Shown here piece after piece: positions 1 to 59,989 of a DNA stretch of 59,989 nucleotides. The position numbers and the translations under genes were made by a program. Position 1 is the first letter of the stretch; every line of letters starts with the position of its first letter. The DNA comes from Acidobacteriota bacterium (GTDB taxonomy: Bacteria > Acidobacteriota > Vicinamibacteria > Vicinamibacterales > CAVVIG01), in the NCBI GenBank assembly GCA_025463215.1, contig JAOBWF010000211.1, positions 1 to 59,989 of the forward strand. Direction: 5' to 3'. A model generated the notes under the pieces. That model was not told where the DNA came from. It worked only from the letters and a program-made list of their open reading frames with translations, and did no database searches.

Positions 1-723
1 GTCGATCATGATGTTGGCCGGCTTCAGATCGCGGTGGACCACCCCCGCCTCGTGCGCCGCGACCAGGCCAGCGACGATTTGCGTGATGTAGCGCAGCGTC
101 CGCGGCACCGGCAGCGTGCCGCTGTCCCTGAGCAGCGACGCCAGGTCGGCGCCCTGCACGTAGGGCATCGTGATGTACTTGATGCCGTCGATGTCGCCGA
201 GATCGTGGATGCGGACGACGTGCTTGTGCGTGACCTGGCGCGCCAGCAGCAGCTCGCGCTTGAACTGGCGCTCGATCGCCGCCGCCGCATCGGGATCGCC
301 CGTGATGTCGCCGCGGATCACTTTCAGCGCGACCGCGACGCCGAGCGCGGCGTCCCACGCGTGGTACACCGCGCCCATGCCGCCGACGCCGAGCAGGCGG
401 ATGATGTGATAGCGCGCGCCCAGCGTCTGTCCGGGCGTGAGCATGGCGAACGGCCGGACCGCGCCAGTGGTCGTCGCGCGGCCGATCGCGACCGGGCCAG
501 CCGGCTGCGTGACATCGAGTCCGAGTGGGTGTGTCCCGGTGCCGGCCGACGGCGGGGCGGCGCCGATGGTCTCGAACGCGCCCACATCGGGCATCGCGCC
601 GGTGACGCCCATCGCGCCAGGGGGGCCGATCACGGCCGTGGCCGCGCCCCCGGGAGCGGCCCCACAGGTCGTGCAGCGGGCCGCGCCGGCCGGAATATCG
701 GTCCCGCAGTGCGAACAGGTCAT
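1..723 (-). CDS. Ser/Thr protein kinase, N-terminal part (cut by window edge)
   Basis: The frame is open from ATG at 723 to the window edge, giving 241 codons without a stop. The N-terminus has a zinc ribbon (Cys3, Cys6, Cys17, Cys20), then a Gly/Ala/Pro-rich linker. The eukaryotic-type kinase fold follows: a glycine-rich loop LGVGGMGAVYHAWD near residue 107, the ATP-binding Lys in VALKVI, and the catalytic loop HRDLKPANIM just before the edge. A soluble zinc-ribbon plus PknB-like kinase is common in Acidobacteriota, often with C-terminal sensor repeats; that part lies outside the window. Substrate and signal cannot be told. It is divergent from the secreted protein that starts at 849. Confidence 0.93.
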   Translation of the reverse strand, partial: MTCSHCGTDIPAGAARCTTCGAAPGGAATAVIGPPGAMGVTGAMPDVGAFETIGAAPPSAGTGTHPLGLDVTQPAGPVAIGRATTTGAVRPFAMLTPGQTLGARYHIIRLLGVGGMGAVYHAWDAALGVAVALKVIRGDITGDPDAAAAIERQFKRELLLARQVTHKHVVRIHDLGDIDGIKYITMPYVQGADLASLLRDSGTLPVPRTLRYITQIVAGLVAAHEAGVVHRDLKPANIMID

Positions 724-848
724 TTCTGGTGAGACAGCCGAATTATCGCGGATTCGGGGCCGCAACGGAAGGTTAGTTTCCCATACCGTGCGATAATGTC
801 CGTCGCCGTTTCCCCGCTCGTCCATATCCGCAGTTCTCGGAGGGTAGC

Positions 849-3800
849 TTGACCGACACCCACGTACGCCTGGGCCGGCTCGACGTCCGTCGCCGCGTCA
901 CGCCGCAGGCCGGCCGCTTCGCCGCCGGCGCGGCACTCGCCCTCACCCTCGGCTCCGCCGCGGTGGTGGCGCAGATCCCCGGCCGCAACGTCAACATGGT
1001 GTCGGGCACCACGCTGCCAGACGGCGATCCCTACCTCCAGCGGCAGAATGAGCCGTCGATTGCGGCGTCCACCCGCAATCCGCTCCACCTGCTGGGCGGT
1101 GCCAACGACTACCGCACTGTCGACATTCCGGGGATTGGCACCGGCGACGAGACCGGCGATGCCTGGCTCGGCGTCTTCAAGTCGACCGACGGCGGCCAGC
1201 GCTGGACGAGCACGCTGATTCCGGGCTATCCCCAGGATCAATCGGCCGAGGGGCTCGCCTCGCCGCTGAAGGGGTATCAGGCAGGCGCGGATCCCGTCGT
1301 GCGCGCCGGCACCAACGGCCTCTTGTACTACGCGGGCCTCGCGTTCGATCGCGGCGACACCGGACGCAGTGCGATTTTTGTCGCCCGCTTCATCGACAAC
1401 AACAATCGCGAGAACGGCGATCCCGTGGCGTATCTCGGGACGCGGATCGTCGCCGCCAATCCCGGCACCCGGTTTCTCGACAAGCCGTGGCTCGCCGTCG
1501 ACATCCCGCGCGGCGGCGCCGCCACCTGCACCATTCCGGCGCCCGGCAGCCGCACGCAGCAGATCCCAGCCGGCGCGGCCTACGTGACGTGGACCGCGAT
1601 CACCGGCACCGGCGCCAATCTGCGCTCGCAGATCCTGCTGTCCCGATCCGTGGACTGCGGCGTCACCTGGAGCGCGCCGGTGACGCTGAGCCGCGCCCAG
1701 GATCCGATCAACCAGGGCACGACCATCGCCATCGATCCGCGCACCGGCGCGGTGATCGTCGCCTGGCGCACCTTCGCCTCGCCGGGCGCGTCCGACACCG
1801 ATTCGATCGTGGCGGCACGCTCCAACGATTTCGGCCGCAAGTTCGATCCGCCGTACGAGGCCCATCGCTTTCCCAAGCACGGCAAAGCCGCGAAACTGCC
1901 GCCGTGGGTATTCGAGCATCGCGGCAAGGACAAGGATCGCGGCGACGACGATGATGACGATGCCCCGGCCGGCAGTCAGAAGCTGAAGTTCAACCCGGCG
2001 ATCACCATCGATGCGCTCGCGACGTTCGACCAGTCGACCGGCGGCGATCGGTTCCGCACCAACGGCTACCCGGCGATGACGATCGACGGCAGCGGCCGCG
2101 TCTACGTGGCGTGGGCCGAGCGCGGCTACTCCACCGTGCCGGGCCGCAACAGCGCGGTCGACGGCGACGCCAAGATCGTGATGTCGACCTCCAGCACCGG
2201 CACCCGTTGGACCGCGCCGCGCGCGGTCGCCGAAATGGGTCAACCGGGCCACCAGTTCATGCCGAGCGTGACGTTCGCCGGCGGCAAGCTGATGCTGGTC
2301 TACTACGACCTCCGCGACGACATTTCGCAAAGCTTCAGCGCTTTCGCCGACGACACCAGCGCGAGGCCGAGCGGGCATCGCCGCACGATGGACATCCGCG
2401 CCTCGCTCGGCACGCCAGGATCGGCGCCGGTCTTCGCGGCCTCGGTGAAAGTGTCCGACTACGCGATCGGCAGCCGGCTCGGATCGCGCGCCGTCGAGCA
2501 GCTGCAGTTCAACCCGCCGAACCTGCCGATGTTCAAGCTCGGCTCGGTGCCGTTCGTCGGCGACTACATCGATCTCGCGCCGGCGCCGGCCTTCGTGCCC
2601 GACGGTCGCGGCGGCTGGACCTACAACGTCCAGGCATCGACCACGCTGCCGGCGTTTCAGGCGGTGTGGACCGACAACCGCGACGTCCGGCCGCCGACCC
2701 AGCACAAACCGGACGGCAGCCTCGACTGGACCCGATACTCGCCGCCGCGCTCGGCCTTCAATCCGGGCGCCGTCTGCGATCCGGATTCGGTCGGGTCGCG
2801 CAATCAGAACATCTACACGTCGCGGATCGCCGGCGGCCTGATTGTCGGATCGCCGGGCAACAACAAGCCGCTCAACCCGACCTTGCAGCGCGGCTTCGTC
2901 GTCTTCGCGCAGAACACCACGACGCAGGTCCGGACGTTCCGCATGACGATCGCGGCGCAGCCCACCGGTGGCCGTGCGTCGTTCTCGCAGTTCCCGGCGC
3001 CGCCGTTCACCCCGGCATCGGCGCCGCCGCTCGCCTCGATCGACGTCACCACCGCTCCGCTCTCGCTGGTCGCGCGCACCGTCTACGTCACCTCGTCCAA
3101 CCCGCTCGCGCCAGTGCAGGTCGACGTTCGGGAGATCGCCGCGGTCGGCGGCGCGGCGTTGCCGAACGGGTTGCAGGGTACCGCCTACCTGAACCCCGAC
3201 ATCACCAATCCCGACATCACCAATCCGGATATCACCAATCCCGACATCACCAATCCGGACATCACCAACGCCGAGGTCCACAACCCGGACATCACCAACC
3301 CGGATATCACCAACCCGGACATCACCAATCCGGATATCACCAATCCCGACATCACCAACACCGCGGTGATGAACCCGGATATCACCAATCCGGACATCAC
3401 CAATCCGGACATCACCAACCCCGACATCACCAATCCGGATATCACCAACCCCGACATCACCAATCCGGACATTACCAACGCGGCGATCACCGACGTCAGC
3501 TGGTCGATGCAGAACACCGGGAACACCACGACCGCCTACAACGTGAACCTGTTCCTCGCGAACCAGCAGCTGCCCGCCGGCGTGAATTACCAGCTGGTGC
3601 TGCACAAGGTCTACAAGACCCCGGTCGCGATCGGCTGCGATCTCTCGCAGCAGGAAAAAATCGTGCTGCTGGCGAACATCCCGTCGCCCCTCTTCGTGAC
3701 GCCGACCTCGGGCACGTTCGTCGACCAGAACGATCCGCGAGTGACGAACGCGACGCTGTGGCTCGCACCGGGCGAGGTCGGCCGCATCACGCTTCGTCTC

Positions 3801-6800
3801 CTCGACTTCGATCCGCGCGGCTACGTGACGCTGCCGAGCGGCGCCACGGCGCCGGCGGCGCTGATTCCGGCGCTGCAGACGATCACGCCGGTCGTGATCG
3901 CGCAGCCGGTCGGCTCGCCCCAGGTTCTCCTCGGTCAAACGAAACCGCCGGCGGTGACGCCGGGCGACTCGACGATCCTGTTCCTGCAGCAGCCGACGAC
4001 GGTGAACGTCGGCCAGCCGATCACCCCCGCGGTGAGCGTGCAGGTGCGCGACGCGAGCGGCGCCGTCGTCCGCGGCATCGGCGTGACGCTGTCCCTCGGC
4101 GCCAATCCCGGCGGCGCCGTTCTGATTGGCGGCGGCACGGCGCTCTCGAACGTCGACGGCATTGCCACCTTCGGCCCGCTCTCGATCGACAAACTCGGTG
4201 TCGGCTATACGCTGATCGTCACCGTCGGCGCACCCGGCTTCACGCCCGCGACCTCCGCGCCATTCGACGTGCGCGGCATCATCGTGTCGATCCCCGGTCG
4301 CGCGGGTGGCACGGACAACGTCAACCAGTCCGGTCCGGGCGGCAGCGTTCCGGTGAACACCGGCGTGTTCGTGCCTGCCGGGCAGAGCGTGATCGTCTCG
4401 GCGGCCGGCCGCTACTCGTTCGGCGCGGACAGCGGACCGGAGGGGCTGCCGGGGGCGGCCCCCGGTACGTTCCTCGCGCCGGGCCTGACGCAGTTTGCCG
4501 TTATCGCGCGGTTCGGTCCCGGCTCGGCGTGGCAGCCGGTCGGCGCCGGTCCGGTGACGCTGACCGCGCTCACCTCAGGCTTCCTCGAGCTCGCGGTGAA
4601 CGACGACTTTTACGACGACAACAGCGGCGCCCTGACCGCCGTCGTCCAGCCGCCGGCGGCGGCATCGACTCACGTGGTCACGAATGGCGCCGACAGCGGT
4701 CCGGGATCGCTGCGCGCCGCCATCGATGCGGCCAACGCGGGCGTCGGTCCACAGGGCATCGCGTTCAACATTGCGCAGCCGCAATCGAACCCGATCAACC
4801 TGCAGACGCCGCTGGTCGTGACGCAGACCGTCTACATCGACGGCAGCACCCAGCCGGGCTACGCCGGCGCGCCGCTGATTGTCGTCGACGGCGACAACAT
4901 GACGAACCGGACCGCACCGGGCCTTCGCGTCACGGCGGACGGCTCCACCGTGCGCGCCCTCGTCGTCAGCGACTTCGGTGGGGCGGGCGCGGCCGGCATC
5001 GAGCTGTCAGGCGCGGGCGGGCGGCTGTTCGGATCGTATGTCGGCCTGACGCCGGACGGGGCGTTCGCCGCCGGCAACGACACCGGCGTCAACGCCTCGG
5101 GGTTCGAGGCGGTGATCGGCGGGCCGCTGCCAAGCCAGCGCAATGTGATCTCCGGGAACACCGCGCAGGGCATCTGGATCCGCGATCTCGCCGTCGGGCA
5201 CAAGATCGAGCACAACCTGATCGGCACCAACGCCGCCGGCGGCAACTCGGTCGCCAACGGCGTGGGGGTGCGCGTCAACGGCACCTTCAACACGATCGGC
5301 GGATCGACGCCGCTGCAGCGGAACGTCGTCTCCGGCAACGGCACCGGGATTCTGTTCAGCAACGACGCAGGCAACAACGTCGTGCAGGGCAACTACATCG
5401 GCACCGATGCGTCCGGCGCGTTTGCGATAGCCAACAACCAGGGGATTGCGTCGCACTCGAGTCCCGCGAACTTGTTGGTCTCCGGCAACCTGATTTCCGG
5501 CAACGTGCGCGGCATCTCGCTCCAGGACGGGACCAACGGCGCGGTGATTGAAAATAACTCGATCGGTGTCTCGGCTGGCGGCGCGGCGCTTGGGAATACG
5601 GACGTCGGCATCGAGACGGCGTCGCTCAACTCCGACGCGAGTGTGTTGAGGACGTCGGTCGTCGGCAACACCATCAAATTCAACGGCGGCCCGGGCGTCC
5701 GGGTGACGGGCTATGCGTTCGGCACCGATGTGAAAGCCAACGTCATCGACGCCAACGCCGGCCTCGGCATCGACCTGAACGGCGACGGGATCACGGCGAA
5801 CGACGAAGGCGATACTGATTTTGGTCCGAACAACCTTCAGAACACACCGGTGATCGACAGCGCCGTCACCTCGGGCGCGCAGACCACGATCGCGTTCGGA
5901 CTGGATAGCGCGGCAGGCGGCTACCGGTTCGATTTCTATATCACCGCGTCGTGTGGGCAGGGTTCCGTGTGGCTCGGCTCGATGCCGGGCGTCAACGGCG
6001 CCGGGCAGACCTTCGTCACGCCGCAGCTGCCGAACGGCACGCTGGTGACCGCAACCGCCACGGACAATACCGGGAACACGTCGGAGTTCTCGTCGTGCAC
6101 CGCGGCGCGTCCGCCGGCACCGCCGCCGCCGACGGCCGCGATCACGTCCGCGAGCCCGTCGCCGATTGCGGCGGGCGTCGGACAGATGATCACGATCCGC
6201 GGCACGAACCTGCCGGGCACGAGCGCGGCCGACGTCGTGTTCTCACAGGGGACCTTCGAGGCGCCTGCCCACTTCGTGTGGTCGGCAGGTTCCTCGCGCG
6301 TCATGGCCCGGCTGCCGGTGACCGGTCTGGCGCCGGGGCCGGCGGCCGTCCGCATCTCGAACGCCGCGACCGGCATCACGACCGCGCCGTTTCCGATCAC
6401 GATTTCACTCACGCCTGGGACGCCGCAACTGCTGAAGGCGATGGCGTACAACTGCATCAGCGGCGGCGGCAGCCAATCGGCGCTCAGCGGCGTCAGCAGC
6501 GGGCAAAGCATCGGGGTCGCGGCCGAGGGCTTCGACACCGCCGGCGTCGAGTTCCTGTTGTCGCACTCCACTGACGGGGTCAGCGTCGATCGCGTGGACG
6601 GACCGCTCGCATCCCCGTGCACGCTCGGCGATGCTGACGGGAACGTCGTCGCCAGCGTCACGCTGCCGGCGCTCGACCCGGGTTACCTCACGATCCAGGT
6701 GCGCGTGTCGGTCAACGGCGTCGCGAGCGACTGGAGCAATCCGACGATGCAGCCGGTGATCCCACCGCCCGGCCCCGTGACGGTGGTCGGGCCGGCGGGC

Positions 6801-7232
6801 GGCTTCGGCGGCAACGCGTTCGCGCCGGTCGACTGCCCCGCTGGATCGGTCGTGGTCGGCTTCTTGGGACGAGCGGGGGACGATATCGACCGGACGGAGC
6901 TGGCGTGCGCGGCGACGCCGGCGCTGACACCGACCGGTACGTTCTTCGTCGCGGGCGGCACCGGTGGACAGGATTACGGCGCGGCGCTCACGTGCGGCGG
7001 CGGCGAGGCCGTGACCGGCGTCTACGGCGGCATCAACGGGAACGGCTGGATCGATTACCTCGGCGTCACGTGCACGACGCTGTCGACCGGTGCGTCACAC
7101 AACACGGGGACGGCTGGACTCAATCAAGGAGGGTCACCGTTCACGCTGTCCTGCCCAGCTGGAAAGATCGTGACCGGCGTCGAGGGACGGCAGGGAGCGT
7201 TGATGGACCAGATCTCGATCCGGTGCCAGTAG
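849..7232 (+). CDS. Giant secreted multidomain protein (sialidase-like, pentapeptide array, beta-helix, IPT/TIG)
   Basis: 2127 residues starting at TTG 849, chosen because GGAGG lies 5 nt upstream. The N-terminus has an Arg-rich segment, a hydrophobic stretch and an AVVAQ signal-cleavage-like site. Residues about 50-700 resemble BNR/sialidase-type beta-propellers, with Asp-box-like STDGGQRW and an acidic D6 patch near 375. Residues 782-881 are a perfect pentapeptide array (listed separately). A Big1-like Ig domain lies near 1040-1140. A right-handed parallel beta-helix lies near 1275-1670 and opens with the SGPGSLRAAI motif common in such proteins. An IPT/TIG domain lies near 1760-1850. The C-terminus has about three copies of a Cys-paired unit of the type CPAG..V.G..GR.G..D. 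No anchor is visible. Probably an exported adhesin or cell-surface protein; the role is unknown. Confidence 0.9.
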   Translation: MTDTHVRLGRLDVRRRVTPQAGRFAAGAALALTLGSAAVVAQIPGRNVNMVSGTTLPDGDPYLQRQNEPSIAASTRNPLHLLGGANDYRTVDIPGIGTGDETGDAWLGVFKSTDGGQRWTSTLIPGYPQDQSAEGLASPLKGYQAGADPVVRAGTNGLLYYAGLAFDRGDTGRSAIFVARFIDNNNRENGDPVAYLGTRIVAANPGTRFLDKPWLAVDIPRGGAATCTIPAPGSRTQQIPAGAAYVTWTAITGTGANLRSQILLSRSVDCGVTWSAPVTLSRAQDPINQGTTIAIDPRTGAVIVAWRTFASPGASDTDSIVAARSNDFGRKFDPPYEAHRFPKHGKAAKLPPWVFEHRGKDKDRGDDDDDDAPAGSQKLKFNPAITIDALATFDQSTGGDRFRTNGYPAMTIDGSGRVYVAWAERGYSTVPGRNSAVDGDAKIVMSTSSTGTRWTAPRAVAEMGQPGHQFMPSVTFAGGKLMLVYYDLRDDISQSFSAFADDTSARPSGHRRTMDIRASLGTPGSAPVFAASVKVSDYAIGSRLGSRAVEQLQFNPPNLPMFKLGSVPFVGDYIDLAPAPAFVPDGRGGWTYNVQASTTLPAFQAVWTDNRDVRPPTQHKPDGSLDWTRYSPPRSAFNPGAVCDPDSVGSRNQNIYTSRIAGGLIVGSPGNNKPLNPTLQRGFVVFAQNTTTQVRTFRMTIAAQPTGGRASFSQFPAPPFTPASAPPLASIDVTTAPLSLVARTVYVTSSNPLAPVQVDVREIAAVGGAALPNGLQGTAYLNPDITNPDITNPDITNPDITNPDITNAEVHNPDITNPDITNPDITNPDITNPDITNTAVMNPDITNPDITNPDITNPDITNPDITNPDITNPDITNAAITDVSWSMQNTGNTTTAYNVNLFLANQQLPAGVNYQLVLHKVYKTPVAIGCDLSQQEKIVLLANIPSPLFVTPTSGTFVDQNDPRVTNATLWLAPGEVGRITLRLLDFDPRGYVTLPSGATAPAALIPALQTITPVVIAQPVGSPQVLLGQTKPPAVTPGDSTILFLQQPTTVNVGQPITPAVSVQVRDASGAVVRGIGVTLSLGANPGGAVLIGGGTALSNVDGIATFGPLSIDKLGVGYTLIVTVGAPGFTPATSAPFDVRGIIVSIPGRAGGTDNVNQSGPGGSVPVNTGVFVPAGQSVIVSAAGRYSFGADSGPEGLPGAAPGTFLAPGLTQFAVIARFGPGSAWQPVGAGPVTLTALTSGFLELAVNDDFYDDNSGALTAVVQPPAAASTHVVTNGADSGPGSLRAAIDAANAGVGPQGIAFNIAQPQSNPINLQTPLVVTQTVYIDGSTQPGYAGAPLIVVDGDNMTNRTAPGLRVTADGSTVRALVVSDFGGAGAAGIELSGAGGRLFGSYVGLTPDGAFAAGNDTGVNASGFEAVIGGPLPSQRNVISGNTAQGIWIRDLAVGHKIEHNLIGTNAAGGNSVANGVGVRVNGTFNTIGGSTPLQRNVVSGNGTGILFSNDAGNNVVQGNYIGTDASGAFAIANNQGIASHSSPANLLVSGNLISGNVRGISLQDGTNGAVIENNSIGVSAGGAALGNTDVGIETASLNSDASVLRTSVVGNTIKFNGGPGVRVTGYAFGTDVKANVIDANAGLGIDLNGDGITANDEGDTDFGPNNLQNTPVIDSAVTSGAQTTIAFGLDSAAGGYRFDFYITASCGQGSVWLGSMPGVNGAGQTFVTPQLPNGTLVTATATDNTGNTSEFSSCTAARPPAPPPPTAAITSASPSPIAAGVGQMITIRGTNLPGTSAADVVFSQGTFEAPAHFVWSAGSSRVMARLPVTGLAPGPAAVRISNAATGITTAPFPITISLTPGTPQLLKAMAYNCISGGGSQSALSGVSSGQSIGVAAEGFDTAGVEFLLSHSTDGVSVDRVDGPLASPCTLGDADGNVVASVTLPALDPGYLTIQVRVSVNGVASDWSNPTMQPVIPPPGPVTVVGPAGGFGGNAFAPVDCPAGSVVVGFLGRAGDDIDRTELACAATPALTPTGTFFVAGGTGGQDYGAALTCGGGEAVTGVYGGINGNGWIDYLGVTCTTLSTGASHNTGTAGLNQGGSPFTLSCPAGKIVTGVEGRQGALMDQISIRCQ
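3192..3491 (+). repeat. Tandem 15-bp repeat encoding 20 pentapeptide units (NPDIT)
   Basis: Twenty in-frame 15-bp units encode (NPDIT)5-NAEVH-(NPDIT)5-NTAVM-(NPDIT)7-NAAIT, residues 782-881 of the secreted giant protein. Codons vary synonymously between units (Pro ccc/ccg, Ile atc/att, Asn aac/aat), so the protein sequence is conserved beyond recent DNA duplication. Three degenerate units interrupt or end the array. The array sits between the sialidase-like part and the Ig-like and beta-helix parts. Confidence 0.97.
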
Positions 7233-7257
7233 ATGCCGTCTCCGGACCTGAGGCGCT

Positions 7258-7821
7258 TCAGACGCGGGACTGGTATTCGCCGGTTTCGGTGTTGACGCGA
7301 ACCCTGTCGCCTTCGTTGACGAACGGCGGGACCTGCACGACCAGCCCCGTTTCGAGCGTCGCCGGCTTGATCTGGTTGCTGGCGGTCGCGCCCTTGATAC
7401 CGGGGACCGTTTCCTTGACGAGCAGATCGACCGTCGGCGGCAACTCGATGCCGACCGGTTCGACGTCGTAGAACTCGACGCGAATCAGCATCTCGGCGAC
7501 CAGGTAATCCTTCGAGTCGCCGAGCGCCTCGGCGGTGATGTGGACCTGGTCGTAGGTCGCCGTATCCATGAAGTAGTAGCTGTCGCCGTCCTTATAGAGG
7601 TACTGCATCTCGCGCTCGTCCAGGCTCGCGCGCTCGACGTCTTCTTCCGCGCGGAACTTGTGATCGGCCAGGGCGAGGGTGCGGATGTTGCGCATGCGGA
7701 CCTGGATGTGCGCCCGCTTGTTGCCCGGCGTGAGGTGGTGCAGTTCGAGAACGCGGAACAGATCGTTGCCGACCTTGATCAGGTTCCCTTTGCGGATGCG
7801 CGTCGCTTGCATGAATGGCAT
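7258..7821 (-). CDS. efp: Translation elongation factor P
   Basis: EF-P binds between the P and E sites of stalled ribosomes and stimulates peptide bonds at polyproline. The three-domain architecture is complete, with KOW-like domain I (MQATRIRKGN onward), the OB domain and the C-terminal signature GIKGATASNQIKPA. I chose ATG 7821 (187 aa, the family norm). A GTG at 7854 in the same frame would add a non-conserved prefix that overlaps a palindrome, and ATG 7812 is also possible. No strong Shine-Dalgarno is visible. The loop that carries the modified Lys34 in E. coli (PGKG) reads TPGNKRA here, so the tip residue appears to be Asn. No EpmA, EarP or YmfI modification gene is in the window. Confidence 0.95.
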   Translation of the reverse strand: MPFMQATRIRKGNLIKVGNDLFRVLELHHLTPGNKRAHIQVRMRNIRTLALADHKFRAEEDVERASLDEREMQYLYKDGDSYYFMDTATYDQVHITAEALGDSKDYLVAEMLIRVEFYDVEPVGIELPPTVDLLVKETVPGIKGATASNQIKPATLETGLVVQVPPFVNEGDRVRVNTETGEYQSRV

Positions 7822-7847
7822 ATTGATGACTGTATATCCTTGCCATC

Positions 7848-7861
7848 GTAGCACGTGCTAC
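7848..7861. promoter_or_regulatory. Perfect 14-bp palindrome between efp and hsp20
   Basis: GTAGCACGTGCTAC is a perfect palindrome, 26 bp before the chosen efp start and 9 bp before the hsp20 GTG. Its place in a 49-bp divergent intergenic region suits an operator shared by both genes. No matching regulator is recognisable nearby. Confidence 0.5.
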
Positions 7862-7870
7862 CCTAGAAAC

Positions 7871-8284
7871 GTGGCCTTCACGCGCTGGGATCCGCTGCGC
7901 GATCTGCTCGCCCTCCACGAACAACTCGGGCATCTGGTCGGCACCGATGCGCCCGGCTGGACGCCGCCGGTCGATCTCTACGAAACCGCCGCCGAGTACG
8001 TGCTGACCGCGGAGCTCCCCGGGCTGACGCGCGAGCAGATCGACATCCACGCCGAGGAGCGCCGCATCGTGATCCGCGGCGCGCGCGGCGCCGATCCGGG
8101 GCGCGACATCCCGTGCGAGCAGTTCCACCGCGTCGAGCGCGGCCACGGCCGCTTCTCGCGCGCCTTTTCGCTGCCCGAGATCATCGAGGTCGACGGCATC
8201 ATCGCCGATCTGAAGGACGGCATTCTCACCATCACGATCCCGAAGGCGGCCGACCGCGGCACGCGGCGGATCGATGTCAGCTGA
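7871..8284 (+). CDS. Hsp20 / alpha-crystallin small heat-shock protein
   Basis: 137 residues from GTG 7871 (VAFTRWDPLRDLLALHEQ). This is an ATP-independent holdase chaperone in the cytoplasm. The alpha-crystallin domain begins at PPVDLYETAAEYVL and carries the family hallmark AELPGLTREQID, with the GRFSRAFSLP segment and the terminal beta strand GILTITIPKA. A longer frame begins inside efp antisense and is not supported. The gene is divergent from efp and directly upstream of an HtrA protease (11-bp gap), so chaperone and protease may be co-expressed as an envelope or heat-stress pair. No strong Shine-Dalgarno is visible, so the start is moderately certain. Confidence 0.92.
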   Translation: MAFTRWDPLRDLLALHEQLGHLVGTDAPGWTPPVDLYETAAEYVLTAELPGLTREQIDIHAEERRIVIRGARGADPGRDIPCEQFHRVERGHGRFSRAFSLPEIIEVDGIIADLKDGILTITIPKAADRGTRRIDVS

Positions 8285-8295
8285 TTCACGACGCC

Positions 8296-9498
8296 ATGCT
8301 TCGACGCCTGACGCTCTCCCTGATGCTGATCGTCGCCGGGTTCGTCGCCGGCCTCGTCGTCACCGGCCGTACGCGCAGCGCTGCGACGTCGGATGCCGCG
8401 GAACGCCCGCGCGCCGCGGCGGAGCCCGAATCGCGCGGCAGCGCTGCGCCCGATGCCGCCGCGCCGGTTCAGACCGGCGGATTTTCCGGCGGCGGTCCCG
8501 ACTTCACGCGCGTCGCCGGGCAAGCGGTGAAAGGCGTCGCCAACATCTCGTCGCTCCAGGTCGTCCGCACGCGCAACTCGCCGTTTCCGAACGATCCGTT
8601 CTTCCGCTATTTCTTCGGCGACGATGAGCAGTTCGGCTCCCGCGACCGCCGTTCGATGAGCCTCGGCTCCGGCGTGATCATCTCCGCCGACGGCTACGTT
8701 GTCACCAACAACCACGTCGTCGGCGAGCACGTGCGCGAGATCACGATCGCGCTGCCGGACAAGCGCGAGATCAAGGGCAAGGTGATCGGCACCGATCCGG
8801 CGACCGACATCGCGCTGTTGAAAATTCCCGTGACCGGCCTGCCGGTGATTGCGTGGGGCGATTCGAGTCAGCTGAAAGTCGGCGAGTGGGTGCTGGCCAT
8901 CGGCAGCCCGTTTCAACTGAGCCAGACCGTCACCGCCGGCATCGTGAGCGCGACCGGGCGCGCGAACATGGGCTTTGCCGACTACGAGGATTTCATCCAG
9001 ACCGACGCGGCGATCAATCCGGGCAACTCCGGCGGCGCGCTGATTAACAGCCGCGGCGAGCTGATCGGGATCAACACGGGCATCTACAGCGAGAGCGGCG
9101 GCTATCAGGGGATTGGGTTTGCCGTGCCGAGCAAGCTCGCCCGCCACGTCGTCGACGACCTGATGCAGTACGGCGAGGTCCGGCGCGGATCGATCGGGCC
9201 GCTCGGCATCGAGAAGCTGACGCCGCAGCTGGCCGAAGAGGCGGGCGTCACCAGCACCAAGGGCGTGATCATCTCGCGCATGACCCGCGTGTCGGAGGCC
9301 TACGACGCGGGCCTGAGGCCGGGCGATCTGATCCAGACGCTCAACGGCCAGGCGATCGACGATCCCTCGCAGTTCCTCCGGATGGTCGCCGACTCCAAGC
9401 CCGGCACCACCGCGGTGATCAAGGTGCTGCGCGGCAGCCGGACGCTCGAGTTCAAGCTGCCGATCGTCTCGACGTCGACCGCGCGAACGCGCGGCTAG
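8296..9498 (+). CDS. HtrA/DegP-type serine protease
   Basis: 400 residues from ATG 8296. The N-terminus is a signal-anchor (LTLSLMLIVAGFVAGLVV), then an Ala/Pro linker, a trypsin-like domain with His140 (TNNHVVG), Asp171 (TDIALLK) and Ser245 (GNSGGAL), and one C-terminal PDZ domain (GVIISRM..AYDAGLRPGD). A single PDZ plus anchor is the DegS or HhoB size rather than two-PDZ DegP. It should act in the periplasm on misfolded proteins. It follows hsp20 closely. Its stop overlaps the 3' end of thrC, which converges from the other strand. Confidence 0.95.
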   Translation: MLRRLTLSLMLIVAGFVAGLVVTGRTRSAATSDAAERPRAAAEPESRGSAAPDAAAPVQTGGFSGGGPDFTRVAGQAVKGVANISSLQVVRTRNSPFPNDPFFRYFFGDDEQFGSRDRRSMSLGSGVIISADGYVVTNNHVVGEHVREITIALPDKREIKGKVIGTDPATDIALLKIPVTGLPVIAWGDSSQLKVGEWVLAIGSPFQLSQTVTAGIVSATGRANMGFADYEDFIQTDAAINPGNSGGALINSRGELIGINTGIYSESGGYQGIGFAVPSKLARHVVDDLMQYGEVRRGSIGPLGIEKLTPQLAEEAGVTSTKGVIISRMTRVSEAYDAGLRPGDLIQTLNGQAIDDPSQFLRMVADSKPGTTAVIKVLRGSRTLEFKLPIVSTSTARTRG

Positions 9499-10730
9499 AC
9501 GACCGCCTCGCGCGAGGCGTGCCACGCCTCGAACTCCTTGAACGCCCGGCTCAACTTCACCGGCTCGGTCAGCTTGCCCGCGACCACTTCCGCGGTCTTG
9601 TAGCCGTTACCGGTGACGCACACGACGATCGATTCGTCCCGCGGGATGACGCCGCGCTTGATGAGATCGATGGTCGCCGCGAGCGTCGTGCCGCCGGCCG
9701 GCTCGGTGAAGATCCCTTCGGTTTCCGCCAGCAGCTGAATGGCGTGGACAATGGCCTCGTCGCTGACGGCGGCGCCGGCGCCGCCGGTTTCCTTGACGCA
9801 CTGGATCACCTGGTAGCCATCGGCCGGATTGCCGATCGCGATCGACTTGGCGATCGTGTTCGGCCGCACCGGTTCCGGATATTCCACACCCGCGTCGAGC
9901 GCGTTGACCACCGGTGAACAGCCCGCCGCCTGCGCGGCGTAGATGCGCGGCAGGTCGCCGTCGACCAGCCCGATCCGGCGCAGCTCGCGCAGGCCGCGCA
10001 CGATCCGCGGCAGCAGCGTGCCGCCCGCGACCGGCGAGACGAGATGCTTCGGGTAGCGCCACCCGAGCTGCTCGACGATCTCGAATCCCATCGTCTTGGC
10101 GCCTTCGGCGTAGTACGACCGCAGGTTGATGTTGACGAAGCCCCAGCCGTAGCGGTCCGCCACCTGCGTGCAGAGCCGGTTCACATCGTCGTAGTTGCCG
10201 TTGATCGCGAGGATGGTCGGGTTGAAGATCGCCGAGCCGAGCAGCTTGCCCGCCTCCAGATTGTCGGGGATGAAGACGCAGCACTCGATGCCGAGCCGGG
10301 CGGCGTGCGCCGCGACGCTGTTCGCCAGGTTGCCGGTCGATGCGCAGGCCAGGACCTTGAATCCGAGCTCCACGGCGCGCGTCGCCGCGACCGAGACGAC
10401 GCGGTCCTTGTACGACAGGGTCGGATGATTGACCGAGTCGTCTTTGATGTAGAGCTCGGTGACCCCGAGGCGCTCCGCGAGGCGTATGCAGCGCACCAGC
10501 GGCGTGAAGCCGGAGTTGAAGCCGGTGCGCGGTTCGCCGGTGATCGGCAGCAGCTCGCGATACCGCCACAGGTTCTTCGGGCGCTGCGCGATCTGCTCTC
10601 GCGTCAAGCGAATCGAGTCGTAGTCGTAGACCGGCTCGAGCGGCCCGAGACACTTCTCACACACGTAGGTCGCCTCGGCCGGAAACGACGCCTTACACAG
10701 GTGACACTGCAGTCCGATTAACGCCGTCAC
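9495..10730 (-). CDS. thrC: Threonine synthase
   Basis: PLP enzyme converting O-phosphohomoserine to threonine. The start is GTG 10730, because GGAGG precedes it and the GTGA overlaps the hom stop by 4 bp (translational coupling). The N-terminus has a zinc ribbon (CHLC..CEKC). The PLP lysine is in LSYKDR, the phosphate loop in CASTGNLANS, and the C-terminal SxG-like loop in CVTGNGYKT. At 411 residues it matches the short bacterial and archaeal class. It is second in an operon with hom under a SAM-I riboswitch. Confidence 0.96.
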   Translation of the reverse strand: MTALIGLQCHLCKASFPAEATYVCEKCLGPLEPVYDYDSIRLTREQIAQRPKNLWRYRELLPITGEPRTGFNSGFTPLVRCIRLAERLGVTELYIKDDSVNHPTLSYKDRVVSVAATRAVELGFKVLACASTGNLANSVAAHAARLGIECCVFIPDNLEAGKLLGSAIFNPTILAINGNYDDVNRLCTQVADRYGWGFVNINLRSYYAEGAKTMGFEIVEQLGWRYPKHLVSPVAGGTLLPRIVRGLRELRRIGLVDGDLPRIYAAQAAGCSPVVNALDAGVEYPEPVRPNTIAKSIAIGNPADGYQVIQCVKETGGAGAAVSDEAIVHAIQLLAETEGIFTEPAGGTTLAATIDLIKRGVIPRDESIVVCVTGNGYKTAEVVAGKLTEPVKLSRAFKEFEAWHASREAVV

Positions 10731-11794
10731 AGAGCCTCCACCAACGCAGGAATATCCAATCGACAATCCAATCTGAAATCCGAACTCCGAACTCTGAAAT
10801 CTCTAGACAGCGCCGGCGAAGGCACGATCGCCGACCGGTCCTTCGCGATCGCGGCGATGTCGCCGAGGACGGCGACCGCGGTGGCGTCGCCGCCGGCCCC
10901 GGCGCCGAAGATTCCGGTCTCGCCGGAATGCACGCCGGTGATCACGGCCGCATTCTGCGGTCCCGCGGTGCGCGCGAAGATCGACCCCTCGGCGACCTCG
11001 ATCGGCGCGACCCACGCCGTCAGCAGGCGTGTGGTGCGGTCGTAATCGGCATAGGCGATTTGCCGGATCGTCGCGCCCCGCTCGCGGGCGCGCGCGAAGT
11101 CGGCTTGCGAGATCGCGGCAGTCGACCGCGCCTCGATCTGCAACGGGTCGACGCGCAGGCCGAATGCGAGCCCGCACAGAATCGCCAGTTTGGCGCGTGC
11201 ATCGTGGCCGTCGAGATCCGCCGACGCATCGGCTTCGGCGTAGCCGAGCGCCCTGGCGTCTTCCACCGCGTCGTCGAGCGCGGAGCCGGTGGCCTCCATC
11301 TGCGACAGGACCGCGTTGGTGGTGCCGTTCAAAATCGCGGTCAGCCGCGTGATGCGATCACCGGCGAGCCCTTCGCCGATCGCGCGCACGATCGGCATCG
11401 CCCCGCCGACCGCCGCCTCGAAGCGCAGTTGGCGCCCTTGACGGGCGGCGAGCGTCAGCAGGTCGGCGCCGTCTCTCGCGACCACCTGCTTGTTGGCGGT
11501 GACCACCGACGTTCCGGCGAGCAGCGCGGCGCGAATCCACCCGGCGGCCGGCTCGACGCCGCCGATCGCCTCGACGACGATGTCGGCGCCGCTGTGCAGG
11601 ACCTCGTCGATCGAGGTCGTCCAGGTGACGCCGGGCGCGGGCAGCAAGGCGCGCTTCTGCGGCGCGCGTCGATCGAAAATGTGTGTGAGGTGGAAGGCCG
11701 GAGGCGGGCCCGATTCGGATCCGGTCAGGCGGCGGGCGACGGCGGCACCGACGGTGCCGAACCCCAATAATGCCACACGACAGCGAGCACTCAC
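10727..11794 (-). CDS. hom: Homoserine dehydrogenase
   Basis: Reduces aspartate semialdehyde to homoserine, the branch compound for threonine and methionine. The NAD(P)-binding motif LLGFGTVG is at the N-terminus. TANKQVVA and the catalytic core ILNGTTNAVL..GYAEADASADLDGHDA follow. There is no ACT domain. I chose GTG 11794 because AGGGAG lies 9 nt upstream; the in-frame ATG 11812 lies inside the riboswitch P1 stem. The last ~25 residues (from SRDFRVRSSDFR) have no counterpart in the family and are encoded by a 7-nt-periodic repeat. The gene overlaps thrC by 4 bp. Confidence 0.95.
   Translation of the reverse strand: MSARCRVALLGFGTVGAAVARRLTGSESGPPPAFHLTHIFDRRAPQKRALLPAPGVTWTTSIDEVLHSGADIVVEAIGGVEPAAGWIRAALLAGTSVVTANKQVVARDGADLLTLAARQGRQLRFEAAVGGAMPIVRAIGEGLAGDRITRLTAILNGTTNAVLSQMEATGSALDDAVEDARALGYAEADASADLDGHDARAKLAILCGLAFGLRVDPLQIEARSTAAISQADFARARERGATIRQIAYADYDRTTRLLTAWVAPIEVAEGSIFARTAGPQNAAVITGVHSGETGIFGAGAGGDATAVAVLGDIAAIAKDRSAIVPSPALSRDFRVRSSDFRLDCRLDIPALVEAL
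10754..10802. repeat. Degenerate heptamer array A (GAAnTCn)
   Basis: Seven consecutive 7-nt units read on the plus strand; the clearest are GAAATCC, GAACTCC, GAACTCT and GAAATCT. The array lies at the hom/thrC junction and is translated (minus strand) as the atypical tail of homoserine dehydrogenase. It is AT-richer than its surroundings. Confidence 0.75.
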
Positions 11795-11807
11795 GATGTC
11801 TGTCTCC

Positions 11808-11914
11808 CTCATCTCCCCCCGCGCGGCGCGGGGCGGGAATTGGCACCTGAACCGCGACCGGTCGCGTGGTTGCCGTGGCGTCACAGGGCCTGTCCCTCAG
11901 CCACTCTTGATGAA
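11808..11914 (-). promoter_or_regulatory. SAM-I (S-box) riboswitch upstream of hom
   Basis: On the minus strand the conserved S-box core is present in order: ATCAAGAG, GAGGGACAGGCCC, CGGCAACC and GGTGCCAATTCC. P1 pairs TTCATC (11909-11914) with GATGAG (11808-11813). P2 uses GTGGC/GCCAC, P3 GCGACC/GGTCGC and P4 CCCCGCG/CGCGGGG. The 3' strand of P1 runs into the Shine-Dalgarno GAGGGAG (11804-11810) of hom, and there is no terminator. SAM binding would therefore stabilise P1 and block translation initiation. SAM-I aptamers are established sensors of S-adenosylmethionine. Control of hom-thrC fits feedback on the methionine branch. Confidence 0.93.
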
Positions 11915-12018
11915 GCGCGTCTTTCAGTTGTGACGACGACCGGAACGAACCGCAGCGATCATTGAGACCGCAAAGGACTGCTTCTCTGCGGTCGTCGCGG
12001 TTCCTTCTGACCGCGAGG

Positions 12019-12048
12019 AATATACCAAACAGCGGCGCCCGGATGCAA
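12019..12048 (-). promoter_or_regulatory. Promoter of riboswitch-hom-thrC
   Basis: Minus strand -35 TTGCAT (12043-12048), 18-bp spacer, -10 TATATT (12019-12024), between the sulfite reductase stop and the riboswitch. It would give a leader of about 215 nt, enough for the aptamer and a preceding GACCGCA/TGCGGTC hairpin. Confidence 0.6.
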
Positions 12049-12071
12049 ATCGACGCATCCGCATACGTCGA

Positions 12072-13907
12072 TTAGGCCGAGCACTCGCCGTCCATGACCT
12101 CCGGCGCGAACTCGGCCGCTTCGGCGAGGTCGATGAAATCGGTCGCGACCGCGTCCCCCGGCAGCAGCTTCTCGAGATCCGCGAGCCGCGCCTTGACCAC
12201 GTCGAGCTCGACCCGGCCGAAGAATGTCGTCGCCGTCTCGCCCGCCTGGTGATCGGCGGCGTAGAGATCGATCAGCCGCTCGACCACCTGCGGCACCCGC
12301 CGCGCCGGGATCTTGGCCGCGAGCCGGCCGAAGGAGGCGCCGCGATCGTGGGCGCCGCCGCCGATCATGACGAAGTACTGGGGCACCGCGCGCGACCCGA
12401 GCCGGCGCACGCTGCCCTGGAAGCCGAACGTCGCGATGTGGTGCAGGCCGCAGCCGTTCGGGCAGCCGCTGATCTTGATGCGCGCGCCGTCGGCCGCGGC
12501 AATCAGGTCCGGCCGCGCGCGCAGCTGCTCCTCGAGCAGGCGTCCGAGGCCGCGCGACTGCGTCACCGCGAGGCGGCAGGTCTCCGCACCCGGGCAGCTG
12601 GTGACGTCGGCCACCGTCCCCGATTCCGCCAGTCCGAGCCCCGCCGCCGCCAGCCGGCGATACAGCTGCCGCACGTCGCAGGCGTTGATCCACCGGAACA
12701 GCAGATTCTGGTCCGCGGTCACGCGGATGGTGCCGTCGCCATAGGCGCGCGCCAGCTCGCCGATGACGCGCATCTGGTCGCTCGTCAGATCGCCCAGCGG
12801 CACCGCGGCAATCGCCATCACGTAGCCGAACTGCTTTTGCGGCCGGACGTTCGTGACGCGCCAGCGCGCGTACGCGTCGTCGCCAACCTGCAGCATCGGC
12901 ACGATCACCGGCGTGATGCCCGGGCCGGAAATCCGGCCGGCGGCGACGCGCGACGCGACGTGGCCGACCGACGGCGACGAATCCTTCACCCATTCCGGCC
13001 GCGCCTCGGTGGCCGGCGGCTCGACCTCGAGCGTCGGCACCTGGCCGCGCAACCGGCAGGAGGTCAGCTCGCGGTCGTACTCCTCGCGCCAGCGCGTCCA
13101 GCCGAGGGTCTTGATCATGAATTTCATGCGGTTGCGCTGCTTGTGCTCGTAGTCGCCGAGCCGTTTGAAGACGCGCAGCACCGCTTCCGCGGCCCGCAGG
13201 ATTTCCGACGCCGGCAGGAATTCGTGCAGCAGCCCGGCCGACGTCGTCATGATCGCGGTGCCACCGCCGGCGGTCACGCGGAAGCCGCGGCCGCCGTCCG
13301 GGCCGACGACCGCGCGGAAGCCGAGATCGTTGACGCCGGTCGCGATGTGATCGGTCTCGCACCCTTCGAACGCGACCTTGAACTTGCGCGGCAGCGTCGA
13401 GCTGAGCGGATGCCGCAGCAAGAAGCGCGTCAGCGCCTCCGCGTACGGCGTGACGTCGAACCGCTCGTCGGCGGCAACACCCGCGTACGGGCAGGCCGTA
13501 ATGTTGCGCACCGAATTGCCGCACGCCTCGCGCGTCGTCATTCCGGCATCAGCGAGGCGATGCATGGCGGCCTCGACGTCGTGCAGCTTGACGAAATGGA
13601 ACTGGACGTTCTGGCGGGTCGTGATGTGACCGAAGCCCCGCGAGTAGCGCTCGCCGACGTCGGCGAGGGCGTCGAGCTGCTCGCTGGCGAGGACGCCCTG
13701 CGGAATCTTGACCCGCAGCATCTGCGCGTCGGCGGCCTGGCGCTGGCCGTAGGTGCCGCGCACCAGCCGGAACGCGCGCCATTGATCCGGCGTCAGCTCG
13801 CCGCGCTCGTAGCGCTCGAGCGTGGTCACGAACTCGTCGATGTCGGCCTCGTTCGCGAACGAGAGCCGCGCGCGGCCGAAGGTTTTTTGATCGTCAACAA
13901 CCGACAT
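12072..13907 (-). CDS. Ferredoxin-type sulfite/nitrite reductase (siroheme, 4Fe-4S)
   Basis: 611 residues with the two-fold NirA/SirA architecture (ferredoxin-like half domain, then the siroheme/FeS domain, repeated). The cluster ligands are Cys438, Cys444, Cys482 and Cys486 (SCPGAETC and GCPNGC), the standard siroheme-4Fe4S motif. The six-electron reduction of sulfite to sulfide or nitrite to ammonia cannot be separated by motif alone. Sulfite is favoured because the gene follows the siroheme genes behind a cysteine-codon leader. ATG 13907 is preceded by GAGGT. It is the last gene of the operon with the methyltransferase and dehydrogenase, with a 25-bp gap. Confidence 0.93.
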   Translation of the reverse strand: MSVVDDQKTFGRARLSFANEADIDEFVTTLERYERGELTPDQWRAFRLVRGTYGQRQAADAQMLRVKIPQGVLASEQLDALADVGERYSRGFGHITTRQNVQFHFVKLHDVEAAMHRLADAGMTTREACGNSVRNITACPYAGVAADERFDVTPYAEALTRFLLRHPLSSTLPRKFKVAFEGCETDHIATGVNDLGFRAVVGPDGGRGFRVTAGGGTAIMTTSAGLLHEFLPASEILRAAEAVLRVFKRLGDYEHKQRNRMKFMIKTLGWTRWREEYDRELTSCRLRGQVPTLEVEPPATEARPEWVKDSSPSVGHVASRVAAGRISGPGITPVIVPMLQVGDDAYARWRVTNVRPQKQFGYVMAIAAVPLGDLTSDQMRVIGELARAYGDGTIRVTADQNLLFRWINACDVRQLYRRLAAAGLGLAESGTVADVTSCPGAETCRLAVTQSRGLGRLLEEQLRARPDLIAAADGARIKISGCPNGCGLHHIATFGFQGSVRRLGSRAVPQYFVMIGGGAHDRGASFGRLAAKIPARRVPQVVERLIDLYAADHQAGETATTFFGRVELDVVKARLADLEKLLPGDAVATDFIDLAEAAEFAPEVMDGECSA

Positions 13908-13914
13908 AACACCT

Positions 13915-13963
13915 CAACTCAGAATCTAGAATTCAGAATTTCGAATTCAGCATTCGAGTACTC
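13915..13963. repeat. Degenerate heptamer array B (GAAnTCn)
   Basis: Seven 7-nt units on the plus strand: CAACTCA, GAATCTA, GAATTCA, GAATTTC, GAATTCA, GCATTCG, AGTACTC. The GAAnTCn consensus is the same as in array A, 3.1 kb away. It covers the end of the uroporphyrinogen methyltransferase frame and the gap before the reductase. Confidence 0.75.
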
Positions 13964-14715
13964 ATGTCAACTTCAGAATCTTGACTTCCTGCTTCCTGGA
14001 GTCCGATTGCCACCACATCCCCGATGACGATCGTGCCGGCGCCGCGTGGCAAAGCGTCGGCCGCGACCGCATCGGTGGCGAGCTGATCGAGCGTGCCGCG
14101 CCAGACGCTCTGGCCGGCGCGCGACGCGTCGACGATCACCGCCGTTGGCGTGCCGCGCGACCAGCCGCGATCGATCAGCCGGCAGGCGATGGCCGCCGAC
14201 CGCCCAAGCCCCATCAGCACGACGACGGTGACGCCGTTGGGCTGCAGCTGCCCGATCGCCGACGCGAACGCCTCCTCTTCGTGACCGGACACGACGAGGA
14301 ATGCCGACGCGACGCCGCGGTGGGTTACCGGAATGCCGGCGGACGCCGGCGCCGCAATCGCGCTGCTGATCCCCGGTACGACGTCGTAGGAAATGCCGGC
14401 GTGCTGCAGCGCCAGCGCTTCCTCGCCCCCCCGGCCGAACACGAATGGGTCCCCCCCCTTGAGCCGGACGACGCGGCGGCCGCGGCGGGCGGCGCGGATC
14501 ATCAGCGCCTGAATCGCGGTCTGGGTCATCGCGTGGCGGCCCGCGCGCTTGCCGACGTAGAAGCGCTGCGCCCGGCGGGCGAGCTTGAGGACGCGCTCGT
14601 CGACGAGCGCGTCGTAGAGCACGAAGTCGGCGGCGCGCAGGCGCGCGACCGCGGTGCGCGTCAGCAGCCCCGGATCCCCCGGCCCGGCGCCGACCAGCGA
14701 GACATGTCCCTTCAC
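13933..14715 (-). CDS. cobA: Uroporphyrinogen-III C-methyltransferase (SUMT)
   Basis: Adds two SAM methyl groups to uroporphyrinogen III to give precorrin-2, the first step to siroheme. Family motifs are SLVGAGPGDPGLLT at the N-terminus, YVGKRAG, VRLKGGDPFVFGRGGEE and PGISSAIAAPASAGIPVTHR. GTG 14715 overlaps the upstream stop by 4 bp (GTGA) with GGAGGA 9 nt upstream, so it was chosen over earlier in-frame starts. The normal end is near IVIGDVVAIG; the last ~20 residues are encoded by heptamer array B and look accidental. The neighbours make siroheme for the adjacent reductase, not cobalamin. Confidence 0.94.
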   Translation of the reverse strand: MKGHVSLVGAGPGDPGLLTRTAVARLRAADFVLYDALVDERVLKLARRAQRFYVGKRAGRHAMTQTAIQALMIRAARRGRRVVRLKGGDPFVFGRGGEEALALQHAGISYDVVPGISSAIAAPASAGIPVTHRGVASAFLVVSGHEEEAFASAIGQLQPNGVTVVVLMGLGRSAAIACRLIDRGWSRGTPTAVIVDASRAGQSVWRGTLDQLATDAVAADALPRGAGTIVIGDVVAIGLQEAGSQDSEVDMSTRMLNSKF

Positions 14716-15389
14716 AGCCACGAGTCCTCCGGTCCGTGCAGCCACGGCACGCGCGGCCCCTTGTCGGCGGCGGCGAGCGCGGCAATGTGGACGATGCCTG
14801 TCTCGGCGTGCTCCGCGGTCGCCGCGGTTTTTTCTTCGTCGTAAAGCGCGTTCAGCGCCGCCAGCAGCCGCGGCTTGCGCGCGGCCATCGGCACGCCGTC
14901 GCGCCGCCACGCGACGCGCGCCGCCCGTGCCTGCCACATCCAGGCGGCGAGATCGCGCGGGAGCAGGGCGTCCACCCCTTCGCGCAGCAGCGCGGTCAGC
15001 GCGGGGGCGGCACCGCTTGTCGAGATCGCGACCGTGACACCGTCCCGCCGCACCACCCCGCTCAGAAACGCCGTGGCGTTCGCCGGGTCGTCGACCGCAT
15101 TCACGAAGATGCGCCGCTGCTCCGCGGCGTCGGCCACCTGCCGGTTGACCTCAGGCGTGGCCGCCGCGACGACGAGCCAGGCGCCGTCGAGATCGGCGGG
15201 TGCGAACCGCCGTCGCGACAGCGTGATCGACTGGTGCGCAATCTCGTCCGTGACCTCCGGGGCGACGAGGTGGACCGAGGCGCCGGCCGCGAGCAGTTGG
15301 CGCAGCTTCGCGGTCGCGACCGGTCCGCCGCCGACGAGCAGGACGTCGCGCCCGGTGAGGTTGAGGAACAACGGCAATAAATCAGGCAT
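14712..15389 (-). CDS. Precorrin-2 dehydrogenase / sirohydrochlorin ferrochelatase (CysG N-terminal type)
   Basis: 225 residues. The opening MPDLLPLFLNLTGRDVLLVGGGPVA is split here as MPDLLPLFLNL and the NAD-binding VLLVGGGPVA. VNAVDDPANATAF and the ISTSGAAPALTALLR segment are characteristic of Met8p/CysG-N enzymes, which oxidise precorrin-2 and insert iron. The fusion found in E. coli CysG is split here into two overlapping genes. The start ATG 15389 lies 2 nt after the U-tract of a terminator hairpin and has no Shine-Dalgarno, so expression should depend on antitermination. An upstream in-frame start at 15497 would run through the hairpin and is unlikely. Confidence 0.93.
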   Translation of the reverse strand: MPDLLPLFLNLTGRDVLLVGGGPVATAKLRQLLAAGASVHLVAPEVTDEIAHQSITLSRRRFAPADLDGAWLVVAAATPEVNRQVADAAEQRRIFVNAVDDPANATAFLSGVVRRDGVTVAISTSGAAPALTALLREGVDALLPRDLAAWMWQARAARVAWRRDGVPMAARKPRLLAALNALYDEEKTAATAEHAETGIVHIAALAAADKGPRVPWLHGPEDSWL

Positions 15390-15390
15390 A

Positions 15391-15430
15391 AAACACAAAA
15401 GGCCCGGGAAGCTGAAGAGCCTCCCGGGCC
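15391..15430 (-). terminator. Attenuator-type intrinsic terminator before the siroheme operon
   Basis: Perfect 9-bp stem ggcccggga (15401-15409) / tcccgggcc (15422-15430), 12-nt loop, followed on the minus strand by TTTTGTGTTT. It lies 29 nt after the leader-peptide stop and ends at the start codon of the dehydrogenase gene, so it can only act as a conditional (attenuator) terminator. The stem is nearly the same as that at 32464-32491. Confidence 0.85.
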
Positions 15431-15459
15431 ATGAGTCTGAGTTCGGTTGCTGGATTAGA

Positions 15460-15567
15460 TCATCGCGTGATCGCCGATCCGCAAGTGAAGAGACCATTGG
15501 CGCAGGGGCTCGCGGGGAGCCCGCAGCAACAGCACGTACACAAGCAGGTCGTCAGACCACGGAACAC
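15460..15567 (-). CDS. Polycysteine leader peptide 1 (35 aa)
   Basis: GTG 15567 to TGA 15460, 35 codons. Cysteines are at positions 8, 10, 12, 13, 14, 15, 22 and 29, with six Cys codons in eight (TGC TTG TGT ACG TGC TGT TGC TGC). The start lies 9 nt after the -10, so the mRNA is essentially leaderless. A GGGCTC/GAGCCC hairpin directly follows the Cys run inside the ORF. The peptide precedes a terminator and then siroheme/sulfite-reductase genes. Ribosome stalling at Cys codons when Cys-tRNA is scarce would be expected to favour read-through; that mechanism is inferred. Leaderless polycysteine ORFs are known cysteine attenuators in mycobacteria. Confidence 0.85.
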   Translation of the reverse strand: MFRGLTTCLCTCCCCGLPASPCANGLFTCGSAITR

Positions 15568-15576
15568 GATGTGTCT

Positions 15577-15606
15577 TTTTTACTCCGTGCCGCCGGCCGC
15601 CGTCAA
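15577..15606 (-). promoter_or_regulatory. Promoter of leader 1 / siroheme operon
   Basis: Minus strand -35 TTGACG (15601-15606), 18-bp spacer, -10 TAAAAA (15577-15582), then 9 nt to the leader GTG. It shares the intergenic region with the rightward aminopeptidase gene. Confidence 0.65.
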
Positions 15607-15628
15607 GTTTTCTCGTTACACTGGAACC

Positions 15629-18226
<2,598 letters not shown>

Positions 18227-18232
18227 CGCCGC

Positions 18233-18336
18233 GCACGTCGCACCCCGCACGTCGCACGTCGCACGTCGCACCCCGCACCTCGCACCTCGCACCCCGCCAC
18301 CCCGCCACCCCGCCCCCCCCCGCCACCCCGCCACCT
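18233..18336. repeat. Degenerate heptamer array C (GCACsyC), drifting to octamers
   Basis: Nine consecutive heptamers GCACGTC/GCACCCC/GCACCTC (18233-18295), followed by GCCACCCC octamers and a C-tract (18296-18336). It begins 6 bp after the aminopeptidase stop and fills the gap to the convergent glycosylase gene. The strict 7-nt phase with base-3 variation resembles arrays A, B, D and E, although the sequences differ. Confidence 0.85.
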
Positions 18337-18342
18337 GATTCC

Positions 18343-18966
18343 CTAAAGAGCGGCGCGGCGCTGATGCGCCGACACCGCCCGGTGCCCTGCGACCCAGGCG
18401 CGCCAGGGCGTCTCGGTGCCGACGCGGATGCCGACCCGCGGTCCCCAGACGATCTGTCCAGGCGCGATCCGGCGATCCTCGACGAACAGCCGATCGCCCT
18501 CCAGATCGGTCATGTTCTCCGCGAGCGTAATCCCCATCGCCATCGTCAAATTGCCCGGCCCGCGACAGAGATCGTGCGCCGCCAGCGCCGCGGCCGGCGG
18601 GCGGGTGCGGCCCTTCATCGCCCGGGCGCGCCGCCGGCGCATGACGTCGATTCCGTCGAGCGGATCGAGCGCGCGGATCAGGACGGCGGCCGGCGAGCCA
18701 TGCGATTCGGTGACGACGTTGACCAGGCAGTGGATGCCGTAATTCAGATAGACGTAGGCGTGGCCGGGCGTGCCGTAGAGCGGCGTGTTCCGCTTGGTGA
18801 GGCCAGGCGCCGCATGACACGCCGGGTCCGACTCGCCGATGTAAGCCTCGACTTCGACGATGACGCCGCTGGTGCGGACGCCGCGCCGGTTGTGGACCAG
18901 CACTTTGCCGAGCAGGTCACGCGCGACGTCCAGCGTCGGACGATCGTAAAAGCTGCGCGGCAGCAA
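18343..18966 (-). CDS. mpg: 3-methyladenine DNA glycosylase (Mpg/AAG family)
   Basis: Base-excision repair enzyme that removes alkylated purines. Signature segments are ARDLLGKVLVH, the catalytic EVEAYIG (Glu), DPACHA, the intercalating YGIHCLVNVV (Tyr) and LIRALDPLDGI, ending with RVGIRVG. I chose TTG 18966 (207 aa), just before LPRSFYDRPTLDVA, because the in-frame GTG 19074 would add about 36 Arg/Ala-rich residues overlapping the HEAT-repeat gene. The start is uncertain. It lies downstream of, and probably co-transcribed with, the HEAT gene and uvrA, which makes a DNA-repair group. Confidence 0.9.
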   Translation of the reverse strand: MLPRSFYDRPTLDVARDLLGKVLVHNRRGVRTSGVIVEVEAYIGESDPACHAAPGLTKRNTPLYGTPGHAYVYLNYGIHCLVNVVTESHGSPAAVLIRALDPLDGIDVMRRRRARAMKGRTRPPAAALAAHDLCRGPGNLTMAMGITLAENMTDLEGDRLFVEDRRIAPGQIVWGPRVGIRVGTETPWRAWVAGHRAVSAHQRRAAL

Positions 18967-19000
18967 CCGCCCGGCACCCGCAGCACGCGGAGACGCGATC

Positions 19001-20321
19001 TCAGCGCCCTCCGCGGTTGCTTTGACTGAGGCGCGCGACCGCCCGCTCCGCGGCGCGCGCGACCTGCGGATCACGATCCGCGATCAGCGGCTCGATCGCG
19101 GCCATCGCCGCGGGGTCTCCGGCCAGCCCGAGGGCGTCGACGACGTCGAGGCGTATCTGCGCGTCGGAGTCGAGCAGCTGGTGCGCGAAGGTGGTGGTCC
19201 GGCCCGGCGCCATCTCCACGACATACCGCTTCGCCTGATCGCGCACTCTCGGCCGGCCGAGCGAATCGGACACCTGATCGGTGGCCGCGTTGCCGAGCAG
19301 GACCTGCGCAAAGGCGCCGGCGAGCGTGACCGCGGGATCGCGCTCCTTGTCGATCGCCGCTTGAATCGCGGGCAGCTGGGTCCTGTCGCCGAGCCGCGCC
19401 AGACCCTCGATCGCGATGCCGCGGAGCGCCGCGCTCCTGCTGGCGAGCTGCGCCGTGAAGAGCGGCGCGCTGGTCGGGCGCGCGATGTGCGCCAGCGCAT
19501 CGAGCGCCCTTTCCGCCGCCTCGCCCTTGCCGTAATACGCGAACAGATCGGTGAGCGCCTGCACGCCGCGGTCGTAGCGCATCGCGCCGAGCGCGAGCAT
19601 CGCCGCCGATTTGACCGCGCGATCGTTGTCGTTGAGCGCCGTGATCACCGCATCGCCGACTGTCGATTCGACCTCTTCGTCGCCGGCCCGCCGCGCGAAT
19701 ACGCGGCCGAGGACGCGCACCGCCGCGAAGCGCATCGCCGGATCGGACGAGCCGATGAACGCGGCGACGTCAGGCCCCGCCAGGCGCAGCAGATCCCGCC
19801 GCACGACGCCGCCCGGTTGGACCGCGAGCGCGCCGAACGCGTAGAGCGCCTCGATCGCGACCCGCGGGTTGTCGTCGCGCGCCGCCGTGCGAAGCGCGGT
19901 CAGGACTTCGATCGGCACCGGCCGCGGGCCGAGCGCGCCCGGTCCCGCCGCGAACGCCGGCTCGGCCTGCACCGCGCTGCGGACCTCGACCACCAGCGCG
20001 ACGCGCTTTTTCGGGACGATCGGATCGGCAAGGAATATGTTCAGCTCCGCCGCGATCGCTTCGAGCTGAATCGCGTCCTGCGGATCGGTGAGCGTGGCCG
20101 CCAGCGGGATCGCGGCCTCGGGATACGCCGCCTGCTTCAACAACTGCACCGCGCGCATCCTCGTGCCCGAGTCCGGGCTGGCGAGATCCTGCGCCGCCTG
20201 CTCGAAGGGCACTTGGGCAGGAAGGGCGGAAGCGGCTGGATACGCGGCACGCGAACACACAAAGATCGCAAGCGCGACGACGAGCGTCCCGGCCATCGTG
20301 GGCGTCCAGCCCCTCCCGCGT

Positions 20322-20344
<23 letters not shown>
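19001..20344 (-). CDS. Secreted HEAT-repeat protein
   Basis: 447 residues starting ATG 20344, overlapping uvrA by 23 bp. An N-terminal membrane or signal segment (AGTLVVALAIFVCSRAAYPA) is followed by many HEAT-like helical pairs of the form D..VR..A..ALG (for example DPAMRFAAVRVLGRVF, NDRAVKSAAMLALGAM, DAQIRLDVVDALGLAG). No catalytic motif is seen. Such scaffolds bind proteins or lipids; partner unknown. Co-directional with uvrA and the glycosylase, but the export signal argues against a repair role. Confidence 0.85.
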
Positions 20345-23339
<2,995 letters not shown>

Positions 23340-23447
23340 GCTCGGTGTTACGACCCTGCTGCTGCGAATTTGATGGAGACCTGAACCTCCAATCGTAGCG
23401 CAGGGCCGTAGCGGTCGCAACCAAATCAGGGCGTCCGAGCTCAGCGG

Positions 23448-24071
23448 TCAATCGATCCGGCACGCCTCGTCGAAGTCGAGGCGTGGGTTGCGCGGATACA
23501 ACCCGCCGGGATCGCCGTACCCGAGATTCACGAGAAAGTTCGAGTGGACGCGGCCGCCCGGAAAGAACTCGGCATCCACTTTCGCGCGATCGAACCCGCC
23601 GATCGGGCCCGCATCGAGGCCGAGCGCGCGCGCCGCCAGAATCAGATACGCGCCCTGCATCGAGCTGCCCTGGTACGCCGCCCGCTCGATCTGCTCGGCC
23701 GGCAGCGCCGCAAACCAGCTCCTCACGTCGGCGTGCGGCACCAGCTTGGGCAGCCGTTCGTAGAACTCGAGATCGTGCGCGATGATCGCCGTCACCGGCG
23801 CGCTCATCGTCTTGTCGACGTTCTTCGGCGCCAGCGCCGGCTTCAGGCGCGCCTTCGCGTCGTCACTGCGCACGAAGACGATCCGCATCGGCTGGCTGTT
23901 GGCGGACGTCGGCGCGAGCTTCGCTAAGTCGTACAGCTCGCGCAGCACGACCTCGTCGATCGGCCGGTCCAGCCACGTGTTGTGCGTGCGCGCCTGGAAG
24001 AACAGCTGATTCAGGCCGCCCTGGTCGAGTCGCATTTCGTCGCCGAGCACGGCCGTGGTCCGGTCGCTCAT
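23448..24071 (-). CDS. Nitroreductase-family protein (RutE/HadB-like)
   Basis: 207 residues. FMN-dependent reductase fold. [30 protein letters not shown] and [11 protein letters not shown] match the RutE/YdfN-type subfamily (malonic semialdehyde reductase or general nitroreductase). The rest of a rut pathway is absent, so the substrate is open. ATG 24071 overlaps the doxX stop by 4 bp (ATGA). The context with DoxX and MarR suggests an electrophile or redox-stress response. Confidence 0.88.
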
Positions 24072-24436
24072 CGGTCGCTCCAGCGCGCCCAGGCGATGGT
24101 GGCGGTCGACGCCAGCAACAGGATCGCGACCAGCGGATTGCCGCCGATGACGAAGAGGTGCGTGACGATCGCGCCCACCATGGTGACCGCGAGGGCGGCG
24201 GCGCCATAGGCGATGGTCGCGGGAATCAGCAGCAGGACAGCGGACGCCACCTCAAGCGCGCCGGTGAAATACCGGAACCACTGGCCGAGGCCGATGACGC
24301 CGAACTGCTCGACCATCGGCGGCGCGCCACTCAGCTTGAGGGTGCCTGCAAACAGAAACATCGCCGCCGTCAGAATCTGCAGGGTCCAGAGTGCTGCACC
24401 CTTCGTCCTCGACTGTTGTGCGACCAGAGTTGTCAT
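24068..24436 (-). CDS. DoxX-family membrane protein
   Basis: 122 residues, four predicted transmembrane helices ([67 protein letters not shown]). Fits the DoxX/YphA family of small quinone-associated membrane proteins. AGGAGA precedes ATG 24436. Coupled by a 4-bp overlap to the nitroreductase. A MarR-like site lies directly upstream. Confidence 0.88.
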
Positions 24437-24451
24437 CGTTTCTCTCCTGTA

Positions 24452-24469
24452 ATGTCTATAACTGAACTA
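24452..24469 (-). promoter_or_regulatory. Candidate MarR site upstream of doxX
   Basis: Minus strand TAGTTCAGTTATAGACAT, 16 nt before the doxX start. The motif TAGTTCAG[GT]TAT recurs in front of marR itself (24906-24924). Confidence 0.5.
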
Positions 24470-24487
24470 TGTACCAAAAAAAAGGGC

Positions 24488-24904
24488 CTAGCGTCGAAGC
24501 CTGCCGAGCAGCTCGTGGAGCGTCGCCCATTCGGTAGGGGTCAACACCCCGAACAGCTCGCGTTCTGTCTGCATCTGGATCTCACTCCCCTTTGAATAGG
24601 CCGCTTTTCCTGCCTCGGTCAGCACCGCCAGGCGGGATCGGCGATCGTTCGGGTCGCCGGTCCTCTGGACCAGCCCGTCAGCTTCGAGGCGATCGACCAG
24701 TTGGGTCACGTTGGATTTCACACAGGACAGCCGCTCGGCCAGTTGCCCCAGCGGGAGGGACTCCCCCGCCTCCGTCAGCCGATGCAGCGCGGCAAGCTTC
24801 GCCAGCGACAGACCGACATCCGAGAGCCGCTGCTCGACCCGGCTTTCCAGCACGCTTGATGCGTGCAGCACCGCAAACAACCCAGTTCGTTCCACGTCAG
24901 ACAT
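24488..24904 (-). CDS. MarR-family transcriptional regulator
   Basis: 138 residues with the MarR winged helix: recognition region LAERLSCVKSNVTQLVDRLEADGLV and wing DPNDRRSRLAVLTEAG (each shorter than 20 residues in its conserved core). Cys in the recognition helix (LSCVKSN) could act as an oxidation sensor; that is inference. It is 51 bp upstream of doxX-nitroreductase and reads the same way. Sites resembling each other precede both marR and doxX, suggesting autoregulation and control of the operon. Confidence 0.92.
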   Translation of the reverse strand: MSDVERTGLFAVLHASSVLESRVEQRLSDVGLSLAKLAALHRLTEAGESLPLGQLAERLSCVKSNVTQLVDRLEADGLVQRTGDPNDRRSRLAVLTEAGKAAYSKGSEIQMQTERELFGVLTPTEWATLHELLGRLRR

Positions 24905-24905
24905 C

Positions 24906-24924
24906 TAGTTCAGGTATGTAGCAT
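24906..24924 (+). promoter_or_regulatory. Candidate MarR site upstream of marR
   Basis: Plus strand TAGTTCAGGTATGTAGCAT, directly 5' of the marR start codon and about 40 bp before soxC. It matches the doxX site at 24452-24469 in the core TAGTTCAG[GT]TAT and the trailing CAT. Confidence 0.5.
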
Positions 24925-24962
24925 ATCACGAATCGGACAAATCGGTGGGTAGAATAACCGCC

Positions 24963-26192
24963 ATGCAGAACCATCCCTCGCGCTCGCGTCGCTGGTTCCT
25001 GGGACTGGGCGCGGCGTGGAGTGCCACGCTGGTGGCGTGCCGCTCCAACACGGCGGCGCCTGCGGCGGAGCCGCGGGCGCTTGGCGCCGCGGTCAGCCCG
25101 TACGGATCGCGATCGAAATACGAGAAGACCGCGCGCTTCTTCAACCAGAACACCAAGGTGCCGCTCGAGGAAGCCGCGAGCCGCACGCCGCTGCACGACA
25201 CCTACGGCATCATCACCCCTTCGTCGCTCCACTTCGAGCGTCATCATTCCGGCGTGCCCGAGATCGATCCCTCGCTCCACACGCTGACCATTCACGGCCT
25301 GGTCGATCGTCCGCTGGTCTTCAGCGTCGACGAGTTGAAGCGGCTGCCCTCGATTTCGCGCATTCACTTTCTCGAGTGCTCCGGCAACAGCGGCGGCGAG
25401 TGGCGCGGCGGCTCGACCGAGTCCGACGTCCAGCGCATTCACGGTTTGACCAGTTGCAGCGAATGGACCGGCGTGCCGGTGGCGACGCTGCTGAAGGAAT
25501 GCGGCGTCCACGCCGAGGCGACTTGGGTCCTCGCCGAAGGGGCCGACGCGAGCAAGCACGATCGCAGCATCCCGATCAAAAAGATCATGGACGATGCGCT
25601 GGTGGTCTACGGCCAGAACGGCGAGCCGCTGCGCCCCGAACAGGGCTATCCGCTGCGCCTGCTGCTCCCGGGCTGGGAGGGCAACGCCAACGTGAAGTGG
25701 CTGCGCCGCCTCAAGGTGATGAACCAGGCGGCGATGAGCCGCGAGGAGACGTCGAAGTACACCGACCTGATGCCCGATGGCACCGCGCGTCAGTTCACGT
25801 TCGATATGGAGCCCAAGTCGCTGATCACCAAGCCGTCGGGCGGCGACACGCTGGCCGGGGCCGGGCCCTACGAGGTGACCGGCATCGCGTGGACCGGACG
25901 CGGCACGATCGCAAGCGTCGAGATCACCTTCGACGGGGGCGCGACGTGGACGAAGGCGCGGCTCGAGACACCGGTGCTGCCGCGGGCGCATACGCGGTTC
26001 AACTACTCGTGGAAGTGGGACGGCAAGCCGGCGCTGATGGCGTCGCGCTGCACCGACGACACCGGCTACACCCAGCCGCCGCTCGGCGATCTGATCACGG
26101 TGCGCGGCATGAACTCGCAGTATCACAACAACGGCATCCAGGCGTGGCAGATCGCGCCGGACGGAAAGATCACCAATGGCAACCGCGCATAG
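24963..26192 (+). CDS. soxC: Molybdopterin sulfite dehydrogenase, SoxC-like
   Basis: 409 residues from ATG 24963. The N-terminus SRRWFLGLGAAWSATLVAC has a Tat-like RRWFL motif and a possible lipobox ending at Cys26. The molybdopterin domain contains FLECSGNSGGEW, whose Cys139 ligates Mo in sulfite oxidases, and RLLLPGWEGNANVKWLR. A C-terminal Mo-co dimerisation domain follows. Periplasmic oxidation of sulfite or sulfane sulfur, passing electrons to the SoxD-like cytochrome encoded next (17-bp overlap). No soxXYZAB genes are present, so it may be a stand-alone sulfite-detoxifying pair. Confidence 0.93.
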   Translation: MQNHPSRSRRWFLGLGAAWSATLVACRSNTAAPAAEPRALGAAVSPYGSRSKYEKTARFFNQNTKVPLEEAASRTPLHDTYGIITPSSLHFERHHSGVPEIDPSLHTLTIHGLVDRPLVFSVDELKRLPSISRIHFLECSGNSGGEWRGGSTESDVQRIHGLTSCSEWTGVPVATLLKECGVHAEATWVLAEGADASKHDRSIPIKKIMDDALVVYGQNGEPLRPEQGYPLRLLLPGWEGNANVKWLRRLKVMNQAAMSREETSKYTDLMPDGTARQFTFDMEPKSLITKPSGGDTLAGAGPYEVTGIAWTGRGTIASVEITFDGGATWTKARLETPVLPRAHTRFNYSWKWDGKPALMASRCTDDTGYTQPPLGDLITVRGMNSQYHNNGIQAWQIAPDGKITNGNRA

Positions 26193-26835
26193 CCGGTTCG
26201 CGATCGCGGCCGCGATCCTCGGCGGCGTCTGCGTCGCGCAGGCGTTCACGCCGGCATCGGCAGCGCAGGCCGTCCGTCAGCGTTCCGTCATCGCGCAGGG
26301 CACCAGTCAGCATCCCGCTGTCGCGCAGGTCTTCAGACCCGCCGTCTTGGCGCAGTCGCCGACGTTCGGTGTCGGCAAGGCGCCGACGCCCGATCAGTTG
26401 AAGTTGATCGACATCGACGTCACCCCCGACGGCAAGGGGCTCCTCCCCGGCAGCGGCACGGCGGCCAAGGGTAAGGACGTCTACACGCGGCGGTGCGAAA
26501 CGTGTCACGGACCCACGGGCAAGGAAGGGCCGCAGGAAGTGATCGCCGGCGGCCAGGGGTCGCTCGCCACCTCGAAGCCGCAGAAGACGGTCGGCAGCTA
26601 CTGGCCGTACGCGACGACGCTGTGGGACTACATCAACCGGGCGATGCCGTTCGACCACCCGAGCACGCTGACGCCGGACGAGGTCTACTCCGCTGCCGCG
26701 TACGTCCTGTACCTCAATGGTGTGGTCGGCGAGCAGGACGTGCTGAACGAAACGACGCTGCCGAAGGTGCAGATGCCGAACCGCAACGGCTTCGTCGCCG
26801 ACCCGCGTCCCGACACGCCGCTCAAGAAGAAGTAG
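26176..26835 (+). CDS. soxD: Cytochrome c subunit, SoxD-like
   Basis: 219 residues with a signal peptide (FAIAAAILGGVCVAQAF). There is a single heme c site, CETCH at Cys107/Cys110/His111, and a probable axial Met in RAMPFDHPSTL. The segment WPYATTLWDYINRAMPFD and YVLYLNGVVGEQDVL match SoxD-like cytochromes that accept electrons from SoxC. The Ala/Gln-rich stretch at residues 25-60 (RQRSVIAQG.., repeated AVAQ/VLAQ) is a low-complexity linker. Overlaps soxC by 17 bp. Confidence 0.92.
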   Translation: MATAHSRFAIAAAILGGVCVAQAFTPASAAQAVRQRSVIAQGTSQHPAVAQVFRPAVLAQSPTFGVGKAPTPDQLKLIDIDVTPDGKGLLPGSGTAAKGKDVYTRRCETCHGPTGKEGPQEVIAGGQGSLATSKPQKTVGSYWPYATTLWDYINRAMPFDHPSTLTPDEVYSAAAYVLYLNGVVGEQDVLNETTLPKVQMPNRNGFVADPRPDTPLKKK

Positions 26836-26855
26836 CGCAGGCGCGCAGAGGAAGC

Positions 26856-27203
26856 ATGACGCACCACCGCTGGACCGACGTGCCCCGCGAGCAGATCACC
26901 GCCACCGTCGCGCGCCGGTTCATCACCGGGGATTCGGTGACGATCGGCCGCTTCGAGTTGAAACAGGGCGGGGTCGTCCCCTCGCACGCGCACCTCAACG
27001 AGCAGATCAGCATGGTGATGAGCGGCGTGCTGCTGTTCCGGATCGACGGCCGCGAGACGATCGTCAAGGCCGGCGAGGTGATCCAGATTCCCGCCGGCGT
27101 GCCGCACGCCGTCGAGGTGATCGAGGACGCGGTGGCGATCGACGTCTTCAGCCCGGTCCGTCAGGACTGGCTCGACAAGACGGATACGTACTTCGGGCGG
27201 TAG
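26856..27203 (+). CDS. Small cupin-domain protein
   Basis: 115 residues; ATG 26856 is preceded by GAGGA at 4-5 nt. One conserved cupin barrel is present: metal motif 1 around PSHAHLNEQISMVMSG and motif 2 around IPAGVPHAVEVIED give three His and one Glu ligands. It is 20 bp after the SoxD-like gene, so probably in the same operon. The reaction cannot be told; single cupins of this kind are often dioxygenases or metal-binding sensors. Confidence 0.87.
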   Translation: MTHHRWTDVPREQITATVARRFITGDSVTIGRFELKQGGVVPSHAHLNEQISMVMSGVLLFRIDGRETIVKAGEVIQIPAGVPHAVEVIEDAVAIDVFSPVRQDWLDKTDTYFGR

Positions 27204-27266
27204 GGGCTGGGTGCTTGGCGCCCGGTGCTGAGCGCGAGGCGCCAGGTGCTAGGCGCTGGGACTGGG
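27204..27266. repeat. Degenerate heptamer array D (GyGCynG)
   Basis: Nine 7-nt units directly after the cupin stop: GGGCTGG, GTGCTTG, GCGCCCG, GTGCTGA, GCGCGAG, GCGCCAG, GTGCTAG, GCGCTGG, GACTGGG. Same period and same gene-junction position as the other arrays, different sequence. Confidence 0.8.
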
Positions 27267-27282
27267 TTGTTTGGGGGCTCGA

Positions 27283-27711
27283 ATGAAACGCGTGGTTCTG
27301 ATTCTGTTGCTCGCGGCACTGTTCGCACCATTCGAGGCGTGGGCGCAGCCGGCGGCGGCGGCGGACACGCCGGTATTCGTGGCGTATTACTGGCGCGCCC
27401 GGCCGGGCAAGGTGCAGGAGTACAGCGACTACATCAAGAACACGGCCGAGGCGATTGACGAGAGCGCGCGGCACGCGGGCGTGTTCGAGGAGGTGCGCAC
27501 CGTGACGCCGGCGCCGGGCACGGCGACCGACTGGACGCACTTGCGGATCTTCCGGCTCAAGAACGCCGCCGCCGAGCAGGCGCTCGCCGCCGGGCTCGAT
27601 GCGGCGACTCTCCGCGTCGTGCCGGACGAAGCGACGCGGAAGGCGAACAGCGACCGGTCCGCCGGATTGCGCGATCTGGTCCGCCGCGAAGTGTGGACCC
27701 AGCTGCGGTAG
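27283..27711 (+). CDS. Small secreted protein of unknown function
   Basis: 142 residues from ATG 27283. Clear signal peptide (VVLILLLAALFAPFEAWA, then Q). The mature part, about 110 residues with FVAYYWRARPGKVQEYSDYI and a second strand THLRIFRLKNAAAEQAL, resembles the length and pattern of dimeric alpha-beta barrel (EthD/ABM-like) domains, but no catalytic residues are evident and I do not assign it. The last base of its stop begins heptamer array E. Confidence 0.75.
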   Translation: MKRVVLILLLAALFAPFEAWAQPAAAADTPVFVAYYWRARPGKVQEYSDYIKNTAEAIDESARHAGVFEEVRTVTPAPGTATDWTHLRIFRLKNAAAEQALAAGLDAATLRVVPDEATRKANSDRSAGLRDLVRREVWTQLR

Positions 27712-27738
27712 TCGTTGGTCTTTGGTCGTTCGTCGGGT
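27711..27738. repeat. Degenerate heptamer array E (GTCkTTG)
   Basis: GTCGTTG, GTCTTTG, GTCGTTC, GTCGGGT: four 7-nt units between the small secreted gene and tRNA-Thr. Confidence 0.6.
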
Positions 27739-27758
27739 AGAATGTCTGTTCTCGCCTG

Positions 27759-27834
27759 GCCGGCGTAGCTCAGTTGGTAGAGCAGCTGATTCGTAATCAG
27801 CAGGTCACGTGTTCGAGTCACGTCGCCGGCTCCA
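27759..27834 (+). tRNA. tRNA-Thr(CGT)
   Basis: Full cloverleaf: acceptor GCCGGCG (27759-27765) pairs with CGCCGGC (27824-27830). The D arm is GCTCAGTTGGTAGAGC. The anticodon stem GCTGA/TCAGC holds loop TTCGTAA with anticodon CGT at 27792-27794. The T loop is GTTCGAGTC. The discriminator T and CCA are encoded. It reads the ACG threonine codon. Confidence 0.97.
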
Positions 27835-27996
27835 AATTCCTTCGACAAATTGCAATTTCAGCTAATACCGAGTCTAAGGTTTTGACATCCTGGTCATACC
27901 GGGATCACAAGAACGCGGCCGCTATTGAGCGTGAGCGGTATCGAAGCGCTTCCGGAACGCCGTAGCCGGTTTTTCGATTCTGTGTGCTCGTCGGAT
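27835..27996. other. Non-coding stretch after tRNA-Thr
   Basis: 162 bp without a credible ORF, AT-richer than the surroundings. It holds an imperfect inverted repeat ATCCTGG/CCGGGAT (about 27887-27905). No integrase or duplicate of the tRNA 3' end is visible. Confidence 0.4.
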
Positions 27997-28472
27997 CAAT
28001 TGCGACATCTGGCGGCCGTTCACCGGAAGCCCGTCAACGTCGCGCGCACCGACATTCACCATACGCGCCGAGCTCAAATCGAGGATCGGCGCGCGCTACC
28101 GGTGACCGTGACGGATTCCTGCACGCCGGCGGGTTTGAGCTCGAAGTCCAGCGTCAGCTCCTGTCCAAGCGCGAGCGTCATCGCGGTGTATTCGATCGCC
28201 GAGAAGCCGTCCTTGGCGATTTTAATCGTATAGCTCGAAGGCTTGAGCGATCCGATCGTGAAACGACCCTGATCGGTCGTGACCGCGGAGCGCTCGTCGC
28301 CAGTTCGCTCGTTCTTCACCGAGACGTGGGCGCCCGACACGAACGCGCTGCTCTGATCGCGCGCGGTTCCGGCAATGTTCCCCTGATCCGTCTGTGCGAA
28401 CGACACACCGGGCATCGCGGCGACCCGGAGCGCCACCACCACCATCACGAAGTACTTCATCATCCCTGCCAA
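27997..28472 (-). pseudogene. N-terminal remnant of an Oar-like TonB-dependent receptor
   Basis: A signal peptide (MMKYFVMVVVALRVAAMPG) and a carboxypeptidase-regulatory-like domain (GNIAGTARDQSSAFVSGAHV.. up to GQELTLDFELKPAG) lead into ESVTVTGSA, the usual entry to the plug of Oar/SusC-type receptors. The frame then stops after residue 132. In the next frame the expected continuation (LDLSSARMVNVGARDVDG, then LPVNGRQMSQL) is present. A GC-dinucleotide gain in a CGCGCGC run at about 28090 would explain the shift. Homology ends at about 27997, so the barrel (roughly 900 residues) is missing. Confidence 0.85.
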
Positions 28473-28618
28473 GCCCGCGCATGTCCGGACACGGTGCTGA
28501 AACGGCGGCGTCCTGTCTGGACGCGTTCTCGGCCAGGACTGTATGGGGACACCGTATCACCGGTATCTCGGGGATGTTCCGGGTTGTTAACTCCGGACGG
28601 TCCCGGGATGACGTATCG

Positions 28619-29482
28619 TCATCGGCCGACGTCTCGGATGGCCGCCGCCACTCGATCTGGACGATCTTCCTGCACGAAATGAGACGCGTCGTCGAGCGCT
28701 TCCACCTCGTGCCGCTTCAGATAGTGTTGCCATCTGGTCATCTCGCGGATCCCGAACCCGGGTTCGTCTTTCCGGCCCCATAGTATTTTCGCGGGGACGT
28801 CGGAGAGCACTGGCAATTTCGATTCAAGCGCGCGCAGCCACGCCTTAGCCTTGCGGATCTGCCTTGGAAACACCCATGTCGGCAGCCTCGCCGCCGGCGT
28901 TGGGAACGGATCCGTGTACGCGTGTCTCAAGCGTGTGGTGACCTTTTCAGAATGATGGATTCCATGAGGCACGACCACCTTGGCGAAGAAGTTCCATCGC
29001 GTCTGCAGCCAGTAGCCGATGGGCCAGCCACCCATGACGAGAGAAAAGAGCGTCTGAGGGATGGATGCCGGCCATGCCCACGAATTCATCACGACAATGC
29101 CGCGCAGATTTTCTGTGTGCCGAACGGCGTAACTCATCCCGATCGGACCGCCCCAATCCTGAACCACGAGTACAAAGTTCGTCAGGCCCACAGTCGCGAT
29201 GAACTGTTCGACGGCTTGCGCGTGCTCCTGCGGCGTGAATGCATAGCCCGATGGGGCCTTCGACATCCCGAAGCCCGGATAGTCAAGAGCGACCAGCCGA
29301 AAGTCCGAACGCAGCTCCTTGATGACGTTCCGATAGAGATACGACCACGTTGGATTACCGTGTAGGAGAAGGACTGCCGGCCCGTGTCCTTCATCGACAT
29401 AGTGAATGACGCCATCGCCGTACGGCAGCCAATGGTCCTCGAAGGGGTACTCGGACGGATCCACATCGAACGGCCTCGTCAC
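28619..29482 (-). CDS. Haloalkane dehalogenase (HLD-I type alpha/beta hydrolase)
   Basis: 287 residues from GTG 29482. Hydrolyses carbon-halogen bonds by a covalent Asp ester. Oxyanion and halide motif HGNPTWSYLYR, nucleophile Asp109 with halide-binding Trp110 in VVQDWGGPIG, acid Asp239 in WGRKDEP, His268 in DDASHFVQED; the NSWAWP segment matches the cap side of subfamily I. These motifs also occur in some epoxide hydrolases, so dehalogenase activity is probable but not certain. Start overlaps the upstream reductase stop by 4 bp. Probably controlled by the divergent TetR. Confidence 0.87.
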   Translation of the reverse strand: MTRPFDVDPSEYPFEDHWLPYGDGVIHYVDEGHGPAVLLLHGNPTWSYLYRNVIKELRSDFRLVALDYPGFGMSKAPSGYAFTPQEHAQAVEQFIATVGLTNFVLVVQDWGGPIGMSYAVRHTENLRGIVVMNSWAWPASIPQTLFSLVMGGWPIGYWLQTRWNFFAKVVVPHGIHHSEKVTTRLRHAYTDPFPTPAARLPTWVFPRQIRKAKAWLRALESKLPVLSDVPAKILWGRKDEPGFGIREMTRWQHYLKRHEVEALDDASHFVQEDRPDRVAAAIRDVGR

Positions 29483-30009
29483 GCACGCCTCCTCTTCAGC
29501 CCGTAGCGCCGTTGCCCCACGCCGCCTCCGAGATCTGTTGCTTCCAGCAGCTCAAGTTCCTCGTAGTGATCGCGCGGCAGAACCAGGCGAAGCCCCTCGC
29601 TCTCAAGCACGGGGACGATGTTGAATACGAGTTCATCAACCAGGCCCTCCGCCAGGAACGCGTTGATCAGCCTCTCTCCACCCGCGACCAGTGCGATGCC
29701 GTGTCCTCGCCGTTCGAGGTGCGCCAAGGCTTCGGCAGGCGCTGCCGCGCGCGTGGCGCCCCGCAGCTCGGCTCTGCTGGCCGAGACGACGACGATCTCC
29801 GTTTCGGCAAACGCCTGCCCGGCATCGTCAACCTTCCGGTTCGGCTCGGCCTGAAACGCCTCGAAGGTGTGACGCCCAACCACGAAGTTGCCCGCCCGCT
29901 TGGCCCACCGGGCGAAGTCCTCTAACGCCTCCTTCCTCGGCGGGTGCGCGGCGTCGGCCCGCGCATAGTTGCCGTTTACTGTCAGCGTTGCCCAGACGAT
30001 CGTCATCAT
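29479..30009 (-). CDS. RibD C-terminal / dihydrofolate-reductase-like protein
   Basis: 176 residues. ATG 30009 follows AAGG at 7 nt. The NADPH-reductase fold of the RibD-C family is visible: N-terminal strand TIVWATLTVNG, FVVGRHTFEAF, ALVAGGERLINAFLAEGLVDEL and a C-terminal NIVPVLESEG segment. Stand-alone members reduce unknown substrates and are often next to TetR regulators. It is first in a two-gene operon with the dehalogenase. Confidence 0.87.
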   Translation of the reverse strand: MMTIVWATLTVNGNYARADAAHPPRKEALEDFARWAKRAGNFVVGRHTFEAFQAEPNRKVDDAGQAFAETEIVVVSASRAELRGATRAAAPAEALAHLERRGHGIALVAGGERLINAFLAEGLVDELVFNIVPVLESEGLRLVLPRDHYEELELLEATDLGGGVGQRRYGLKRRRA

Positions 30010-30027
30010 GTTCTTACCTTCATTTTA

Positions 30028-30051
30028 TTAGATATAGTGTACTATATCTAA
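30028..30051. promoter_or_regulatory. TetR operator between reductase-dehalogenase operon and tetR
   Basis: Perfect 10-bp arms TTAGATATAG and CTATATCTAA around the 4-nt centre TGTA, ending 1 bp before the tetR ATG. The region is strikingly AT-rich and contains -10-like hexamers (TATAGT, TATATC) on both strands, so repressor binding would cover both promoters. The tetR message would be nearly leaderless. Confidence 0.88.
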
Positions 30052-30052
30052 T

Positions 30053-30703
30053 ATGTCAACCCGCACAAGAACCTATCGATCCGATTCGCGACGGGCAAAG
30101 GCCGCGCTGAACAGGAAACGGATTCTGACTGCGGCCCAAAAGGCTTTTTCCAGGCGTGGATTCGACGAGGTGACCATCGGCGGGGTGGCTGCACTCGCTG
30201 GCGTCTCAGCCGCGCTGGTCTATGCGCTCTTCAAATCGAAAGAGGGACTCCTGCGGGCGCTGATCGACACGAGGGTCTTCGGACCCGACTACGTGTCTCT
30301 TGTCGAGAAGCTCACGGCACAGACCGATCCGGTCGACGTTCTGAACACGGCCGCACGCATCACGCGTTCGATTTACGAATCGGAACGGCGCGAGACGGGA
30401 TCCATCCTTCGAATGGGCATCGTGTCTGCAGGAGTGCGAAGGCTCGAGCACAACCTCGAGCATCAACGGTACGAGCGCCAAGAGCTTGTCGTGCGCCGCC
30501 TCTTCGACATGGCGGCCATTCGGCCTGGGCTCAGTGTGACCGAGGCACGCGACATCCTCTGGAGCCTGACAACCGGAGAGCTCTATCGGCTGCTGGTAAT
30601 CGAGCGGAAGTGGACGGACGATGATTATGAAGCATGGCTCGGGGGAGTGCTGGCAGCCGCACTCTTGAATAGCGGCGGGCGCGGGCCCGGCCGTGACAGA
30701 TGA
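30053..30703 (+). CDS. TetR-family transcriptional regulator
   Basis: 216 residues, ATG 30053. N-terminal HTH: NRKRILTAAQKAFSRRGF, VTIGGVAALAGVSAALVYAL and FKSKEGLLRALID give the three-helix TetR DNA-binding domain. The C-terminal ligand domain is family-typical in length and without a recognised ligand motif. Divergent from the reductase-dehalogenase operon over a 24-bp operator, so it is probably a local repressor induced by the enzyme's substrate or a related compound. Confidence 0.93.
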   Translation: MSTRTRTYRSDSRRAKAALNRKRILTAAQKAFSRRGFDEVTIGGVAALAGVSAALVYALFKSKEGLLRALIDTRVFGPDYVSLVEKLTAQTDPVDVLNTAARITRSIYESERRETGSILRMGIVSAGVRRLEHNLEHQRYERQELVVRRLFDMAAIRPGLSVTEARDILWSLTTGELYRLLVIERKWTDDDYEAWLGGVLAAALLNSGGRGPGRDR

Positions 30704-30953
30704 CGCCTGTTCACCAGCAGACCGATCGGACGGATCGACGACCGCCTTTCGCAGCGGAGTGAGCGCCTATTCCCGGCCGGCGACGGTGACCACTCGCTGG
30801 ACCTTGCGCATCGTACCGGCGTCGACGCCCACGCCCGCACTGCAGGCCGACCTGTTCGAACAGATCCGGTTTGCGCCGCCGCGCCGGCCGTGAGCGCCGC
30901 GAAGGTGTTCCGCTTTCAGCGCCACCATCGCCGCATTGAGCATCACCACCCGC
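30704..30953. other. Intergenic stretch without a convincing gene
   Basis: 250 bp between the convergent ends of tetR and the HTH protein. A 60-codon leftward frame (30767-30949) and a rightward frame (30693-30893) exist, but neither has a Shine-Dalgarno or recognisable family features. Confidence 0.4.
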
Positions 30954-31271
30954 TTACGGAATCCACTGCCCGTTGGAATCAGCCGCAGCTGGTCGCCGGA
31001 AAAGGACGGCCTGACGATAGAAGGCGCGGAACAGCGGATCGGTCAGCAGTTCGCGGCGCCGGTGCGACAGACCGCAGCGCCGGCGGCGCTCGCGACCACG
31101 CGGCGCATCCGGCAGGATCTCGAGCTGCCATTGCCGAACTCGCTCGCGGCTCACACCGAACTCGTCGGCGATCGCGGCGAAGGTTACGCACGGCTGGCGA
31201 AACAACGCCACCAGGCGCGCGCGCGCCCCGGTGCCGTAACGGTCCTCGAAGACGTCCGTTACGCCAGCCAC
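30954..31271 (-). CDS. Small HTH DNA-binding protein downstream of yeiH
   Basis: 105 residues if started at GTG 31271, overlapping the yeiH stop by 13 bp. The centre reads VTFAAIADEFGVSRERVRQW, which is a sigma-region-4-like or phage-type helix-turn-helix. An Arg-rich basic stretch (RGRERRRRCG) and a C-terminal LTDPLFRAFYRQA helix follow. No catalytic motif. The family is unknown to me. The overlap suggests translational coupling with the exporter gene; it could be a regulator of the cluster. Confidence 0.65.
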   Translation of the reverse strand: MAGVTDVFEDRYGTGARARLVALFRQPCVTFAAIADEFGVSRERVRQWQLEILPDAPRGRERRRRCGLSHRRRELLTDPLFRAFYRQAVLFRRPAAADSNGQWIP

Positions 31272-32350
31272 TTCGCGGCACCGAGAACAAGCGCCAGCGT
31301 CAGCGCCGCGATCGCGCACTCCCCCACGACGCCCACGATCAACGGCCGCCACCCCTGATTCGACAGCACGCGCAGGTTGGTGCGCAGACCAATGCCCGCG
31401 AAACTGAATAGAAAGGCCCACCGCGACAGGTTCGCCAGGTCAGCCGACTCGGCGCGTGAAAAAGCGCCGACGGTGGCGAAGACGGAGATCCCGAGGAACC
31501 CGAGCACGAACTTCGGAAATTTGTTCCACAAGAAGGTGGTCTTGTCCCCGATCGCGGCGGCGCCGCCGCGGCGCACCCAGTACAGCGCGTAGCCGAGGAC
31601 GACGAACCCGATCGTCGCGTTCCGCGCGGTCTTGGCCAGCACCGCGAACTTCCCGGCGGCGTCCGAGTACAGCGCGCCCGCCGCCGTGGCCTCGGCGGTG
31701 TTGTCGACCGCGAGTCCGACCCACAGTCCATACGCTTGATCGCTCATACCCAGGGCGTGACCGATGAGCGGAAACGCCACCAGACTCACCGCGCCCAGTG
31801 CGAGGATCGCCGCGATCGCGTATGACGCGTCCTCATCGTCCGCATCAATCGCCCCTTTCGCCGCGATGATCGCCGAGACGCCGCACACGGAAGCGCCGAT
31901 CGCCAGGAGGCTGATCAATTTTGGCGGCAGCCCGAACGCGCGGCCGAGCCCGGTCATGATCACCATCGCGAGTAGGAGCTCGACGAATACGCACGCGAGA
32001 CTGACGCCGCCCAGCTTGGCGACATCGCCCAGCACGAACCGCACGCCGAGGAGCACAATCCCGGTCTTCAGCCAGAACTCGTAGGTATCGACGCCGGCTT
32101 CGCAGACCCTCGGCACGCCGACGATGTTGGAAACGATCAAGCCGAAGACAATCGCCCAGAGGACGTACTCGATGTTCGGCAGCGTCAGGTGGTGCGCCCG
32201 GCCGTACGCGGCGATTGCCTGCTCGGTGAACTTGCCGGCATAACCGATGACGCCGAGCAGAAGGAGGCCGGGCACGAGGTTGGCGGCGCGGCGCGCCGGC
32301 GAGAGCGCCAGCCTCGGCGCGGCGATCACGACCGGCGTAACGGCCGTCAC
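31259..32350 (-). CDS. YeiH-family putative sulfate exporter (UPF0324)
   Basis: 363 residues from GTG 32350, whose GTGA overlaps the stop of the 30-codon gene upstream. About ten transmembrane helices, with family segments NIVGVPRVCEAGVDTYEFWLKTGIVLLG, of which GVDTYEFWLKTGIVLLG is the most conserved, ASVCGVSAIIAA and GLRTNLRVLSNQGWRP. YeiH-type proteins are annotated as putative sulfate exporters and are often LysR/CysB-linked. Their transport substrate is unproven. It is expressed behind polycysteine leader 2 and its terminator, which supports a sulfur or sulfonate role. Confidence 0.88.
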   Translation of the reverse strand: MTAVTPVVIAAPRLALSPARRAANLVPGLLLLGVIGYAGKFTEQAIAAYGRAHHLTLPNIEYVLWAIVFGLIVSNIVGVPRVCEAGVDTYEFWLKTGIVLLGVRFVLGDVAKLGGVSLACVFVELLLAMVIMTGLGRAFGLPPKLISLLAIGASVCGVSAIIAAKGAIDADDEDASYAIAAILALGAVSLVAFPLIGHALGMSDQAYGLWVGLAVDNTAEATAAGALYSDAAGKFAVLAKTARNATIGFVVLGYALYWVRRGGAAAIGDKTTFLWNKFPKFVLGFLGISVFATVGAFSRAESADLANLSRWAFLFSFAGIGLRTNLRVLSNQGWRPLIVGVVGECAIAALTLALVLGAAKWLA

Positions 32351-32439
32351 CACGCCACCCCGGTAATTGCGCCGAGCTTCACGAGGGCGACGGCCAGCGC
32401 CGCAACAATCACCGCCCACCAGTCACGGGAGAGTTTCAC
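32347..32439 (-). CDS. 30-residue membrane peptide, translationally coupled to yeiH
   Basis: GTG 32439, with GGAGGT 7 nt upstream, directly after the terminator U-tract. The sequence is VKLSRDWWAVIVAALAVAL then VKLGAITGVAW: one transmembrane helix with a positive N-end. Its TGA overlaps the GTG of yeiH by 4 bp. The strong Shine-Dalgarno, export-like composition and coupling argue for a real gene, perhaps an accessory subunit of the exporter. It is too short for automatic annotation. Confidence 0.75.
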   Translation of the reverse strand: MKLSRDWWAVIVAALAVALVKLGAITGVAW

Positions 32440-32450
32440 AACACCCACCT

Positions 32451-32491
32451 CCAAAAAGAAAAAGGCCCGGAAAGCGTGAAGCCTTCCGGGC
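32451..32491 (-). terminator. Attenuator-type intrinsic terminator before yeiH
   Basis: Stem ggcccggaa (32464-32472) / ttccgggcc (32484-32492 region), 9 bp, followed on the minus strand by TTTTTCTTTTTGG, whose GG starts the Shine-Dalgarno of the 30-codon gene. Stem sequence nearly the same as the siroheme-operon attenuator. It lies 37 nt after the leader-2 stop. Confidence 0.87.
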
Positions 32492-32528
32492 CCTGCAACT
32501 GTTCGAGTGCGATTCGTGCTTGAAGAAC

Positions 32529-32618
32529 TTAGGCGGGCACGATCCTCGTAGACACAGCGCGGCGCTCGGAGGCGTTGGCTCCGGCGCAACAACACGCGCA
32601 GGTCGAGGTCGTGAACAC
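32529..32618 (-). CDS. Polycysteine leader peptide 2 (29 aa)
   Basis: GTG 32618 to TAA 32529. Cys at 7, 9, 10 and 11 (codons TGC GCG TGT TGT TGC). The first two codons GTG TTC equal those of leader 1, and a Thr-rich stretch precedes the Cys run in both. An in-frame TAA lies 12 nt upstream, so GTG is the first possible start. It begins 8 nt after a -10 hexamer. Placed before a terminator and then the membrane peptide and yeiH. Interpreted as a cysteine-sensing leader. Confidence 0.82.
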   Translation of the reverse strand: MFTTSTCACCCAGANASERRAVSTRIVPA

Positions 32619-32626
32619 GATGATGT

Positions 32627-32656
32627 CTTATGGCACGGGATTACGAACCCTGTCAA
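32627..32656 (-). promoter_or_regulatory. Promoter of leader 2 / yeiH operon
   Basis: Minus strand -35 TTGACA (32651-32656), 18-bp spacer, -10 CATAAG (32627-32632), 8 nt to the GTG. It lies inside the last codons of the upstream FAD gene, whose TAA is part of the -10. Confidence 0.7.
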
Positions 32657-34019
32657 GCAGCGACGCCGCCGCCGGCAGCGTCGAGGCGAACTGCGCCGCG
32701 AGCTCGGCACACTGCAGGCGGATATCGGGAATCGCGACGATCTCCCAGAAGCGCGCGCGCGACTGCGGTCCGATCGCGAAGATCCGCGACCCCGCCTCGC
32801 CGGAGGCGCGAACAAGGCTGCACACGTCCGTGACGTCGAGGCCGATCCCCAGGGCGTCGGGACGCGCCAGGCCGCGCGAGAGCAGCGCCTGCACGAGTGG
32901 ATTGTCGATGTGCCGAGGATCGTCAACCAGCCCAATCGATTCGATGACGCGGTCCACAGTCAGCCACTCGGCCGCGGCGGCGCCTCTGGCGCGATACGCC
33001 ACCCGCATCCGCCCGCCGGACCGCCGGCACTCGAGGACGCGTCCCGCGCGAATCTCGAGGCGCCCTTCGTCGAGCAGCCGATGCACCGTGTGCGCCACGG
33101 CCGGCGCCATGCGATGGCGGTGCACGTCCCACCACGGACGTGCATGGCGAAGAAAACGCCGCCGCGCATCGCTGGACATCGCGGTCCAGAGCGCCCGGGT
33201 GTGGGGCCGCAGCGCATCGACCACGCTGCGCCAGTCGCCGCCTCGCGCCTCGCATTCCGCCACGTGCGCGCGAATCCAGCGCAGCAGACGCGACACCGGC
33301 GCGCCGCACGGCACCTCGGCCGGTTCAAGCGGCCAGGCCGTGACGTCGCGGTGAGCCGACGGGAGAAGGCCGCGTCGCGAGACCGCAACGATTCGACCGC
33401 GATGACCGGTGCGGGTCAGCGTCAGGACCGTGTCGATCATCGTCAAGCCGGCGCCGATGATGAGCACCGTGGCGTCCGACGCAAGGTTGTCGAGCGCCTC
33501 GGGAGCCCATGCGCTAATCGAGGCGCCGCCGAGCTTCGCCGGTCTGCCGTCGTTGCCAGTCGCCAGAATGCAGTACTCCGCGTCGATGACGCTGCCGGAC
33601 GCGAGACTGAGTCGAACGCCGCCATCACGCTCCTCGGCATCGACGCACTCGTCGCAGACGATTTCGAGAGCGGGGTACCGTGAGTCAGCCACGAGACTGG
33701 CAAGATAGTCGCCGTACACGCGGCGCGGGACGAAGCAGTACCGCGTCGGCGCGTCGACCCCCAGTTCGGGGCCGTTGATTTGCAGCCAGCGGAGAAAGTG
33801 ATCGGGGTCGCTCGGAAACGCGCTCATGTTTGCCACACGCACGTTGAGCAAATGAGACGGGTCCGCGGTCGAATACGCGCGGCCGCGCCCCAGCCCGCGC
33901 CGTTTTTCGATCAACAGGATCCGCGCCGCCCGGCCGAGCGCCCGGCGCAGGTGACACGCAGCGAGCACGCCGGTTCCGCCGCCGCCGACGATGGCAATCG
34001 TGACCGGTGGCGACGTCAT
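32628..34019 (-). CDS. FAD/NAD(P)-binding oxidoreductase
   Basis: 463 residues. N-terminal dinucleotide-binding motif IVGGGGTGVLAACHL, FAD-linked region HLLNVRVANMSAFP, second Rossmann motif VLIIGAGLTMIDTVLTL, and ESIGLVDDPRHIDNPLV near the C-terminus. This matches the FAD-NAD(P)-binding (NAD_binding_9) family, related to ornithine-hydroxylase-like and EthA-like proteins. The substrate is unknown. It sits between the peroxiredoxin and yeiH transcription units on the same strand, so a redox or sulfur role is possible. Confidence 0.88.
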   Translation of the reverse strand: MTSPPVTIAIVGGGGTGVLAACHLRRALGRAARILLIEKRRGLGRGRAYSTADPSHLLNVRVANMSAFPSDPDHFLRWLQINGPELGVDAPTRYCFVPRRVYGDYLASLVADSRYPALEIVCDECVDAEERDGGVRLSLASGSVIDAEYCILATGNDGRPAKLGGASISAWAPEALDNLASDATVLIIGAGLTMIDTVLTLTRTGHRGRIVAVSRRGLLPSAHRDVTAWPLEPAEVPCGAPVSRLLRWIRAHVAECEARGGDWRSVVDALRPHTRALWTAMSSDARRRFLRHARPWWDVHRHRMAPAVAHTVHRLLDEGRLEIRAGRVLECRRSGGRMRVAYRARGAAAAEWLTVDRVIESIGLVDDPRHIDNPLVQALLSRGLARPDALGIGLDVTDVCSLVRASGEAGSRIFAIGPQSRARFWEIVAIPDIRLQCAELAAQFASTLPAAASLLDRVRNPVP

Positions 34020-34021
34020 CG

Positions 34022-34257
34022 CTCAGGGCATGTGCGCCGTGCCGATGACCGAGCCGGCGATGACCGCAGCCAGCGTGAGCAGCCTCCGCGTGTTGCCGCC
34101 GTCCGCCGTATAGAGGCCCTGCCGCCGGCTAACCTCGTGACCGAGTTAGGCCGTCCCGACCGCAATGAGCAGCGCCGCCGCGCCCAGCGCCCGGCGTCGA
34201 CCGCCGGCCGCGGGGGCACCGTGGCGCCACTCATTGACGTCATCGTCGCAACGCCAC
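34022..34257 (-). pseudogene. Possible remnant of a small membrane-protein gene
   Basis: In one leftward frame two hydrophobic stretches (ALGAAALLIAVGTA and LLTLAAVIAGSVIGTAHMP) are joined by GHEVSRRQGLYTADGGN, but an in-frame TAA near 34147 separates them and no start codon is available. This suggests a decayed two-helix membrane protein between the peroxiredoxin and FAD genes. The family is not recognised. Coordinates may be off by a base. Confidence 0.35.
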
Positions 34258-34902
34258 TCATGACGTCTGCGACGGACCGGGCTGCTTCGTCACGCGCAGG
34301 TACGGCTTCTTCGCGACGTAGCCGGGGAACCGCTTGCGCGCGTCCTCATCCGACACCGCCGGTATGATGATGACGTCGTCGCCATTCTTCCAGTCTGCCG
34401 GGGTGGCCACCTGGTGCTCCGACGTGAGCTGCAGCGAATCGATCACGCGTAGGATCTCGAGGAAGTTGCGTCCGGTGCTCGCCGGATAGGTAAGCGTCAG
34501 CTTGAGCTTGTTGTCCGGGCCGATCACGAACACCGATCGCACGGTGGCGGTGTCGCTGGCGTTCGGATGGATCATGTCGTAGGCGTTGGCGATGCTCTTG
34601 TCGGGGTCGCCGATGAGCGGAAAATTGAGCGCCTGCCCCGTGACGTCCTTGATGTCCTGCGACCAGCGCGCGTGTGAGTCGAGCGGATCGACGCTCAGCC
34701 CGATCACCCTCGTGTTCCGCCTGTCGAATTCGGGCTTCAGCTTGGCGACGGCGCCAAGCTCGGTCGTGCAGACCGGCGTGAAGTCGCGCGGGTGCGAGAA
34801 CAGCACCGCCCACTTCCCGTCCTTCCACTCATGGAACCGGATCGGTCCCTCGGTCGTCTCCGCGGAGAAATCTGGAACCACGTCGCCGAGTCGAATCGCC
34901 AT
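34258..34902 (-). CDS. 1-Cys peroxiredoxin (Prx6/AhpC-TSA family)
   Basis: 214 residues; ATG 34902 chosen because AGGAG lies 7 nt upstream. An upstream in-frame start would read through the terminator. Peroxidatic Cys45 in DFTPVCTTELG is the only cysteine in the protein, which fits the 1-Cys Prx6 group. The C-terminal Prx domain (KNGDDVIIIPAVSDEDARKRF) is present. Reduces hydroperoxides, with an external thiol for recycling. Preceded by polycysteine leader 3 and a terminator, linking expression to cysteine or thiol supply. Confidence 0.93.
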   Translation of the reverse strand: MAIRLGDVVPDFSAETTEGPIRFHEWKDGKWAVLFSHPRDFTPVCTTELGAVAKLKPEFDRRNTRVIGLSVDPLDSHARWSQDIKDVTGQALNFPLIGDPDKSIANAYDMIHPNASDTATVRSVFVIGPDNKLKLTLTYPASTGRNFLEILRVIDSLQLTSEHQVATPADWKNGDDVIIIPAVSDEDARKRFPGYVAKKPYLRVTKQPGPSQTS

Positions 34903-34943
34903 TACCGTCTCCTCGTACGTCCGGAGAATGTTCAGACCGTTCC

Positions 34944-34984
34944 AAACGCAAAAAGGCCGCTTGCAGAAACACGGCAAGCGGCCT
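34944..34984 (-). terminator. Attenuator-type intrinsic terminator before the peroxiredoxin gene
   Basis: Perfect 11-bp stem aggccgcttgc (34954-34964) / gcaagcggcct (34974-34984), 9-nt loop, then TTTTGCGTTT on the minus strand. Lies 29 nt after the leader-3 stop and about 40 nt before the peroxiredoxin ATG. Confidence 0.88.
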
Positions 34985-35013
34985 GGTTCGTCGCGACGTC
35001 GCTGCTGTGCGTG

Positions 35014-35121
35014 CTACACGACGCGAACTCCATGACCGCAACGCCGACAACAACAGCAGGCGGGCACACGTCGCGCCGCCCTGCTCAAGGAAACATTGTT
35101 GTCGAGATCGCAGGCACTCAC
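35014..35121 (-). CDS. Polycysteine leader peptide 3 (35 aa)
   Basis: GTG 35121 to TAG 35014. Cys at 4, 22, 23, 24, 25 and 28, including four in a row (TGC TGT TGT TGT) and then CGG CGT TGC. Same length as leader 1 (35 aa). The GTG is 6 nt after the -10 TATATT, so the transcript is leaderless. Leader 3 shares no peptide sequence with 1 and 2 apart from the Cys run, so the codon run rather than the peptide is likely selected. Precedes a terminator and then the peroxiredoxin. Confidence 0.83.
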   Translation of the reverse strand: MSACDLDNNVSLSRAARRVPACCCCRRCGHGVRVV

Positions 35122-35127
35122 GAGCTG

Positions 35128-35156
35128 AATATATGCCGTGCGCGCATGCACGTCAA
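35128..35156 (-). promoter_or_regulatory. Promoter of leader 3 / peroxiredoxin
   Basis: Minus strand -35 TTGACG (35151-35156), 17-bp spacer, -10 TATATT (35128-35133), then 6 nt to the GTG. The best promoter match of the three leaders. Confidence 0.75.
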
Positions 35157-35507
35157 CGTCCAACGACGACACGCCACGATTGTGGCCGCCAGCGCAAACC
35201 GCTCGGCCCGATCGCGGTAAACGAACGCAACCGCCAATCGGCGCAGAGAATCTCGATCACGCGCAGCCGCGCAGACCAGCTTCGCGTGGTTGCCGTCGGT
35301 GATGCGCGAAGCGTTGCTGGTCCCAGCTGCGGGCGTGTTGATCCTGCAGGACCTCTCGCGACGCACATGGGCCGCGCGTGCTCTCCTCACGGCGGCATTG
35401 GTTGGCGGACTATCTGCGCCGTGATCGCCTTTCAGCCCGCGGAACACTTCGTCACGCGTGTCATAGTCGCGGCCGCGCGCCGTCAGGACCAGGAAGAGGA
35501 AACGCCT
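35157..35507. other. Intergenic stretch without a convincing gene
   Basis: About 350 bp between the leader-3 promoter and the end of the HTH-citrate-synthase gene. Frames longer than 60 codons exist on both strands, but they are Arg-rich shadows without starts or family signatures. Confidence 0.4.
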
Positions 35508-36728
35508 TCAGGTGGGGTGAGTCGAAGCAGGCAGCACGCCGACATACCTGGCGCGCGGTCGAATCAGCAGGCCGCTTGCATACTGCTCGATTGCGTGTCC
35601 AATCCAGCCGACGCTTCGCCCGACGGCAAACAGCGCCAGCGGCGATTCGGGAGGCAACCCGAGAATGCGGCCGACGGCGGCCAGTCCGAAGTCGACGTTC
35701 GGGTGATCGCCGGTCGCGCTCGCGGCGGCGTCGGCGAACTCGGCGACGAATCGGCATTCGGCCGATGTGGCGTAGCGCTCGCGTAACAGATCCAGCAGCA
35801 GGCGCGCGCGCGGATCCCCGTCGCGATACAACGGGTGGCCGAAGCCGTCGATCGGTTCGCCGCGGCGCAGGCGTGCGGCGACCGCGGCGCGCAAGGGCCG
35901 CACCCGCCGCATCGACGCGAGCATCGACTCCACACGGGCGCTGGCGCCACCGTGTTTCGGGCCCTCGAGCGCCGCGAGAGCGGCAATCACGACGGCATAG
36001 GGATGCGCGCCGGTCGAGGCGACGCACCGCGCCGTGAACGCCGACGCGTTCAGCTCGTGGTCAGCGCAGAGCACCAGCGCGGCGCGCAGGACGTCGGCTC
36101 CCCGGCCGCCCACCTTCCACGCTCGTGCGAACGTCGCGTCGACCGCCCCATCGGCGTCGGCAAAGGCCGCCGCACGCGCCAGTAACCGGAGGATCGCCGC
36201 TCCCGTGACAGCCACGCTCGCCGGCCGGACGTCAAACGTTTTCGCGTCGTGGGTCGCGCCGGCCGCGAGCATGGACTGTGCCCGAGCGATAAACGGCATG
36301 TGCCGTTGTGCCGGCGTGATGCGCGCCGCCACCCCGATGCGACCCGGACTGAAAGCGGGCGTATCCAGCGCGCCGGTCCACAGCAGCGAGGCCACCTCTT
36401 CGAGCGATCGGGTTCGCGCCAGCACCGTCGCATCCAGGCCGCGGTAGTACAGCCGGTGGCCGTCAATCAGCGCGATCGACGACTCCAGCGTCGGCATCCC
36501 CCACTGCAGCGCGCGAGCGGCGGCTTTGTCCGGGGCGCGCCGTTCCTCGGTGCGCTGCCGCAGTTGCTCGAGATCCTCGCGCGAGTAGGTCCGTTCACGC
36601 GGCGATGCGGAAGAGGCCTGCGATCGGACACGACCGCGGCTGACGTAGGCATAGAGGGTCGCGCGGGTGACGCCGAGGAGCGTGGCGGCGTCTGCAGCGC
36701 CGAGCCACAGGTGTGCTGCTTTTCTCAT
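35508..36728 (-). CDS. Citrate-synthase-family protein with N-terminal HTH domain
   Basis: 406 residues from ATG 36728. Residues about 6-55 are a MerR/excisionase-like helix-turn-helix (LGAADAATLLGVTRATLYAY, then a wing with Arg). The rest is a complete citrate-synthase fold with ADHELNASAF (first catalytic His), GPKHGGA (second), GFGHPLYRDGDPRA and NVDF (Asp). Both catalytic His and Asp are kept, so activity is possible. The HTH suggests DNA binding, making it a candidate metabolite-sensing regulator. A TTGATT/AATCAA inverted repeat lies directly upstream. Divergent from an ordinary citrate synthase. Confidence 0.9.
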   Translation of the reverse strand: MRKAAHLWLGAADAATLLGVTRATLYAYVSRGRVRSQASSASPRERTYSREDLEQLRQRTEERRAPDKAAARALQWGMPTLESSIALIDGHRLYYRGLDATVLARTRSLEEVASLLWTGALDTPAFSPGRIGVAARITPAQRHMPFIARAQSMLAAGATHDAKTFDVRPASVAVTGAAILRLLARAAAFADADGAVDATFARAWKVGGRGADVLRAALVLCADHELNASAFTARCVASTGAHPYAVVIAALAALEGPKHGGASARVESMLASMRRVRPLRAAVAARLRRGEPIDGFGHPLYRDGDPRARLLLDLLRERYATSAECRFVAEFADAAASATGDHPNVDFGLAAVGRILGLPPESPLALFAVGRSVGWIGHAIEQYASGLLIRPRARYVGVLPASTHPT

Positions 36729-36729
36729 A

Positions 36730-36745
36730 TTGATTTCACAATCAA
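36730..36745. promoter_or_regulatory. Inverted repeat between the two citrate-synthase homologues
   Basis: TTGATT-tcac-AATCAA, perfect 6-bp arms, 1 bp from the start codon of the HTH-citrate-synthase gene. A plausible operator for that protein's own HTH domain. Confidence 0.45.
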
Positions 36746-36783
36746 CGTTGACGACATCATACACGTAGGTTTACGGTGAAGAC

Positions 36784-37923
36784 ATGGTGAGCAGCGGATT
36801 GGACGGCATCGTCGCGGCGACGACGCGATTGAGCCGCGTCGACGGCGATCGCGGCGAACTGGTGATCGCCGGATATGCGATCGAACAGCTGGCCGAATAC
36901 GCCACGTTCGAGGAGACCACCTGGCTGCTGTGGCACGGCGACCTGCCATCGGTTGCGCAGCTCGACACCTTCGCCGCGCAGCTCGCCGCCGAGCGCGACA
37001 TTTCCGCCGCGACCATCCGGCTGCTGCGCGACTGTGCGGACCGGCAGATCGAGCCGATGGATGCGCTGCGCATCGCGGCGGGCACGTTATCGCTGATGTC
37101 GGACGATGCGCCGGGAATTGTCGCGAGGCTACCGACGATCGTCGCTGGCTACTGGCGCTTGCAGCGCGGCCTGGAGCCGCTGGCGCCGAGGCCGGACCTG
37201 CGACACGCGGCCAACTTCTTATACCTGCTCGACGGCGAGCCGCCGAACCCCGAGCGTGTCAAAGCGCTCGAAACGTATCTGAATACCGTCGTCGATCACG
37301 GGCTGAACGCGTCGACGTTCACCGCCCGGGTGATTACGTCGACCGGGGATCTGGTGTCGGCGGTGGTCGGTGCGTTGGGCGCCTTGAAGGGCCCGTTGCA
37401 CGGCGGCGCCCCTGGTCCCGCCCTCGACATGGTGTTCGAGATCGCCGATGCGTCGCGCGCCGAAGCCGCGCTGCGCCGGAAGCTCGCCGCGGGAGAGAAG
37501 TTGATGGGTTTCGGGCACCGCGTCTATAAGGTGCGCGATCCGCGGGCCGACGTCCTTGCCAGGGCGGCCCAGCGTCTGTTCACGCGCGCCGGCGACATGT
37601 CGCTCTACGCGCTCGCGCGCGCCGTGGAGACGCAGGCGCTGCGTCTGCTCGAGGAGTACAAGCCAGGCCGGAAGCTGCAGACCAATGTGGAGTTCTACAC
37701 GGCGCTGCTCCTGCACGGCCTCGGATTCGACGTGCCGCTGTTCACGCCCACCTTCGCGGTCAGCCGAGTGAGCGGCTGGATCGCGCATGCCTTCGAGCAG
37801 CGTCAAGCGAACCGGATCATCCGCCCTGAATCGGAATACATCGGACCGATCGACAGGACGTGGGTGCCGGCGGTCAACCGGAGTAGCGGTGATTGGTTAA
37901 CCGCCGATAGCGGTGCACGGTGA
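36784..37923 (+). CDS. Citrate synthase / 2-methylcitrate synthase
   Basis: 379 residues from ATG 36784. Condenses acetyl-CoA (or propionyl-CoA) with oxaloacetate. Catalytic segments are VDHGLNASTFTARV and GPLHGGAPG (both His) and GFGHRVYKVRDPRAD. The acid residue is Glu in TNVEFYTALL instead of Asp, as in several short bacterial enzymes. SRVSGWIAHAFEQ and the end RPESEYIGPIDR are typical. The last ~20 residues beyond that are unusual and overlap the remnant of a leftward membrane-protein gene. A separate cytochrome or prp operon is not present, so citrate versus methylcitrate is open. Confidence 0.92.
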   Translation: MVSSGLDGIVAATTRLSRVDGDRGELVIAGYAIEQLAEYATFEETTWLLWHGDLPSVAQLDTFAAQLAAERDISAATIRLLRDCADRQIEPMDALRIAAGTLSLMSDDAPGIVARLPTIVAGYWRLQRGLEPLAPRPDLRHAANFLYLLDGEPPNPERVKALETYLNTVVDHGLNASTFTARVITSTGDLVSAVVGALGALKGPLHGGAPGPALDMVFEIADASRAEAALRRKLAAGEKLMGFGHRVYKVRDPRADVLARAAQRLFTRAGDMSLYALARAVETQALRLLEEYKPGRKLQTNVEFYTALLLHGLGFDVPLFTPTFAVSRVSGWIAHAFEQRQANRIIRPESEYIGPIDRTWVPAVNRSSGDWLTADSGAR

Positions 37924-38118
37924 CGACGACGAACGTCACCAAGAACACGTGCCAGCCGATGGCTCGAGCAGGCCCGCCAGCATCTTCGCCGTGGTGCTCT
38001 TCCCCGATCCGTTCGGGCCAAGGTAGCCGACCACTTCGCCCGCGCGAACGTCACAGTCGACGTCGCTCACCACCGCCGTCCCGAAGAATCGCTTCACGAG
38101 GTGTCGTGCTTCCGGCAT
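37874..38118 (-). pseudogene. ABC-transporter remnant: ATPase N-terminus joined to a membrane-protein C-terminus
   Basis: ATG 38118 opens an ABC ATPase (EARHLVKRFFGTAVVSDVDC, Walker A GPNGSGKSTTAKMLAGL) that stops after about 60 residues at 37936, without Q-loop, signature or Walker B. In another frame from about 37966 to TGA 37874 the sequence GWHVFLVTFVVVTVHRYRR reads like the last helix and tail of an ABC-2 permease. A deletion that removed the rest of an ATPase gene and most of the next permease gene explains both. Located downstream of an ADOP permease. Confidence 0.75.
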
Positions 38119-38155
38119 CGGTGCCTCCACGAGCCGCGGTCTTGGCGGTCGATCC

Positions 38156-40806
<2,651 letters not shown>

Positions 40807-40810
<4 letters not shown>

Positions 40811-41148
40811 CGCGATCCCGCCGCGGGTTTGAGAATCAGGCCGATGGCCTCGGTCAAACGGACCCAGCTCGCCGCCTGTTCCTTCAGCTCGCGCCGTCCC
40901 TTGGGCGTGAGGCGGTAGAACTTCGCCTCGCGGCCGGTATCGGACATCTTCCAGTCGGCCGTGAGCAGCCCTCGATTTTCGAGCCGGTGCAGGGCGGGAT
41001 AGAGCGAGCCCTGCGGCACCTGCACCACGTCGCGCGAGATCAGCTGAAGGCGCTGCGCGACGCCGTAGCCGTGAATCGCCCCGGCGGCGACGATCTGCAG
41101 GATTAACAGGTCGAGCGTGCCTTGGGGAAGATCGGCTTTCTCGGGCAA
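40807..41148 (-). CDS. PadR-family transcriptional regulator (ADOP-linked)
   Basis: 113 residues from TTG 41148, chosen because GAGAGG lies 6 nt upstream and LPEKADLPQGTLDLLIL is the usual start of ADOP-linked PadR proteins; an in-frame ATG at 41196 is less likely. Winged helix: GTLDLLILQIVAAGAIHGYG, VPQGSLYPALHRLENRGLL, then the wing REAKFYRLTPKGRREL. A repressor presumably acting on its own operon, which starts with it. Confidence 0.93.
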
Positions 41149-41161
41149 CCTACACCTCTCG

Positions 41162-41191
41162 CTTCTACCTATATCGCAGTACGTGTAGAAG
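41162..41191. promoter_or_regulatory. Inverted repeat upstream of the first padR
   Basis: CTTCTAC (41162-41168) and GTAGAAG (41185-41191), 7-bp arms spaced by 16 bp, located 14 bp before the PadR start. The spacer contains a TATAT-like segment. Candidate PadR operator. Confidence 0.5.
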
Positions 41192-41234
41192 TGCAAGGTG
41201 TGCGATCGCGTTGGCCGGTCCGCGGGGAGGCTTT

Positions 41235-41505
41235 CTACTCGGCGCGCAGCGCGACGATCGGATCGATCGCCGCCGCGCGCCGCGCCGGCACGTAGGTGGC
41301 CACGATGACCACGATCAGCAATGCACCAGCCGCGACCGTGTAGGTCACGATGTCGGTCGGTGCGATGCCGAATAGCAGGTCGGCGAAGGTACGGCTCGCG
41401 CTGTATGCCGCAGGGACGCCGACACCGAGCCCCGCCGCGGCCATGAGAAGCGATTCACCGAGCACCAGCGCGATCACCTCGCTTGTCCTTGTGCCCAAAG
41501 CCAGC
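41235..41505 (-). pseudogene. C-terminal fragment of an ADOP permease
   Basis: 87 residues or so (GTRTSEVIALVLGESLLMAAA to DPIVALRAE) match the end of an FtsX domain, the region after the last periplasmic part: LALGTRTSEVIALVLGES, three helices and the RRAAAIDPIVALR terminus. No start or upstream homology; it abuts the second padR region. A leftover from a third ADOP gene between the two intact modules, and it contains no Shine-Dalgarno of its own. Confidence 0.75.
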
Positions 41506-41545
41506 CCTGCGCGAGGAGTGGACGCGCCTCGCGCCGTGTGCTATT

Positions 41546-41564
41546 CATGTGGTATTACCACATG
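41546..41564. promoter_or_regulatory. Perfect 19-bp palindrome at the second padR start
   Basis: CATGTGGTA-T-TACCACATG, perfect 9-bp arms. The final ATG may be the start codon of padR, so operator and translation start coincide. Probably a PadR operator for autoregulation. Confidence 0.65.
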
Positions 41565-41924
41565 AGCAAGATGCCCGCAGCCAAACTCGATCTGTTAAAA
41601 GGCACGTTGGACCTGATGGTCCTGCAAACGCTGGACGCGATGGGCCCCCTCCATGGTTACGGCATCGCCCGCCGCATTGAACAAGTGAGTGGAGACGAGG
41701 TCCTGCTGAATCAAGGCACGATCTACGCATCGCTGCTGCGGCTGCAGCAGCGACGATGGATTGCGGCAGCGTGGGGCACTTCCGAAAACAACCGCAAGGC
41801 GAAGTTCTACTCGATCACCAGAGCCGGCGTTCGGCAAATGAAAGCTGACAAGTCGCAATGGGACCGGCTCGCCGCGGTGATGGGCCGAGTACTCGCGACC
41901 GCGACAGCGCGAGGAAAAGAATGA
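41562..41924 (+). CDS. PadR-family transcriptional regulator 2 (ADOP-linked)
   Basis: 120 residues if ATG 41562 is used (ATG 41571 gives 117). No Shine-Dalgarno, and the start lies in a perfect palindrome, so the mRNA may be leaderless. The PadR winged helix is complete: LKGTLDLMVLQTLDAMGPLHG, LNQGTIYASLLRLQQRRWI, wing NRKAKFYSITRAGVRQM. The stop overlaps the ADOP start by 4 bp. Divergent from the fragmentary ADOP piece. Confidence 0.92.
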   Translation: MSKMPAAKLDLLKGTLDLMVLQTLDAMGPLHGYGIARRIEQVSGDEVLLNQGTIYASLLRLQQRRWIAAAWGTSENNRKAKFYSITRAGVRQMKADKSQWDRLAAVMGRVLATATARGKE

Positions 41925-44599
41925 GCGCCCTCAAGCAGGCCGCTGCCCGCCTCATCGCCCTCTTCCAGCGCGATGCCCTTGACCGTGAGTTCGACGAGGA
42001 AGCGCAATCGCACCTCGACCTGGCGGCCGACGACTACGTGCGGCGAGGGATGACCGAAGCCGAAGCCGGCCGGCTCGCGCGTAAGAAGTTCGGCCCGGTG
42101 GAAGCGGCAAAGGATGCGCATCGCGACTCCAGAGGACTGCCATGGTTCGACGGGCTCCTCTACGACCTGCGGTTTACGCTGCGCGGGCTCCGGCGCGACC
42201 GCGTGTTTACGCTCGCGGTCGTGGCCATGCTCGCGGTCGCTACCGGCTTGAATGTCACGGTGTTCGCTGTGATGGACACGATCCTGTTCCGGGGCTATCC
42301 CCTCGTCACACGAAACAATCGGCTGGTGTACCTGCAGGAGCACGGTCCGTCGGGTGCCTGTTGCATCTCGTACCCGGATTTTCAGGATTGGCGTACGCAA
42401 GCGCATGCGTTTGAGGGGCTGGCGATCGTATCCGAGAAGGCGGTGACGTTCCGGGATGGCGAAGGACGCCCGCTAGACACGCGTACCACGACGGTGAGTG
42501 CCAACACGTTTGGGCTCCTGGGCGTTCCGCCGATGTTGGGCCGAGACTTCGCGTCCGCGGACGAGCGCGCGGGAGCCGCGCCGGTCCTAATTCTCAATTA
42601 CCGGTTTTGGGAGAGCCGGTTTGCCAAGCGCGCTGACATCGTCGGATTGACGGTCCACATCAGCGGGGCGCCAGCGACTGTCATCGGCGTCATGCCAGAG
42701 CGTTTCGATTTCCCGCTCAAGGTGGACGAGGACTTCTGGATGCCGGTCGTCCACACCGCTGAACTGCAGCAACGCGGTCTCACGCCCGGCGGCTTCACGG
42801 CGGTTGGACGCTTGCGCGATGGCGCAAGCCTGCAAGAAGCCCGCGCGGAGCTCGAGACGATCAACCGTCGACTGGAAGCCGACTATCCGGCGACCAATCG
42901 CGGTTTGGTTCCAACGGTCGGCACGCACTCGCAGCTGAACAGCGGACCGGATGCGCCGATCATCTGGGGCTCGCTCTGGGCGGCGGCGTGGTTCGTCTGG
43001 CTGATCGCGTGTGCCAACGTCGCCAACTTGACGCTCGTACGAACCATGGGACGCTGGCGCGAGCTGTCCACGAGGATTGCGCTCGGCGCGGGTCACGGAC
43101 GCGTCATGCGTCAGATGTTCGTGGAGAGCCTGGTGCTGACCGCCGCCGCAGGAGCGATCGGCTGGTGGATTACCCGCTGGAGCGTCCGGACCTGGGTCGA
43201 GATCACCGCCTCCCGTTACCAGGTGCTCGACTACAGGGTAGATTCCGGCACGCTTGCCTACCTGGTGGCGATCTCCGTCGCCGCAGCGCTGTTATGTTCG
43301 CTGGCGCCGATCGTCAGGGTTGCGCAGCTTGGCGTCAGCGGTGCGCTCAAGGGGGACGCGCGCGGTGTCACACACGGCCTCCGCGCCAAACACATGACGG
43401 CCGGATTGGTGGCCGGCCAGATGGCGCTGGCCATTGTGCTGCTCTCGGGAACGGGCGTTCTCGTGCGAAGCTTCATCACCATTGTGGGCGCGGACACAGG
43501 TGTTCGCGATCCCGATCGCATCCTGGTCGGAACGATGCGATTGCCGTCCGACAAATATGCGACGCCTGCGGCGCGGCTTGGATATTTCGAACAGGTCGAA
43601 CAGCAATTGAAGACAGTGTCGGGGACCGAAGAAGCGGCCGTCGCGACCACCCTTCCGGTCAAATCCCAGGGCCTGCGGACGGTCGACATCGAGGTCGAGA
43701 GCCAGCCCCGGCTCGGCGACGAGCACGAATGGGTCCAATCATTGCGGGCCAGCTCGGGCTACTTCAAGGTGGTGGGCGCCTCTCCTCTATCGGGCCGAGC
43801 GTTCATCGACGGCGATCGTGCAACCGGTTTACCCGTCGCGATCGTGAACCAGAGTTTTGCGGCGCGGTACTGGCCCGGCGAGCAACCGGTTGGCAAGCGC
43901 CTCCGCGAACGAACGCGGAATGCGCCGGACGAGTGGCGGACAGTTGTGGGAGTCGTACCGAACATCATGCAAGGGGACCCGCTGAGGCAGCACTTCAGGC
44001 CGCTGGTCTACGTGCCGTTGCAGCAGTCGCCAGCGGTCTCCCGAGGCTTCTTTCTTCTCCGCACCAGCGTCCCTCCCGGTCAGATCGCCGCAGCGGTCCG
44101 CGCCGCCGTGCAGACGATCGATCCGGATGTCACGTTGGAGGACTTCGACACGATGAAGGCGGGCTTCACGTTCGATCGCGACTTCATGGATGCCGAGCAT
44201 AGCGAGCTGGGCAAGCACGCGAAGGTCGCGCCCATTTTTGCCGTGGTGGCCCTTCTGCTCTCCGGCATCGGGCTCTATGCGGTGATCGCCTATTCCGTGA
44301 GCCAACGCACAAAAGAGATTGGGGTGCGGATCGCCATTGGCGCCGCATCGCGGCATATCCGCGCCCTCATCTTCCGCGAAGGCATGCGGCCCGTCGTGCT
44401 CGGGTTAGTTGTGGGCCTGACGCTGTCGCTCGCCGTCAATCGGATCCTGCAGTCACAACTCGTCGGCGTCTCGCCTTACGATCCTGTGACGTTGGCCGCC
44501 GCGCCCGCCGTCCTAATTCTGGTCGCACTGATCGCGTGCCAGATCCCGTCGCGCCGGGCTCTGCGGATCGATCCAGCCGTCGCGTTGCGGCATGAATAG
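41921..44599 (+). CDS. Duplicated orphan ABC permease 2 (ADOP)
   Basis: 892 residues from ATG 41921 in ATGA overlap with padR. The N-terminus has the ADOP-specific helix ([26 protein letters not shown], whose core [16 protein letters not shown] is diagnostic), then two MacB/FtsX repeats. Membrane segments include [40 protein letters not shown] and [20 protein letters not shown]. The end [18 protein letters not shown] is standard. No ATPase gene adjacent. Probably works with a shared MacB-like ATPase or as an ATPase-independent system; function is unknown. Confidence 0.93.
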
Positions 44600-44757
44600 G
44601 ACCCGGGTGGTCGGTGTCGAGTCTGCTGATGTCCGCGGAGGGTTTCGGCCATCCGGAGGCAGTCATGACGCCGAGATCCCATTTCGAGCACACATTCAGT
44701 ATTCTTCCCGCCAGGCGATCGGCCGCGCGGGTCGCGCGGAGGAGGAATATTCCGCAT

Positions 44758-45417
44758 ATGAAAATGGTGACCGCGACACGCAAGCGACAGCACATCGGTT
44801 TGCCTGCCAAGGAATCTGGAGCCATCAACCACTTCCGACCACACCCGTGGCACGGTCTGGAGGTGGGTCCCGATCCGCCGGAGGTTCTCAACGCGTACAT
44901 CGAGATCACACCGTTCGATCTGATGAAGTACGAGGTCGACAAAGTCTCTGGCTATCTTCGCGTCGATCGACCGCAGCGTTCCTCGGCACAACCGCCAGCG
45001 CTGTACGGGTTCGTGCCGCGAACCTATTGTGCCGAGCGCGTTCGACGACTGGCACCAGGGGCGAAGCGAGGAGACGGTGATCCGCTCGACATCTGCGTCC
45101 TCAGTGAACGGGCGATCACACGAAACGAGATCATCGTCAGGGGGCGCGTGATCGGGGGGCTGCAGATGATCGACGTCGGCGAGGCCGACGACAAGATCAT
45201 CAGTGTGCTGGAAAACGACTACGTGTGGGGCGGCGCTCGAAACATCAGCGACGTGCCTTCGGTGCTGGTCGAGCGACTGCAGCACTACTTCCTGACCTAC
45301 AAGTTCGTGCCCGGACAGCGCGCGAACGCTCGCATCGCGAAAGTCTACGGACGGGCTCACGCCCTGAAGGTCGTCCGCGCGGCGACCGCGGACTACTACG
45401 ACAAGTTTGCGTCGTAG
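44758..45417 (+). CDS. ppa: Soluble inorganic pyrophosphatase (family I)
   Basis: 219 residues from ATG 44758, which follows a purine-rich GGAGGAGGAA at about 12 nt. The family-I active site is clear: [23 protein letters not shown], and the metal triad in [13 protein letters not shown] (Asp-x-Asp-Pro-x-Asp). A longer open frame to 44614 adds non-conserved sequence. It hydrolyses PPi to drive biosynthesis. The N-terminus is longer than in E. coli PPase. The gene is monocistronic, downstream of the ADOP module. Confidence 0.93.
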
Positions 45418-45666
45418 CCACCCACGCCGGCTCCACTCGAAGGCCGGGCGGCCGCCGCCTACGCCTTCAGGAATGCCCGCCTGTGTGCCAGCGTCGTCCA
45501 TGATCGAGCGAATGTCGGCCCGACCTGACCTCCCGATCGGAAGGCTTCGTCATGTTCGAGTCCGACGGGAGATTCGCCCACGGCTCCGAAGCGGTGCATG
45601 GGTCCCGTCCAATCGCGTTTCGGCGTCTCGAACCGCAGTTCACCGACGACGCGGCGCGGCACAGTG

Positions 45667-46716
45667 CTAGTCGACCGCCGCTCGCGGCGATGCTGAATTC
45701 TTGTCGCCGCCGCCGTGCGACGCTTTGCATACCGGACACGGCGTCGGCGCCAGACTGTTGTCGACCAGATGCTTCACTGGGTTGACCGTTTGCAGATACG
45801 CGAAGATCGCCTTGAGATCGTCGTCGGTCAGATTGCGATAACTCGCCCACGGCATCATGTCGTCGAGCTTGCGCGCAACCACCCGGCCCGTGCGCATCGT
45901 CTGAATGAAGAGCGCCTCATCGTAGTACGGGATTCCCGACGGATCGCGCGTGATGTTGACGCTCGTGACGGTATGGCCGGCGGTCGCATCGGGAAGGGGA
46001 AAGCCGCCGGCGAAGTCGAGCCGCGTGAGCTTGTTGCCCCGGTCATCGCTCGCGGTGTGACACTCCGCGCACACTGCCATGCGCACCAGATATGCGCCTT
46101 TGCGTTCCGGCGTCGACATGTCTGGAGCCGGCACCGGAGCCGTGATCGGCCGCGGCAGGCTGTTGATCAGCGGTCCTGGCGGAAACGGAATTTTGGTCTT
46201 CGGCAATGCACGACGAATCGCCGGCAGCGTGCGAAGGTACACCACGATCGAGGCGAGATCCTCGTCCGACATCGCGGCGAAACGCGCGTAGGGCATCACC
46301 GGGAACAGCGTTCGGCCGTCGTGTCCGATTCCCTCGCGGATCGCCCGCGCGAACATGTCGTCACTCCAGGTGCCCGCGCCGGTCTCCACATCGGGTGTGA
46401 GGTTCGGCGCCGTCAGCCAGGGCATATTCTCGTCCGCCCAGGTTCTGCCCGCACCTTCGGCGCCAGCCTTGGCCGGATGCCCGTCGATCGTTCGGTCCCA
46501 CTCGGAATGGCAGCCGATGCAGGCGCTCGCCGCCGTGAACATGTACTTGCCGCGTTCGACGCGAGCCGGAGTGCTCTCGAACTTCCGGTCGGTGAGCGGT
46601 CGGGCCGCAGGGCCGATCAACGGCCGCCATCCGACGGTCGCCGTAATCGCCACCGCCAGCACCACCACGACGCCACCTAACGCACCCCACACACCGACCC
46701 GACGCCCTACCGACAT
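45667..46716 (-). CDS. Membrane-anchored di-heme cytochrome c
   Basis: 349 residues; ATG 46716 with GGAGG at 4-5 nt. N-terminal anchor GVWGALGGVVVVLAVAITA. Two heme c sites, CIGCH near residue 67 and CAECH near 225, each in a cytochrome-c domain with Met ligands possible in PVMPYARF and DDMMPWASY. A further CPVC pair lies near the C-terminus. Periplasmic electron transfer, similar to cytochrome subunits of alcohol, sorbitol or gluconate dehydrogenases, but no dehydrogenase is adjacent. Confidence 0.9.
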   Translation of the reverse strand: MSVGRRVGVWGALGGVVVVLAVAITATVGWRPLIGPAARPLTDRKFESTPARVERGKYMFTAASACIGCHSEWDRTIDGHPAKAGAEGAGRTWADENMPWLTAPNLTPDVETGAGTWSDDMFARAIREGIGHDGRTLFPVMPYARFAAMSDEDLASIVVYLRTLPAIRRALPKTKIPFPPGPLINSLPRPITAPVPAPDMSTPERKGAYLVRMAVCAECHTASDDRGNKLTRLDFAGGFPLPDATAGHTVTSVNITRDPSGIPYYDEALFIQTMRTGRVVARKLDDMMPWASYRNLTDDDLKAIFAYLQTVNPVKHLVDNSLAPTPCPVCKASHGGGDKNSASPRAAVD

Positions 46717-46820
46717 CTGACCTCCACTGGCTCACATTCCGTTGCCGGTAGATACTACGATATCCGCCGCCTGAAGCCCGGGATCGATGGCGCCTCCGCC
46801 GACGAGCGGTAACGAACGTC

Positions 46821-47318
46821 ATGAACACACAGGACCTTTCCATCACGTTGACGACGCTGTTCGCCGAGCTCGTGGACGGGCCGCCGGCAGACGCCGCGTA
46901 CATGCTCAATCGCGGCGACCTCGGCCTGCTGCGATCGCTCGATCGGCTCACCCCGGCTCAGGCGTCGGCGGCCCCGCGCGCCGGCGCGTCGATCGCGGCG
47001 CACGTCGACCACCTGCGCTACGGCCTGTCCCTGATGAATCGCTGGAGTGCCGGAGAAAATCCGTTCGACGACGCCGACTGGTCTGCCAGCTGGCGGAGCA
47101 CGGTCGTCACCGCCGCGGGATGGCAGACGCTCAGAGACGATCTCAATCGCGAAGCGCATCGCTGGCTGGACGCACTGCGAGTGCCGCGCGAGGTGTCGAC
47201 AACCGAGCTCAATGGCATCGTCGGCAGCATCGCGCACCTGGCGTATCACCTCGGAGCGATTCGACAGATCGACCGGGCGGCGCGCGGTCCCGCCGAGCAG
47301 GATTCTCCTACGTCGTAG
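46821..47318 (+). CDS. DinB-family protein 1
   Basis: 165 residues. Four-helix DinB/YfiT-like fold with metal-ligand histidines in AAHVDHLRYG and AHLAYHLGAIRQ. Such proteins are thiol-dependent transferases or metal-bound hydrolases of unknown substrate. It is divergent from the cytochrome gene and 1.6 kb from a second DinB-type protein. A GTAG/CTAC element precedes it. Confidence 0.88.
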   Translation: MNTQDLSITLTTLFAELVDGPPADAAYMLNRGDLGLLRSLDRLTPAQASAAPRAGASIAAHVDHLRYGLSLMNRWSAGENPFDDADWSASWRSTVVTAAGWQTLRDDLNREAHRWLDALRVPREVSTTELNGIVGSIAHLAYHLGAIRQIDRAARGPAEQDSPTS

Positions 47319-47441
47319 CGCGCGATCCGCGTCCTTCAACGCTGCCTCTGTCATGATGATTGGCCGCCGCAGGCGTCGGGGAAAGGTCCAGAACGATCCA
47401 AACGGGTAGGCCAGTCAGCAACGACTGAAGTACAACAAGGG

Positions 47442-48911
47442 ATGGCCAGATGGGAGGTGTCGTTCACGCTCGAGCGCGGACCGGGAGTGCCGCTGTTCCA
47501 GCAAATCGCGCGGGCGGTGAGCGCAGATATCCGGCGCGGGCGGCTGCGTCCCGGCGACGCGCTGCCCGGCACGCGGACGCTGGCGCACGCGCTCGGCGTC
47601 CAGCGGCTGACGGTGGTGGCGGCGTTCGACGAGCTCGTCGCCGAAGGGTGGATCGTCAACCAACGCGCTCGCGGCGCCTTCGTGTCCACGGATCTGCCCG
47701 ATCCGAAACCACGGCGATTTACCTCGTGGGAGCCGCCCGTTGCGATGGCCGACCGCACCGGTTTCGATCTGCTGGCGGCGCCCGAACCCGAACGTCCCTA
47801 CGACGTGCCGCGCGGCAGCCTGCTGTTCGCCCCCAGCCGGCCGGATGTCCGTCTGGTTCCCGGCAAGGTGATTGGCCGCGCATTCCGGCGGGCGATGAGC
47901 CAGCGCGCGGGAACGCTGCTGTCGTACGGCCCCAGCCAGGGGCACCCGCGCCTTCGCCAGTCGGTGTCGACGATGGTGGCGTCGACACGCGGGCTGGCGG
48001 CCGGCCCCGAGAATGTCTGCATCACGCGCGGCAGCCAGATGGCGCTCTCGCTGCTCTCGCGCGCCTTGCTTCGTCCAGGCGACGTGGTCGCGGTCGAGCA
48101 GCTCGGCTATCGATCCGCGTGGGAGTCCTTCAAGGTGGCGGGGGCCAAGGTGATCGGCGTGCCAGTGGACCGCGACGGACTCCAGGTCGACGCGCTCGAG
48201 CGGGCCATCGCCCAGCACGATATCCGCGCCGTTTACGTGACGCCGCATCATCAATTCCCGACGACCGTCACGATGTCGGCGGGCCGCAGGCTGAAGCTGA
48301 TGGAGCTGGCGCGCACGCACCGCTTCGCCATCATCGAGGATGACTACGATCACGAATTCCACTACGACGGGCGGCCGGTCCTGCCGCTGGCGAGCGCCGA
48401 TCGATTCGGCGTCGTGATCTATGTCGGCACCTTTTCGAAGGTTCTGGCGCCGGCGCTGCGGCTCGGCTACGTGGTTGCGCCGGTCCCCTTAATCGCGCGC
48501 ATTGCGGCCCACCGATCGCTGATCGATACGCAAGGCGACCAGGTGCTGGAGTACGCGATCGCCGAGCTGCTCGACGACGGGGAAATTCAGCGGCACATCC
48601 GGCGGGTGCGGCGTGAGTACCATGCCCGGCGCGACACCCTGGTCGAGGCGCTCCGGAGCCAGCTCGCTGACGACGTCACGTTCGCGGTCCCCGCCGGCGG
48701 GATCGCGCTCTGGGTCCGTGCGACCAAAAGTGCCGATGTCGATCGATGGGCCGCGCGTGCTCGGGACCACGGGGCGGTGATCGTCACCGCCGCGGCGTAT
48801 GCGCTCGACGGCCGACCGCGGCCATTCATGCGTCTCGGTTTCGCGTCACTGAACAGCCGGGAACTGGAGGAAGGGGTACGCCGCCTCGCCGCAGCGCGCC
48901 CGATCAGATGA
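47442..48911 (+). CDS. MocR/PdxR-type regulator (GntR HTH + aminotransferase fold)
   Basis: 489 residues. GntR-type winged helix at 1-80 (VPLFQQIARAVSADIRRGRL, LPGTRTLAHALGV), then a fold-type-I aminotransferase domain with PLP Lys in GTFSKVLAPALRLGY, Asp in EDDYDHEFHY and substrate Arg near the C-terminus. MocR proteins sense PLP or amino compounds and control adjacent genes such as pdxST. None of these is adjacent; the neighbours are DinB-like genes, which may be its targets. Confidence 0.93.
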   Translation: MARWEVSFTLERGPGVPLFQQIARAVSADIRRGRLRPGDALPGTRTLAHALGVQRLTVVAAFDELVAEGWIVNQRARGAFVSTDLPDPKPRRFTSWEPPVAMADRTGFDLLAAPEPERPYDVPRGSLLFAPSRPDVRLVPGKVIGRAFRRAMSQRAGTLLSYGPSQGHPRLRQSVSTMVASTRGLAAGPENVCITRGSQMALSLLSRALLRPGDVVAVEQLGYRSAWESFKVAGAKVIGVPVDRDGLQVDALERAIAQHDIRAVYVTPHHQFPTTVTMSAGRRLKLMELARTHRFAIIEDDYDHEFHYDGRPVLPLASADRFGVVIYVGTFSKVLAPALRLGYVVAPVPLIARIAAHRSLIDTQGDQVLEYAIAELLDDGEIQRHIRRVRREYHARRDTLVEALRSQLADDVTFAVPAGGIALWVRATKSADVDRWAARARDHGAVIVTAAAYALDGRPRPFMRLGFASLNSRELEEGVRRLAAARPIR

Positions 48912-48916
48912 CGCGC

Positions 48917-49483
48917 CTACTGGTGCGGACGGCTGCGCATCGGATCCGGACCGAGTGCCGCATCGTTGAAGTACCGATCGTCGAGAATCGCGAGATGGTG
49001 CGCGAGATGGCCGGCGATCACATAGGCCAATGCGCGCACGCTGACCGGATTGCCGCTGGCGGTCCCGCGCCGCGTCCACGCGTCGGCAGGCAGATCGCGA
49101 AACAGGGCCACGGTCGCCGCGCGAACAGCGCGAAACTCCTCGATGTGGCTCCCCCATGTCCGCCCGTGCGCGCCGGCGCCGGCAACCGCGACGTCCTGGT
49201 CGAAGCTCGGGAGCGGCGTGTCGAATCCCCGCGCGAACCACAGTGCGCGGAAGGCGAACACCCGCTCCGCATCGTTGACGTGGCCGACCACTTCCCTGGC
49301 GCTCCACTTATCCGGCGCGTACCGTCGCAGGGAGTCCGGGTCGGATACGGTCCGTAACCGCGCCAGCGCCGCGTCGGCCTGAGTGGACAGGTACGCACCG
49401 ATGTCGTCGGTCACGACCTTGTCGATGTACGTGAAATAGTAGTCGGCTGCTTCGCCTCGCTCGGGCCTGCCTGCGTTCATCAT
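48917..49483 (-). CDS. DinB-family protein 2
   Basis: 188 residues, converging with the mocR gene (5-bp gap). DinB-like segments include YAPDKWSAREVVGHVNDAERVF and YVIAGHLAHHLAILDDRY; the three metal ligands would be His in GHVND and HLAHH. It belongs to the DinB_2 group of the superfamily, with unknown substrate. Start ATG 49483 has a second ATG after it; AGGTG is upstream. Confidence 0.88.
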   Translation of the reverse strand: MMNAGRPERGEAADYYFTYIDKVVTDDIGAYLSTQADAALARLRTVSDPDSLRRYAPDKWSAREVVGHVNDAERVFAFRALWFARGFDTPLPSFDQDVAVAGAGAHGRTWGSHIEEFRAVRAATVALFRDLPADAWTRRGTASGNPVSVRALAYVIAGHLAHHLAILDDRYFNDAALGPDPMRSRPHQ

Positions 49484-49693
49484 CGGACACCTGTTTGCGT
49501 TTACCGATCTCGACTCGACCGCCCGAGTATCGCAATGTTTCAGCCCCGGCGACAGCGCCAGAAAGGGAACGCGCGCTAGTCCACTGCCCCACGCGCCTCG
49601 TGATCGCAGGCGAGCTGGACTACGAGCAACCTGCGATCTGGACCTTTCGGCGCCGCTCGCCGGCGCCCATGCTCGTGATGAGGAGTGACGAGC

Positions 49694-50389
49694 ATGCGCC
49701 TTTCCGCCGCCATCGTCTGTTCTGCGATCGTGACGCTGATCACGACGCCGCTGTCGGCATCACCGGAGACATCGGCCAGGCGAGAGGACACGAGGCTGAC
49801 CGTTGCCCTCAGGATCAACACGTCTGAATCGACCGCGATTGACAATGCCTTGATTGCCGCCTCGATCGAGGAAGCCAATGGAGTGTGGCGATCGTACGGA
49901 GTCACCTTGATCCGGGCCGATCCCGGCGTGGAGCGATGCCTGGATGTGGACATTCAGGAGCTGCCGCTGACCAACGGCCGACGCGAAGCGCTCATGACGC
50001 CGCTCGGCGCCATCGGGTTCGCGGCCGACGGCCGGCCTGATGACCGCGTCCGCATCTCGATGGGCGCAATCTTCCATCTGGTCTCGCCGGTGCGAAACGG
50101 CCCGCCATTGTCTCAGCGGCCGGCGTTGTTGCGGGACACGATCCTCGCGCGGGTCCTGGGCCGCGTGCTCGCGCACGAGATCGGACATTTCATCCTGCGG
50201 TTTCCGGCGCACGCGAAAGCCGGTTTGATGGCCGCCAACCACACCGCCGACGAATTCTCCGACCGCGACGGCGATCGCTTTTCGCTGACGCCGCTGCTGG
50301 AATTTCGCCTGCGCCAGATCCTCGACGAGGCACGCCGCCAGGGTGTGTCACGTTTACCCGACGCCCGATTCCCGGCTGACGCGCGATAA
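49694..50389 (+). CDS. Secreted putative zinc metalloprotease
   Basis: 231 residues. ATG 49694 has GAGGAG 8 nt upstream. Signal peptide (MRLSAAIVCSAIVTLITTPLSASP). A zincin helix HEIGHFILRFPAHAKAGLM is near residue 160, with the third ligand likely in the following HTADEF (His or Glu). This HExxH plus downstream Met-turn-like region resembles metzincins or the DUF955-type. The family is not recognised; orphan in this neighbourhood. Confidence 0.7.
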   Translation: MRLSAAIVCSAIVTLITTPLSASPETSARREDTRLTVALRINTSESTAIDNALIAASIEEANGVWRSYGVTLIRADPGVERCLDVDIQELPLTNGRREALMTPLGAIGFAADGRPDDRVRISMGAIFHLVSPVRNGPPLSQRPALLRDTILARVLGRVLAHEIGHFILRFPAHAKAGLMAANHTADEFSDRDGDRFSLTPLLEFRLRQILDEARRQGVSRLPDARFPADAR

Positions 50390-50396
50390 TGGTGGT

Positions 50397-50618
50397 GTGA
50401 CAAAACGCGGCTACCTCAGCCCGACCCGCATCTGGCAGTTCGCCTTTTGGATCACGACCCTGTGCCTCGCGATTGCGGTGTGCGCATCCGTTCTCGCGAT
50501 CTGGCAGTTTACCGGCACCGACGCACTCTGGCGCACGGTCGCGACCTGCGCCGTCATCGGCGTCGGGACGCTGGCCTTCGCATGGCTCAACGGCGTGTTC
50601 GGCAGCGACAACACCTAG
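50397..50618 (+). CDS. Small two-helix membrane protein
   Basis: 73 residues from GTG 50397, which comes right after a run TGGTGGTG. Two hydrophobic helices (FAFWITTLCLAIAVCASVLAIW and TVATCAVIGVGTLAFAWL). Unknown family. It follows the zincin gene by 7 bp and may be co-transcribed. Its stop converges with and overlaps the next leftward gene by 4 bp. Confidence 0.6.
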   Translation: MTKRGYLSPTRIWQFAFWITTLCLAIAVCASVLAIWQFTGTDALWRTVATCAVIGVGTLAFAWLNGVFGSDNT

Positions 50619-51400
50619 CCCGCGTCGGCTTCTCCGTCCCGCAACAGCCACCGGCCATCCGCCCACGAAAACAGATGCACGCCTCGGGAAAACAGCTGGA
50701 TGTGACCGCTCGCGTCGAGAATCAGGCACAGGTCATCGCCGTCCGCCGTCGCTGCCGCATGGGCGATGTGACACTGCGCGACCGGATACGGCAGCTCCAC
50801 GCGCGCCGAGGACCGCTGGTCGAGCGCGCGGAGGCCGACAATCGCGCCGGTCCGGCTCACGACGACCACGGTACTGAAGCCGTCGCAGAGCGGCAGCAAC
50901 ACCCGCAACTCCGCCGCCGGCGCATTGTCATCATCGTGCGAACCGGCTTCGACGATGACGCCAGTCGTCGTCACCCACCCGGTGGTCGAGCGCGCGGCGG
51001 CGCGCAGCGCCACGATCGCCGACATCACCGTGCGGATGTGGACGGAGCGCTCGCGATGATTCCCCGCTGCCGGCGGCGCCAGGAAAGTCGCCACGCACAC
51101 GTCTTCGAGCCGGCCCGGGATGGACGCGTACGGTCGATCGCCGACAACGTCGGCGATCGCTTCGAACAACACGCGCTCGAGCACGGTAAAAGGGCGCTCG
51201 CGCTCGAGTCCGTAGCGGAGCCCCGACCAGTTGAACTCGAGAAATCGGTCGCCGACCAGGGCGGTGTCGCGGCCTGCGTGCCCCGGTGCGCTGCGGAGCG
51301 CGAGCATCCGCGCGTCCGCGAAGAAGATCTCGAGTACGTGGGCGAGCAGGTGCGATGAGAGTGCCGTCGAATTAGGCGCGCGATCGGAATGAGCGCTCAT
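50615..51400 (-). CDS. Protein of unknown function
   Basis: 261 residues; not recognised. The segment LEFNWSGLRYGLERERPFTVLERV and DLCLILDASGHIQLFSRG give a mixed alpha/beta pattern with two Asp/Gly loops (CDGFSTVVVVSRTGAIVG and DGDDLCLILDASGH). A distant likeness to the diadenylate cyclase fold (DGA..RHR) came to mind, but the key residues are not convincingly present. No signal peptide or membrane helix. Monocistronic. Confidence 0.7.
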   Translation of the reverse strand: MSAHSDRAPNSTALSSHLLAHVLEIFFADARMLALRSAPGHAGRDTALVGDRFLEFNWSGLRYGLERERPFTVLERVLFEAIADVVGDRPYASIPGRLEDVCVATFLAPPAAGNHRERSVHIRTVMSAIVALRAAARSTTGWVTTTGVIVEAGSHDDDNAPAAELRVLLPLCDGFSTVVVVSRTGAIVGLRALDQRSSARVELPYPVAQCHIAHAAATADGDDLCLILDASGHIQLFSRGVHLFSWADGRWLLRDGEADAG

Positions 51401-51512
51401 GAAGGGTGAGACGCTCGGACTGTCGCAGCCGCGTGACCGGCTGTTAGCAAATCTGTGACAACGCGTGCGGCGGGACTCGGCGCGCCTCAGGTCGAGGCGC
51501 GCCGGCAGGAGC

Positions 51513-52132
51513 TCAGCGCGGGTGGCCGACGTTGAAGGACACGCCGATGCCGAACCGCCAGTAGTCGGAGACCAGATCGCCGCCGAAGAAGTAGCGCAGA
51601 TCGCCGTGCACGCGGATCGCGTCGGTGATCGAGCGCTCGACGCCGCCGCCGAAGTTGACGACCAGGTTCGTCGATGAGGAGCTCACCGAGTTCAGCAGTG
51701 GATCGGTCGTGTTGAGGTCGGCCGTGCCATGGCCCACGCGATGCCGAACGCGCCGTACGGAATGTAGTCGCGACCTGAGAAGTGATAGAGCGCGTTGCCC
51801 GTGAGATTCCAGATTTTCGCGTCGACCTGGACGAGGCCGGCGGTCTGACTCGAAGGCAACACGTTGAATTCGCCTTCGAATGTGATGCGCGGGCTCCAGT
51901 TGTATCCGCCGGCGAGCCCGAGCACGACGGTCGGGCCGCCGACGTCGCCGCTGAATGCCGTCCCGATCACCGGCGTGACCGTCCATTGACCGACCGTGGC
52001 CGACGACGTCGTGCCCGTCCCCTGCGCCTTTGCGCTCTGCGGCACCGCCAGCAGCAGCGCGCCCGCCATCATCACTGCCGCTACACGACGCGGCGCCCCC
52101 ACACGTCCTACTGATTTCAATCGCGATCGCAT
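51513..52132 (-). pseudogene. Outer-membrane beta-barrel protein with a frameshift
   Basis: ATG 52132 with GGAGGG 7 nt upstream opens a signal peptide (VAAVMMAGALLLAVPQSAKA) and an OmpA-like barrel (GQWTVTPVIGTAFSGDVGGP, YNWSPRITFEGEFNV, YHFSGRDYIPYGAFG). After FGIA at about 51737 the frame stops. In another frame the natural continuation GTADLNTTDPLLN.. to YWRFGIGVSFNVGHPR ends at 51513. The full length is 620 nt, that is one nucleotide short of an in-frame gene. Either a real single-base deletion or an assembly error. Confidence 0.8.
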
Positions 52133-52208
52133 CACGCAACCCTCCTGATTCGCCCACATGCGCGCGCGGAACTCGAGAGAATCCTCGAGCCCCGCGCATC
52201 GCCTGATT

Positions 52209-53172
52209 TATTCCGTGCTCCGCGCCACGCGGAGCGCGCCGGCGGCCGTGAAGGCGGCCGCCGCCAGGAGTGCGATCAGCGGCAGCGAGCTCGCGGTGCG
52301 CGGTAGATGTCTGCGCCGGCCGGTCGTGCTCGCGCCCTGCGCACCGCCCGGATCACCGACCGACGTCGATCCCGCGCCGGCCGCGCTGCCGAACCGCTGG
52401 TGCCGGACGTCCCGCTCTGACCGGCCCGCGAACGCGATCCGCCGCCGGCCGTGCCGCTTCCACCGCTCGATCCGCTCGTTCCGCTGGTGGCCGATCCGCC
52501 CGACGAGCCGCTGCCGGTCGTGCCCTGTCCGCCGGTTCGCGTCCCGCTCATCGTTCCACCGCTACCGCTGCTGCCCGTTGTCCCCTGCCCGCTCGTTGCA
52601 GCGCCAGTGCCGCTGCCACTCCCACTGCCGGTCGTACCCTGACCGCTCGTCGCGGCGCCACTGGATCCGGTGCCGGTCGAGCCGCTACCGGTTGCACCGC
52701 CGCCGGCCGTGCCCTGACCGGTGGTGCCGGTCGTCGCCGTGCCGGTCGTCTGGCCGGTCGATCCGGTAGTGCCCGCCGTGCCCTGTCCGCTCGTGCCGGT
52801 TGTGCCGCTGCCGGTCCCGCTCGTGGTGCCGGTGCCCGATGTGCCCGTGGTCGTGGTGCCCTGACCTGCCGGCACTCGACTGCCTTGATCGGTCGTGCCG
52901 GTCGACCCGGTCGTGCCGCTGCCGGTCGCGCCTGCGCCCGACGTCGTCCCGGTCGCACCAGTCGTGCCCTGTCCAGCGGTGCCCTGGCCGGTGGTGCCGC
53001 TCGTGGTCGGCGTCCCGGTGCTCTGCCCACTCGTGCCGCTGCCGGTCGTCGCGGTTCCGGTTGTCTGCCCCGCGGTCGTGCCTGCGCCGGTCTGCGCGCT
53101 GCTGACATGCGGCGCGGCGACGGCGAGTGCGAACGCCAGCCCACAGCTGCTTGCGATCATCTTCAATGACAT
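52209..53172 (-). pseudogene. Gly/Thr/Ser-rich secreted protein with LPxTA anchor, frameshifted
   Basis: ATG 53172 with GGAGGAG upstream. Signal peptide (SLKMIASSCGLAFALAVAA, then VSSAQ). About 210 residues of imperfect T/G/S repeats such as TTGQGTAG and TTGSGSG follow. At about 52400 the frame runs into Arg-rich sequence, while the next frame gives GDPGGAQGASTTGRRRHLPRTAS and a hydrophobic helix ending in basic residues, a sortase-like C-terminal anchor, stopping at TAA 52209. The total is one nucleotide over a multiple of three. Probable frameshift; the gene may be functional if the base is an error. Confidence 0.75.
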
Positions 53173-53281
53173 CGTGTGCTCTCCTCCATCCGCGGCCCGT
53201 GTACGTGCCGCGCGGTTCATCGCATCGCGCTGCAAGCGATATTCCACGCGTCGTATTTTTCTGTTGAGCAGTGGGCGAGCG

Positions 53282-54652
53282 TCAACGCGGCACACGGCCG
53301 GACGAGGCGATCGGCAACCACAGCGTGAACGTGGATCCGATGCCGGGCGTACTCTGCGCGGTGAGATCGCCGCCCATCAGGCGCGCAAGGCGACGGCTGA
53401 TCGCGAGGCCGAGTCCGCTGCCGAGATGTTGATCGCCCGCCTCGGACTGTTGATACGGTTCGAAGATCGCATCGAGGCGATCCGCGGGAATGCCGCGGCC
53501 GGTATCCTCGATGCGGACGTAGACCCACGGCCCGGGTCCGTTCAACATCGTGCCGGTGACGCTGTCGGCCGTGCCGCCGCTGACCGTGATGCGGCCGCCG
53601 CGCGGCGTGAACTTGACCGCATTGGTCAGCAGGTTGACGACAATCTGACGGACGCGCGCTTCGTCGCCCCAGTACGAGACATCCGCCGCGCCGCCGGAGA
53701 CCGCGTCGATCAGCGTGACTCCGGATTCGCGCACCTGACCGTCGACGTCGGCGAGCGCCGCGTCGATCGCGGCGCCAATCGAGCGCACAGACGCCGTGAT
53801 CGGCAATGTCCCTGATGCGGCCCGCGAGGTGTCGATCAGATCGTCGACGATGCTGAGGAGGTGACCGCCGATGCGCTGGAGCTTCTCGACGTGCAGCTCG
53901 TGGCGGCCCGGAGCGGCGGCGTCGCGCTTCAGCAGCGAGATGTAACCGAGCATCGTGTTGAGCGGCGCGCGCAGCTCGTGGCTCACGCTCGCGACGAACT
54001 CGAGATTTTTCTGCTGACTGGCTTCCTCGGCCTCGCGCTGTAACGCCGCGGCCGCCTCGACCTGGCGCCGCAGCTCCGCTTCGGCGGCGCGGCGGGCGGC
54101 GAATTCACGCGTCACTTTGGCGAACCCGACGAGGGTCCCGTCGCGGTCGCGCAGGGCCGTCAGCGTGACGCCGGCCCAGAATGTCGAGCCGTCAGAGCGG
54201 ACGCGGTGGCCTTCGCCGGTGTATTCCCCGGTGGCGGCCGCGGCCTGCAGATGCGATTCCGCGGTGCCGTCCTCTGCGCCGCCGTCGACGTAGAGCATAC
54301 GGAGATGGCTCCCCTCCGCCTGCGGCGCCGTCCACCACTTCATCAGACGCGCGCTCTCACCCCAGCATCTGATGATGCCATCGACGTCCATCAGGAACAC
54401 GGCATAGTCGCGGACGTTGTCGGACAGCAGCGTGAACAGCTGTTCCGGGCGCAGACCGGCGATATCGGGCGCGCAGGTGGCTGGCCTGCCGTCGGCATCG
54501 CGGATCTGACCGCGCGCCAACGCCGCCTGCCGCTCGTGGGATTCGCGCCCCGCCATTCCCGGTCGGGGCTGCGGCAGCGGCTCGTGTGCACCGGTCGCGT
54601 TCGGGTCTGGGGCGGCGCTGCTGCTACCGGTTGTCGTCGAAAATCCAGTCAT
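53282..54652 (-). CDS. Soluble PAS-domain sensor histidine kinase
   Basis: 456 residues from ATG 54652 (start moderately sure; the frame stays open upstream). A PAS domain at about 70-200 (LLSDNVRDYAVFLMDVDGII, GEGHRVRSDGSTFWAGV, then TALRDRDGTLVGFAKVT) precedes a HisKA helix with VSHELRAPLNTMLGY (phospho-His) and HATPase with N box TNAVKFT, G1 DTGRGIP and G2 GSGLGLAIS. No receiver or membrane segment. The partner regulator is not adjacent. Divergent from a 79-residue gene. Confidence 0.92.
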   Translation of the reverse strand: MTGFSTTTGSSSAAPDPNATGAHEPLPQPRPGMAGRESHERQAALARGQIRDADGRPATCAPDIAGLRPEQLFTLLSDNVRDYAVFLMDVDGIIRCWGESARLMKWWTAPQAEGSHLRMLYVDGGAEDGTAESHLQAAAATGEYTGEGHRVRSDGSTFWAGVTLTALRDRDGTLVGFAKVTREFAARRAAEAELRRQVEAAAALQREAEEASQQKNLEFVASVSHELRAPLNTMLGYISLLKRDAAAPGRHELHVEKLQRIGGHLLSIVDDLIDTSRAASGTLPITASVRSIGAAIDAALADVDGQVRESGVTLIDAVSGGAADVSYWGDEARVRQIVVNLLTNAVKFTPRGGRITVSGGTADSVTGTMLNGPGPWVYVRIEDTGRGIPADRLDAIFEPYQQSEAGDQHLGSGLGLAISRRLARLMGGDLTAQSTPGIGSTFTLWLPIASSGRVPR

Positions 54653-54790
54653 GGTCCACGGCGGATTCGTGGATCCGCTAAAGCCGGGTTTTGCAAAGCC
54701 GAGTCCAGTGACATCGTGAACGCGCGCACGCAACCGTTGCGTCCCCTTTCGCTGCGGCCGAAGAGCATGCATTTTGCACGTTCGCGGGAC

Positions 54791-55030
54791 ATGGGCGACA
54801 TTCGATTTCAAAGCCTCGAAGATGGCGATCTTGCGGACATCTGGTACGCGCTGGGCGGATCGGCGGCGCGACACCCCGACCATTTCCAGAAGCTCATGGA
54901 CGAGTGCTTCAAGGAGATGGTCGATCGCCGCGCGGAGAGTCTGAAACCATGGCTCGAGGAGCGGTTCCGGCCGTTCCGGCTGGCGGACTCGCGAGAGGAC
55001 GCCGAAGTCAACATGCAGGCCGGACCGTAA
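54791..55030 (+). CDS. Small acidic protein of unknown function
   Basis: 79 residues from ATG 54791. Charged, helical (QSLEDGDLADIWYALGG, DECFKEMVDRRAESLKPW, RLADSREDAEV). No known motif. It lies between two leftward genes on the opposite strand; antisense frames there are Ser/Arg-rich and unrealistic, which supports this frame. Composition similar to conserved small cytoplasmic proteins. Confidence 0.55.
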   Translation: MGDIRFQSLEDGDLADIWYALGGSAARHPDHFQKLMDECFKEMVDRRAESLKPWLEERFRPFRLADSREDAEVNMQAGP

Positions 55031-55038
55031 CGCGCCGG

Positions 55039-55869
55039 TCAGCCTTCGCCCATCACCAGACCTTCGATGGTGTGCGCCTGTACGATGGGCTCGAGCTGCG
55101 CGACGCGGCGGCAGGTCAGGTGCGCCTTCACCTCCTGGTCCAACGCGTCGTAATACCGCTGTGTGAACTGGAGGTCGTGCCGATCGGCGTTGCGGGCATC
55201 GGGTGCGTCGACGCCGAGCACCAGCGCCGGACGCGGGCTCGACGAACGGTTGGGCGTGCCGCGATGAATGGTGAGCGCCGATCGCGCGGAGATGTCGCCG
55301 CGGCGCGGCATCTTCTGCTGAGCGCGAGCTTCGTAGCGGGGATACAGCGTCTTGGGCGGGAACATGCCGTGCGCGAACCCGTCCGCCTCGTCCCACTGCG
55401 TGCCGACGGCCACTTCGAACGGTCCCATCTCCGGCGTGACATCGACCGTCGTGAGATTGAACGCGAGCGAGTTCAACCGCCGGCCGCGCAGCGTCGCGTC
55501 CGGCGAGGGAAAGTCGCGGTGCCACGGCTGATGGGCCGCGCCCGGCAGCGGCACGTCGAAGCCGATCTCGACGATCTTGTAGTCGCGGCCGAGAATCGCC
55601 TCGGAGACCGCGACGACCCACGGATGACGCACGAGCTCGACGAATCCCTGAATTCGTTCGGGATGAATCTCGACGTAGTACCGGTTGGGTCCGCGACCGA
55701 CCGCCCCGCCCGGCTGCCGCAGTGCTTCCTCGAACAATGACAGCACGTCGAGGTGCAACCGATCCGCCCACGCCGCGTCGAACGCGCCCTTCACGCCGAT
55801 GATGCCGTCGCCGTAGATGCCGGCCATGATGGCGGCGACGTCGAATGCGCGCGTCGACACATCGGCCAT
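55039..55869 (-). CDS. Phytanoyl-CoA dioxygenase-family protein
   Basis: 276 residues. Fe(II)/2-oxoglutarate dioxygenase jelly roll of the PhyH type. Iron ligands are probably His and Asp in HQPWHRDFPSPD and the distal His in TIHRGTPNRSS; the Arg in the same segment would bind 2-oxoglutarate. Members hydroxylate varied small molecules. Substrate unknown. Monocistronic, 58 bp downstream of the metallo-beta-lactamase gene. Confidence 0.88.
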   Translation of the reverse strand: MADVSTRAFDVAAIMAGIYGDGIIGVKGAFDAAWADRLHLDVLSLFEEALRQPGGAVGRGPNRYYVEIHPERIQGFVELVRHPWVVAVSEAILGRDYKIVEIGFDVPLPGAAHQPWHRDFPSPDATLRGRRLNSLAFNLTTVDVTPEMGPFEVAVGTQWDEADGFAHGMFPPKTLYPRYEARAQQKMPRRGDISARSALTIHRGTPNRSSSPRPALVLGVDAPDARNADRHDLQFTQRYYDALDQEVKAHLTCRRVAQLEPIVQAHTIEGLVMGEG

Positions 55870-55927
55870 CTGGGGGCGCGGTGCAAGCGATATTCCACGC
55901 CCTGCCGCGCCGGCGCACGCGCCGAGG

Positions 55928-56854
55928 TCAGTCCGCCGCGAAGCGCCGCCGCGACCGTCGCCGCTGATGACCGACGGTCAGCACAACCCCAGTGACCGCA
56001 GCCGCAATCGCGCCGCCGCGAATCGCGGCGCCGACCGGATCAGCGACGGGCGGTGGCAGCGAGATGACACCGCGCTCACCGGTCCGCGCCGGCTCCCGCA
56101 CGTAGCGGCCGTCGGACGGTGGCGTGAATTGTTCCGCGAAGCGTTCCAGTTCCGACGCGGCGGCCTCGCCGGTGATCGGCAGGCCGTGCCCGGCGGCAAT
56201 CGCCGTCGGCCGCAGCGCCGCGAGCCGTTCCACGCTGCTGCGCGCGGCGCCCCAGTCGGTCGTCAGCGGAGCCGGGGGCCACCGCAGCTCGCGCTCCATC
56301 GTCACATTCGAGATCCACGAGTCCTGATTCATCGTCGCGAGCGCATCACCCGCCAACAGCGTGCCGTCCGATTCGCGGAACAGCGACACGTGCCCGGCCG
56401 TATGGCCGGGAGTGTGGATGACGCGCCAGCCGGGCAGGGCGGCGATCGTGCCGTCCTGATCGAATGGACGGACGAGATCGCCGAGATTGATGCTGCCATG
56501 CGGAAAGGTTCGGGACATCATCGCCAAGGCGCCGCCCACTGTCGGGTCTGGCGGCGGGTAGTCCGATTGGCCGGTCAGGTACGGCAGCTCGAGCTCGTGC
56601 GCGAGGACCGGGACCTTCCAGAGGTTCGCGAGACGTGCGGCTGACCCGGCATGATCGAAGTGGCCGTGGGTCAACGCGATTGCCCGCGGCGGACGACCGC
56701 CGTAGCGGGCCGCGGCAGCTTTCACGATCGTCGCGGCGCCGAGCGCCGGCAGGCCGCTGTCGACGAGCACCCAGCCGCGGCCAGGCTCGTCCGCAGCGAC
56801 ATCGACGAGATATGCGTTGACGAACACAACCGGAACGCGGCGGATCCCGTGCAT
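55928..56854 (-). CDS. Metallo-beta-lactamase-fold hydrolase
   Basis: 308 residues. Zinc site HGHFDHAG (HxHxDH), HTPGHTAGH and LLAGDAL supply the classic ligands for a binuclear metal site; the late His is in AAGHGLPITG. A C-terminal hydrophobic stretch (AIRGGAIAAAVTGVVLTVG) followed by RRRSRRR may anchor it to the inner membrane from the cytoplasmic side. Hydrolase of unknown substrate (glyoxalase-, lactonase- or phosphorylcholine-esterase-like). Confidence 0.9.
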   Translation of the reverse strand: MHGIRRVPVVFVNAYLVDVAADEPGRGWVLVDSGLPALGAATIVKAAAARYGGRPPRAIALTHGHFDHAGSAARLANLWKVPVLAHELELPYLTGQSDYPPPDPTVGGALAMMSRTFPHGSINLGDLVRPFDQDGTIAALPGWRVIHTPGHTAGHVSLFRESDGTLLAGDALATMNQDSWISNVTMERELRWPPAPLTTDWGAARSSVERLAALRPTAIAAGHGLPITGEAAASELERFAEQFTPPSDGRYVREPARTGERGVISLPPPVADPVGAAIRGGAIAAAVTGVVLTVGHQRRRSRRRFAAD

Positions 56855-56908
56855 GTGGCCTCCGCACCTGAGGGATGCAGCACCCGCGCCACCGCCAGCT
56901 GAGGCCGG

Positions 56909-58255
56909 CTACGGCCGCTTGCCCGGCAGCCAGGCCGGATGGAACGGTCCGTTCGCGAGCCAGCGCACCGGCCGCAGCATCGACGCGATCGAATCGGTCA
57001 TGTGCGGCAGGTCGAGGTGCCCCAGGTCATCGGACGGCTGGTGATAGTCGGTGTGCAGGCCGTAGCTGGAGACCGTCTGCGCGACCACACCTTTGCGCGC
57101 CAACGTGATGTTGTCGGACCGCTCGAAGAAGTTCTGATCTGGATGCGGGTCGGCGACGATCCTGGCGCCGCGCCGCGCCAGTTCCGGTCCCAGGTTGCTG
57201 CGCTCGTAGCCGGTGAGCCACAGCGTGTGCGCGGCGACCGCGTGGTCGGGGCGGCCGATCATCTCGAACTCGAGGTTGGCGACGATGCGATCGAGCGGTA
57301 CCGGCGGCCGCTCGACGAAATAGCGCGCGCCATAGCCGCCGGCCTCTTCGCTGCCGAACCACGCGAAGATGATCGTCCGCTTCGGCCGTTTGCCCTTGGC
57401 GAGCGCTTCCGCCAGTTCGAGCACCGCCGCGCTACCGGAGGCGTCGTCGTCCGCCCCGTTGAAGATCGGATCGGCGCCAGTGCCGCTGCTGCCGAGATGA
57501 TCCAGGTGCGCAGAGAGCAGGATCGCCTCCTGCGAACGCGCGGCATCGCGGCCCTGTAACCGGCCCACCGCGTTCCAGGTACGGCTCATCGTCTCGCTGC
57601 CGGTCGCGTCCAGCGACACCGCGGTACCATCGGCCAACGCGGCAATCGCCGCGTACGCGCCGCGATCCAGCGTGATTCGCGTCGGCCGCGACGGACCGGC
57701 CGCTTGCGACGCCAGCGCGACGATGCGGGCCGGCAGCGACAGCGGGCGGGCACCCTGCACGTCCCAGCGCGAGCGCGATTGCGCATTCTCGATCGTCAGC
57801 ACCGCCGCCGCGTTCATGGTCGCCGCCGCCTCGGCGCCGGATCCTTCCGGGAGCAGCACGATGGCCCCGGTCGCAACCGCCGCGCCGGCCTGAAACTTCT
57901 GCAGCGGACCGGAGAGGCGCAGCGCCGTGATGCCCTGCACGATCATCTCCTTCGCATGCGTAAACCGCAGGTGCTCGGCCGACAGTACGGGGGGCGCCGA
58001 GATCTGGACGCGCGCGAGCGCCACCGCCTGGACGTAGCCGCCGTCGTCGCCGAGCGGCTCGACGCCCCAGCGTCGCAGCTGCGATCCGATGTAGGTCGCG
58101 GCGATCCACTCGTCGCGCGTCGCGCTGCCGCGGCCGTTCATGGCATCGCTGGCGAGGAACTCCATGTGGCCGCGGACCGACGAAGCGGTGATCGCGTGAC
58201 GCGCGCAGCCGGCCGACAGCAGCGCGAAACAGACAAGGGCACTGACAATTCTCAT
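56909..58255 (-). CDS. M28-family zinc aminopeptidase lipoprotein
   Basis: 448 residues from ATG 58255 in ATGA overlap with aat. Lipoprotein signal VSALVCFALLSAGC (Cys17). The M28 zinc ligands are in SAHLDHLG, NGADDDASG and WFGSEEAGGYG, with later His near LHTDYHQPSDD. A PA-like insertion region lies near residues 90-240. Periplasmic exopeptidase (glutaminyl-cyclase or leucine aminopeptidase-like). Co-operonic with aat. Confidence 0.92.
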   Translation of the reverse strand: MRIVSALVCFALLSAGCARHAITASSVRGHMEFLASDAMNGRGSATRDEWIAATYIGSQLRRWGVEPLGDDGGYVQAVALARVQISAPPVLSAEHLRFTHAKEMIVQGITALRLSGPLQKFQAGAAVATGAIVLLPEGSGAEAAATMNAAAVLTIENAQSRSRWDVQGARPLSLPARIVALASQAAGPSRPTRITLDRGAYAAIAALADGTAVSLDATGSETMSRTWNAVGRLQGRDAARSQEAILLSAHLDHLGSSGTGADPIFNGADDDASGSAAVLELAEALAKGKRPKRTIIFAWFGSEEAGGYGARYFVERPPVPLDRIVANLEFEMIGRPDHAVAAHTLWLTGYERSNLGPELARRGARIVADPHPDQNFFERSDNITLARKGVVAQTVSSYGLHTDYHQPSDDLGHLDLPHMTDSIASMLRPVRWLANGPFHPAWLPGKRP

Positions 58256-58926
58256 CGCTGAAGCACCCCAAGGGCGGCGGCAAGCAAGGCGAGGTATTGG
58301 GCGCGCGGCACCTCGATCGCGCCGAGCGAGGCGAGATGCTCGGTGCACCACTGTACGTCGAGCAGCTGCATTCCGGTATTCTGCATCAGCCGCACCAGCG
58401 CCATCAGCGCCACCTTCGACGCGTCGCGCTGCACGTGGAACATCGACTCGCCGGCGAACAGCCCGTTGATCCGGACGCCGTAGAGTCCGCCGGCCAGTTG
58501 CCCCTGTCGGTCGAACACCTCCACGCTGTGCGCCCAGCCCATGTCGTGGAGCGCGCTGTACGCATCGATGAACTCGTCGGTGATCCAGCCGTCCTCGCGC
58601 GCCGGATCGCCGCACGCGCGCATCACCTCCCGAAAGCAGGTGTCGACGCGAATCTCGAACCGCTTCGCGCTCTGGCGCATCGACCTGGTGACGCGCAGAC
58701 CGGTGAGCGGCACGACACCGCGCCGCTCGGGCGACCACCATCCGAGCTGCCCCTCGAGCGCCGACACTTCCATTGGAAAGAGCCCGCGGCGATAGGCGCC
58801 GATCAGCGTCGCCGGTTCGAGGCCGCCGCCGACGGCAATCAAGTCGCTCGGCGGCCATCGCTCCGGGGACGGGAACGACCAGCGGCTCTCGCCGAGCGGC
58901 TGCGGGACGGTGGACCAGTCAGTCAC
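58252..58926 (-). CDS. aat: Leucyl/phenylalanyl-tRNA-protein transferase
   Basis: 224 residues from GTG 58926, 8 nt after the regulator stop. It adds Leu or Phe to N-terminal Lys/Arg of proteins (N-end rule, ClpS/ClpAP). The start and motifs FPSPERWPPSDLIAVGG, YRRGLFPME, WWSPERRGVVPL, TDEFIDAYSALHDMGWAHSVE, GGLYGVRINGLFAGESMFH and LLDVQWCTEHLASLGA are all family hallmarks. Joined by ATGA overlap to the M28 gene. A long frame extending upstream through the response regulator is an artefact of that gene's frameshift. Confidence 0.95.
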   Translation of the reverse strand: MTDWSTVPQPLGESRWSFPSPERWPPSDLIAVGGGLEPATLIGAYRRGLFPMEVSALEGQLGWWSPERRGVVPLTGLRVTRSMRQSAKRFEIRVDTCFREVMRACGDPAREDGWITDEFIDAYSALHDMGWAHSVEVFDRQGQLAGGLYGVRINGLFAGESMFHVQRDASKVALMALVRLMQNTGMQLLDVQWCTEHLASLGAIEVPRAQYLALLAAALGVLQR

Positions 58927-58934
58927 ACGCGCCG

Positions 58935-59622
58935 CTAATCGGGATTCGCCACGAAACGGTAGCCGACGCCGCGCACCGTCTGCAGATGCCGCGGATTGGA
59001 CGGCTCGACCTCGATGTAGCGGCGCAGGCGGACGACGAAGTTGTCGATCGCGCGGGTGTCGGTGTCCTCGTGCACGCCCCAGACCTTTTCGAGGATCTCC
59101 TTGCGCGGCACCGGGCTGCCCTCGTGCTGCACGAAGTAGCGCAGCAGCGACGCCTCCATCAGCGTCAGCGGCATCCGCTTGTCGCCGACGCGGACCTCGA
59201 GCTGCTCGAAGTCGATGCACGTGTCGCCGAACGAGAACGCCGCCGCGACCGCCGGCGACGTCCGCGCCGCCGCCTGCTCGCGGAACCAGTCGTGCCGCCG
59301 CAGCAATCCCCGCACGCGCGACAGCAGGATCGGCAGCTCGAACGGCTTCGGCAGATAATCGTCGGCGCCGGCGCCGAAGCCGCGCAGGACGTCCTCGGAT
59401 CGGCCGCGCGCCGAGCAGCTCGGTGGCAAACGTGAAGCCGTCGATCCCCGGCAGCATGACGTCGAGGATCACCAGATCGTAGCGGCTCGTCTCGTTGGTC
59501 AGCTGCTCCAGCGCGTCCTCGCCGTTGTCGACCACCTCGACGTCGTAGTGTTCCGCCTCGAGGTTGAAGCGCAGCCCGTCCGCCAGATGCTGCTCGTCCT
59601 CGACCACCAGGATGCGGCTCAT
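58935..59622 (-). pseudogene. OmpR-type response regulator with internal deletion/frameshift
   Basis: ATG 59622 overlaps the sensor kinase stop by 4 bp. Receiver: VVEDEQHLADGLRFNL, phospho-Asp54 in DLVILDVMLPG. At about 59410-59430 the frame jumps: FATELLGARPI is followed in another frame by ARGRSEDVLRGFGAGADDY, KPFELPILLSRVRGLLRR and a full winged-helix domain (LTLMEASLLRYFVQ, RAIDNFVVRLRRYIE). Comparison with normal receivers says about 12-13 residues, including the switch Ser/Thr strand, are missing plus a frame change. Nonfunctional unless the sequence is wrong. Confidence 0.8.
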
Positions 59623-59989
59623 CGCGCTGCCCGTTGCTGCTCGACCACCGGCAGCTGGACGATGAAGGTGCTGCCCTGTCCCGGACCGTCGCTCTCGACG
59701 AACACCTTTCCGCCATGGTGGGCCACCACGGAGCGGACGATGAAGAGGCCGAGGCCGGTCCCTTGGACGCGCGTGCTCATCGCGCCGGGGATGCGGTAGA
59801 AGCGCTTGAAGATGCGCGTGCGCTCGGATTGCGAGATGCCGATGCCCTGATCGCGGACCCGCAGCGTCGCGGTTGCGGGATCGGCCTGTTCGAGCTCGAC
59901 CGCGACGTGGACCTGCGGCCCCGAGTACTTGATGGCGTTGTCGACCAGGTTCGAGACCATCGCCTTGAGATCTTCCTCGTCGCCCAGCA
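59619..59989 (-). CDS. Sensor histidine kinase, C-terminal part (cut by window edge)
   Basis: The frame is open to the window edge on the 5' side. It shows the ATPase domain: N box VSNLVDNAIKYS, G1 DQGIGIS, F box RIFKRFYR, G2 GTGLGLFIV and the terminal strand GSTFIVQLP. Its stop overlaps the response-regulator start by 4 bp (ATGA), so this is the cognate kinase of a damaged two-component pair. Confidence 0.93.
   Translation of the reverse strand, partial: LGDEEDLKAMVSNLVDNAIKYSGPQVHVAVELEQADPATATLRVRDQGIGISQSERTRIFKRFYRIPGAMSTRVQGTGLGLFIVRSVVAHHGGKVFVESDGPGQGSTFIVQLPVVEQQRAAR

Follow-up and report, generated by a model that had tools for sequence, protein, structure and literature searches.

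A cysteine-codon leader with the anatomy of a trp-type attenuator before sulfur operons of Vicinamibacterales

Introduction

The trp, his and leu attenuators of Escherichia coli and its relatives consist of a leader ORF with a codon run, 1:2, 2:3 and 3:4 structures, and biosynthetic genes downstream. In mycobacteria, leaderless short ORFs of consecutive Cys codons lie before cysteine and sulfur genes and are cysteine-responsive (Canestrari 2020, doi 10.1111/mmi.14498, via PMC13236596 and PMC9031893; also PMC4633059); they are described as translational attenuation (PMC13236596), and they had been predicted without conserved terminator hairpins (PMC1262725).

The nearest transcriptional case for cysteine is the uORFC-8-2 motif upstream of cysS in Rhodobacterales, in which tandem Cys codons in a leader ORF are combined with stems and an intrinsic terminator, and for which attenuation through Cys-tRNA has been proposed (PMC8632094). 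Streptomyces has leaderless attenuator peptides, some with intrinsic terminators (LeuL2, TrpL1 and IlvL), but these serve other amino acids and none is named as a cysteine leader (PMC8079986). In a 2010 survey, almost no predicted acidobacterial attenuator had an assigned function (PMC2965389), and the literature searched here (open-licence papers only) yielded no description of a cysteine-specific, leaderless, intrinsic-terminator regulon in Acidobacteriota.

A first-pass annotation of the DNA studied here (the window, meaning the whole 59,989-nucleotide stretch, from an acidobacterial genome of the order Vicinamibacterales) had proposed a polycysteine attenuator in front of siroheme and sulfite reductase genes. 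This reading was supported by each of the comparative tests that the annotation had proposed, with the transcription start, termination and the response to cysteine remaining inferred.

Anatomy of the leader and its operon

The leader and the three genes behind it are composed of the following features:

15578..15606, minus strand: leader promoter, with TTGACG at 15606-15601, a 17-nt spacer and GTAAAA at 15583-15578 (from the sequence and the spacing of TTGAC in relatives)
15460..15567, minus strand: leader ORF of 35 codons, VFRGLTTCLCTCCCCGLPASPCANGLFTCGSAITR and a stop, with a GTG start inferred to be at or near the transcript 5' end (Cys-rich orthologues in most genomes of the family)
15523..15546, minus strand: Cys codon run and proposed stall site, C-L-C-T-C-C-C-C, or 6 Cys in 8 codons (codon conservation in 16 leaders)
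15517..15522, minus strand: segment 1, GGGCTC, the hairpin 5' arm, which a ribosome stalling at the last Cys codons would cover
15499..15511, minus strand: segment 2, GAGCCCCTGCGCC, partner of segment 1 (hairpin) or of segment 3 (antiterminator)
15417..15430, minus strand: segment 3, GGCCCGGGAGGCTC, terminator 5' arm and 3' strand of the antiterminator
15391..15413, minus strand: segment 4, AGCTTCCCGGGCC, with the U-rich tail TTTTGTGTTT, completing the intrinsic terminator (covariation)
14712..15389, minus strand: controlled gene 1, precorrin-2 dehydrogenase (CysG N-terminal domain; PF13241, PF14824; TIGR01470)
13933..14715, minus strand: controlled gene 2, uroporphyrinogen-III C-methyltransferase, SUMT (CysG C-terminal domain; PF00590; TIGR01469)
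12072..13907, minus strand: controlled gene 3, siroheme-dependent nitrite/sulfite reductase (PF01077, PF03460; the best NCBIfam match, the NirA family, is below cut-off)

The leader ORF, whose product begins VFRGLTTCLCTCCCCG, opens with a GTG at 15567, 10 nt past the -10 hexamer; directly after the Cys run, and still inside the ORF, GGGCTC (15522-15517) and GAGCCC (15511-15506) form a small hairpin. The stop codon TGA (15462-15460) is separated by a 29-nt gap from an intrinsic terminator at 15430-15401, which has nine perfect pairs, or 13 when G.U and inner pairs are included, and is followed by TTTTGTGTTTT. Its U-rich tail runs into the ATG (15389) of the precorrin-2 dehydrogenase gene, which has no Shine-Dalgarno sequence. 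The first-pass annotation had placed all of these elements, from promoter to gene start, essentially where we find them in the sequence, the -10 element being weak. GTAAAA is weak by itself. As a strict consensus scan of the window leader found no promoter, the promoter was judged from conservation: in most of 81 leaders TTGAC precedes the start codon of the leader by a constant 37-40 nt. Rfam searches gave no match to the leader in the window (14600-16200, up to E=1), in the second copy described below (gathering level) or in ten regulon loci, and a riboswitch or other known RNA family at the leader was rejected on that basis.

Controlled gene 3 cannot be assigned to nitrite or sulfite from its sequence alone, since NirA is the closest NCBIfam match yet falls below the cut-off; given its Cys leader, we infer that it is most likely an assimilatory sulfite reductase. 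Beyond this gene, a SAM-I (S-box) riboswitch (RF00162, 83.5 bits, 11916-11806, minus strand) precedes hom-thrC, and methionine-side control directly adjoins the cysteine-controlled operon. With their own SAM riboswitch in front, hom and thrC are probably a separate unit outside the Cys-controlled operon.

Conservation upstream of cysG

A search of 162 genomes of the order located the precorrin-2 dehydrogenase gene in 105; Luteitalea, a genus among the near matches, also belongs to this order. Short sense ORFs with at least four Cys codons in six were present in 34 of 124 unique upstream regions, versus none of the 124 antisense regions and one of 1,240 shuffles. Within the window's own family, the leader precedes most cysG genes for which the upstream DNA is complete (for example MGQSTCMCSCCCCG and VIGMSTCICCCCCC); part of its absence elsewhere is explained by its position upstream of a preceding cysH or TauE gene of the same operon. 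The relatives keep the run of Cys codons, the place of the start codon and the hairpin, whose conservation the first-pass annotation had proposed to test. In an alignment of 16 leaders the core Cys codons never varied in their T and G, whereas their third positions were C or T, which would be expected if codons, and not a nucleotide motif, are conserved. The compensatory changes that the annotation had suggested looking for were seen in the terminator (3:4), at four of 13 pairs within the family versus 0.8 expected. From the end of the Cys run to the terminator the distance is 69-95 nt, with a median of 86 (96 leaders).

Two family members (L009 and L019) retain the promoter and terminator upstream of cysG without the Cys run and hairpin 1:2, which may reflect either a natural loss of control or an assembly fault. 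Two records titled Myxococcales/Deltaproteobacteria (L051 and L055) have a Cys-rich ORF (MNRMCACACCCRPG...) before cysG; a scan of L051 for a terminator found none, and these ORFs are possibly a separate version without a terminator.

Single-genome evidence alone would not exclude a chance ORF next to an ordinary terminator between divergent genes, without any regulatory link, and in this GC-rich window spurious ORFs are many. Such a coincidence is contradicted by the count of 34 of 124 against none in antisense and by the partner-swap test of pairing 2:3 described below, and conservation, frame, spacing, complementarity and gene context all speak against it, leaving it next to no credence. 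A short ORF with five Cys in six codons never arose in 5,000 dinucleotide shuffles of the leader region, and the predicted fold of the complete leader is 4.4 SD more stable than those of dinucleotide shuffles. On the strength of these tests, and of the conserved run, start and terminator, the leader is a genuine feature that exceeds chance.

Start of leader translation

Among the 81 leaders with TTGAC, the in-frame start codons peak at 37-40 nt from the first base of this motif, 71 being in frame and 4 out of frame. GTG is the start codon in 50 of 70 leaders, ATG in 15 and TTG in 5; Shine-Dalgarno-like words precede the start in only 16 of 70, some of these words being the -10 itself. Assuming a standard spacer and -10 element, this spacing implies a 5' UTR of about 0-4 nt, although no transcription start has been mapped. 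Since the start codon lies at this distance and in frame with the Cys run, translation of the leader is inferred, not measured, to be leaderless or near-leaderless.

Competing pairings

The leader has three rival pairings, namely hairpin 1:2 after the run, antiterminator 2:3 and terminator 3:4. In the window, the 2:3 helix joins GAGCCCCTGCGCC (15511-15499) to GGCCCGGGAGGCTC (15430-15417). When an RNA that lacked segment 1, to mimic a stall, and stopped after segment 3 was folded, the antiterminator was predicted, and adding segment 4 turned the prediction into the terminator; the antiterminator that the first-pass annotation had proposed to seek by folding is therefore present, as judged by this fold and by the partner-swap test.

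In the family alignment, 87% of the cells were paired in 2:3, but there were no double changes and no covariation signal above shuffles, nor did GGUC:GACC show a signal above shuffles, either because the family is too uniform there or because the alignment slips. For 2:3 we turned instead to exchanging partners among distant leaders. Complementarity of segment 2 to its own terminator arm exceeded that of shuffled sequences in 34 of 37 cysG leaders (Wilcoxon p 5e-9), and complementarity to the terminator arm did so in 52 of 60 further leaders (p 2e-9). Among 53 dissimilar leaders, pairing with their own partners gave -19.98 kcal/mol versus -16.62 +/- 0.39 kcal/mol for permuted partners, with none of 20,000 permutations as good; the extension of the 2:3 helix, often GGUC:GACC and in some leaders GUUCAGG:CCUGAAC, passed the same test (0/20,000). 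The leaders share ancestry, so these p-values are optimistic. The putative 2:3 pairing thus has strong support, which comes from the comparison of distant leaders and not from covariation within the family.

Segment 2 begins a median of 11 nt past the Cys run, which by footprint geometry is just beyond the reach of a ribosome whose A site holds the last Cys codon. In an equilibrium model of 36 leaders, a stall increased the mean number of nucleotides paired in 2:3 from 7.1 to 11.6. The window's own leader, modelled without segment 4, favours 2:3 in either state, with 13.4 paired nt in the absence of a stall and 13.5 in its presence; the choice in this leader would therefore have to be kinetic, hairpin 1:2 forming before segment 3 exists.

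A second copy before yeiH

The window contains a second copy of the element, spanning 32618-32464 and composed of the following:

32651..32656, minus strand: -35 element TTGACA (sequence)
32529..32618, minus strand: leader ORF VFTTSTCACCCAGANASERRAVSTRIVPA and a stop, with its GTG start 38 nt from TTGACA
32464..32492, minus strand: intrinsic terminator GGCCCGGAAGGC ttcac GCTTTCCGGGCC, then a U-rich tail
31259..32350, minus strand: YeiH family putative sulfate/sulfite exporter controlled by this copy (PF03601; open frame 31259-32419; TIGR00698 below cut-off)

A 30-codon ORF, MKLSRDWWAVIVAALAVALVKLGAITGVAW, is located between the second terminator and yeiH (32439-32347, minus strand), and is likely to encode a small membrane protein or a detached N-terminus of YeiH.

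The second copy also bears on an alternative in which attenuation is translational, as in mycobacteria, or Rho-dependent, so that the Cys ORF would govern ribosome access and the hairpin would mainly hide the start codon. The mycobacterial precedents, which are described as translation attenuation and lack conserved terminators, and the ATG at 15389, only 11 nt after the stem and without a Shine-Dalgarno sequence, are compatible with it. Nearly all leaders, however, have a canonical intrinsic terminator with a U tract, many regulon members start their gene at least 40 nt beyond the hairpin, and in the second copy the Shine-Dalgarno sequence GGAGG lies past the U tract. Masking of the start codon cannot therefore be the common mechanism, given the distant gene starts and the position of this GGAGG, and we consider this alternative improbable.

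Distribution across the order

The order was searched with a pattern of three Cys codons followed 70-100 nt later by a GCCCGG/CCGGGC terminator. We obtained 128 matches, a figure that includes repeat counts of overlapping Cys runs, versus 10 for the reversed pattern; the matches came from 75 of 162 genomes. Outside the order, three of four sampled genomes of the same class had matches, and the rest of the phylum was near the control level. Four Cys codons alone were uninformative in the window's own genome (61 matches versus 81 for the reversed pattern), and it was the addition of the terminator that made the pattern specific; with this strict pattern, the genome has two matches, both in the window, and no further poly-Cys leader.

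We read 60 matches, mostly not directly before cysG, and set about 15 others aside by eye as unlike leaders. The first genes behind the 60 encode CysD (15), TauE (11), CysH (9), YeiH (5), CysK (2), CysG (2), SUMT (1), NMT1-like binding proteins (2) and a ThiF-rhodanese protein (1), as well as RimK-like ATP-grasp proteins (7), redoxins (3), a porin (1) and one unassigned product; the first nine of these classes are known sulfur genes, which the leader heads in 48 of the 60. The Cys codons and the terminator core of these matches were selected by the pattern, and the conserved regulon pattern is in this part chosen by the search itself, but the pattern set no condition on promoter spacing, start codon, 2:3 match or downstream genes. 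The first-pass annotation had assigned the element to siroheme and sulfite reductase genes; the element does not belong to one operon and is a regulon-wide device.

A RimK-like ATP-grasp gene carries a Cys leader in seven loci (L239, L240, L260, L277 and three others) and is a candidate for a role in thiol or sulfur metabolism. Three loci (L224, L225 and L237) have a Cys leader on a secreted-looking redoxin/TlpA-like protein of about 300-400 aa, and in L272 (genome G155, a single contig of 7,480,314 bases) a Cys leader precedes an NMT1-like ABC binding protein about 7 kb upstream of cysG.

The gene context also bears on a third alternative, an arrest peptide in which the nascent polycysteine chain would stall the ribosome in response to a metal such as copper or to redox state, instead of to Cys-tRNA charging. 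Cys-rich upstream ORFs answering other signals do exist, the CruR ORF of Bordetella being a Cu-responsive example, and redox has been raised for the mycobacterial ORFs as well. In the acidobacterial leaders, however, only the run of Cys codons is conserved, while the number of Cys (3-6) and the remaining peptide vary widely, unlike in arrest peptides, and the controlled genes make or import cysteine precursors; an arrest peptide is thus very improbable.

Comparison with described attenuators and proposed mechanism

Every structural criterion of a trp-type attenuator that could be tested was met: the leader ORF is rich in codons of the amino acid of its operon (six Cys in eight, with cysteine-pathway genes downstream), an intrinsic terminator lies between this ORF and the first gene, and an antiterminator that shares the terminator 5' arm is reachable upon a stall (without double changes within the family). 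The leader accordingly meets the description of a trp-type attenuator, with cysteine-dependent read-through being inferred. All the features listed above for the trp, his and leu attenuators are shared, but the acidobacterial leader differs from them in its Cys codon, in having no Shine-Dalgarno sequence and an inferred start close to or at the 5' end of the transcript, in a stop codon beyond segment 2 and in recurring ahead of numerous distinct sulfur operons within one group of genomes.

With the mycobacterial ORFs it has in common a short ORF of consecutive Cys codons before cysteine and sulfur genes, and a start that is leaderless or nearly so is inferred from its spacing, but it differs in possessing a conserved intrinsic terminator and an antiterminator that covaries between distant leaders. 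The mycobacterial group is described as attenuating translation with no intrinsic terminator; as the terminator is present and conserved here, the leader is not simply a member of that group. The parallel drawn in the first-pass annotation holds for the polycysteine attenuator reading, but not for an identical system, as the precedents are translational or lack terminators and the present leader is of the trp type. The uORFC-8-2 motif differs in having two Cys codons, an AUG start, a tRNA synthetase gene downstream, a range of one alphaproteobacterial order and no regulon, and a leaderless start goes unmentioned there (PMC8632094).

The observed anatomy, conservation, competing complementarities and sulfur gene context lead us to conclude that the leader is very probably a ribosome-mediated transcription attenuator sensing charged Cys-tRNA, although there are no expression data and the cysteine signal is itself inferred. 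The weak -10 element, the indifference of the window leader to a stall at equilibrium, the lack of double changes in 2:3 within the family and the two family members without the run count against this reading. In the proposed scheme RNA polymerase would initiate shortly ahead of the GTG, where a ribosome would load on the very 5' end without a Shine-Dalgarno sequence and trail the polymerase. With ample Cys-tRNA, the ribosome would clear the Cys run fast, segment 1 or the ribosome would hold segment 2 off segment 3, and terminator 3:4 would form, ending transcription before cysG. With scarce Cys-tRNA, it would stall on the last Cys codons and cover segment 1, allowing segment 2, about 11 nt past the run, to pair with segment 3; the terminator would be blocked and the siroheme and sulfite reductase genes transcribed. 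In leaders whose terminator directly adjoins the start codon, such as the one before cysG in the window, the switch may also expose that codon.

Significance

Cysteine attenuators are few so far, comprising terminator-less examples in actinobacteria and the two-codon motif at cysS in one alphaproteobacterial order. The kind of mechanism proposed here is already known; the surprise lies in its regulon-wide use, its leaderless start and the phylum, a combination that appears to be undescribed in the open-licence papers searched. The Cys leader suggests that the NirA-like gene reduces sulfite and not nitrite and may help to identify the unnamed genes that carry it, and it provides an experimental system for how ribosomes loading on a bare 5' end keep pace with the polymerase.

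A broader reading, which we hold only tentatively and with more doubt than confidence, is that in Vicinamibacteria copies of one leaderless Cys-codon attenuator acting in cis run the whole of sulfur assimilation (sulfate activation, PAPS reduction, siroheme and sulfite reductase, cysteine synthase, sulfite export and sulfonate uptake), replacing a dedicated regulator such as CysB or CymR. If this were true, the RimK-like ATP-grasp, redoxin and porin genes that carry a copy would be so far overlooked participants in thiol or sulfur metabolism. A complete cysteine switch of the trp type, begun without a Shine-Dalgarno sequence and recurring ahead of many sulfur operons in a soil phylum that has received little study, would present attenuation as a pathway-wide regulatory code.
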